DNA of 40,402 bases from Lentimicrobium sp. (lineage in GTDB: Bacteria > Bacteroidota > Bacteroidia > Bacteroidales > Lentimicrobiaceae): NCBI GenBank assembly GCA_019429275.1, contig JAHYJC010000039.1:1-40402 (forward strand). Reading direction: 5' to 3'. Below the pieces are notes generated by a model. The model made no database searches and had not been told where the DNA came from. It saw nothing but the letters and a program-made list of their open reading frames with translations. Positions 1 to 40,402 of the stretch are shown piece by piece. The translations under genes and the position numbers were made by a program. The stretch's first letter is position 1. The number at the start of each line of letters is the position of its first letter.

Positions 1-3000
1 CTTCACCGGTAACCTGAACAGGACCAGCAAAAGTTTCGCAAGGATAATATGTCCATACATAGCTCATCTTGGCCGACATACCTGTTGAATAAACAGCAGC
101 TACTTCAGCAAGATAATCCTGACCTGCTACGAGGTTCTCGGTATTGTACTGATAGAAAGTATTCTCGGTATCGGTCATAAATACACCATCGAGCCATACT
201 TTGTAGTTCTGAAGTTCACGTGTGGCAGCATTGTCTGCTTTGACCATCTTGAATCTCCACCAGGCGCCATTTGCATTGATATCAACTATCATGGTGTTGC
301 CATCATCTGTCAATTCAAATAGATAAGTGATAGAAGCTGGTGCATCATTTGGATTGATAAGTTCTCCGCCATTGTATACTTTGGGCAGGCCCAGAAAGGC
401 ACCGACGCCATTAAGTGTAATAGTACCTGCAACTTCATCGAAATCAAAAGTTGCATTTGCGCTTCCATCATGCGGGGCAACGGGAATACCACATTCATAA
501 TTTACCCCTTGCCATGGTTCAAGGAAGGTTAAGTCATCTAATTCATTGTCGAAAGAGCCATCAGCGCGGAAGATGTATCTGTCGTCCCAGAAACAACTTC
601 TTACTTCGAGGTCGATTCCACCTACTGACCACCATGACATATCGCCCTGAGCAGGACCAACACCCATAGAGCCAAGCTCAGCGGCTACCTGCCATGTGCC
701 TTGCAACGGAGAAGCAGGGCCACCAACACCGCCCCAGCTTGCAAAACCAGCAGGATTGACATAAAGATCAGTAACCGGTAGAAGCTGTTCCTGTAGCAAC
801 CATACAAAATTTTCAGGTGATTCGATCAGGTATCCAGCAAGGTTGATTGGCTCAAACCCGGCTTTGTTCACTGAGATATCATAGGTTCCTTTGCGGAATT
901 CATTCCATATAAAGTAACCTGATGCATTGAGTGTAGTTTCATAAACAAGACCAAGGTCAGGTTCGGAAGTGTTGGCAAACAAAACTATTGTTCCGGCCGG
1001 ACTGTCTTGTGAGTTGGTCGATACCGTAACGCTTACCTGTGTAATCATGTCTTTATCGAGGCAGTTAGAGAAGGCAATTCCGGATGCATTGTTGTCATAT
1101 TCGGCAACAACGCCCCATTTGTAAACACCGGCATCCACGCTACCCCAGGTATTATCCGTAAACTGCTCATCAAGGGTGTAGCCCAAAAATTGCAGGTCTC
1201 CGGTTTCACAAGTGGTACGATAAATACTGAATCCATTCGGCACGCCACCATTGGCATTCCAAACGACTTGTACAACATTGCCGGAAAGTTCTGTTGCAAC
1301 AACATCAGTTGCCGCGTAGGGGAATTCAAGCAAAGCAAAGTCATTGGTTACTGTTGCACCAAAAGGAACAGCAACGGCTTCAAGAGTTTGTGATTCGAAA
1401 GAATTGGCTTCAACCAGGTAATTGTAGGTACCTCCCACAACTTCACCCTGGTAGAAACCAGCGGCGTTGGTTGTGAAAGCAAAGCTAAAATTGCTGTTCG
1501 AAACGATGACAGTTGCACCGGCAATGGCTGCTCCTCCGTCGAAGGCCGTAACAGTGCCATTTACAAAACCACCTCCAGTGATGGTAACAGCATCTGAACA
1601 AACAGCCTCGCTGCAGCTTTCGGCGCCACTATCATAAATATAAGTGAGGCAGTATGAGTAAGTGCCAAACTCAAGGCTTTCGTCAAGGAAAGAAGAAACA
1701 GAACCAGTTGTGAAATCAAGCTCAGTATATGTCTGACCATTTCGATAAATACGTAAAGCTGAGATGGTATCCAGGGCAGCAGCATCAACATTTGTCCAGG
1801 TCAGGTTGATGTCAAGTGAACCAATAACCTGTTCTGCAACGAAAGCTTCAGGCGTTGCGTAATTATCGCAGGCAACATATTTCCATGTAAATTCAGCAGT
1901 AGCTGACTGGCCTGTTGTGAAAACAGCCGCAACACCGGTGGTGTATGTTTCGCCATCAACCAGGGTTTCGCCAAATCCGCCGTGTTGGTATACATTCTCA
2001 GACTGTTCACCTATCAGGATTCCGTCGAGGAAGATTTTGTAGGTTTCTAAGGAACGGTTGCTGAAACCTTCCTTAACCATTTTAAATCTCCACCAGCCAC
2101 CACCAATACTGATGTCAAGGATCATGGTGTTTCCTCCATCGGTTAATTGTGCAAGATATGTAATCGATGATGGGGCATTGTTAGGATTGTTCAACTCTCC
2201 GCCGTTATATACTTTAGGAATGCCCAAATAGGCACCAATACCATTGAGTGTAATAGTGCCGGCGCTTTCATTGTATTCGTACGTAGCATCAGCAGAACCA
2301 TCATGGGGTGCCACCGGAGTTCCACAATTATACCAGCCACCTTGCCACGGTTCGAGGAAAGTCAGGCCATCCATTACATTTTGGAATGAGCCATCAGCGT
2401 TGAAAATATATTTATCGTCGAAGAAGCAGGCACGTGCCGCAAGTTCTCCGGCAGGAACCGACCACCAACTCATGTCGCCCTGAACAGGGCCAACACCAAA
2501 TGATCCGGGCTCGTTGGCTACCATCCATGTACCTTCCAGAGGTGATGCTGAGCTCCAGCTTGCCAATCCTGTTGGCGTAACATAAAGGCTTGCTGGTGTG
2601 GCAAGGGTTTCGACAAGTAACCAACTGAACGAAGTTTCATCAAAAATATCGACGCCGGTTTCCGATATTGTTCCATAACCTGGTAAGCTCACTTCAATAT
2701 CGTAAGTTCCTTTGCGGAAACTGTCCCATGTGTAAATGCCATCTGCACCTAAAGTTGTGGCATATGTCAATTCGGGTGACTCGTCAACATTGGTAAACAC
2801 GACTGAGGTCCCGGCAGGACTATCAGCTGAATTGAGGACTGCAGTGACATCAACCATGGTAAACATATCTTTGTCGATCGGGTTCGAAGCAACAGGATCT
2901 GATTGATTGAGATCATATACAGCAACAACATACCATTTGTAAACACCCCAATCCTGCATACTCCATCCGAAATCGACGAACTGCATTTGTGAAGTAGTAC

Positions 3001-5248
3001 CAATCATTTCCATTGCTCCGGGAAGGTAAGATTTTTTACGCCAGATCTGAAATTCGACCAGGGCGCGAGCATTGGCTGCCGGATCAAAGCTGTATTGGAT
3101 GAGTATGTTTTCACCAAATACGCTTGCTGTAACAACTGCAACGGGATAGGCTGTTTCAAACAGCATAAAGTCGGTGGTTTGAGTGGCCCCATAAGCTACG
3201 GCTATTCCTGTTTCTTCAGCACTTATGTAGCCATTGGCAGCAACGCTGATATTATAAGTACCGGCAAAAACATCAGCTGTATAGTTGCCATTGGCATTGG
3301 TAGTGGTGGAATATGACTGCATTTCACCAAACTCATCCACGCCGGTCATGGTAACAGTAGCACCGGCAATATCATCACCAGTATTCAGGTCAGAAACATG
3401 ACCATTTAGAGTGCCTTCACCTGTGACCCGGGCAGTAAAAGTGGCTGAGAAGCCAGATTCCCCCTCATCATAAATTGAGGTTACATTATAATTATAACCT
3501 GCCATATTATAGGCAGGAGCTGCATCGGTGTATGCAGTTTGGGTTATCATTGTACTATTGATCATAACCCCGTCGCGATAAACATTGTAACCAAGAAATG
3601 CACGATTAACAGGACTTTCCCAGGACAGTACAACATCCTCACCTTCATAAACTTCTGCATTGCCGTTTAAACCGGTTGGTGGATTTAAAGTTGTCGTGAA
3701 TCCCCATATCTCCGGATTAATAGTTGTACCGTTATTATTTCGGGTATTTACCTGCCAGAAATATTGAAGATTCGGTTGCAGATTCGCTAAAGTATAAGCG
3801 CCCGGGACAGATGCTTCCTTCACCATTTTATATCTCCACCAGCCACCACCGATACTGATATCAAGGATCATAGTGTTTCCACCATCGGTGAATGAAGCAA
3901 GATATGTAATCGATGACGGGGCATTGTTTGGATTGCTCAACTCTCCACCATTGTAAACTTTGGGAATGCCCAGATAGGCACCAACACCATTGAGGGTAAT
4001 TGTGCCGGCACTTGCATTGTAATCGTAAGTAGCATCAGCAGAACCATCATGGGGTGCCACCGGAGTTCCGCAATTATACCAGCCACCTTGCCACGGTTCG
4101 AGGAAAGTCAGGCCATCCATTACATTTTGGAATGAACCATCAGCGTTGAAAACATATTTATCGTCGAAGAAGCAGGCACGTGCCGCAAGTTCTCCGGCAG
4201 GAATTGACCACCAACTCATGTCGCCCTGAACAGGGCCAACACCAAATGATCCGGGCTCATTGGCAACCTTCCAGGTGCCTTCAAGGGGAGATAGGGTTTC
4301 TGTAATAGCACTTGTCCAGTCAACAACAACATTAGCAGGAGGATAAGTTGTTCCAAGAATTACCTGATATTCCAGTGTATTGGCACCAAACGTCCACTCA
4401 AGTTCCATTCCGTTAATGATGTCTGTAGCTCCATCAGCAGGCGCCACATAAACAGCAGCATCGGCAGATGGCATGGCCACAGCCGTAATATTAAGATCAA
4501 ATGTTGCACCGGTCGTGCTTACTACAAGAAAGTAATCACCGGCAAACATTTCAAGGTTTGTCGCCACACCTTCTGCAGCATAAATCTCATTGCCTGCGCG
4601 AGGACCATCATTGGGCGCAAAATCAGCTTCATAAATAGCCATTTTGGCATTAGCAGCTGTAAGATTCACTGAAACCAGCTGATCTGATGCAAGGCTAAAA
4701 CTGTAAACCGCATCAAATCCATCAGTTACAGGTCCTGCCAAAGTGTAATTATTTACAAAACCGGCAGTTGAAACGCCGGAAAGGTTAACCGGAAAACCAG
4801 CTACCAGAAATGGATCTTCATAAACATCACCTTCAACAGGCGTGTATGCATTGGCTGAGACCGGCGCAAACACAACATTGCGTGATCCGTCAAACAGTAT
4901 GGCTATCTGTCCGGTGACATTTCCTGCCGGAACATTGCTTTGTAGGAAAACACCGAAATCAGCAGTTGCGCCTGCTGCAATTGTTAAGGGTAGAAATGGA
5001 AGATCCAGGCCAAAAGCTTCCGGATTGTCAGTTTCAATATTGGTAATGAATAGTGTAACAGGTGAAGTGTTCTCCAATGTTACTGTTAAAGGTTCCATCC
5101 ACGCACCTATAGGTCTGTCACCAAGGTTGAGCACCTGTGGTGTAATCGTGAGGCTTGCCTGAGCCATCAGCTGGGCAGTTCCAAACAACAGCATTACTGT
5201 CATCATTAATGAACCAAGCCAGCGTAAAAAGGTAGTTTTTACGTACAT
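1..5248 (-). CDS. Giant secreted modular protein with fn3, carboxypeptidase-regulatory and 158-aa modules (3' end outside window)
   Basis: Seen: an uninterrupted minus-strand reading frame of 1749 codons from the ATG at 5248 to the left edge, with no stop. Residues 1-30 form a Sec signal peptide with a hydrophobic core, cleaved near LMA-QA. Residues ~31-135 resemble an ASPM/Hydin-like beta-sandwich and ~136-265 a pre-peptidase C-terminal type domain. Repeating blocks follow: fibronectin-III-like halves, a carboxypeptidase-regulatory-like domain (GATVTMTG...NGNYTADVFAGTYNI), another fn3-like domain, a second regulatory-like domain (FRKGTYDI), and a 158-residue module present three times (residues 320-477, 902-1059, 1513-1670). 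The block period is 582 then 611 codons. Inference: a cell-surface or released adhesin or glycan-binding protein. A T9SS sorting domain is expected at the missing C-terminus but not seen. No catalytic domain is recognised in the visible part. No convincing promoter was found upstream. Confidence 0.9.
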   Translation of the reverse strand, partial: MYVKTTFLRWLGSLMMTVMLLFGTAQLMAQASLTITPQVLNLGDRPIGAWMEPLTVTLENTSPVTLFITNIETDNPEAFGLDLPFLPLTIAAGATADFGVFLQSNVPAGNVTGQIAILFDGSRNVVFAPVSANAYTPVEGDVYEDPFLVAGFPVNLSGVSTAGFVNNYTLAGPVTDGFDAVYSFSLASDQLVSVNLTAANAKMAIYEADFAPNDGPRAGNEIYAAEGVATNLEMFAGDYFLVVSTTGATFDLNITAVAMPSADAAVYVAPADGATDIINGMELEWTFGANTLEYQVILGTTYPPANVVVDWTSAITETLSPLEGTWKVANEPGSFGVGPVQGDMSWWSIPAGELAARACFFDDKYVFNADGSFQNVMDGLTFLEPWQGGWYNCGTPVAPHDGSADATYDYNASAGTITLNGVGAYLGIPKVYNGGELSNPNNAPSSITYLASFTDGGNTMILDISIGGGWWRYKMVKEASVPGAYTLANLQPNLQYFWQVNTRNNNGTTINPEIWGFTTTLNPPTGLNGNAEVYEGEDVVLSWESPVNRAFLGYNVYRDGVMINSTMITQTAYTDAAPAYNMAGYNYNVTSIYDEGESGFSATFTARVTGEGTLNGHVSDLNTGDDIAGATVTMTGVDEFGEMQSYSTTTNANGNYTADVFAGTYNISVAANGYISAEETGIAVAYGATQTTDFMLFETAYPVAVVTASVFGENILIQYSFDPAANARALVEFQIWRKKSYLPGAMEMIGTTSQMQFVDFGWSMQDWGVYKWYVVAVYDLNQSDPVASNPIDKDMFTMVDVTAVLNSADSPAGTSVVFTNVDESPELTYATTLGADGIYTWDSFRKGTYDIEVSLPGYGTISETGVDIFDETSFSWLLVETLATPASLYVTPTGLASWSSASPLEGTWMVANEPGSFGVGPVQGDMSWWSVPAGELAARACFFDDKYIFNADGSFQNVMDGLTFLEPWQGGWYNCGTPVAPHDGSADATYEYNESAGTITLNGIGAYLGIPKVYNGGELNNPNNAPSSITYLAQLTDGGNTMILDISIGGGWWRFKMVKEGFSNRSLETYKIFLDGILIGEQSENVYQHGGFGETLVDGETYTTGVAAVFTTGQSATAEFTWKYVACDNYATPEAFVAEQVIGSLDINLTWTNVDAAALDTISALRIYRNGQTYTELDFTTGSVSSFLDESLEFGTYSYCLTYIYDSGAESCSEAVCSDAVTITGGGFVNGTVTAFDGGAAIAGATVIVSNSNFSFAFTTNAAGFYQGEVVGGTYNYLVEANSFESQTLEAVAVPFGATVTNDFALLEFPYAATDVVATELSGNVVQVVWNANGGVPNGFSIYRTTCETGDLQFLGYTLDEQFTDNTWGSVDAGVYKWGVVAEYDNNASGIAFSNCLDKDMITQVSVTVSTNSQDSPAGTIVLFANTSEPDLGLVYETTLNASGYFIWNEFRKGTYDISVNKAGFEPINLAGYLIESPENFVWLLQEQLLPVTDLYVNPAGFASWGGVGGPASPLQGTWQVAAELGSMGVGPAQGDMSWWSVGGIDLEVRSCFWDDRYIFRADGSFDNELDDLTFLEPWQGVNYECGIPVAPHDGSANATFDFDEVAGTITLNGVGAFLGLPKVYNGGELINPNDAPASITYLFELTDDGNTMIVDINANGAWWRFKMVKADNAATRELQNYKVWLDGVFMTDTENTFYQYNTENLVAGQDYLAEVAAVYSTGMSAKMSYVWTYYPCETFAGPVQVTGE
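239..712 (-). repeat. 158-codon module, copy 3 (most diverged)
   Basis: Residues 1513-1670, 474 bp, from SPLQGTW to WWRFKMVK. It keeps the same landmarks with substitutions (AELGSMGVGPAQGD, VRSCFWDDRYIFRADGS, EPWQGVNYECGIPVAPHDGS). It lies between NPAGFASW and LQNYKVWLDG, the same position in an fn3-like domain as copy 2. Confidence 0.82.
2072..2545 (-). repeat. 158-codon module, copy 2
   Basis: Residues 902-1059, again exactly 474 bp, from SPLEGTW to WWRFKMVK. Counted by eye it differs from copy 1 at about 39 of 474 bases, and most differences lie in the two ends. It sits between TPTGLASW and LETYKIFLDG, the two halves of an fn3-like domain. Confidence 0.85.
3818..4291 (-). repeat. 158-codon module, copy 1 (N-terminal)
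   Basis: Residues 320-477 of the giant protein, from SPLEGTW to WWRYKMVK, exactly 474 bp. Landmarks are GVGPVQGDMSWWS, ARACFFDDKYVFNADGS, LEPWQGGWYNCGTPVAPHDG and GAYLGIPKVYNGGEL. It lies between an fn3-like half ending DWTSAITET and one starting AYTLANLQPNLQYFWQV. From memory, modules of this type are common in secreted proteins of marine Bacteroidetes, some of them GH16 enzymes; the function is not known to me. Confidence 0.85.
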
Positions 5249-6000
5249 GATTGATTTGAATTAGTTAATAAAAAAAAATGGATTATTTTGAAAATATGTT
5301 AGTTGTTCACGACAATTCTGCAATGAAAATCCTTAAGAATCATCAAAAGCTAAAATAAATGAGAACAATAGAACAATTTGGATCATTTACGAATAGTTGT
5401 AAAAAAATAAAAATCCTCTCTGCCTTTCTTCATTTTTAAAAAAGATTGGCCTGAAAGCGAAGAAGACAGGCTTCAAACAGTATTAAGAAAAGGATAAAAT
5501 CACAAAAAATCAAAATTTTTAATGATTGCTCCAGACTTATTAAGGGATAAAATAATAATGTGTTAAAGTTATTTCTAATTATTGTTACAATCTGCAATTT
5601 TAGTATGTATATACTCTATACAATATGTAAATAGTTTGTTCCCTATAGTATTTTCTCCTAGTAACATACAGATATACAAGGTAATAGTATCCATTTGTCA
5701 TCAGTAATTTAGTTCTGTGAATATGTAGTTGTATAGATAATGTAAATAACTCAGCAATGTTTTCTGGTTTAAAACAGGTGTTTTATATGTCTTTTATGGC
5801 CTGTTTCATTTAAAAAAAAATGCAGATGGCACCATTTTTCACTCCGATGAACTTTTCACCAGCGATGAATTGAAAAGTGTTGATTTCTAATTTTGTAACA
5901 GATTTATGTTTAGTCACGTATTGACAAAAATAAATATATCACGCTCTATTTAATTTCTATATTGCCAACCACTATAAATTTTTTATTTTCTAAGGGTTTT
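5249..6000. other. Gene-free AT-rich intergenic region
   Basis: About 750 bp between the start of the giant gene and the stop of the SRAP-like gene, both minus strand. No ORF with recognisable protein character, tRNA or convincing TAnnTTTG promoter was found. It holds a 7-bp hairpin (5772-5778 with 5800-5806) whose minus-strand side runs into TTTT, possibly a weak terminator for the SRAP gene, and the small repeat structure listed at 5836-5878. Confidence 0.6.
5836..5878. repeat. Imperfect tandem repeat overlapping an inverted repeat
   Basis: TTTTCAC-TC-CGATGAA (5836-5851) is followed after one base by TTTTCAC-CAG-CGATGAA (5853-5869). ACTTTTCA (5851-5858) is the exact reverse complement of TGAAAAGT (5871-5878). 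It could be a protein-binding site or a small hairpin; its function is unknown. Confidence 0.4.
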
Positions 6001-6828
6001 TTATTCCACATTACCGTTTGCCAATTCTCCCAGTGTTCTGGTGTTATTGTCAGGCTTTTTCTTATGGCCATAGTGCGATTGCACTTTCAGTGGAGAAGGG
6101 AATTCCTCAGGCCAGAGTTTTGGACCCACAGGTTTGAGCATATCCTTTGAGTATGATCCTGATTGATCGATCTGGTTGCTTACCGGCCAGGCATTCATTT
6201 GTTTCGAGGGATGCCTGACAAGCATTCGAAGAATTTCAGCCAGACTCAGAGTTTGTTTCAGCCAGCGCGATTCCTGTCCATAAGGTAGGATAACCGGCAT
6301 ACGCGATGATGGAAGACTTCGGACCAAAGCATTGGCTGCTACAGTAATGATGGTGAAGGAATGATGCTCTGTCAGCGAGAAGGGATCTTTCCAGATGTCA
6401 TATAATCCCGCAAATCCCAGTGGATGCCGATGTTCTCTGAGGTAAAAAAGGTAAGGCCTGAGGAAGATGCCGGGTTGCCTGTCGATGTAAGCATCTGCTA
6501 TGACAATGCAGCGCTGCAGGAAAAGCGGTTTTTGAAAGGCCGGCTTCAGGAAAATGGCTTTCGATCCTTTAAAATCAGGATTGTTTTCAGGATTTTTATC
6601 GCCTTCGGCCCTTGCATTAATGAGTTGAATTTTACTTTTTGCCCATGCCGGCGTCAGTCCAAAAGTTGAAAGCGTGAACTCAGCAGGGTTCTGTTGGGTG
6701 ATGATGAGTGATGTATCTCCCGCCGAAACAACAAGAGGAGCTTCCCATTCCACTGAAGGTGAGGCTTTTGAACCGAAATGGGTTTCTATTGTTTCGAGGT
6801 TGCTTGCCAGTATATATGTGTGGATCAT
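6001..6828 (-). CDS. SRAP (HMCES/YedK-like) family protein lacking the catalytic Cys2
   Basis: Family: SRAP proteins crosslink to abasic sites in single-stranded DNA through Cys2 after removal of Met1, with conserved Asn, Glu and His helpers. Seen: 275 aa with the family framework, FGLTPAWAKS, INARAE (N71), CIVIADAY, FAGLYDIWKD and SFTIITVAANA...RMPVILP. The protein begins MIHTY, so Cys2 is replaced by Ile; the Glu of the ADGFYEW motif aligns with D116, and the His of HDRMP aligns with S174. Upstream in frame there is a TAA and no alternative ATG, so a Met-Cys start cannot be recovered. Inference: a non-crosslinking paralogue, or one with altered chemistry, that may still bind DNA. The reading frame is intact, so it is probably not a pseudogene. 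It diverges from the OmpA-like gene. Confidence 0.8.
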   Translation of the reverse strand: MIHTYILASNLETIETHFGSKASPSVEWEAPLVVSAGDTSLIITQQNPAEFTLSTFGLTPAWAKSKIQLINARAEGDKNPENNPDFKGSKAIFLKPAFQKPLFLQRCIVIADAYIDRQPGIFLRPYLFYLREHRHPLGFAGLYDIWKDPFSLTEHHSFTIITVAANALVRSLPSSRMPVILPYGQESRWLKQTLSLAEILRMLVRHPSKQMNAWPVSNQIDQSGSYSKDMLKPVGPKLWPEEFPSPLKVQSHYGHKKKPDNNTRTLGELANGNVE

Positions 6829-7139
6829 GATTAGATGCTGATCAAAATTCAGATTATAATATAGGCATTATTTCAGGAAAGCAGAGGATAATATGTAAAT
6901 CTTTGGTTAAATATATTTTTATCAAAAATTTTTGCATTGCAAAGTCAGGCATTAGCCTTTATTTTTTATATATTTATAGTCTTCTACCCGGGTAAACCGT
7001 TTACTTCCATCACTGCCAGCTATTCCCGCAGGAATAAATTCATTTTTATTTGAAAAAAGAGTTGTTAACAGGCATTTTCAGCAATTTACAGGATAAAATA
7101 TTGGGTTATAACTCCTTTTAAATTTTAAAACATGATTGT
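6829..7139. other. Divergent intergenic region between SRAP-like and OmpA-like genes
   Basis: 311 bp, strongly AT-rich. It should carry promoters for both divergent genes, but no exact TAnnTTTG element was found on either strand. It contains overlapping palindromes at 6923-6943 and a hairpin TATTCC-CGCA-GGAATA at 7021-7036 in the presumed leader of the OmpA-like gene. Confidence 0.55.
6923..6943. promoter_or_regulatory. Overlapping perfect palindromes, candidate operator
   Basis: CAAAAATTTTTG (6923-6934, 12-bp palindrome) shares four bases with TTTGCA-T-TGCAAA (6931-6943, 13-bp palindrome). The site lies between two divergent starts, 95 bp from one and 197 bp from the other. Its use as a binding site is inference, and AT-rich DNA produces such palindromes by chance. 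Confidence 0.35.
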
Positions 7140-7949
7140 ATGAAAAAAACACTGGCAATTGCAGGTCTTGCACTCTGGATGATAGGTTCGGGGTGGTATT
7201 ACACCTGCAAAATTAAAGAACGATGTTACGATGGTTCCTCACCTGGCCACTCAGAAACAGAAGTAAACCAAAGCGGAATAATTGCAGATTATCCGCTGAT
7301 GTTTGATTGGGAAAGTGAAAAACCAATGATAGGAACTGGATTTGTAGTCTGGCGCGATTCTCTTGCATCGCTGATAAAACCAGGAAGCAAACTAAAACTT
7401 TCCGGATTATTCAGCCCTGAAGAAAAGAATCTTACCAGCGAACAGGATCTTGGCCTTGCACGGGCAAGATTGGCAAGAACTCTTTTCTCCGGTGTTCCTG
7501 ATTCTCTCATCTTAATTGAAAGCCGGACTGATGGCGGGTTATTGGCCTCTGCGGGTTCAAAACTGGCTGCTGTGGATATTTCTGTGGTAGAAACTGTATC
7601 TAACGAAGTTGAAGAGATTGGTAGCTTCACAATCAATTTCCCGAGCAATTCTGCCGCCCGGATTTCTGATCCTGCAACAGACATTTATCTTGATAAACTT
7701 GTGGAAGTTTTAAAGAATTCTGATAAAACAATCGAAATCACAGGCCACACCGATAATATCGGGACAAATGAAATAAACGAGAAAATGGGATTAATGAGAG
7801 CCAATGCAATTAGGTCTGTGCTGATTTCCAAAGGTGTGCCTGCCGCGAAAATATTAACATTTTCAAAAGGTGAGGAGTTGCCTGCATTTTCAAATGATAC
7901 TGAGGAAGGCCGGTCAAAAAACCGCAGAATTGAAATAATTGTCAAATAA
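7140..7949 (+). CDS. OmpA-family envelope protein
   Basis: 269 aa. The N-terminus (MKKTLAIAGLALWMIGSGWY) is a signal anchor or signal peptide. Residues ~160-269 form an OmpA-like peptidoglycan-binding domain, with FTINFPSNSA, ITGHTDNIG and the closing NRRIEIIVK motif. Residues ~45-155 look like a second, degenerate copy of the fold (PLMFDWESEKP ... LARARLARTLF ... LIESRTDG). Inference: a periplasmic or outer-membrane protein that contacts peptidoglycan. The next gene starts 16 bp after its stop, so the two are probably co-transcribed. The start ATG follows an AT-rich leader without a clear Shine-Dalgarno. Confidence 0.85.
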   Translation: MKKTLAIAGLALWMIGSGWYYTCKIKERCYDGSSPGHSETEVNQSGIIADYPLMFDWESEKPMIGTGFVVWRDSLASLIKPGSKLKLSGLFSPEEKNLTSEQDLGLARARLARTLFSGVPDSLILIESRTDGGLLASAGSKLAAVDISVVETVSNEVEEIGSFTINFPSNSAARISDPATDIYLDKLVEVLKNSDKTIEITGHTDNIGTNEINEKMGLMRANAIRSVLISKGVPAAKILTFSKGEELPAFSNDTEEGRSKNRRIEIIVK

Positions 7950-7965
7950 TCTAAAAACATCAAAT

Positions 7966-8790
7966 ATGTTCCAGCAAAATATCGCAATGAGCCCGGGCAC
8001 TGAAGCATTCAGTTCGCACCTGTTAGAAGTAATAATCATGCTGTTGGGCGCAGCAATTCTTGGATTTATTATCGGCTGGCTTTTCAGGAAAAGCTATAAG
8101 CAGGAATTTTTAGCCATGAAGGCCGATCATGATCCCTGTTCGGGTATCAAAGCCGGTTTAGAGCAAAACATCAATGGTCTGAATGCAGACCTTGAAAAGT
8201 CAAGGTTAATGATTTCATCGCTTACGTCTGAAAAAGAAGGACTTTGGGCCGATCTGAAAGTTAAGATTTCGGATATTGACCAGGCTAAGAACAGCATTAC
8301 AGAAAAAGAAACTGAGATTAAGCAATTGCAGGATCAATTGGTTTCATTGCGGGCTTCCCTTGATAAAACCAACGTTACCCTGAAATCACTTGAGGCCGAA
8401 AAAGCAGCACTTCATGCTGAAATTAATCAACTTCATGAAAAGTTGGATAAAACAAGTCTTGGGTTTGCCGCTGCTGCTCAAGCTGCTGTTATCCCTGATA
8501 TGCACATTGCAGCTCAGGTGTTGGGTAAAAATTATAAAGTAAACGACCTGAAGCTGGTTGAAGGTATAGGACCAAAAATCGAGGAGTTGTTCCACAAGGC
8601 CGGCATCCATACCTGGGCTCAGCTTGCAGCATCAGAAACCTCAAAGCTGAAACAGATTCTTGATGCAGGGGGTGAACAATTCAGGTTGCATGATCCGTCA
8701 AGCTGGCCTCAACAGGCAAAATTTGCCGCATCCGGCCTGTGGAAAGAATTGAAAGAACTTCAGGATAAAATGCAGGGAGGTAGAAGATAG
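7966..8790 (+). CDS. Membrane-anchored coiled-coil protein with C-terminal helix-hairpin-helix domain
   Basis: 274 aa from the ATG at 7966; an in-frame TTG at 7939 would overlap the previous stop, and a further ATG lies at 7987. One transmembrane segment (residues ~18-40, VIIMLLGAAILGFIIGW) is followed by basic RKSYK, then a long heptad-rich coiled coil (~62-165). A C-terminal helix-hairpin-helix-like domain (~192-274) carries LKLVEGIGPKIEELF, GIHTWAQLA and LHDPSSWP. Domains of this last kind occur at the ends of many Bacteroidetes membrane and ribosomal-protein-fused sequences; their ligand is unclear, and HhH folds often bind DNA non-specifically. The basic residues after the membrane segment favour a cytoplasmic C-terminus (inference). 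It forms an operon with the OmpA-like gene and ends at a strong shared terminator. Confidence 0.8.
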   Translation: MFQQNIAMSPGTEAFSSHLLEVIIMLLGAAILGFIIGWLFRKSYKQEFLAMKADHDPCSGIKAGLEQNINGLNADLEKSRLMISSLTSEKEGLWADLKVKISDIDQAKNSITEKETEIKQLQDQLVSLRASLDKTNVTLKSLEAEKAALHAEINQLHEKLDKTSLGFAAAAQAAVIPDMHIAAQVLGKNYKVNDLKLVEGIGPKIEELFHKAGIHTWAQLAASETSKLKQILDAGGEQFRLHDPSSWPQQAKFAASGLWKELKELQDKMQGGRR

Positions 8791-8822
8791 AGTACCTCTT
8801 TTCTGTTTTGTCGAATGAAAAC

Positions 8823-8849
8823 AAAAAAGCCCGTGCACCGGGCTTTTTT
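8823..8849. terminator. Bidirectional intrinsic terminator
   Basis: A perfect 11-bp stem, AAAAAAGCCCG with CGGGCTTTTTT, around the loop TGCAC. It lies between the converging HhH gene (+, stop 8790) and hybrid kinase (-, stop at 8857), so it can serve both strands. Confidence 0.9.
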
Positions 8850-8856
8850 ATTAATT

Positions 8857-10557
8857 TCATGAGGACTTTTTCTTGCCCCATTTAATCAGCACCGATTGCA
8901 CATCTTTAAATTTGATAGGCTTTGGCAGATAGTCAACCATACCGGCATTAATGTATCTTTCTCTATCGCCGGGCATTGCATTTGCAGTAATTGCAATGAT
9001 TTTTGGCCTCTCCTCAATGGGATATTTCTCACAGATTACCTTCGTGGCTTCCATGCCGTTCATCACCGGCATTTGAATGTCCATCAGAATGATGTCATAT
9101 TTTTTACGGTCCATCATCTCCAGCACTTTGCGCCCATTTTCAACAGCATCAATCTTATATCCCATTTTACTAAGCAGGGTAATCACCAAGTCCTGGTTAG
9201 TAATATTGTCCTCAGCCAGGAGTATCCGCATTGGCAGTTTTGCAGAAAGGTTTTTGTCGATGTTGTGGTCTGCCAGATTGCTTCGGCGACTGCGCGATTC
9301 TGCAACAACCCTCAATACTTCTTCAAAAAGTTCGGCTAGCTTGATGGGTTTCGAAAGCTGGGCATCAAAAATATCCGTAGGCAGTTTATTGATCTTACCC
9401 AAAGATGTCAGCATAATCATCGGGACATCACCCTTAAACGGGATGTCTTTGATGATGCGTCCAAGCTCAAGGCCATCCATGGCTGGCATCTGCATATCAA
9501 TTACAGCCAGGTCGAAAGGTTCTTCAGCTTCATCTACAATGGCCAGAGCTTCTTGTCCTGACTTTGCAGTAACGGGAAGCATGCCCCACGATTCAAACTG
9601 AAGGGTAAAGATGTGCCGGTTGGTTTCGTTGTCATCGACAATGAGCACACGGTTGTTTTTCAGTTCCGGAATCTGACCTCTGACATAAAGTTTGGTTTTG
9701 CCAATTCCCGATGTCCTTAATTTGACTGTGAAAAAGAAGGTTGATCCTTTACCCACCTGGCTTTCAACCCAGATTTTCCCATCCATAAGTTCAACCAGAT
9801 GTTTGGCAATGGCAAGTCCCAGGCCAGTACCGCCATAGCGGCGTGTAGTTGTCGGGTCGGCCTGAACAAAGGCATCAAATAAAATTCCTAATTTTTCTTT
9901 TGGAATGCCAATACCGCTGTCTTTTACCGAGAACTGAACTATCTGACAACCCTCTTCGTCCCTGACTTTTTCGATGGAAATAAATACCTCACCCTCTTCG
10001 GTAAATTTGATGGCGTTATTGATGAGATTGATGATTATTTGCCTGAGTCGGGTAATATCTCCGATAAGGAAAGAAGATACATCGGGCTGTATAAGGTAAA
10101 GTAGGTCAATTCCCCTTTCGATGGCTTTCTGAGCAAACAGATCCAGGGCATCTTCAATGCAGTTTCTGAGTTCGAAAGGGGCTTCCTCCAGGGTCATTTT
10201 CCCCGATTCAATTTTAGAGAAATCGAGTATATCGTTGATGATGGTCATCAAATTATCAGCGCTGACCCTCAGGGTTTCAACATAGTTTTTTTGCTCTACC
10301 GTTAAGTTGGTATCAAGCAATAAACTAGTCATCCCGATAACCCCATTCATCGGAGTCCGTATCTCATGACTCATCATGGCGAGAAAATCAGATTTTATGC
10401 GATTTTCACGCTCTGCTTCTTCCTTTGCGCTTATCAGTTCCTTTTCCTGAAGTTTCAGATAATCCAGATGCCTGATAGCTTCTCTGAGTTCCTCGTTTTC
10501 ACGCTTAAGATCCTGTAGGTCAGAACCCTGATCATCTTGTAATGGCTTATTTTCCAT
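8857..10557 (-). CDS. Cytosolic hybrid histidine kinase with two receiver domains
   Basis: 566 aa with no signal peptide or membrane segment. Domain order: a short N-terminal coiled coil (~12-55) with no recognisable sensor; HisKA with [15 protein letters not shown] (phospho-acceptor H64); HATPase with [16 protein letters not shown] and [10 protein letters not shown]; receiver 1 (~302-418, acidic residues VDD, phospho-acceptor D354 in AVIDMQMP, K403 in LSKP); receiver 2 (~443-563, AED, D493 in ILMDIQMP, K546 in LPKP). Both receivers keep their key residues. It has no Hpt domain, so a phosphorelay would need a separate Hpt protein; one is encoded at 30786-31151. Input probably comes through partner proteins or the coiled coil. 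Monocistronic; no clear promoter motif was found upstream. Confidence 0.93.
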
Positions 10558-10842
10558 ATGGATTTGTTCTGTATTGAAAGCTTTTTATAGCAAACAAAAA
10601 CTTTTTTTTTACAAAGTACTAAAGTAGCAAAAATTGTAATGACTTTAAATCTAGCAGGTAAAAATTGTCAGTTGTTGTCCTGTCTTTTCATTTATTACGA
10701 AAAACTAAAAAGGTAACTGGCATTTTTCGAAATCGGGGAGGGTACCATGAAATTATAAATTGAAAGGTGTTCCTGAAGCCCGAATGCTTTCGGAATATAT
10801 TTAAGAAGCCATGAAAGCCGATTTCAGTAAACCGTAAAAAGT

Positions 10843-13662
10843 TCAGATTTTTTCTTTCAGATAGTAACCTGTATATGATTCCTTTGAATGGATTAATGCT
10901 TCAGGTGTGCCTTCAAATATGAGGTAGCCACCTTTATCACCACCTTCAGGACCCAGGTCAATTATCCAGTCGGCACATTTGATTACATCAGGATTATGTT
11001 CTATAACTATGATACTGTGTCGTTTAGCTATCAATGCATTGAATGCGGCCATCAGTTTGTTGATGTCGTGAAAATGTAGTCCGGTGGTAGGTTCGTCGAA
11101 AATGAAAAGAGTTGGGTTTTCTTTGCCTCCTTTTCCAAGAAAACTGGAAAGTTTTATACGTTGAGCCTCACCACCGCTGAGGGTGTCGGATGATTGACCG
11201 AGTTTCAGGTATCCCAGCCCTGTATCCTCAAGCGGTTGAAGTTTGGAAGTTATTTTGTGTTCATAATTATTTCCTGATGAATTTTCACCAAAAAATGAAA
11301 TCGCTTCATTGATGGTCAGGTCCAGAATGTCGTTAATGGATTTGCCCCGGTACTGAACTTCGAGCACCTCTTCTTTAAACCTTTTACCTTTGCAACTGTC
11401 GCAGGTAAGCTTGATGTCGGCCATAAACTGCATTCCGATTTCAACCACTCCTTCGCCTTCACATTCTTCGCATCTTCCGCCTTCTATATTGAACGAGAAA
11501 TAGCCGGGTTTATAACCGCGGGTTCTTGCCAGTGGCTGTTCCGAAAAGAGTGCCCTGATATCATCATAAGCTTTTACATAAGTTGCCGGGTTCGATCTCG
11601 AAGATCTTCCTATTGGATTCTGATCGACCAACTCAACATCGGTAATCTTTATATAATCACCATTGATGCGATCGAGTTGACCTGTCTTTTCACCGTAACC
11701 ACCATACATCTTTTTCAGCGATGGGTAAAGTACCCGTTTTACCAAAGATGTCTTTCCCGATCCGCTTACCCCTGTAACCGCTACAAGTACGTTGAGAGGA
11801 AATTTGACATCTATTCCTTTCAGGTTGTTTTCTCTCACACCACTTAATTCGATGAAATCTCTCCATTTTCTGCGGACTGAAGGGACCTCAATTTTGGCTC
11901 TGCCCGTAAGATAATCCGATGTGAGCGTCTTTGAAGTTTCTAGCAATTCCCTGAAATTCCCCTGAAAAATAATTTCCCCTCCATTTTGACCTGCAAAAGG
12001 CCCGATATCGATCAGGTGATCGGCTGCACGCATGATTTCTTCGTCGTGCTCGACAACAATAACAGTATTTCCAAGGTCACGCAGTTTAAATAATACCTGT
12101 ATAAGCCTTTGTGTATCGCGCGGATGCAGGCCGATGCTGGGCTCATCAAGTATATACATCGATCCTACCAGGCTACTTCCCAGCGATGTCGCCAGATTGA
12201 TTCTTTGAGATTCGCCTCCCGAAAGGCTTGATGAAAGCCTATTGAGTGTCAGGTAACCAAGTCCTACATCGTTTAGAAAACCCAAACGATTTTCTATCTC
12301 TGTGAGCAGACGTTTTGAAATTGATTTTTCAAATTCAGATAATGCAAGCGTTTTAAAAAAATCAATGGATTCAGAAACAGGCAGCAGAACAATTTCTGAT
12401 ATAGATTTCCCGGCAATTTTTACATAGTTGGCATCTCCTCGCAAGCGGGTTCCATTGCATTCATTGCAAATGGTTTTTCCGCGGTAGCGCGATTGCAATA
12501 CACGGTATTGTATCTTATAGGTTTGTTCCTCGACGAACTTAAAAAATGCATTTAATCCTTCAAAATACTGGTTTCCGGTCCAAACCAGATTTTTCTGTTC
12601 AGTGGTAAGTTCATACCATGGTTTATGAACAGGAAAATTGAATTTATAGGCATTTTTTATCAGAACCTCTTTCCATTCACTTAATTTTTCTCCTTTCCAA
12701 CAGGCAATTGCATCTTCATAAATCGAAAGACTTTTATTGGGAATAACAAGATCTTCATCTATTCCGATAATACTTCCAAACCCTTCACAGGTTTTACATG
12801 CGCCATAAGGATTGTTGAAACTGAAAAGATTGACCGAAGGCTCTTCAAAAGTCAATCCATCAGCTTCAAACCGGTTCGAAAAAACCACTTTTCGGATTTC
12901 ATCTGCATTTTCAATTTCACAGATACATTCCCCTTCGCCCTCATAAAATGCAGTCTGAACAGAATCAGCAACACGTTGGAGTAGATCTTCGTCGCCAGAG
13001 TTTAAGGTAATCCGGTCAACCAGTAAATAATATGTAACTTCTGGATTGGGTTCGATTTTGAGGAGTTCATCAATTCTGATAACTGTTCCGTTATTTTTTA
13101 CTCTGCTAAAACCCTGTTGCATCAATATGCTTAGCTGGGTTGCCACAGAGCGGTTGTGCTTCACCAACAAACGGCAGGTAATGCTGACTTTTGATTCAGC
13201 AGATTGACTCATGATAAAATCACAAACATCAGTCACCGAATCTCTTTTAACCAATACACCACTTACCGGTGAATAAGTTTTTCCTATCCTGGCATAAAGT
13301 AATTTAATGTATTCATATATTTCGGTCGAAGTACCCACAGTTGACCTGGGATTCCGGGTATTTACCTTTTGCTCAATGGCAATGGCGGGGGAGATACCTT
13401 TAATGTATTCCACATCAGGTTTAACCATCCTTCCCAAAAACTGCCTTGCATAAGCACTCAAACTTTCGGCATATCGTCTTTGTCCTTCGGCATAAAGCGT
13501 ATCAAAGGCCAGAGAAGATTTTCCTGAACCCGACAATCCTGTGATTACAACAAATTTATTTCGGGGTATATTGAGGCTTATATTCTTAAGGTTGTGAACT
13601 TTTGCACCTTTGATAATGATGTAGTTATCGGTACTAATTGTATCAATATTGGTAAATTTCAT
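10843..13662 (-). CDS. uvrA: Excinuclease ABC subunit A (UvrA)
   Basis: 939 aa. UvrA is the damage-recognising ATPase of nucleotide excision repair, acting with UvrB and UvrC. Two ABC modules are visible: Walker [10 protein letters not shown] (~42-50) with signature LSGGESQRI, and a second Walker [10 protein letters not shown] with signature LSGGEAQRI. Zinc-finger cysteines are CKTC...CNEC in the first half and CEEC...CDSC in the second. The UvrB-binding region between the first Walker A and the zinc finger is present. [15 protein letters not shown] resembles the second of two UvrA paralogue types that I recall from Bacteroidetes genomes. The frame is open up to 13803, but homology starts near [13 protein letters not shown], so the ATG at 13662 is chosen. 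No UvrB or UvrC is in the window. Confidence 0.96.
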
Positions 13663-13685
13663 GTTGACTTTATCACTTCGGGCAG

Positions 13686-13693
13686 CAAAATTA
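13686..13693 (-). promoter_or_regulatory. Candidate -7 element for uvrA
   Basis: On the minus strand this reads TAATTTTG, fitting TAnnTTTG, 24 bp before the chosen uvrA start. No TTG is found at the expected -33 position, so support is partial. It also favours the 13662 start over the extended one, which lies upstream of this element. Confidence 0.4.
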
Positions 13694-13850
13694 GATAAAA
13701 AAAATACCATGGACTTGCATTTCATAAACTTTATGCCGTATATTTGTCCTGCGAAAAAATTCATTTTTCCACGCTGCTCAACCATTTTTAAACTAAAGTA
13801 CAAGGAGAAACATATCGGATAGACATCTACGCTTTCAATTATTAATCTGA

Positions 13851-13858
13851 AAAGGAGG
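13851..13858 (+). promoter_or_regulatory. Strong Shine-Dalgarno of the sigma factor gene
   Basis: AAAGGAGG lies four bases before the ATG at 13863. Most genes in this window lack any such sequence, as is usual in Bacteroidetes, so this near-perfect anti-16S match stands out and fixes the start codon. Confidence 0.7.
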
Positions 13859-13862
13859 CGTT

Positions 13863-14450
13863 ATGTATGCCCAGACAATTAGCGACCAAGAGCTGATTAA
13901 CAGGTATTTATCCGGTAATGAAGCCAGTCTTGAGCAGTTGATTTACCGTCACAAGAACAAGGTTTTTTCATATATTCTCATGGTTGTTAAAAACAAACAA
14001 CATGCAGATGATATATTCCAGGATACATTTATTAAGGTAATTCACACGCTCAGATCGGGTAGTTACAAGGAAGAGGGTAAGTTTATCCAATGGGTGATGC
14101 GCATTGCTCATAATCTTGTAATTGACCATTTTCGGAGAAGCAAGCGAATTCCACTTGTTGAATCGGCAAATGGCGAAGGAAATATTCTTGATAATCTCAG
14201 GATTTACGATGATTCCATTGAAGACAGGATGATTAATGAGCAAATCCACAATGATGTCAGAGCCCTGATTGATTATTTGCCACCTGAACAACGCGATGTG
14301 CTCATTATGAGGCATTATGCTGATATGAGCTTCAAAGACATTGCCGAACAAACCGATGTGAGTATCAATACTGCCCTGGGTCGTATGCGCTATGCGCTGA
14401 TCAATCTCAGAAAAATGATTGAGAAGAAGGAAATCGTTCTTTCCGCTTAA
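13863..14450 (+). CDS. ECF-like sigma-70 family RNA polymerase sigma factor
   Basis: 195 aa. Region 2 is recognisable from ELINRYLSGNEASLEQLI, through DIFQDTFIKV (core binding), to WVMRIAHNLVIDHFRRSKR (-10 recognition). Region 4 holds LPPEQRDVLIMRHY and FKDIAEQTDVSINTALGRM, a helix-turn-helix for -35 contact. The start is supported by a strong Shine-Dalgarno at 13851-13858. No anti-sigma factor or FecR-type gene is adjacent, unlike the usual Bacteroidetes ECF/FecR/SusC arrangement, so regulation may be at expression level. It diverges from uvrA and is followed at 98 bp by a small ORF. Its regulon cannot be told from the sequence. Confidence 0.92.
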   Translation: MYAQTISDQELINRYLSGNEASLEQLIYRHKNKVFSYILMVVKNKQHADDIFQDTFIKVIHTLRSGSYKEEGKFIQWVMRIAHNLVIDHFRRSKRIPLVESANGEGNILDNLRIYDDSIEDRMINEQIHNDVRALIDYLPPEQRDVLIMRHYADMSFKDIAEQTDVSINTALGRMRYALINLRKMIEKKEIVLSA

Positions 14451-14548
14451 TTTTTTCAAATCTTAAAAAAATCATGAGGAATAAAATAAATCAGAAAACA
14501 TGGCGTTAAGGTAGTGTAAAGTTTTTTTTACGAAACCTAAAACTGCCT

Positions 14549-14752
14549 ATGGATAAAAGTTTTACCCCCCAGGATTTTTCAAATGTTACTTTTGAACCCA
14601 GTCACCTTAAAAAAGTGAGACACATCGAGCATAGCAAAGGTGCAAACTTTCCCTCTGAATCTGTAATTCAACACCTTTTAAACTATTCCAGAGCACTCAC
14701 CGTGATTGAGTCAAAATTAACCGGCAAAACGAATTTGTTGCTGCTTAACTAA
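14549..14752 (+). CDS. Small conserved-looking protein downstream of the sigma factor
   Basis: 67 aa. It has no known domain, signal peptide or membrane segment, and is polar with an acidic/basic mix. The C-terminal half, VIQHLLNYSRALTVIESK followed by a short hydrophobic tail ending LLLLN, resembles small ORFs I recall after sigma factors in other Bacteroidetes. It stands alone between the sigma gene and a clear terminator, and no better ORF overlaps it. Function unknown; a role linked to the sigma factor is inference from position only. Confidence 0.65.
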   Translation: MDKSFTPQDFSNVTFEPSHLKKVRHIEHSKGANFPSESVIQHLLNYSRALTVIESKLTGKTNLLLLN

Positions 14753-14774
14753 AACTAACAGTTAACGAAAAATT

Positions 14775-14806
14775 AAAGCCTTCCCCTGCCAGGGTGAGGC
14801 TTTTTT
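14775..14806. terminator. Intrinsic terminator between converging genes
   Basis: AAAGCCT (14775-14781) pairs with AGGCTTT (14797-14803); the intervening CCCTGCCAGGG can extend the hairpin. It is followed by TTTTTT on the plus strand. The stop codon of the minus-strand lipoprotein gene (14805-14807) sits in the T-tract. The minus side (TTTAATTTTT) is weaker. Confidence 0.8.
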
Positions 14807-16004
14807 ATTGATTTCTGATAATGAAAGCAAGTTTCCCCCTGAATTCACGATAGCGGTTAAGCAAGGTGCTGTTTTTAAGGGTGCCATAGTTTACTGCAAC
14901 CACAAGGCTGGTTTTTAGCTCAGGAAAGTAGTGTAATTCTGCTGTGTAAGCAAGGTCATTTCCCCTGTAGCCCCATGAATAAAAATTTTCACTTTGGCTG
15001 TAGTCAACAAAATCCCTGAAACATCCCATTCCCATTTGCTTGCCTCTCTCAATGTCTGGCTCAAAAGTCAGCATAAGGTTCAAAGTTTCATTATTTAAGA
15101 GTGTTTTATCGATCAGAAGGGCATTCAGAAATAGATTCATATCCCACACGGTGCTGTAAATTCCGTTAAATCCATTTCCGAATCCCGTATTCCAATGGCT
15201 TAAATTATGAAGAGATTTGTCTCCATGCAGATCGTAATATCCTATTGCTGTTTGAGAGGATGGGGGATTTTGAAATGGAGAAAAATAGGTATCAGTCATG
15301 CCAAGAGGAAGGATAATTTCATCGTTTATTACTTTTGCAGAAGGAACACCGGTTGCAGATTCAATTACCATGCTTAAAAAAAGGTAGTTTGTGTTACTGA
15401 AACCAACGGTATCGTGTGGCCTGAAACTAAACATCGATGGTTTGTTGTAAACATACTTCAGCAATTCTTCCGGAGTTTGCTGTCCGGTAGGATTGTTTAT
15501 CAAAGCAATAAAGAAATCATTGTTGTTAAAGAAATCACAAAATCCTGTGGTATGATTTAACAGGTTCCTGATTTTTATGTCATTTTCCCCGTTTTCGATT
15601 TTTTTGAGTATATCTTTTGAAATGTATTTGCTTATAGGGTCATCAACTGATAATGATCCCTTCTCATGTAGTTTGAAAATGGCGGCGGCTGTCAGCATTT
15701 GAGTTACTCCTGAAAAATGGGTAATGTGGCAGGGTTGCAAAGCAATCTGATTTTCAATGTCGGCAACTCCTGATGAACCAATGAAAATGCCGGTGCTGTC
15801 TTTGATCAACAGACTGATTCCTGGTAAATCTTTACTGGTGTACTGACTAATAAGAGACTCATAAAACTGACTTTTATCTGAAGTATGGAAAGTATCGGAC
15901 TCATACCTGCAATTCAGTTGATCAGGTTTCAGGGTTTCTTTATTGCATGAAGTAATAACTGCAACAATGACAATGATTGATGAGATAATTTTTATTCCGG
16001 ACAT
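14805..16004 (-). CDS. Serine-hydrolase (beta-lactamase/PBP-like) lipoprotein without catalytic Ser/Lys
   Basis: 399 aa. Signal peptide with lipobox VITSC (lipidated C20), so probably membrane-anchored in the periplasm or at the surface. The fold is that of class C beta-lactamase-like serine hydrolases: TAAAIFKLHEKGSLSVDDP, LLNHTTGF, a GFSNTNY motif, and SAKVINDEIILPLGMTDT. In active members the first motif reads SxxK (ASVTK); here it is SGVTQ, giving G99 for Ser and Q102 for Lys. The Tyr of YxN is F202. The third, Lys/His-x-Gly motif is not clear. Inference: a pseudoenzyme, perhaps binding peptidoglycan or a partner. The frame is intact over full family length. It overlaps the upstream barrel gene by 13 bp, so they form an operon. 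Confidence 0.85.
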   Translation of the reverse strand: MSGIKIISSIIVIVAVITSCNKETLKPDQLNCRYESDTFHTSDKSQFYESLISQYTSKDLPGISLLIKDSTGIFIGSSGVADIENQIALQPCHITHFSGVTQMLTAAAIFKLHEKGSLSVDDPISKYISKDILKKIENGENDIKIRNLLNHTTGFCDFFNNNDFFIALINNPTGQQTPEELLKYVYNKPSMFSFRPHDTVGFSNTNYLFLSMVIESATGVPSAKVINDEIILPLGMTDTYFSPFQNPPSSQTAIGYYDLHGDKSLHNLSHWNTGFGNGFNGIYSTVWDMNLFLNALLIDKTLLNNETLNLMLTFEPDIERGKQMGMGCFRDFVDYSQSENFYSWGYRGNDLAYTAELHYFPELKTSLVVAVNYGTLKNSTLLNRYREFRGKLAFIIRNQ

Positions 16005-16738
16005 TCAAGACGGTCTTTGTTGGATTTATCTTTGAGTTTAATATTTTTAAAAAGTGTAAATTGTAATCCCAGCGTAAGTATTCCGTTTGGGAGATTTGCT
16101 ACATATGCCGAAGAAAAAGGTAATTGTAATCTGTAATCATAGTTGAGATAGATTCGTCGCACATTGTAGCGGTATCCTGCATCATATCCAATGCCTGTAC
16201 CAATGCCGGTTATAAGATAATTTCTTTGAGGCCGGGTTTCGCTTTTCCACGTTCCATCGGGGGTTCTGTAATTCCTTTCGCTCAGTTCCAATGTATGGAG
16301 AAGACCGGCATGAATGGCTGCTTCCACTGAAAATTTTCCAAGGTATCTCCGGTATCCGCCTTTAGTTGTAAGTGCAAAAGCATGATTGATATTTTCATGG
16401 TAATAATAGGATAGGCTTATGTTCTGGAACCATTTTCCGGTAATTACCTTTTTCCCGCCCAGGTCAAATGTGTTGATGCTACGGAATATGGGGTTTTTTA
16501 TAGATTCCACCCATCCAAATTCATAATTTATCTCAATTCCGGGATGCAGCGGTTCGTTGAATACGGCAGTGACTGATTCAGGAAAAGGCAGAGTAGCATT
16601 ATTGAAGATTCCAACCGAAAAAGGCTTTGTTTTCCAAGACTGCGAAGAAACAGAATGAATACCCGTCAGCGTTATAATAAAAATTATGAATACAAATTTC
16701 AAATATTCATAACTCTTTGAATCATATTTATTTATCAT
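15992..16738 (-). CDS. Putative outer-membrane beta-barrel protein, first gene of a two-gene operon
   Basis: 248 aa. A signal peptide near residues 14-33 (FVFIIFIITLTGIHSVSSQ) is preceded by a polar, Lys-containing stretch. The rest is rich in alternating aromatic/polar strands (ISLSYYYHENI, IYLNYDYRLQL, GILTLGLQFTLF), typical of a small outer-membrane barrel. I recognise no specific family. The C-terminus is not a terminal Phe/Tyr strand but a charged tail. Its end overlaps the start of the serine-hydrolase-like lipoprotein gene by 13 bp. A good Bacteroidetes promoter lies about 100 bp upstream. Confidence 0.75.
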   Translation of the reverse strand: MINKYDSKSYEYLKFVFIIFIITLTGIHSVSSQSWKTKPFSVGIFNNATLPFPESVTAVFNEPLHPGIEINYEFGWVESIKNPIFRSINTFDLGGKKVITGKWFQNISLSYYYHENINHAFALTTKGGYRRYLGKFSVEAAIHAGLLHTLELSERNYRTPDGTWKSETRPQRNYLITGIGTGIGYDAGYRYNVRRIYLNYDYRLQLPFSSAYVANLPNGILTLGLQFTLFKNIKLKDKSNKDRLECPE

Positions 16739-16837
16739 TTATAAGAATCATTTTTTGGCATTATTAAAACAATGTTCTTCAATCATAATCAATCAGGTGT
16801 GTTGGCAATTATTGTTTTGAAACCTTAACATCAATTG

Positions 16838-16868
16838 CAAAAATACGCTTTAAGTACTTAATGGCAAA
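16838..16868 (-). promoter_or_regulatory. Promoter of the barrel/lipoprotein operon
   Basis: On the minus strand, TTTG (16868-16865), 19 bases, then TATTTTTG (16845-16838): both boxes of the Bacteroidetes -33/-7 consensus at good spacing. It predicts a leader of about 90 nt. Confidence 0.6.
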
Positions 16869-16979
16869 TACATGCATTTTTTATTCATTTTAACATCTTT
16901 CTTACATCCGTTTTTATTGAAACCATTGTTAATTATGATTAAAAGGCAAAGGTGAATGCCATTATTAAAATCAAGATCG

Positions 16980-16987
16980 TAATTTTG
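16980..16987 (+). promoter_or_regulatory. Candidate -7 element for the DUF5686 gene
   Basis: TAATTTTGC fits TAnnTTTG, with a leader of roughly 80 nt to the ATG at 17076. No clear -33 TTTG was found at the expected spacing. Confidence 0.42.
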
Positions 16988-17075
16988 CACGGATTTTTTG
17001 TCAAAATATTACCTTGTTATTTACGTTGATTAAGGTGATTTCAAGTAACCGCAGTTTTTTACCAACCATTTGAAA

Positions 17076-19721
17076 ATGAGGATTGCATTGGTTTTCCTGG
17101 TCTTTATGATGTCAACTGTAGGCTCCATAGCACAAACGCTGTCGGGTATTATCGTTGATCAGAAAGGTCGTCCGATTCCCTATTCAACCGTTTTCATCAG
17201 GGAACTGATGTTCGGAACTGCAGCCAACCAGGAAGGCGTTTTTGAGCTCGCTATTCCTCAGGGTGAATATAACTGCGTATTTCAAAGTATGGGTTATCAA
17301 ACCGAAACAATACTAATCAAAGTGCCTCAAACAATAAAACCTCTGAGAATTGAACTGCAGGAAACAATTTATAACATTTCAGGCATCGTAGTTTCGGGCG
17401 ATGGTGAAAACCCGGCCTATGGCATTATGCGTCGCGTCATTCAAAAAGCACCAGTGTATGCAAAAATGGTAAAATATTATAAAGCAGATGTTTATATCCG
17501 GGGAAGTTTGGAAATAAAATCGATATCAAAAATGGTTAAGTGGATGGCAAGGGAAGATATTAAAGAATCAGGAGTTAAGGAGGGCGATGTTTACATTGAA
17601 GAATCGGTGAACGAAATTGAACATACCCCATCAAAAGTAAATCAGAGGGTAAAATCCATAACCAGTAATTTTCCGAAAGGCAATGAAAGCAGGTCTTCAT
17701 CAGCCATTGGATATATTTCCGGAAACCTATACAAGCCCGATGTTTTTGGAAATGCCTGGTCTCCTTTTGCACCCGGTGCTTTCAACCATTACCGGTTCAC
17801 TCTTGAAGGAACTGAGTTAAACGGAAATGTGTTGGTTAACAAAATTAGAATAATTCCCAAAGGCAGCGGCCCGAAATATGTAAGGGGAGTTGTTTACATT
17901 GTGGATGATCTTTGGTGTATTCATAGCATTGATGTAAGGATAGATGAACAGTTGGGCATGACAATTCAGCTTGCTCAGACTTATGGTGAGGTTCAGCCCA
18001 ATGTTTGGCTGCCTGTTGGCAACAGGTTCCGATTTGATATGGATCTGATGGGAAATTCAGGTGGGTTTTCATACAATACTTCCATCAGGTACCACGATCT
18101 CAAAGTGAATATGGCCAATGTTCCGGCTGCTACCCCTCCTCCAGCCGAACTCATTGGAAAAGCTCGGCCATCCAATCATGCTAAACGCATTGAGAAGCTT
18201 GAGAAAAAATCAGTGCCGCTGAAACAGCAAACCGAACCAACAACAACTGAAGCTTACCGGCTGGCGCGAATTCAAAGCAGGCAGGAAGAATTGAGGCTAA
18301 AAGATTCATTGCGAAGCAATCATGAATACGTTGAACGCTATAAAACCACCATCGATTCAAATGCCAGAATTACTGACACGGCATTCTGGAATAAGGTGAG
18401 ACCAATTCCGCTTGCACACCACGAAATTCTGAGTGTTGAACGCAATGATTCTTTAATGAACAGGCGCCAGGCAAACGCAAAAGACACAACAAAAATGAAA
18501 CCTGCAAACAAACGACTTTACAGAACTTTATTTACAGGAGGCAGGTACGACATAGATTCTCTTAGATGGTTTAATTCCAGTGGTTTACTCAATCCATTTG
18601 ATATTGTTTATAATACTGTTGAAGGTCTGGTTTACCGGTCTGGATTTTCTTTTGGCTATAAACCCACCGAAAAGGAAATTCTGACTGCAAACTTCAAACC
18701 AGGAGTTGCTTTTGCCCAAAAGTCATTCGTTTGGAATGCTTCTTTCCGCTATTCCCGCTCAGGGAATTCAAAGAATACAATCCAGCTTAAAACCGGCTCA
18801 GAAGGATTCGATTTTAGTCCTGAAGGAGGTGCAATGTCCCTCGAAAACTCCTTTTCTACGCTTACTTTCAGGCAAAATTTATCACGAATCTATAAAAAAG
18901 ATTACGTCAGTCTTACTCATTCCATTGTTCCGTTTTTTGGAGCAAATTTCAGTTCCGTAATCACTGCTTCCGAATCTGCTCCTTTACTGAATTCCAGTGA
19001 CTTTTCTTTCTTCTACAGGAATTCAAGGGAATTTAAAGAAAATATTCCAGACAATCAGTATTATAGCATGGATCGTCATCGCGACCTTCTGTTGGATGCT
19101 GAATTCTCCTGGAAGCCGGCTCCTTATTACTTTGTCAAAGATGGCGTAAAAATTGCCAGAAGAGGCTTGAATACTTCACCAGAATTTTATGTGAAATACC
19201 AAAAAGCTTTTCTTAATAAATCTTTCGGTACAGATTTCGATCTGCTCAGAATGGGTGTCAGGCAGAAATTTAATCTGGGCGTTGAAGGAAATCTACTTTA
19301 TCAATTAGAATTTGGTAAATATCTCAATAACAAAAAGTTGTTTTTTGATGATTTTACACATTTTAAGGCACAACCGCTGGTTGTCGGAACAAAGAACTTT
19401 TTTCAGGTATTTCAGCTTAATGATTATTACAACTGGAGTACCGATGAAGGTTTTGTTAATGCCCATATATTATACAACTCAAGGTATTTAATGCTTAATC
19501 GTTTGCCTTTATTGCGTAACCGATTGTGGGAAGAAAGGCTCTCCCTGAGTTTTCTGGCGGTGCAGCACATCGGTTATCAGGCTGAAGCTGGTTACGGGTT
19601 GGGAAACGCTCTGTATAACGTTGGAATTTATACCGGCTATGGTGGATCCGGAAAATTCTCAATGGGAGTCAGAATTTCACTTCAGGTGCTGAGTAGGAAT
19701 GAAATTGTGATTGGAATGTAG
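17076..19721 (+). CDS. DUF5686 and carboxypeptidase-regulatory-like domain outer-membrane protein
   Basis: 881 aa from the ATG at 17076 (an in-frame TTG lies two codons earlier). A signal peptide (MRIALVFLVFMMSTVGSIAQ) is followed by a carboxypeptidase-regulatory-like domain (residues ~22-90: LSGIIVDQKGRPIPYSTVFI, GVFELAIPQGEYN, VFQSMGYQT), as at the N-termini of TonB-dependent receptors. Then comes the DUF5686 region starting NPAYGIMRRVIQKAP. From about residue 480 to the end the sequence looks like barrel strands (VWNASFRYSRSGNSKNTIQL, FNLGVEGNLLYQLEFGKYL). There is no TonB plug. The family is common in Bacteroidetes and of unknown function. Monocistronic by context. Confidence 0.9.
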   Translation: MRIALVFLVFMMSTVGSIAQTLSGIIVDQKGRPIPYSTVFIRELMFGTAANQEGVFELAIPQGEYNCVFQSMGYQTETILIKVPQTIKPLRIELQETIYNISGIVVSGDGENPAYGIMRRVIQKAPVYAKMVKYYKADVYIRGSLEIKSISKMVKWMAREDIKESGVKEGDVYIEESVNEIEHTPSKVNQRVKSITSNFPKGNESRSSSAIGYISGNLYKPDVFGNAWSPFAPGAFNHYRFTLEGTELNGNVLVNKIRIIPKGSGPKYVRGVVYIVDDLWCIHSIDVRIDEQLGMTIQLAQTYGEVQPNVWLPVGNRFRFDMDLMGNSGGFSYNTSIRYHDLKVNMANVPAATPPPAELIGKARPSNHAKRIEKLEKKSVPLKQQTEPTTTEAYRLARIQSRQEELRLKDSLRSNHEYVERYKTTIDSNARITDTAFWNKVRPIPLAHHEILSVERNDSLMNRRQANAKDTTKMKPANKRLYRTLFTGGRYDIDSLRWFNSSGLLNPFDIVYNTVEGLVYRSGFSFGYKPTEKEILTANFKPGVAFAQKSFVWNASFRYSRSGNSKNTIQLKTGSEGFDFSPEGGAMSLENSFSTLTFRQNLSRIYKKDYVSLTHSIVPFFGANFSSVITASESAPLLNSSDFSFFYRNSREFKENIPDNQYYSMDRHRDLLLDAEFSWKPAPYYFVKDGVKIARRGLNTSPEFYVKYQKAFLNKSFGTDFDLLRMGVRQKFNLGVEGNLLYQLEFGKYLNNKKLFFDDFTHFKAQPLVVGTKNFFQVFQLNDYYNWSTDEGFVNAHILYNSRYLMLNRLPLLRNRLWEERLSLSFLAVQHIGYQAEAGYGLGNALYNVGIYTGYGGSGKFSMGVRISLQVLSRNEIVIGM

Positions 19722-19917
19722 TCAGCAGGATTGCCATAAACAATGTATTTTCTGGAAAAGCATACCAGACCGATGTTAACAATAAATAATAGTTGACAGC
19801 CCTAGTGTATATATGTAACGATTTTGCAATGCATTTGCCCTGATGCGCATGATCTGTCTGAGGGTGAACTAAGACTTATTTAATTATCTTTATATTTTAT
19901 TAATAGCAGCCGAAAAT

Positions 19918-20547
19918 ATGAATAAGCATTTCATTATCTTGGGATTAAGCATAGTTTTAATCTCGTGTAACCCAACTTCGACCGAAAGTTCGCTAAAAAA
20001 TGATATCGAAGCCATCAATTCCGTTGACGCACCCGTTGCCAATATTTTTTGGAATGAATTAAAAAGTTTACAAGGAAAGACATTTGAAGGTAAGTTAGTA
20101 AGTGCACCTGCCAATGATGATTTTGCAGGAAAAAAATTGGTTATGCATGTGCTTTACAGCGATGACGAAACTATTTTAATTCCTTTCAACGTTCGTGATG
20201 ACTTATCAAGAACCTGGGTTTTTAAATACAAACAAGGCAGAATCGAACTGAAACACGATCACCGGATGAGAAATGGGGAGAATGATGATATTACTATGTA
20301 TGGTGGCACCTCAACAAACGAAGGGAAACCCGGTATGCAGGTTTTCCCGGCTGACCAGGAAACAGTTGAGATGATTCCGGATGCATTTTCAAATATCTGG
20401 TGGGTGACCATTGACAGCACGACGTTTACCTATAACTTAAGACGTGTTGGTACAGACAAGATTTTTACTGTTGCCTTTGATTTGACCAGTGAAATTGAAA
20501 AACCAACACCATCATGGGGCTGGGAAAATTTTGAAAACAATAAATAA
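19918..20547 (+). CDS. Lipoprotein of unknown function
   Basis: 209 aa. A short signal peptide with lipobox LISC gives lipidation at C17. The mature part is soluble-looking, with no transmembrane segment: NIFWNELKSLQGKTFEGKL, DDFAGKKLVMHVLY, ELKHDHRMRNGENDD and a Trp-rich C-terminus (NIWWVTI, SWGWENF). I recognise no family. KLKHDH-like basic/His-rich residues could bind a ligand or metal, but this is speculation. The FAD-oxidoreductase gene starts 78 bp downstream on the same strand; no clear promoter was found in the 196-bp upstream gap. Confidence 0.8.
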   Translation: MNKHFIILGLSIVLISCNPTSTESSLKNDIEAINSVDAPVANIFWNELKSLQGKTFEGKLVSAPANDDFAGKKLVMHVLYSDDETILIPFNVRDDLSRTWVFKYKQGRIELKHDHRMRNGENDDITMYGGTSTNEGKPGMQVFPADQETVEMIPDAFSNIWWVTIDSTTFTYNLRRVGTDKIFTVAFDLTSEIEKPTPSWGWENFENNK

Positions 20548-20625
20548 TTGTTGGCAACGAAAAATCAGGATAATACAGAAAAGTTGTCTGCTTTAAAAGA
20601 ATATTGTTCAGAAAGGAAACCAGGC

Positions 20626-21843
20626 ATGTTTCAAAGCATTAAACAAAAACCAAAGGTAACAGTGGTTGGAGGTGGCCCGGCAGGAATGAGGGCTGCCTGG
20701 GTTTTGGCAGATGATTTCGAAGTACATCTTTTTGAGAAGGAGAAGATGTTGGGACAGAAATTTCTGGTGGCAGGGAAAGGAGGGTTGAATCTAACCAAAA
20801 ACCTGTCTTTCGGGATTATGCGCAATTTTTATTCCCCATCCGGTTTTATTGATGAAGCGCTTCAAAACTTTGATTCTGGCTCCCTTCGTGAATGGATGAA
20901 TTCTATGCAAATAGAGACTTTTGCAGGAAGCAGCGGTAAGGTTTTCCCTGTAAAAGGAATAACGCCTGCAGACGTTCTTAAAAAAATAATTCTTGGTCTT
21001 TCGCAAAAAGGAGTTGTAATTCATTTAAAGCACAAACTGGTATCATTTTCAAATGATTTGGTTTTTTCTTTCATCTGTCCTGATGGCATTACCACGATAA
21101 AGTCAGATTTTGGCCTGTTTGCCTTCGGCGGAGCATCATGGCCTGAGACAGGTTCAAATGGTGAATGGATAAAGATTTTTAATTCAGCCGGACTTCTGAC
21201 AACTCCTTTCAGGCCCTCAAATTGCGGCATTAACATTGCCTGGCCAGAATCATTTATTAAATATCACGAGGGGAAACCCCTTAAAAATATTGAGATTACA
21301 GTTGGTGGTTCAAAGGCAAGAGGAGAGGCACTGATAACAAAATCAGGTATGGAGGGCTCTGCCGTTTATCAGCTTGTTCCTACCATAAGAAATTTAATTG
21401 AAGAAGGCAAAAAGCCAGTGATTCAACTTGATTTAAAACCATTCAACTCGCCGGAGTCATTGGCATTAAAGGTAAATAATATTAAAACTGACACAAAAGA
21501 TTACACAGTTGCTCTGAATTTGAATGCAGTGCAAATGGCACTTCTGAAAATATTTACTGACAAGGAAACTTTTTCTGATCCTTTACAATTCATCAGGGCA
21601 GTTAAAGCATTGAGGCTTAAAGTGCAATCGCTCAGACCCATTGAAGAGGCAATCTCAACAGTTGGAGGTTTAGATCTGAATGAAATAAATTCTGATTTTT
21701 CACTGAAGAAATATCCCCGGATATTTGTTTCAGGGGAGATGCTCGACTGGGATGCACCTACAGGTGGTTTTCTATTGCAGGGGTCTTTTGCAAGTAGCAA
21801 CCATGCTGCAATGGGTATAATAAAAAAAGCCCACTTCAAATAG
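20626..21843 (+). CDS. NAD(P)/FAD-dependent oxidoreductase, TIGR03862/HI0933-like flavoprotein
   Basis: 405 aa from the ATG at 20626, preceded by AAAGGA; the open frame extends to a TTG at 20548, but the extra 26 residues are polar and precede the FAD motif. The dinucleotide-binding motif VTVVGGGPAGMRAAW (residues ~11-25) and GKGGLNLTKN are typical of the HI0933/BaiN-like flavoprotein group. GGASWPETGSNGEW and the C-terminal VSGEMLDWDAPTGGFLLQG also match the TIGR03862 type as I know it. Substrate unknown. A minus-strand terminator overlaps its last codons. Confidence 0.88.
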   Translation: MFQSIKQKPKVTVVGGGPAGMRAAWVLADDFEVHLFEKEKMLGQKFLVAGKGGLNLTKNLSFGIMRNFYSPSGFIDEALQNFDSGSLREWMNSMQIETFAGSSGKVFPVKGITPADVLKKIILGLSQKGVVIHLKHKLVSFSNDLVFSFICPDGITTIKSDFGLFAFGGASWPETGSNGEWIKIFNSAGLLTTPFRPSNCGINIAWPESFIKYHEGKPLKNIEITVGGSKARGEALITKSGMEGSAVYQLVPTIRNLIEEGKKPVIQLDLKPFNSPESLALKVNNIKTDTKDYTVALNLNAVQMALLKIFTDKETFSDPLQFIRAVKALRLKVQSLRPIEEAISTVGGLDLNEINSDFSLKKYPRIFVSGEMLDWDAPTGGFLLQGSFASSNHAAMGIIKKAHFK

Positions 21844-21850
21844 CAGGCTT
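21822..21850 (-). terminator. Terminator of the OB-fold lipoprotein gene, overlapping the flavoprotein 3' end
   Basis: On the minus strand, AAGCCT, a 12-17 base loop, GGGCTT (one T-G pair), then TTTTTTTATTA. The T-tract lies inside the last codons of the plus-strand flavoprotein gene, so the coding sequence doubles as a terminator for its neighbour. Confidence 0.55.
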
Positions 21851-21871
21851 AATACAATTACGAGCAATATT

Positions 21872-22606
21872 TTACAAGGTTACCTGTGGTGTTTTTAAAT
21901 CAGATGCTTTGGCATCTTCCATAATCACTTCGTAAGTATAACCGGCTCCAAAGTCCTTATCGATCTCAATTTTTCCCTCAAATGTCGCTATACTGCCAAC
22001 TTCCAGCACATCAAGTGTGGTGATAGTAAGGTCGTAGTTTACATCATCTCCGGTGCCATCCTGCAGATGAACCCAGTTTTTGTCCATGATACCAGCATTA
22101 AATTTTACAACAAGCCCTCTGATTTTTACAGTCTTGCCTGCATATGCCTCTTTCCCAGCAAATATAGCAGCAATATTAACGGCACCTTCAACAGGCTCTA
22201 TTTCTATGCCTGTAACTTTAGCAACATTGGGTTTTCCCATTGTTGTGGGCACCTGTTTCAGATCGGGGCTTTCGGTTACATCCTGAACGAAATAAACCAA
22301 TGGAAAGGTCCTGTTTAATTCTTTGCTTTCAAAATCATACATTTCCATAGCCTGGGTAAAATAAAGCACATCGCCGGGCTTTGCTTCACGAGCGTTTACA
22401 GCAATCCAGTACTTTTCATTGTTTTCAAAAACCTGAAGATAAGTATAATTCGAGGTCTGAATGACTTCAATAACGCTTACTCCATGCATTCCAGCAGGTA
22501 AATTCTCTGCAACAGCAGGGCTTTTGCCACGGTTACACGAATTTCCAAACAGAATCAGAACTGCTGCAGATAGGGTTATAATAAGTATTGTAACGTGATT
22601 TTTCAT
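21872..22606 (-). CDS. OB-fold-like lipoprotein
   Basis: 244 aa. Signal peptide with lipobox GNSC (C24). Two regions look like small beta-barrel, OB-like domains. Residues ~40-85 contain VIEVIQTSNYTYLQVF, KYWIAVNAREAKPGDVLYF. Residues ~130-235 contain AGKTVKIRGLVVKFNAGIMDKNWVHLQDGTG, YDLTITT and ATFEGKIEIDKDFGAGYTYEV in that order. Such proteins are often annotated as nucleotide-binding OB-fold proteins, but a secreted lipoprotein is unlikely to see nucleic acid, so the ligand is open. A -7 element lies 50 bp upstream, and it ends at the terminator at 21822-21850. Confidence 0.82.
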   Translation of the reverse strand: MKNHVTILIITLSAAVLILFGNSCNRGKSPAVAENLPAGMHGVSVIEVIQTSNYTYLQVFENNEKYWIAVNAREAKPGDVLYFTQAMEMYDFESKELNRTFPLVYFVQDVTESPDLKQVPTTMGKPNVAKVTGIEIEPVEGAVNIAAIFAGKEAYAGKTVKIRGLVVKFNAGIMDKNWVHLQDGTGDDVNYDLTITTLDVLEVGSIATFEGKIEIDKDFGAGYTYEVIMEDAKASDLKTPQVTL

Positions 22607-22652
22607 CTTTCTTTTGTAATTTTTAGGTTGCTTAATTTTTTCAGTGTGAGTG

Positions 22653-22660
22653 CAAAGATA
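22653..22660 (-). promoter_or_regulatory. Candidate -7 element for the OB-fold lipoprotein gene
   Basis: The minus strand reads TATCTTTGC, a full TAnnTTTG match, about 47 bp before the ATG. No -33 TTG at usual spacing was found. Confidence 0.45.
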
Positions 22661-22700
22661 GATTTTCTTCGGTTAATTTGTAATGAAGTACAATGTTTGG

Positions 22701-24887
22701 CTATTTCACGATTAGTTTAATAAATGTTTGCATTTCGTTTGACGACAGCACAAGAAAATATGTACCTGCCAAAAGTTTTTTATTACCTGAAATTGATTCG
22801 ATTGGCCATTCGTGAATGCCTTGATCGATAAAACCGGTTTTGAAAAAATTTATTTGTTTTCCGATGGAATTGTATAAAGTGAGTTTGCAGGAAGTCCTGT
22901 TCAATGCGTTTAGAATGAGTCTGCTATTAAGTGTAACAGGATTTGGCAAAACCTGAAGATTTACTGATGAATTTGCTTGATGTGTCTGGCTGACAACGAA
23001 TCTGAAAATCAGGGTTTGATTTTCATCATTAATTATAGTATCGCCTTGAACTGTACCAGCGATTGCATTGGTAGCTGAACCTGAATAATATCCATAAGGT
23101 ATATTTTCAAAAATCAGTGAGCCTCCCGTTATAATTCCGCTGTAGTTTCCGGCCGGACCGCTAATCGTAATTTCTGTATCATCAAGCGATGAACCATATT
23201 GATCAAGCGCCAGACAAACCATATCAGTTCTGAGTGGTTCCAGTAAAAAATCGACACCAAAAACTGTGTTTCCGGTTTCAACCAGTATATTATCAATGGT
23301 TTGTGATGTGGTATAGGGATGTGATGCTGTAATTGACCATAAACCAGAATTTAGTTCGATTGAATAAAAACCTTCGGCATCAGGATGAACTGTAAGATTG
23401 CCCACCTCAATGCTCACTTCTGTCAAATCATAAATCTCCTCGCTCATTACAACCAGGCCTTCAATAAAACCGGTTGTGGGTGTCCAGATGCCGATTGAGC
23501 CATCAAGGAGAAGATTTTGGGCATAAATATCTGCATTTCCGTTGCGGTTGTCTTCCCAACTGATGATCCACTGGTTGTTCTGAAATTCGTTCATCACTGT
23601 ATGGACTTTACTGGAAGCAACAGAACTAATTGTAACATGATTTTCAGGCCAGGTATAACTGCCATTGCTGTTGATTCTCATGGCTTTAAGTTGACCATTC
23701 ATCCCACTTAATCCGGCCTCATACATCAATATTACATCTGTTTCGGTATTTCCGGCAGCAATGGGATAATAATTTGTTGAAGAAATTGGGATGAAGATTT
23801 TCCCGTTTTCTTCCCAAAGTTTAGATCCATTGGCCGAAAATTTTTGTCCGAATATTCCCCGAAGTGTTTGCAGGCTATTCATTTCATTCCAAAACACAAA
23901 TAACTCAGAACTCCCTGGTGGGATTGCAATATGTGGATAGAATTGATGAAACCCAGCTGCAGAAGATGCCTCAACTCCATTAACGGCATATTGAGCAATA
24001 CCTTGATTATTAATATGATGAACCCAGACAGAGGAAAGTGAATTGTTGTCGCGGTCGTCGTTCCAGGCTATATAAAAACCATCGCTGCCATCATTGATGA
24101 ACGGCAAAATTTGTGTCCAGGCTGAAATTCCTCCGGCATTTGAAACAACAGTTGGTGTCATCCACACAGGAGCCCCGTTACTGTTGAATCTCCGGGCAAG
24201 TATGTGACGGGTAGGAGCGTTAATAGGCCCACTGTCTTCATAATACTTAAGGATTATTTCATCAACCCCAACGGGTATCATCTGAGGCCAGGTCAGCCTG
24301 TTTGCTGAGCTAAGGGTAATTCCATTATCGCCCCATAGTTTCAGTCCGCTTGGACTGATTTTTTGCATGATAATGACATTTCCCGACATCCATGCGAAAA
24401 CAGCATTTCCGGCTTTGGTAGCTGTTACTTTGGGCGATGCATTGAATTCTGAATTATTTGAAAGTGGTAAGCCATTGCTGCCCCAAACGTGCTCTCCCGA
24501 TGGTGAAATCCTGTATGCATAGGCGTTGTTATTCCCATTTCTGATGTCCTGCCAGGTCATGATGCAGTGATTGGTAACATCTGCCGCCATATCCCAGTCG
24601 GTGAGCCAACTGTCGGATGTATTGCTGCTTATCAAAATTCCATTCGAAGACCACATTTCATTGCCTTGGCTATCAAGTCGTTGCAACCTGACATTGTAGT
24701 TGCCCCCCTCACTTGAAAAATATCCAATATAACTGTCCCCGTTAGGACAAGTTGCAATTTTTGGTATGGCCTGTTCGCCCGAAAGCACACAAATGGCATT
24801 GTTCACAGAAGGGTCACTGCTCCATTGTGCCCAGGAAACCGAGGCCTGAAACATCAGAATTAAAGTGGAAATCATAATCTTTTTCAT
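22701..24887 (-). CDS. T9SS-secreted propeller-like protein
   Basis: 728 aa. Signal peptide MKKIMISTLILMFQASVSWA. Residues ~25-480 contain repeated blades of the form RxSPSGxxxWGxNGxxL and W-[QEN]-D-x-R-x-[GN] (WQDIRNGN, WNDDRDNN, WEDNRNGN), suggesting a beta-propeller-like fold. Residues ~480-640 hold carboxypeptidase-regulatory-like sandwiches (HPDAEGFYSIELNSG, ENIPYGYYSG). Residues 644-728 are a classic type IX sorting domain, LQVLPNPVTLNSRLILN, LYNSIGKQI, LLAGTYFLVL, ending FIKLIVK. Inference: exported by Sec, then across the outer membrane by T9SS, and attached or released. Function unknown. Monocistronic. Confidence 0.88.
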   Translation of the reverse strand: MKKIMISTLILMFQASVSWAQWSSDPSVNNAICVLSGEQAIPKIATCPNGDSYIGYFSSEGGNYNVRLQRLDSQGNEMWSSNGILISSNTSDSWLTDWDMAADVTNHCIMTWQDIRNGNNNAYAYRISPSGEHVWGSNGLPLSNNSEFNASPKVTATKAGNAVFAWMSGNVIIMQKISPSGLKLWGDNGITLSSANRLTWPQMIPVGVDEIILKYYEDSGPINAPTRHILARRFNSNGAPVWMTPTVVSNAGGISAWTQILPFINDGSDGFYIAWNDDRDNNSLSSVWVHHINNQGIAQYAVNGVEASSAAGFHQFYPHIAIPPGSSELFVFWNEMNSLQTLRGIFGQKFSANGSKLWEENGKIFIPISSTNYYPIAAGNTETDVILMYEAGLSGMNGQLKAMRINSNGSYTWPENHVTISSVASSKVHTVMNEFQNNQWIISWEDNRNGNADIYAQNLLLDGSIGIWTPTTGFIEGLVVMSEEIYDLTEVSIEVGNLTVHPDAEGFYSIELNSGLWSITASHPYTTSQTIDNILVETGNTVFGVDFLLEPLRTDMVCLALDQYGSSLDDTEITISGPAGNYSGIITGGSLIFENIPYGYYSGSATNAIAGTVQGDTIINDENQTLIFRFVVSQTHQANSSVNLQVLPNPVTLNSRLILNALNRTSCKLTLYNSIGKQINFFKTGFIDQGIHEWPIESISGNKKLLAGTYFLVLSSNEMQTFIKLIVK

Positions 24888-25225
24888 GACAATGTTTTCT
24901 AATGGTTAATATTGACAATTTCACTAATTATACCAAGCTTCTACAAATCTTTAAAAATCAGCTTTAGAGAAATACCCCTGACTTTTATCTGTTTAACTCT
25001 GAGTTTAAAACAAGTATCCAAATTACTTATTTTTTTCTTTGCTTGTTTAAAAATAAATTTCAAAAATAATTGAATAAGTTGATCCCTTTTTTACTGAAAA
25101 TGTTTGGGAGAAGTGATTTTTTCCTTCTTTAAAGCAAGCCTGGCAATTATTTTCAGTAATTTGAATCTCTGTTTTTGCCTGCAGTATTTTTGAATTTAGT
25201 ATATTCGCAGTCACTAAATTATTCA
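24888..25225. other. Divergent promoter region
   Basis: 338 bp. On the plus strand it holds the SDR promoter (25160-25188). On the minus strand TATTTTTG at 25068-25061 could be the -7 element of the T9SS cargo gene, with a long leader of about 170 nt and no clear -33 box. Nothing else was seen. Confidence 0.5.
25160..25188 (+). promoter_or_regulatory. Promoter of the SDR gene
   Basis: TTTG (25160-25163), 17 bases, then TATTTTTG (25181-25188). It predicts transcription start near 25195 and a leader of about 30 nt to the ATG at 25226. This argues against the upstream TTG at 25175 as start. Confidence 0.5.
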
Positions 25226-26020
25226 ATGGACTTCAACGGCAAATGTTTCTGGATTACCGGTGCTGCGTCAGGTATGGGCAAATCGTTGTCGTTGTTATTG
25301 GCATCCTTTAATACCCAATTGATACTTTCCGACAGAGATGTGAAAGGATTAAGTCAGGTTGCAGATAAAGCAATCGCTTTAGGAGCCCGGGTTTTGACTT
25401 TGCCTTTGGATATGTCAGATTCCGGATCAATCCGAAAGGCAGTTTCAGGAGTTTTGACAAATGTTAAACGTATTGATGGATTATATCAGTTTGCGGGTAT
25501 CAGCCAAAGATCTTTGATAATTGATACACCCCTTGAGAATGATCGTAAAATAATGGAAGTTAATTTTTTTGGGGTAATTGAACTGGCAAAAGCACTGCTG
25601 CCTCATATGATAGATCAGGGAGGTGGCCAGATGGCAGTGACTTCCAGTTTGGTCGGAAAGTTTGGTTTTCCCTATCGCTCAGCTTATTCAGCTTCCAAGC
25701 ATGCACTACACGGCTATTTTGAAAGTTTGAGAACAGAGAACTCCTTAAACAACATCAGAGTCAGCATTCTTATCCCTGGAAGAATTCAAACCAACATTTC
25801 GCTATTTGCGCTTGATAAAGATGGTAAGGAGCATGGAAAAATGGATCCGGGACAAGCCAATGGCATTACAGCTGAAAAAGCGGCAAGACAAATTCTGAAA
25901 GGGTTGAGAAAAGAAAAGAAAGAGATTCATGTCGGTGGCAAAGAGTTGCTGATGCTTTATATCAGGAGATTTTTCCCGGCACTGTTTTATTACATTTCAT
26001 CGCGCATTAAACCTGTTTAA
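25226..26020 (+). CDS. Short-chain dehydrogenase/reductase (SDR)
   Basis: 264 aa from the ATG at 25226. Classical SDR landmarks: cofactor motif TGAASGMG (residues 11-18), VNFFG (N113), catalytic Ser at 140/141 in VTSSLVG, Y154 and K158 in YSASK. The first strand is followed by SDR (residues 36-38), a region that helps choose NAD or NADP; I do not assign the cofactor. The C-terminal LYIRRFFPALFYYISSRI is hydrophobic and may contact the membrane. Substrate unknown. The VOC gene follows 42 bp downstream, so they are likely co-transcribed. Confidence 0.9.
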   Translation: MDFNGKCFWITGAASGMGKSLSLLLASFNTQLILSDRDVKGLSQVADKAIALGARVLTLPLDMSDSGSIRKAVSGVLTNVKRIDGLYQFAGISQRSLIIDTPLENDRKIMEVNFFGVIELAKALLPHMIDQGGGQMAVTSSLVGKFGFPYRSAYSASKHALHGYFESLRTENSLNNIRVSILIPGRIQTNISLFALDKDGKEHGKMDPGQANGITAEKAARQILKGLRKEKKEIHVGGKELLMLYIRRFFPALFYYISSRIKPV

Positions 26021-26062
26021 ATGCTCGTCAATAAACATCAGCTTACGTAGCAACATCAAAGA

Positions 26063-27124
26063 ATGGCAAAACAAATCAACGGAATACAACAATTAGGCGT
26101 TGGAGTTACCGACATTCAAGAGGCATTTGCCTGGTACAGGAAATACTTCGGAATGGATATAAAAATGTTTGAAGAAGCTGCCATGGCTCAGCTGATGCTG
26201 CCTCATACCGAAGGTGAGCCACGAAAACGCCATGCAATTCTGGCCCTTAACCTTGAAGGCGGAGGTGGCTTCGAAATCTGGCAACATACAGGAAAAAAAC
26301 CTGAGCCTCCAACATTTGAACTTAAGTTTGGCGATTTGGGAATTTTTGCAGGGAAACTCAAAACATTTGACATTGAAAAGGCATTTGTTCAGTTTAAGGC
26401 CTGGAACCTTAACCTCCTTACTGATATCAAAAAAGATCCCGATAGAAATTTGCATTTTTATCTGAACGACCTTTATGGTAACTTATGGCAGGTATGTCAG
26501 GATTCTTATCTGTTTAAGAAACAAAAATCGGTTACAGGTGGTGTTTATGGGGCGGTAATAGGAGTGAAAGATGTTGAAGAAAGTTTGAAAGTGTATCAGC
26601 AGATACTTGGATATGATACCGTTGCTTATGATGTAGAAGGCATAATGGACGACTGGAAGGGTTTGCCCGGAGGAGAAAGCCGTTACAGGAGGATTTTACT
26701 CAGGCATTCAACAGTTTACAAAGGTGCTTTTAGCCCTGTTTTTGGGCCCAGTACCATTGAATTGGTGCAATCCTTAGACAGAGTGCCCAAAAATATTTTT
26801 GAAAATCGTTTGTGGGGTGATCCGGGCTTTATTCATCTCTGTTATGACATCAATGGAATGGATGATTTGCGAACAGAGGTTAATGAGAAAGGCTTTCCTT
26901 TTACTGTTGACAGTGCCCTGGATATGGATACCTTCGATATGGGCGAAGCCGCAGGAAGTTTTGCCTATATTCAGGCTCCCGAAGGAACACTTATTGAGTT
27001 TGTAGAAACGCATAAAATTCCGCTCGTCAGAAAGATTGGATGGTCCATCGACCTCACCAAACGAAAACCAGGACCTCTTCCTCGATGGTTGCTCTCTTTG
27101 TTTTGGATGATGCGTGTTAAGTGA
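26063..27124 (+). CDS. Two-domain VOC (glyoxalase-fold) protein
   Basis: 353 aa with two vicinal-oxygen-chelate domains. Domain 1 (~6-155) starts INGIQQLGVGVTDIQEAFAW and contains FEIWQ. Domain 2 (~158-325) starts GAVIGVKDVEESLKVYQ and contains FIHLCYDINGMDDL and LIEFVE. The metal His that normally opens each domain (HxxxxVxD) is Q in domain 1 and A in domain 2, while the His of FIHLCY and the Glu residues remain, so a complete metal site is uncertain. The C-terminus is basic with LLSLFWMMRVK. Reaction unknown. It lies between SDR and nth; gaps of 42 and 43 bp suggest one operon. Confidence 0.83.
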   Translation: MAKQINGIQQLGVGVTDIQEAFAWYRKYFGMDIKMFEEAAMAQLMLPHTEGEPRKRHAILALNLEGGGGFEIWQHTGKKPEPPTFELKFGDLGIFAGKLKTFDIEKAFVQFKAWNLNLLTDIKKDPDRNLHFYLNDLYGNLWQVCQDSYLFKKQKSVTGGVYGAVIGVKDVEESLKVYQQILGYDTVAYDVEGIMDDWKGLPGGESRYRRILLRHSTVYKGAFSPVFGPSTIELVQSLDRVPKNIFENRLWGDPGFIHLCYDINGMDDLRTEVNEKGFPFTVDSALDMDTFDMGEAAGSFAYIQAPEGTLIEFVETHKIPLVRKIGWSIDLTKRKPGPLPRWLLSLFWMMRVK

Positions 27125-27167
27125 TAATGAAAGGTCAAGTCCTGAAAGAGATAACGATAACTGCCTA

Positions 27168-27827
27168 ATGTCAAACCAACCATCCAAACCCGAACGTTTT
27201 AAAGCCGTAATCAAATGGTTTGAAGAGAATATGCCTGTTGCTGAAACAGAACTTAATTATCAGGATCCCTATCAACTCATTGTTGCAGTTATTCTTTCAG
27301 CTCAGTGCACAGATAAACGAGTCAATATTATAACCTTGCCTTTTTTCGATCGTTTTCCTACTGCGGAGTCTCTTGCAGAAGGTACAGAGGATGAGGTCTT
27401 TAAACTTATAAATTCCTGCTCTTATCCCAACAACAAAACCAAACACCTGTTGGGTATGGCACGCATGCTGGTTCATGAATTTAGCGGCATTGTGCCTGAT
27501 GATATTGAAACCCTTCAAAAACTTCCGGGTGTTGGCCGGAAAACAGCCAATGTAATTGCATCAGTGGCATTCAACAGGCCTGCAATGGCTGTAGATACTC
27601 ATGTACACCGGGTCTCGGCGCGCATTGGCCTTACCTGGCGGGCGAAAACTCCCCTTGAAACCGAACGACAGTTGGTAGAGTATATTCCTGAAGAAAAGCT
27701 TTCAATTGCCCACCATTGGCTTATTCTTCATGGCCGATACGTTTGCATTGCGCGTAAACCAAAATGCGATGAATGTGGCCTGATGCAGTGGTGTAGGTTC
27801 TACCAGAGCAAAAAGAAGCCAAATTAA
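27168..27827 (+). CDS. nth: Endonuclease III (DNA glycosylase/AP lyase)
   Basis: 219 aa from the ATG at 27168; an in-frame GTG at 27114 would overlap the VOC stop. The enzyme removes oxidised pyrimidines and cuts at abasic sites. Seen: helix-hairpin-helix LQKLPGVGRKTANVI with catalytic K125, AVDTHVHRV with catalytic D143, and a [4Fe-4S] loop C193-x6-C200-x2-C203-x5-C209. Length matches the family (about 210 aa). All catalytic and cluster residues are present. Confidence 0.95.
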   Translation: MSNQPSKPERFKAVIKWFEENMPVAETELNYQDPYQLIVAVILSAQCTDKRVNIITLPFFDRFPTAESLAEGTEDEVFKLINSCSYPNNKTKHLLGMARMLVHEFSGIVPDDIETLQKLPGVGRKTANVIASVAFNRPAMAVDTHVHRVSARIGLTWRAKTPLETERQLVEYIPEEKLSIAHHWLILHGRYVCIARKPKCDECGLMQWCRFYQSKKKPN

Positions 27828-27916
27828 GATCTGATTCTACCCAGAGTGAACCATTCGTTTTTTCTTTTGTTTAAGAATATAACAATTTAATTAAACGCAA
27901 ATAATATTCTTAAGCC

Positions 27917-28369
27917 ATGTCAAAACTTTCAACCGGTGATAAAGCACCTGAATTCAAAGGAACCGATCAGTCAGGTAAAACTCTTAGCCTCGATCAGTTA
28001 AAAGGCAGTAAAGTAGTTTTATACTTTTATCCAAAAGACGACACCCCGGGTTGTACCGCCGAAGCCTGCAGCCTTCGCGATAATTATGACCGTATGCTAA
28101 AACTGGGTTATAAAGTCATGGGAGTAAGCCCTGATAGCGAAAAATCGCACCAGAAATTTGCAGAAAAATACGAGCTTCCATTTCCTCTTATTGCTGATCC
28201 TGATAAAAATATTATCCAGGCTTATGGAGTGTGGGGCAAAAAGAAATTTATGGGTCGTGAGTATGAAGGTGTCATACGTACAACATTCATTATTGATGAA
28301 AACGGTATAATATCTGAAATCATAGAGAAGGTAGATACCAAAAAACACGCTGAGCAAATTCTTGGATAA
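27917..28369 (+). CDS. bcp: Thioredoxin-dependent thiol peroxidase (Bcp/PrxQ)
   Basis: 150 aa, the usual length. It reduces hydroperoxides with electrons from thioredoxin. Peroxidatic C46 and resolving C51 sit in DDTPGCTAEACSLRD, and FPLIADPDKNI and RTTFIIDENG are family landmarks. No signal peptide, so cytosolic. It lies 89 bp after nth without a recognisable -7 element; it may be read through from nth or have a diverged promoter. Confidence 0.95.
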   Translation: MSKLSTGDKAPEFKGTDQSGKTLSLDQLKGSKVVLYFYPKDDTPGCTAEACSLRDNYDRMLKLGYKVMGVSPDSEKSHQKFAEKYELPFPLIADPDKNIIQAYGVWGKKKFMGREYEGVIRTTFIIDENGIISEIIEKVDTKKHAEQILG

Positions 28370-28519
28370 AAAATCAGTTTCGACATTATCGTTTTTAGGG
28401 TTGTAACACTTCAAATTCTTTTAATGCGGTCAAAAATAAATATGACGGCATAAAACAGGGAATTCATTTCATTTACAATAACTGAAAATCTGAATTTTTC
28501 TGGAATAGTAATAATCCTG

Positions 28520-28551
28520 TTTGTTTATGAATCCATGATTATCTATCTTTG
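28520..28551 (+). promoter_or_regulatory. recA promoter
   Basis: TTTG (28520-28523), 20 bases, then TATCTTTG (28544-28551), a full match to the Bacteroidetes consensus. It predicts a leader of about 40 nt. I see no LexA-type palindrome overlapping it. Confidence 0.65.
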
Positions 28552-28595
28552 AAAGATAAAAATCAAATAGGTTTAAATCTAAAAATTAACACAAT

Positions 28596-29606
28596 ATGAG
28601 TAAAGACATCAAAGAAAACAATCTGGAGAAACTTAAAGCTTTACAATTGACGATGGATAAGATTGAAAAATCTTATGGCAAAGGTGCTATCATGAAGCTG
28701 GGTGATTCTGTAGTTGAAGACTTGCCCAGTATCTCGACAGGCTCTATAGGGCTTGATTCGGCACTTGGAGTGAACGGATTGCCTAAGGGCAGAGTGGTAG
28801 AAATTTACGGACCTGAATCTTCAGGAAAAACGACCCTTGCGCTCCACGCCATTGCTGAATCGCAGCGGCTGGGTGGAATTGCGGCCTTTATAGATGCTGA
28901 GCATGCGTTCGATAGATTTTATGCTCAGAAACTGGGCGTTAACATAGATGAATTACTGATTTCGCAACCCGATAATGGAGAGCAGGCACTTGAGATTACT
29001 GAAAACCTAATTCGTTCAGGAGCCATTGACATCATAGTTATTGACTCTGTTGCGGCACTTACTCCTAGGAGCGAAATTGAAGGTGAAATGGGTGACTCAA
29101 AAATGGGTCTTCAGGCACGACTGATGTCGCAGGCACTTCGTAAACTTACTTCAACCATAAGTAAAACAGGTTGTTGTTGCATTTTTATCAACCAATTGCG
29201 CGAAAAAATCGGTGTTATGTTTGGAAATCCTGAAACAACAACAGGGGGAAATGCGCTGAAATTTTATTCTTCTGTTCGTTTGGATATCCGCCGCATCAGC
29301 CAGATTAAAGACAATGATCATGCAGTCGGTAACAGAGTTAGGGTAAAAGTGGTAAAAAACAAAGTTGCTCCACCTTTTCGTCAGGCTGAATTTGATATCA
29401 TTTTCGGTGAGGGAATTTCTAAAAATGGCGAAATTATTGACCTTGGCGTTGATCTTAACATCATAAAAAAGAGTGGTTCATGGTTCAGCTATGGCGAAAC
29501 AAAACTCGGACAGGGCAGAGATGGAGTGAAAAAACTTCTTTTGGATAACCCCGAACTCTCAGATGAACTTGAAGCACTGGTACGTGCTGCTTTGACTGCA
29601 AAATAA
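28596..29606 (+). CDS. recA: Recombinase RecA
   Basis: 336 aa. It forms filaments on single-stranded DNA for strand exchange and repair. Walker [10 protein letters not shown] (residues 72-80), [27 protein letters not shown] and the L2 region [13 protein letters not shown] are all intact. The N-terminal helix and C-terminal domain are complete, and no intein is present. The acidic C-terminal tail is very short (ending AALTAK). Monocistronic: it has its own promoter and a strong terminator. Confidence 0.98.
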
Positions 29607-29641
29607 AATCCTGAGTAGGTTTTAACAAGAGACCGAATTTT

Positions 29642-29674
29642 AACAGCTCTTACCAGAAAGGTAAGGGCTGTTTT
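29642..29674 (+). terminator. recA terminator
   Basis: Stem CAGCTCTTACC (29644-29654) with GGTAAGGGCTG (29660-29670), one G-T pair, loop AGAAA, followed by TTTT. Confidence 0.78.
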
Positions 29675-29677
29675 ACT

Positions 29678-29685
29678 TAACTTTG
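29678..29685 (+). promoter_or_regulatory. Candidate -7 element for the TPR lipoprotein gene
   Basis: TAACTTTGC, a full TAnnTTTG match placed directly after the recA terminator; predicted leader about 20 nt. The -33 region falls in the terminator stem and has no TTG. Confidence 0.5.
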
Positions 29686-29711
29686 CGCTCTTATAAATAA
29701 CCGTTGGCTGT

Positions 29712-30758
29712 ATGACATCATCTTTTAAAAAAAGTACAACTTTCCCTCTCTTTTTTATTTTACTGTTCACTGTACTTTTTTCCGGTGGATGCCTCAGAAA
29801 TGAGCCAAAAACCACTGAGAAAACCGTAAAGGTCGGGAATGATTCAGTAAATTACGAGCTCAAGCAATTGACATCTAGTGTTATACAATCTCCCGATAAA
29901 ATACAACCCTATCTCGACAGGGCTGTGTATTATGCAAAAAACAGCATGCCCAATGAAGCACTTAAGGATATCAATTATGCCCTGACATTGAATCAGAATG
30001 ATCCTGAAGTTTATGCTGCTTTATCAGATGTTTACATGTATGATGGGAAAGCCCAGCGATCGCTTGACGCGCTCAAACGAGCCAGGGAGCTATCGCCCAA
30101 TGAGGGAAAATATGATGTGAAGATGGCAAGATTGTACTTAACCATGAGCGATTACAAGCAAACATTTAATACATTGCGCGAAGGTTTGCGTAAAGATCCC
30201 AAAAATGCTGAGGCATTCTTTATCAGTGGTTTGGCTCATGAAGAAATGGGAGATACAACCAAGGCCATTGAAAACTATCAGTTGGCTGTTGCACGCAAAC
30301 AGGATTACTACGATGCTTTAAAACAACTTGGGATACTTTACTCAATAAAGAAAGACCGGCTGGCTATTGATTATCTAAGAAATGCTTCAACTCTAAAACC
30401 GGATTATCCTGAACCTCTTTACATTTTAGGAATGTTTTACCAGGAAAATGATGATCCTGAAAAAGCACTGAGTGTTTATGAAGAAATTTTGCTTTCACAA
30501 CCTGGATATATTCTGGCTCATTACAACAAAGGGTATGTTTACCTGGTCTATCAGCAGGAATATCAGCAGGCCATAGAGGCATTTACAAAAGCCATTGAAC
30601 TTGATGCAGATTATGCCGATGCATACTACAACAGGGCGCTTGCCTATGAATTGCTTGGAGATAAAACCAAAGCCAGAACTGAATATGAAAAAGTGCTCAG
30701 GATGCGGGTGAATGATGAAAAAACCGTTGAGGGACTGAACCGACTTGATGCTTTGTAG
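29712..30758 (+). CDS. Tetratricopeptide-repeat lipoprotein
   Basis: 348 aa. Signal peptide with lipobox FSGGC (C27). From about residue 60 to the end there are roughly eight TPR units of 34 residues, e.g. AEAFFISGLAHEEMGDTTKA, PEPLYILGMFYQENDDPEKA and ADAYYNRALAYELLGDKTKA. Inference: a periplasmic or outer-membrane scaffold for protein contacts. No enzymatic domain. Monocistronic, converging on the Hpt gene with a 27-bp gap. Confidence 0.9.
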   Translation: MTSSFKKSTTFPLFFILLFTVLFSGGCLRNEPKTTEKTVKVGNDSVNYELKQLTSSVIQSPDKIQPYLDRAVYYAKNSMPNEALKDINYALTLNQNDPEVYAALSDVYMYDGKAQRSLDALKRARELSPNEGKYDVKMARLYLTMSDYKQTFNTLREGLRKDPKNAEAFFISGLAHEEMGDTTKAIENYQLAVARKQDYYDALKQLGILYSIKKDRLAIDYLRNASTLKPDYPEPLYILGMFYQENDDPEKALSVYEEILLSQPGYILAHYNKGYVYLVYQQEYQQAIEAFTKAIELDADYADAYYNRALAYELLGDKTKARTEYEKVLRMRVNDEKTVEGLNRLDAL

Positions 30759-30785
30759 AAAATTATGTTTATTTGCGATTTCAGG

Positions 30786-31151
30786 CTATTGATAATCAGT
30801 TTTCAATAATTTAAGGTCCTCTGCCATTTCGAAAATCATTTTTTCGATTTCAGCAAGAGTGGAAATCAATTCTTCCTTATTGAAATTCTCACCACGATTT
30901 TCAATCAATTCGGTTGCCTTTTTTTCAAGATTTCTTGCTTTTTCGTAAACCTGAGCTGCAGCAAAACTTGAGACCACGCCTTTCAAACTATGGGCATTAA
31001 ACCTGAGTTTAACAAAGTCCGCTTCGTTTACGTTATTCTTAAGGTTCAATAACCTGCCCGGAAACTCTTCAAAAAAAATATCGATGATCTCAACAATGAC
31101 AGATTTTTCCAGGTATTGGTAGGCATCGTGAAATAGCTTCTTGTCGACCAT
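30786..31151 (-). CDS. Hpt (histidine phosphotransfer) domain protein
   Basis: 121 aa, a single four-helix Hpt domain. The phosphorylatable H54 lies in FNAHSLKGVVSSFAA, matching the family pattern AHxLKGxxxxxG/A. No kinase or receiver is fused to it. It begins 35 bp after the FeoB-associated gene, with no TAnnTTTG element in the gap, so it is probably transcribed with the feo genes. Likely partners are receivers of hybrid kinases, such as the kinase at 8857-10557 (inference). Confidence 0.87.
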   Translation of the reverse strand: MVDKKLFHDAYQYLEKSVIVEIIDIFFEEFPGRLLNLKNNVNEADFVKLRFNAHSLKGVVSSFAAAQVYEKARNLEKKATELIENRGENFNKEELISTLAEIEKMIFEMAEDLKLLKTDYQ

Positions 31152-31186
31152 ATTATATTTTTACTTATTGCAGGAAATTTAGAAGG

Positions 31187-31399
31187 TTATTTCTCAGGCC
31201 GCAAAGCCGAAGCTTCTTTTTTCTTTTTATTCTCAAGAATTTCATTTTTCAGATCCTTCAATTCACATCCTGAGCAGTCAGAAGCGCAGCCTGAGCATCC
31301 ATCAAGAGGCCTGGTAAATTTCTGGTAAATCTTCACACCGGCTATTGTAAATGCAATTCCGGTAATGATGAGTACTATTATTTCCTGATATCCGGGCAT
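31187..31399 (-). CDS. FeoB-associated Cys-rich membrane protein
   Basis: 70 aa. One N-terminal transmembrane segment (EIIVLIITGIAFTIAGVKIY), then a cysteine cluster DGCSGCASDCSGCELKDL and a charged Lys-rich tail. This is the pattern of the small FeoB-associated Cys-rich family. The cysteines may bind iron or sense redox state; the role in Fe(II) uptake is not settled as far as I know. It lies 17 bp after the M50-like gene in the feo operon. Confidence 0.9.
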   Translation of the reverse strand: MPGYQEIIVLIITGIAFTIAGVKIYQKFTRPLDGCSGCASDCSGCELKDLKNEILENKKKKEASALRPEK

Positions 31400-31416
31400 A
31401 GAGTTAGTATTGAATA

Positions 31417-32136
31417 TTAAACAGCCAGGTCATTAAATAGTTGAACGATTGGCGGAAAATAATGACTTACGGTGAACCAGGTAATGCATCCAATTATTAC
31501 TGCCATAAGCAAAGCCCAAAAGAATGCCGGAATTTTTGTAAGTTTCTCCAGGTTTGTCAAATCACCAGCTTTTGAATGATTCTTCATTGCCTGAATTATA
31601 ATACTCACGGCAGAACTGACTCCTTCAATAAATGCAACCTGACTTATAAACATAAAAAACAGAATTGCAAGAGTTGCCGGAAGGTGCCAGCTTATCAAAA
31701 ACATGAGAATGTTCATTGCGAAAAGCCAAAAAATACCATAAGCGTTTCTAATAAAAAGGACAAGGTTAATTACTGACAAAGAAAACAGGATAAAAAATCC
31801 AATCTGAAAATTTCGGCTGTTCGATAAAGCCAGTAATCCCAATGCCCCCAGGGAGGCAAGCGGATAGCCGGCAAATGAAACCAGAAACGCTTTAATACCT
31901 GAGCTGGTTTTGGTAAAAGCCGATCCTGAAGTATTGCTGTTCAGCTTGATTTCCAGAACTTCTCCCTGGAGTAAAATCGCCATAAGGGCATGTCCGTTCT
32001 CATGCAGAAATGTATTGAGTGTCCTGAAAAAGCTTTTTAGACCGGGTATTTTCAGAATGATAAAAATGATAATCAGCAGGCTATAAAATAACTGTGAAGG
32101 ATTTAGTCCATCAATAAAGGTTACGAAATTGTTCAT
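31417..32136 (-). CDS. M50B-like membrane metalloprotease coupled to feoB
   Basis: 239 aa from the ATG at 32136, which overlaps the feoB TGA as ATGA; the open frame extends upstream inside feoB, but those residues are a shadow. About six hydrophobic segments. Segment 2 leads into FLHENGHALMAILLQGEVLEIKL, which carries the zinc motif H45-E46-x-x-H49 and the following beta-strand typical of M50-type intramembrane proteases. AGYPLASLGALGLL resembles the second conserved block; the third metal ligand is not obvious. Inference: a site-2-protease-like membrane enzyme, translationally coupled to FeoB, so it may act on FeoB, the Cys-rich partner or a regulator. The substrate is unknown. Confidence 0.8.
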   Translation of the reverse strand: MNNFVTFIDGLNPSQLFYSLLIIIFIILKIPGLKSFFRTLNTFLHENGHALMAILLQGEVLEIKLNSNTSGSAFTKTSSGIKAFLVSFAGYPLASLGALGLLALSNSRNFQIGFFILFSLSVINLVLFIRNAYGIFWLFAMNILMFLISWHLPATLAILFFMFISQVAFIEGVSSAVSIIIQAMKNHSKAGDLTNLEKLTKIPAFFWALLMAVIIGCITWFTVSHYFPPIVQLFNDLAV

Positions 32137-34652
32137 ATAAGGAGGCTGCCAATCTGGAAAACCATAAATGAGACCGCATAAGCAAGACCTGTGGTGTAAA
32201 CAACAATAAATGCTGCCCATTTCCAGCTGCCAGATTCCTTCTTTATGGCAGCCACCACAGCCACACAGGGGAAATAGATCAGTATAAACAGCATAAAACT
32301 GAATGCGACAAGCGGAGTGAAAACCTTTTCTCCTTTTCGCGTACCATCATAATAGGTTTGTTGCTGCAACTTTTGTATGAGGGAAGCAGAGGTTTCATCT
32401 ACTTCATTGCCAACCTGATACAGGACTCCAAGAGTTCCAACCGTAATTTCCTTGGCTGCGATTCCTGTGAGAATAGCTACACTCATTTTCCAGTCGAACC
32501 CAAGTGGCCGCATTACCGGTTCTACAAAATGCCCAAGTCGGCCAATGTAGGAATTTAACTGACGGTTACTCTCTTTCTCATTTTCAAGTTGTGTAATCTT
32601 TAATGAAAACTCTTCTTCAAAAAGCTTGATTTCAGATTCATTACCTGAGTCATTCCGGAGACTTAGCTCAAAATCCTGAATCACTTCTCCGATCTGGTTA
32701 TCAAATAGTTGGTCCTTTTCTGTTGTGCGCGGAAAATACCCCAGTGCCCAAATTATGATAGATGCAACAAGAATTACACCTCCAATTTTCTTTAAATATT
32801 GCTCGGCCCGCGACCACATATGTTTTAGAATTGCTCGCAGGGTGGGAGTGCGGTAGGGTGGGAGCTCCATAACAAAAGGAACATCGGGCTGTTTAATCAG
32901 AGCATTTTTAAATAGTAAAGCAGACCCTATTGCCAGGAGTACCCCCAAAAAATACATGAAGAAAAGTATGGTGCCCTGATAACTGACAAAAAATGCACTG
33001 ATAAAGAGTATGTAAACCGGTAAGCGCGCGCTGCACGACATAAACGGATTGATGAGCATGGTGATTAAACGGTCGCGGGGACTTTCGATAATGCGCGTGC
33101 TGAGTATAGCCGGCACGTTGCAGCCAAAGCCCATCAGCAAAGGGATAAATGATTTGCCGTGAAGCCCTATTTTGTGCATGGCTTTATCCATGATAAACAC
33201 AGCCCTGGCCATATAGCCGGTGTCCTCCATCAGAGATATGAAAAGGTAAAGCAAAAGAATGTTGGGCAGAAAGACAATAACGCCGCCAATTCCACCTAAA
33301 ATGCCCTGAACAAGCAGGTCTTTAAGTATTCCATTAGGGAGAAAAGCATTCAATTGCGATGATGTAAAATCAACCAGCCACTCAATCCAGTTCATGGGAT
33401 ACTCGCCAAGGCGGAAAGTTCCGTAAAACGTAAACCACATGAAAAACACGAAAATAGGAATTCCCCATACCTTATGGGTAATTATGGTGTCGATGATTTC
33501 ACTCTTTTTTCGCTGCAAAACCAGGTTTGGAACAAAAGTTTCGTGCAGCGCTCCGGCAATAAACCCGTATTTGGCATCAGCAATAAGGCTTTCGGTATCC
33601 TGTTTCGAGATAATTTCAATATTCCCGATCTGTTCATCCACCATTCGCATTATCTCCCTGTGGTTATTCAGTTGCTCGGTGAAGACTTCAGATGCCCTGT
33701 CTTTTTCAATGAGTTTTAAAGCCAGAAATCGGGAGGATATTTTATCAATAATCAGCGTATTTTCAGATACTCTGAGTAATTCCTGAACTTTTTTAATTGA
33801 TGGTTCGACGATTGGACCATAGTTTATATGGATATGCCTAATCGTATCATCCTGATCTTCATATACATCAATGATTTTTTGAAGCAGATTTTCGATGCCT
33901 TTGCCTTTTGATCCTACGGTGGGGACAAACGGAATTCCCAATAGCTTTCCTAACTGAATGTGATCGAGTTTATTTCCTGAATTTTCAAGTTCATCAAACA
34001 TGTTCAATACACCGACCAGCTTGATGTCCATGTCGATGAGTTGAGTGGTAAGGTATAGATTTCGCTCAAGGTTTGAAGCATCCAGAATATTTACAACAAT
34101 ATCAGGAGCCGATTCAATGATGAAATCTCTGACATAAAGTTCTTCAGGACTGTAGGCACTGATTGAATATGTGCCCGGCAGGTCAGTGATGATAAATTTG
34201 TAACCTTTATATCTGAGATGAGCTTCCTTGGCATCAATGGTAACGCCGGAATAGTTTCCAACCCGCTCTTTAGATCCGGAGGTAAAATTAAAAATGGTTG
34301 TCTTGCCGCTATTGGGATTTCCAACCAAAGCAATTTGTATGGTTTTATTCTGAATCGCAGGCCTTTTGCGATGCAGGTCTCCTTCAATTGAACCCCCTGA
34401 TGTTGATCCGTTTTCAGCCAACACCTCTGATTCAGAAGCAATTTCAATCAATGCTGCATCGCTGTTCCTTAGCGATACATTGTACCCCATTACATTGTAT
34501 TCTACAGGGTCCATCATTGGGGCCCTTTGTATTACCGTAACTTCTTTGCCGGTAACAAAACCCATTTCAAGAATACGCTTGCGGAAAGCGCCCCTTCCCC
34601 TGATCTTTATTATGATGCCTTTTTCGCCCGGTGATAAATCAGAAAGTGCCAA
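32133..34652 (-). CDS. feoB: FeoA-FeoB fusion, ferrous iron transporter
   Basis: 839 aa. Residues ~1-75 are a FeoA-like SH3 domain (LSPGEKGIIIKIRGRG, ILEMGFVTGKEV). The G-protein domain follows: G1 GNPNSGKT (111-118), G2 GNYSGVT, G3 DLPG (157-160), G4 NMFD (217-220). The C-terminal part is the membrane domain with Gate motifs, including FGCNVPAILSTRII, CSARLPVYI and YFPCVAVVAAIKKE. It carries Fe(II) across the inner membrane. Fused FeoA is frequent in Bacteroidetes. It is the first gene of an operon with the M50-like, Cys-rich and Hpt genes. All G motifs are intact. Confidence 0.96.
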   Translation of the reverse strand: MALSDLSPGEKGIIIKIRGRGAFRKRILEMGFVTGKEVTVIQRAPMMDPVEYNVMGYNVSLRNSDAALIEIASESEVLAENGSTSGGSIEGDLHRKRPAIQNKTIQIALVGNPNSGKTTIFNFTSGSKERVGNYSGVTIDAKEAHLRYKGYKFIITDLPGTYSISAYSPEELYVRDFIIESAPDIVVNILDASNLERNLYLTTQLIDMDIKLVGVLNMFDELENSGNKLDHIQLGKLLGIPFVPTVGSKGKGIENLLQKIIDVYEDQDDTIRHIHINYGPIVEPSIKKVQELLRVSENTLIIDKISSRFLALKLIEKDRASEVFTEQLNNHREIMRMVDEQIGNIEIISKQDTESLIADAKYGFIAGALHETFVPNLVLQRKKSEIIDTIITHKVWGIPIFVFFMWFTFYGTFRLGEYPMNWIEWLVDFTSSQLNAFLPNGILKDLLVQGILGGIGGVIVFLPNILLLYLFISLMEDTGYMARAVFIMDKAMHKIGLHGKSFIPLLMGFGCNVPAILSTRIIESPRDRLITMLINPFMSCSARLPVYILFISAFFVSYQGTILFFMYFLGVLLAIGSALLFKNALIKQPDVPFVMELPPYRTPTLRAILKHMWSRAEQYLKKIGGVILVASIIIWALGYFPRTTEKDQLFDNQIGEVIQDFELSLRNDSGNESEIKLFEEEFSLKITQLENEKESNRQLNSYIGRLGHFVEPVMRPLGFDWKMSVAILTGIAAKEITVGTLGVLYQVGNEVDETSASLIQKLQQQTYYDGTRKGEKVFTPLVAFSFMLFILIYFPCVAVVAAIKKESGSWKWAAFIVVYTTGLAYAVSFMVFQIGSLLI

Positions 34653-34683
34653 TTTAATATTATTAAGACTGATTTTAAATAGA

Positions 34684-34691
34684 CAAAATTA
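34684..34691 (-). promoter_or_regulatory. Candidate -7 element of the feo operon
   Basis: The minus strand reads TAATTTTG about 32 bp before the feoB ATG. No -33 TTG at the expected distance, and no Fur- or DtxR-like palindrome that I can recognise in the 159-bp gap. Confidence 0.45.
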
Positions 34692-34811
34692 TCTTAATTT
34701 TTGATGTAAAGGTCAGATTGGCTCGATTTGATTAGAAAAATTAACATTTTAATACATGGTTGTGAAATTCCATGCATCAGAAAGAAGAAAGGGAAAGAAA
34801 ATAATTATTTG

Positions 34812-35345
34812 CTATTCAATGATTTGATTCTTTACTTTAAGCCCCAGCTGATGCAGAGCCTGCATGACTTTGGTGATTGTTTCACCATAATGCGAATAAA
34901 ATAGTTTGTATATTTCAGCAACAGCATTTTCGCGGGAACTGTAGCGGTTTTTTTGATAAAGCATAATAAAGTCCTTCAAATCCTGATAGATGTCGACAAG
35001 GCATTCAGCTATGCTGAGTTTTTCGGCGTCTGTATGTTCATCGTTGATGTCCTGGCAAACCCAAAAATGATCATCCGGATAAAGTTTGTTTCTTAAGCTG
35101 TTGAAAATCAATTCCCACGATTCTTCTGTCATGAAACGTTCAGCATCATCAGGTTCTTCAGGTACAACCGGTTTTAGCACTGAACCTTTCAGGTAAAGTA
35201 AAGGCAGTATGTGCCTGAAATAATGAATGATATCCTGTTTGGAGTATTCATCTGCTTTTTCTATAAACATACAATATTCATTGGCTACCGTGAGCAGTTC
35301 AATGACCTGTTTCGAATAAACCGGATCGTTTGGTGAAATTTCCAT
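34812..35345 (-). CDS. DUF5063 domain protein
   Basis: 177 aa, mostly helical and acidic, with no signal peptide or membrane segment. It fits the DUF5063 family: VIELLTVANEYCMFIEKAD near the N-terminus, a central SWELIFNSLRNKLYPDDHFW and the helix CLVDIYQDLKDFIMLYQK. Function unknown; cytosolic. It stands alone between the feo operon and rplS. Confidence 0.82.
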   Translation of the reverse strand: MEISPNDPVYSKQVIELLTVANEYCMFIEKADEYSKQDIIHYFRHILPLLYLKGSVLKPVVPEEPDDAERFMTEESWELIFNSLRNKLYPDDHFWVCQDINDEHTDAEKLSIAECLVDIYQDLKDFIMLYQKNRYSSRENAVAEIYKLFYSHYGETITKVMQALHQLGLKVKNQIIE

Positions 35346-35362
35346 TATGCACTTTTTTGCTG

Positions 35363-35370
35363 CAAAATTA
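35363..35370 (-). promoter_or_regulatory. Candidate -7 element for the DUF5063 gene
   Basis: The minus strand reads TAATTTTGC, 18 bp before the ATG, which would give a very short leader (about 10 nt). No -33 TTG was seen. Confidence 0.42.
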
Positions 35371-35462
35371 GTCTTTTACTTTAATTCATTGAAGTGTATT
35401 TCCTTTACCTGAGACTGAGTTTTTTTTCATGACAGGTGAGTCGGGTGTAACAGAAGTGCAAA

Positions 35463-35494
35463 AAAAAAGTTTGTTCAGCTGAACAAACTTTTTT
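35463..35494. terminator. rplS terminator, perfect palindrome
   Basis: A 32-bp perfect palindrome: AAAAAAGTTTGTTCAG (35463-35478) is the reverse complement of the next 16 bases. It ends in a T-run on either strand, directly after the rplS stop. Confidence 0.87.
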
Positions 35495-35515
35495 CCAATA
35501 ATTATGAAAACAAAA

Positions 35516-35872
35516 TTATACTCTTTTTTCTTTGATTCTGGCTTTTTTGCCTTTGAGACCACGCAGGTAGAAGATTCTTGCCCTGCGCACAACACCTCTT
35601 TTATTTACATCGATTTTATCAATAAACGGAGAAGCGATTGGAAAAATCCTCTCAACACCGGTATTCCCTGAAATCTTACGAACTGTGAAGGTTTCTGCAA
35701 CTCCGGTTCCATTGCGCTGCAAAACAACACCCTGAAATTGCTGAATCCTTTCCTTATCACCTTCCTTGATTTTATAGTGAACGGTAATGGTATCACCAGC
35801 TTTGAAAGCTGGTAACTCTTTCATCTCCACGAAATTATCTTCTACATATTTCATTAATGCGTTCTTGCTCAT
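35516..35872 (-). CDS. rplS: 50S ribosomal protein L19
   Basis: 118 aa, the family length. [54 protein letters not shown] and [21 protein letters not shown] in order cover the whole protein. It has its own promoter and terminator, downstream of trmD, the usual partner in bacteria. Confidence 0.97.
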
Positions 35873-35912
35873 TATCTTAGGTATTAAATTGTTGCGGTTT
35901 CAAAAATGAGTG

Positions 35913-35944
35913 CAAATGTACGGCATTTTTTTTTTAATAAACAA
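35913..35944 (-). promoter_or_regulatory. rplS promoter
   Basis: On the minus strand, TTG (35944-35942), 21 bases, then TACATTTGC, a full -7 match. It predicts a leader of about 35 nt, too short for a long ribosomal-protein leader RNA. Confidence 0.6.
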
Positions 35945-36169
35945 GTGCGGCGGTGAATTTAGTATCAGAATTTTTGTCGAATAACCATTTTTTTTAATTA
36001 TCCGGGCTATCAGGGCCATTTTTTATACCATGCCATTACTTCTGGTCCTGCTAATTTTTGATTAATTTTGATCTGAAGCAACCGGTATATAAAGTGAATG
36101 CTTGAATTATTTCTGTTTTTTTGCAATTTGTGTAAAAAATCGGTCTACTTGCTATACTGCACGGAACTA

Positions 36170-36850
36170 CTATTTATCATCCAAAAGATCGGGACGGCGC
36201 TGCTTTGTGCGTTCAACCGATTTGGTGTAATTCCAGTTTATGATTTCCTTTTCGTTTCCCGACAATAATACATTCGGCACCTTCCATCCATTGTAATCTG
36301 CCGGCCGGGTGTAGACAGGAGGGCTTAGTAATCCATCCTGAAACGAGTCCGATAGCGCAGAGGTTTCGTCGCTCAAAACTCCCGGTATAAGCCTTATGAT
36401 GCTGTCAGCAAGCACCGCAGCGGCAAGCTCACCCCCTGACAAAACATAATCACCAATAGAAATTTCACGCGTTATGAAATGTTCTCTGATTCTTTCGTCG
36501 ATTCCTTTATAATGCCCGCAGAGCAAAATTATATTTTTCTTTAGGCTTAGCTGATTTGAAATGCTTTGATTCAATAATTCACCATCAGGTGTAAGAAAGA
36601 TTACCTCATCATATTCCCGTTCCTGTGTGAGCTGAAGTATACAATCGGCAATGGGTTGAACCATCATTACCATACCTGCTTTTCCACCATAAACGTAATC
36701 ATCCACATTTTTATGTTTGTTTATGGCAAAATCTCTGATGTTGTGAATGTGAATTTCAGTGAGGCCTTTGGCAACAGCTCTCTTAATGATGGATTCAGTG
36801 AAAGGCCCCTGAAACATTTCAGGAAAAATCGTCAGTATATCAATGCGCAT
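36170..36850 (-). CDS. trmD: tRNA (guanine-N1)-methyltransferase TrmD
   Basis: 226 aa from the ATG at 36850; the frame is open to 37000, but [13 protein letters not shown] is the normal N-terminus. It methylates G37 of tRNAs to prevent frameshifting. The knotted SAM-binding motifs [13 protein letters not shown] and [16 protein letters not shown] are intact, and [18 protein letters not shown] is typical of the C-terminal part. It precedes rplS with a 297-bp AT-rich gap in which only the rplS promoter was recognised. Confidence 0.96.
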
Positions 36851-36865
36851 TGTGTTATTTTTCTG

Positions 36866-36873
36866 CAAAAGTA
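36866..36873 (-). promoter_or_regulatory. Candidate -7 element for trmD
   Basis: The minus strand reads TACTTTTGC, 16 bp before the ATG. It also shows that the extended N-terminus up to 37000 is not translated from this transcript. Confidence 0.45.
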
Positions 36874-36982
36874 CAACAATCCTCAGATGACCTTGATACA
36901 ATAGGAATGATGTTTTGTCGGCATGTAGATAGGCAGAATTGCCACTTACTCTGAAAAATCTTAAAAAAAATGGATATTTCTC

Positions 36983-36990
36983 TATATTTG
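36983..36990 (+). promoter_or_regulatory. Candidate -7 element for the SBF-like transporter gene
   Basis: TATATTTG, a full TAnnTTTG match. If used, the transcript starts near 37000, which rules out the TTG at 36939 and favours the TTG at 37011. No -33 box was found. Confidence 0.38.
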
Positions 36991-37010
36991 AAGTCTTCAA
37001 TTTTCAAACC

Positions 37011-38006
37011 TTGTATTTTCAAACTTTACTCCGTTTTATTTTTAGGGTCGACTGGTTTTCGCCAGCTTTGCTGCTGGTGATAGTTTTGGCAAAGTTCTTT
37101 CCCTGGCCGGGATTGGGCGAGGGAGCCTTCTCGCTGAAGTCTTTGGCCGGTTATGGAATTTCTCTGATTTTTTTTCTATACGGACTCAGGCTGAGTTTGC
37201 CTCAGATTTGGAGCAGTGTCAGCAATTGGCGTTTGCATCTTGTGGTGCAGGCTACAACTTTTGTGATTTTCCCGGTAATTGCAATTTCTTTCAGAGGATT
37301 TTTTTTCGAAACCGAATATTATTTACTCTGGCTTGGAATTTTTTACCTTTCAGCTTTGCCTTCAACGGTTTCATCTGCTGTAGTAATGGTTTCGCTGGCC
37401 GGAGGCAATGTGCCCGGAGCGATTTTCAATGCAACATTCTCGAGTATCGCAGGAATACTGATTACCCCAATGCTGATGGGCATTTTCCTTTCATCTGGGC
37501 AGGTCAGCATTGAGGTGTTGCCCGTATTTACAAAACTGGGTTACCAGATTTTATTGCCTTTGTTTGCAGGTATTTTTCTTCACCGGTGGTTGGGTGAGTA
37601 TGCCATAAAGCACCGGAATACTACCCGGTACTTTGATCAGTTGGTAATACTTACTGTCGTTTATACCTCGTTTTGTAACTCCTTTTACAACGAGCTATTT
37701 TCCGGCTTTACAGTTATTGTAATTGCCAAACTAATTGCCGGTTTGCTTATGTTTTTTACTTTGGTAAATGTCATTATTCTGATGCTTGTGAAACAATTTA
37801 AGTTACCAACATCCGATATGATTACCTCATTGTTTTGTGGTTCAACAAAATCACTGATGCATGGAAGCGTAATGGCCGGGGTTCTTTTTTCGGGTGTAGC
37901 TGTCGCCGGAGTGATTTTATTACCTGTTTTGATTTATCATGCCATGCAATTGACCATAACCGGAATCATGGCTCAATCTTTCCGTCGCAAAGGGGGGGGC
38001 GCTTAA
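37011..38006 (+). CDS. Bile acid:sodium symporter (SBF-like) family transporter
   Basis: 331 aa with a TTG start at 37011; the frame is open from a TTG at 36939, but there is no early ATG in frame. About ten hydrophobic segments, starting VDWFSPALLLVIVLAKFFPWPG. The motifs SALPSTVSSAVVMVSLAGGNVPGA and LFCGSTKSLMHG, in discontinuous helices, are typical of the SBF/BART group with sodium-linked transport. Substrate unknown (organic anion likely by family). It diverges from trmD. The lack of an ATG is odd; a sequencing slip in the first codons is possible. Confidence 0.87.
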   Translation: MYFQTLLRFIFRVDWFSPALLLVIVLAKFFPWPGLGEGAFSLKSLAGYGISLIFFLYGLRLSLPQIWSSVSNWRLHLVVQATTFVIFPVIAISFRGFFFETEYYLLWLGIFYLSALPSTVSSAVVMVSLAGGNVPGAIFNATFSSIAGILITPMLMGIFLSSGQVSIEVLPVFTKLGYQILLPLFAGIFLHRWLGEYAIKHRNTTRYFDQLVILTVVYTSFCNSFYNELFSGFTVIVIAKLIAGLLMFFTLVNVIILMLVKQFKLPTSDMITSLFCGSTKSLMHGSVMAGVLFSGVAVAGVILLPVLIYHAMQLTITGIMAQSFRRKGGGA

Positions 38007-38166
38007 GGTAGACTCTTATAACCGGAGCAGGGATTTGAAAGATATTTTTGCACCCCGATATTGATAATTGTCAATATGCATTCTGTTGCCACTTTAAAAT
38101 CTTTATTTATACTAACATTATAATTTTGAAGAAAATAAATGCTAACGCCAAAATTCAGGGGATGAT

Positions 38167-38174
38167 TATCTTTG
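38167..38174 (+). promoter_or_regulatory. Candidate -7 element for the DUF481-like gene
   Basis: TATCTTTGC, full consensus, about 30 bp before the ATG at 38205. A second match, TAATTTTG at 38121-38128, is an alternative. Neither has a clear -33 TTG. Confidence 0.45.
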
Positions 38175-38204
38175 CATTTTTTAAGAATGAAATGATTTTT
38201 ATTT

Positions 38205-38960
38205 ATGAGGCCTTATTTTTTAGCAATTCTCTTATTTTTATTTTACTCAAGTATTGATGCTCAGGTACTTAACATTGAGCGCGAACGTATAAAAACCGAT
38301 ACCACCGGATGGTCAGGAACCGGAAAGGTTTCCTTTAATTTCATCAGCAATACAAAGAAATTTACCGAGGCAGGTTTGAATTTTCATGTTCAGTACAAAA
38401 CTAACCGAAGTCTTTACCTTGCACTTTCTGATTATGAAATCATAAGATCGGATGAAAGCGATTTTTCCAATAAGGGGATTCAGCATTTTCGATATAACTA
38501 CAAATTGACTCCGATTCTTACTCTTGAAGCATTTACTCAGGCACAGTTTAATAAAGTGTTGAATTTGAATTTCAGGGGATTGGCAGGGGCCGGTATTCGC
38601 ACTAAATTGTTGGGAAACGAAAATTTCAGAATCTATTCTGGATTGGCATATATGTTTGAATATGAGGAACCCCGTGAGATTGAGCCCGTAGAATACAACA
38701 ACCGGTTCAGCACATATTTATCGGCAACGTTAAGGTTTAATGATATTCTTTCACTTGTAAATACGGCATATTACCAGCCCAGGATCGATTATTTTTCCGA
38801 TTATCGTTTGTCAAACAACCTAGACTTGATTTTCAGGGTTTCCAAACGTTTGTCATACGTCTTAAAGTTCGAATACATCATTGATAACCGCCCTCTATTA
38901 TCAATGCCCCGCGACATTTATAGCTTAAAAAATTCACTGGTCATCGATTTTGGAAAATGA
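38205..38960 (+). CDS. DUF481-like outer-membrane protein
   Basis: 251 aa. Signal peptide MRPYFLAILLFLFYSSIDAQ. The rest is amphipathic beta-strands: WSGTGKVSFNFISNTKKF, LNFHVQYKTNRSLYLALSDY, HFRYNYKLTPILTLEAFTQ and FRIYSGLAYMFEYE, ending with hydrophobic LVIDFGK. This matches the DUF481 group of small barrels found after TonB-dependent receptors or alone in Bacteroidetes. Function unknown. Single gene with its own -7 element. Confidence 0.85.
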   Translation: MRPYFLAILLFLFYSSIDAQVLNIERERIKTDTTGWSGTGKVSFNFISNTKKFTEAGLNFHVQYKTNRSLYLALSDYEIIRSDESDFSNKGIQHFRYNYKLTPILTLEAFTQAQFNKVLNLNFRGLAGAGIRTKLLGNENFRIYSGLAYMFEYEEPREIEPVEYNNRFSTYLSATLRFNDILSLVNTAYYQPRIDYFSDYRLSNNLDLIFRVSKRLSYVLKFEYIIDNRPLLSMPRDIYSLKNSLVIDFGK

Positions 38961-39061
38961 TATATTTGTTTCATTTGCTGCTATCATTGTTTCGTCAATA
39001 TTCTCCAAAGTCTACTCAATACTTTTAATAGGGATAGTATCACATCAAACCGCTTAATATC

Positions 39062-39069
39062 TACTTTTG
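39062..39069 (+). promoter_or_regulatory. Candidate -7 element for the PAS kinase gene
   Basis: TACTTTTG, full TAnnTTTG match, 20 bp before the ATG at 39090. No -33 TTG at usual distance. Confidence 0.42.
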
Positions 39070-39089
39070 TCGGAGAACTAAACTGAAAA

Positions 39090-40259
39090 ATGGAAGACGC
39101 CGGCATTCAAAACAATGACACTAATTTTGCCTCTGCTGCCAGGGCAACACCAATAGAAATAAAATCTGACTTTAATTTGTTTTCATCAGATATGTATTTT
39201 CAAATGTACGTTGCAGCAATGCCTGATTTGGCCATTGTAGTAAATGAAAACAGGCAGATTGTTTATGCAAACAAGGCATTGCTTACCCTCGTCGGTCAGG
39301 ATGAACTGGAAAAAATCATTGGATTCAGGCCTGGAGAGGTGCTTGAATGTGAAAACCTCAAACAAGCTTCAAATGGCTGTGGCACGAGCAGAGCCTGCAT
39401 GTATTGCGGAATTGTGAACTCGGTATTGGATGCTCAAAGCACAGGGGAATCAAGTGTTCGTGAAAGCAGGATTGTTTCGGGCAAAGTCAATAGCGGACAG
39501 TCTTTTGATATTGAAATCAAAGCAAGTCCTGTTTTGGTAAGCGACAGAAAGTTTATTATTCTATCCATTAAGGACATAAGTGATCATAAAAGAAGGATGA
39601 TTCTTGAAAAACTTTTTTTTCATGATATTCTGAATACTGCTAATGGATTGAAAGGAATAATTCAAACGATTGAAGATCACGAAAACTCCGGTAAAATGAA
39701 ACATATCATTGATGCTGCAAAAAAAACTTCCGGAGAGCTTGTTGATGAAATACTGGCCCAGAGGTTGCTGGTTTCTGCCGAAACCAAAGATCTGGTTACA
39801 GATATTTCGCGCTGCAACTCAAAAAAAATACTTGAGGATGTTTCAGATTATCTGGAGTATCATGCCATAGCAATTGACAAGAAAATTTATATTGATCCTT
39901 TTTTGCGCAATTTATATTTTGATACTGACCCAACAATCCTTAAAAGGGTTCTGATTAATGTTGTTAAGAATGCACTGGAGGCTTGCGAAACAGGAGGGGT
40001 TATACAAATGGGATGTCGTATGTCTGACAAATACCTGAACTTTTGGGTCAATAACCCAGGGATGATTTCCGAAAGTGTTCAAAATCAGATTTTTAAACAT
40101 TCTTTTTCAACAAAAGGGGAGAACAGGGGAATTGGTACTTATTCAATTAAACTGCTGACTACCCGTTATCTTGAAGGTAATGTTTCATTTGAAACCGATT
40201 TAGAGAAGGGGACTACTTTTTATATTAATTTACCTTTTTCAATATCAAAGAATCATTAA
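39090..40259 (+). CDS. Soluble PAS histidine kinase with a four-cysteine motif
   Basis: 389 aa with no membrane segment. A PAS domain (~40-165, LAIVVNENRQIVYANKALL ... FIILSIKDISDHKRR) carries C87, C97, C103 and C106 in the pattern GEVLEC-x9-CGTSRACMYC. A dimerisation helix has FFHDILNTANG (phospho-acceptor H178). The catalytic domain has NVVKNALEAC as N-box, FWVNNPGM as a divergent G1 box (no DxGxG) and HSFSTKGENRGIGTYSIKLL. Kinases with this N-N-P-G box and STKG..RGIGTYS block form a recognisable subgroup. Inference: the cysteines bind a metal or Fe-S cluster, making the PAS a redox or metal sensor. No response regulator is adjacent inside the window. Confidence 0.92.
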   Translation: MEDAGIQNNDTNFASAARATPIEIKSDFNLFSSDMYFQMYVAAMPDLAIVVNENRQIVYANKALLTLVGQDELEKIIGFRPGEVLECENLKQASNGCGTSRACMYCGIVNSVLDAQSTGESSVRESRIVSGKVNSGQSFDIEIKASPVLVSDRKFIILSIKDISDHKRRMILEKLFFHDILNTANGLKGIIQTIEDHENSGKMKHIIDAAKKTSGELVDEILAQRLLVSAETKDLVTDISRCNSKKILEDVSDYLEYHAIAIDKKIYIDPFLRNLYFDTDPTILKRVLINVVKNALEACETGGVIQMGCRMSDKYLNFWVNNPGMISESVQNQIFKHSFSTKGENRGIGTYSIKLLTTRYLEGNVSFETDLEKGTTFYINLPFSISKNH

Positions 40260-40402
40260 GTCTTTTACAAAAACTTTTGTAACTAATCAGTTTGACAAAA
40301 ATACTACGTTATTAACAATTTTCGGTGCTTTGTCAACGGGTTTTAAGTATTTGCAGACTGACGACTTAGAAATTCAACGGTTACTAACAAAAATCTCCTA
40401 TA

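Follow-up and report, generated by a model that had tools for sequence, protein, structure and literature searches.

Three copies of one self-contained module are nested in frame within loops of other domains of a single large surface protein encoded in the window, i.e. the whole of contig C75 (40,402 nucleotides) of a 4.19 Mb Lentimicrobium sp. genome assembled in 108 contigs. The module matches the lipocalin-like fold of the C-terminal domain of BfSGBP-B, a beta-1,3-glucan binder (PMC7157763, as given in excerpts of that paper), and its hosts are continuous domains in homologous proteins. We consider it probable that a module from a glucan locus was captured once and copied to three nested sites of the surface protein, where the copies would act as binding heads.

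Three nested copies in one surface-protein gene

The gene begins with a stretch that reads, by eye, like a signal peptide, and its product gives CarboxypepD_reg and fn3 profile matches. All three module copies share its minus-strand open frame, which runs off the contig end. The features first needed are:

2..5248, minus strand: large surface-protein gene, 1,749+ aa, with CarboxypepD_reg and fn3-like repeats; its 3' end is beyond the contig
3815..4291, minus strand: module copy 1, 159 aa, in the loop between the C'-like and E-like strands of the N-terminal fn3 domain (strand names assigned from sequence)
2069..2545, minus strand: module copy 2, 159 aa, in the B-C loop of an fn3-like domain
239..712, minus strand: module copy 3, 158 aa, in a B-C loop like that of copy 2
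3419..3682, minus strand: fn3 domain of this protein without an insert (VVLSW..YNVYRDG), with approximate boundaries

The original prediction had reported three nested modules of exactly 474 bp. The three nested copies were confirmed; the exact length holds for a shared core of 158 codons, and the copies as aligned measure 159, 159 and 158 aa. The uninterrupted comparator with which the hosts had been compared (VVLSW, ten residues, YNVYRDG) was found in the protein as claimed. Removal of the module, predicted to leave 13 residues at copy 2 and 18 at copy 3, left by pattern count 12 and 18, respectively.

Compared to copy 2, the protein sequence of copy 1 is 94% identical and that of copy 3 is 72% identical. 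At the DNA level, copies 1 and 2 agree at 438 of 477 nt (92%), copies 1 and 3 at 332 of 474 nt, and copies 2 and 3 at 331 of 474 nt. The match between copies 1 and 2 spans 479 nt and stops at the module edges; in the 60 nt beyond each edge, 10-nt blocks are 0-50% identical. The dS of 0.324 and dN of 0.031 between copies 1 and 2 show purifying selection. For copies 1 and 3 (dS 1.65, dN 0.224) and copies 2 and 3 (dS 2.26, dN 0.212), dS is near saturation. The module gave neither a Pfam nor an NCBIfam match.

Host domains and their empty and filled sites

Judged by its sequence, the host of copy 1 is an fn3 domain whose two halves are continuous in homologues.

4292..4474, minus strand: N-terminal part of the fn3 host of copy 1, ending in DWTSAITET; uninterrupted homologues match Pfam fn3
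3689..3814, minus strand: C-terminal part of the fn3 host of copy 1, beginning AYTLANLQPNLQYFW..., with a partial Pfam fn3 match

The domain is split between DWTSAITET and AYTLANLQPN, which are 171 residues apart in the window protein and 5-12 residues apart in all ten paired homologous sites from eight other loci (one further match, in L136, could not be paired and was left out). The copy-1 loop is thus empty in homologues, unlike the B-C socket that holds copies 2 and 3. At the copy-2 site, the flanks are 12 residues apart in L076, the closest homologue there. These empty sites at copies 1 and 2 indicate that the flanks are halves of single domains, as had been proposed, and the suggested search for host halves lacking the module did recover homologues with directly joined flanks. 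Pfam fn3 matched the uninterrupted copy-1 host in L079 (E 1.7e-5, 25.4 bits) and in L076 (E 1.7e-4; at 22.2 bits, short of the curated cut-off of 25). The sole Pfam fn3 stretch in the window protein covers profile positions 41-75 of 84 and starts at residue 478, the last residue of module copy 1. Structure prediction, the check originally put forward, was less informative: the fn3 halves were modelled with pLDDT mostly <50, and an intact host around the module was not seen in the models.

Copies 2 and 3 interrupt a second kind of host, preceded by a CarboxypepD_reg domain, which we term fn3-like.

2546..2611, minus strand: first strands of the fn3-like host of copy 2 (YVTPTGLASW)
1853..2068, minus strand: rest of the fn3-like host of copy 2 (YKIFLDG...)
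713..790, minus strand: first strands of the fn3-like host of copy 3 (YVNPAGFASW)
26..238, minus strand: rest of the fn3-like host of copy 3 (YKVWLDG...)
1217..1270, minus strand: another such loop (QVVW..GFSIYR), unoccupied in the window protein (6 residues by pattern)
1..208, minus strand: flank on the downstream side of copy 3, sharing 206 of 208 nt with the end of contig C10

Using 21 of 28 host rows, hhalign aligned this host with three fn3 domains of the same proteins at 84.7% probability (E 6.6e-6) and with the copy-1 host set at 18%, with controls at 0.6 and 1.4%. Pfam fn3 was not found in the uninterrupted copy-2 host of L076, which gave a weak Big_4 match instead (E 0.0024), nor in the L121 host; the match in L119 was weak (E 0.15). 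The predicted fn3 identity of the hosts therefore stands for copy 1 by Pfam and is reduced to fn3-like, by profile-profile comparison, for copies 2 and 3.

To describe the B-C socket, 26 loci with 97 frames including the window protein were surveyed; the loci were picked for matching the copy-2/3 host, and the counts are proportions among homologues and not of a random sample. Host front and back could be paired in 28 rows, two of them from the window, and eight front matches without a back were dropped. Front and back are separated by 165-200 residues in 22 of the 26 non-window paired sockets (the first row of L131, one of the 22, has a doubtful back match) and by 10-36 residues in the other four. 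None of the 22 occupants is the module, whose profile found only the three window copies among all 97 frames. Ten occupants match choice_anch_J (NF038128); the others gave weak matches to other models, or none at E 0.01. Since so many sockets hold other domains, nesting in this host is an old and general habit, and what is distinctive here is the occupant, not the nesting itself. The QVVW..GFSIYR-type loop is filled by 214-245 residues in L076, L078, L079 and L080, and its occupant in L080 is a Cleaved_Adhesin domain (E 2.4e-34). The occupant of this loop in L076 gave a weak match to 3-keto-disaccharide hydrolase. The suggestion that the module decorates an fn3 rod at fixed points thus fits copies 2 and 3, whose conserved socket receives other domains too, and has to be refined for copy 1, whose loop is otherwise empty.

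The region downstream of copy 3 matches a second contig of the same genome, C10, which encodes a paralogous gene with an unrelated domain in the same socket. The agreement starts 31 nt past the module end, at the host strand NYKVW, and upstream of the copy-3 socket the two genes agree at 71%. The last 127 nt of the flank are identical in both contigs, which both end there, and a genome search for a third contig with the last 152 nt found none. The shared 127 nt may be a word-length trace of the assembler where two genes enter one tail. The junction fits a putative recombination or gene conversion through the host flank.

Relatives of the module and its candidate ligand

Structural alignments of the module with Bacteroides fluxus SGBP-B (PDB 7kv5, 7kv6 and 7kv7) gave 23-24% identity; Foldseek alone gave no match with E <0.001. 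The sequence link is weak: profile A2 (38 rows) finds SGBP-B at E 0.0024, and single-sequence searches and the closer profile A6 (15 rows) did not find it. Binding of beta-1,3-glucan is known for BuSGBP-B and BtSGBP-B as well as BfSGBP-B (excerpts of PMC7157763). The linear relative L030 is encoded directly after SusC/SusD in a glucan utilisation locus, as identified by profile; L031 and L032 have the same placement by eye, plus GH149, and the nearest relatives with loci examined sit in beta-1,3-glucan loci. The earlier idea of a binding head is supported by this homology to SGBP-B, and the module is a candidate head for beta-1,3-glucan or a similar polysaccharide. SusC/SusD were absent among the 10 other window proteins scanned, and the other side of the gene is beyond the contig; locus context here is consequently silent on the ligand. 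The C-terminus of the window protein also lies beyond the contig. Because its homologue L080 (G011) ends in a Por_Secre_tail sorting domain, the window protein is probably exported by the T9SS.

Module matches were found in 13 of 19 family-level genomes, and those besides the window's three copies are all distant (28-39% identical). At the order level, 12 of 295 genomes match at 1e-10, with close copies in three of the 295 (the window's own genome, G161 and G174); at 1e-25, matches occur in 6 of 395 genomes of the phylum sample and 17 of 395 of the class sample. These samples overlap. In the order of G961, 35 of 108 genomes match at 1e-12. Its letters are identical in L034 (G161, same order as the window genome) and the Bacteroidales locus L030. 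As to minor observations within the family, distant matches occur in 12 of the 18 other genomes, and two contigs of the window's genome, G000:C63 and G000:C94 (L081 and L082), encode PKD-type proteins with distant module copies (30-37% identical); a SusC gene adjoins the module-bearing gene of G000:C94.

The proposed search for the module at other positions showed it as a linear, often tandem, domain in most relatives read, and nested in other folds elsewhere. Among the genomes surveyed, it lies inside fn3-like hosts in the window gene only, which is weak evidence of restriction since long repetitive genes break assemblies. Among the matches in the order of G961, 11 further regions were covered, with complete proteins read for four of them. 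In G961 and G1047, the module occupies the first loop of a lamin tail domain (LTD), with 153 residues between the two LTD halves, and the Pfam LTD match stops at position 46-47 of 109; L224 and L225 show the same kind of nesting. At ten LTD sites in nine loci, picked for showing both halves and not at random, the halves are 0-9 residues apart. The second loop of the lamin tail domain is used in G994 (L185), where LTD matches positions 3-90 and the module follows. This module is without both cysteines (positions 40 and 74) that are present in the 14 other A6 rows, and their joint absence suggests a disulfide pair.

A third host is CBM20-like. In L226, the module lies inside a domain whose uninterrupted copies occur in the same protein, and in its 721-aa protein CBM_20 matches the second half only, directly after the module; L232 contains the same interrupted domain. 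The CBM20-like site of L224 holds a circular permutant of the module, matching profile positions 73-159 and then 3-71, which when turned round matches positions 4-159 at E 1e-53. Such a permutant suggests that the ends of the fold are close together, as nesting needs.

The three window copies group as a single clade (100/99) in a tree built from 93 module sequences, and this clade falls within a group with L031, L032, L034 and L044 (90/90; an unstarred fork). A separate clade (100/96) contains the LTD and CBM20-like copies, and forcing all nested copies together was 37.8 log units worse (AU p 0.039). The nested or linear state needs two changes on the tree, and two clades of nested copies are most simply explained by one capture per lineage and spread within each. 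The grouping of copies in one gene could, alternatively, be due to gene conversion between them.

Alternative explanations and known systems

In the explanation that we favour, the module would have been captured once, probably from a protein encoded in a beta-1,3-glucan utilisation locus, and then copied to three places in a long surface protein, itself probably exported by the T9SS. Copies 2 and 3 sit in a long-standing socket, the B-C loop of the fn3-like domain that follows CarboxypepD_reg, which in most surveyed homologues is filled by another domain, often of the choice-of-anchor J type; copy 1 sits in a loop that is otherwise empty. The fn3/CarboxypepD_reg chain may serve as a spacer from which the nested modules stand out sideways as several heads, and these may bind beta-1,3-glucan or a similar polysaccharide and so hold the cell or the polymer at the surface. 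If the ends of the barrel are close, it can take the place of a loop and leave the host fold intact, which would make nesting possible; and as recombination may run through conserved host flanks, domains of different origin could share the socket.

Least probable among the readings considered is an ordinary linear arrangement, in which the module is one domain among others in a row and its flanks merely resemble a split fn3. The module's linear and often tandem arrangement in most relatives and the low confidence of the modelled flanks would agree with such a row, but homologues have the flanks directly joined, in all ten paired rows for copy 1 and in L076 for copy 2; the window fn3 match begins exactly where copy 1 ends; and the module also marks the end or the beginning of LTD and CBM20 profile matches in other genomes. 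We also think it very unlikely that the DNA segment moves by machinery of its own, as a mobile element or programmed cassette would. The 92% identity of copies 1 and 2, with no likeness directly outside the module, and the nesting of the family in several folds would suit it, yet the direct repeats across the inserts (at most 6 nt at copy 2, <5 nt at copies 1 and 3) are no longer than those between random pairs of places in the gene, no inverted repeat of at least 10 nt brackets any copy (none at copies 1 and 3, and one pair wholly inside copy 2), each copy keeps the frame, and the same module occurs in ordinary proteins. Recombination between homologous stretches accounts for the DNA pattern without such an element. 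From the predicted spread as a cassette, copying inside the gene and nesting in unrelated folds elsewhere are retained, and signs of a mobile element are not.

A more serious alternative, still clearly the lesser possibility, is that the SGBP-B fold was kept and the ligand is another one (a different glycan, a protein or a lipid), as in an adhesin for cells or surfaces. Lipocalin-like domains bind many ligands, and the window scan without SusC/SusD would agree with this. In the excerpted literature, SGBPs of one group differ in glucan preference (PMC7157763) and an SGBP-B-like protein binds cellulose (PMC12016534). Against it stand the beta-1,3-glucan loci of the nearest relatives and the purifying selection on copies 1 and 2. 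Evenly balanced, and compatible with the capture of a glucan-locus head, is the question whether the copies in the B-C sockets replaced an earlier domain instead of entering an empty loop. Replacement is favoured by the 22 of 26 filled sockets and by the copy-3 site, which another domain fills in L078, in L080 and, truncated at the contig end, in L076; L076 is, however, empty at the copy-2 site, which leaves room for insertion into an empty loop as well.

Nested domains are well known, and each element of the finding belongs to a known kind. As far as our literature searches show, what is new is a module nested three times in one fn3-like protein, the sharing of its socket, the use of several host folds and loops, and the permutant. 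In Bacteroides fluxus SGBP-B, the C-terminal domain is linear, in a protein named PKD domain protein, whereas the window module is nested three times in a long fn3/CarboxypepD_reg protein. In a Maribacter GH16_3 laminarinase, an inserted domain that is 29% identical to BfSGBP-B over 290 residues (excerpts of PMC11345257) interrupts another fold, as in the window protein. This likeness is drawn from the published description alone; the Maribacter host is catalytic (GH16), the hosts of the module family are fn3-like, LTD and CBM20-like, and the family, unlike the enzyme as excerpted, uses several loops and has copies within one gene. The choice-of-anchor J/cleaved adhesin domains of Bacteroidales surface proteins occupy the same fn3-like B-C socket as copies 2 and 3, but are unrelated to the SGBP-B-like module. 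Adhesin domain variants of Porphyromonas gingivalis Kgp, a T9SS surface protein, are exchanged by recombination, which resembles the socket idea, although these variants, unlike the window module, are cleaved adhesin domains (PMC5266723, in its excerpted parts).

Whether SGBP-B-like barrels are general plug-in heads, and the Bacteroidales socket a means for a cell to swap the specificity of a surface rod, we hold to be an even call, with about as much for as against. If true, barrels of this kind would have been nested in at least two separate lineages, in five loops of three unrelated folds (fn3, lamin tail and CBM20-like); in Bacteroidales they would share one conserved fn3-like socket with choice-of-anchor J domains, and recombination via its flanks would change specificity with the rod unaltered. 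The results allow a domain that occurs commonly in one order (35 of 108 genomes) to be named and assigned a likely role, and offer a case of repeated insertion of one domain into other folds in which empty, filled and permuted sites can be compared. An exchangeable socket in large surface proteins would open to testing how bacteria diversify surface recognition.

Some further features of the LTD proteins were observed. In L185 (G994) and L187 (G1053), the lamin tail domain may itself split a choice-of-anchor I domain, which Pfam matches in three stretches of L185 and two of L187 (coordinates are for the best stretch only); the L185 module would then be nested within a nested domain. A second, shortened module occurs at residues 364-490 of L224 (G1112) and 378-500 of L225 (G1108). 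It misses the middle of the profile, at about positions 38-86, and the barrel may therefore tolerate the loss of that part.
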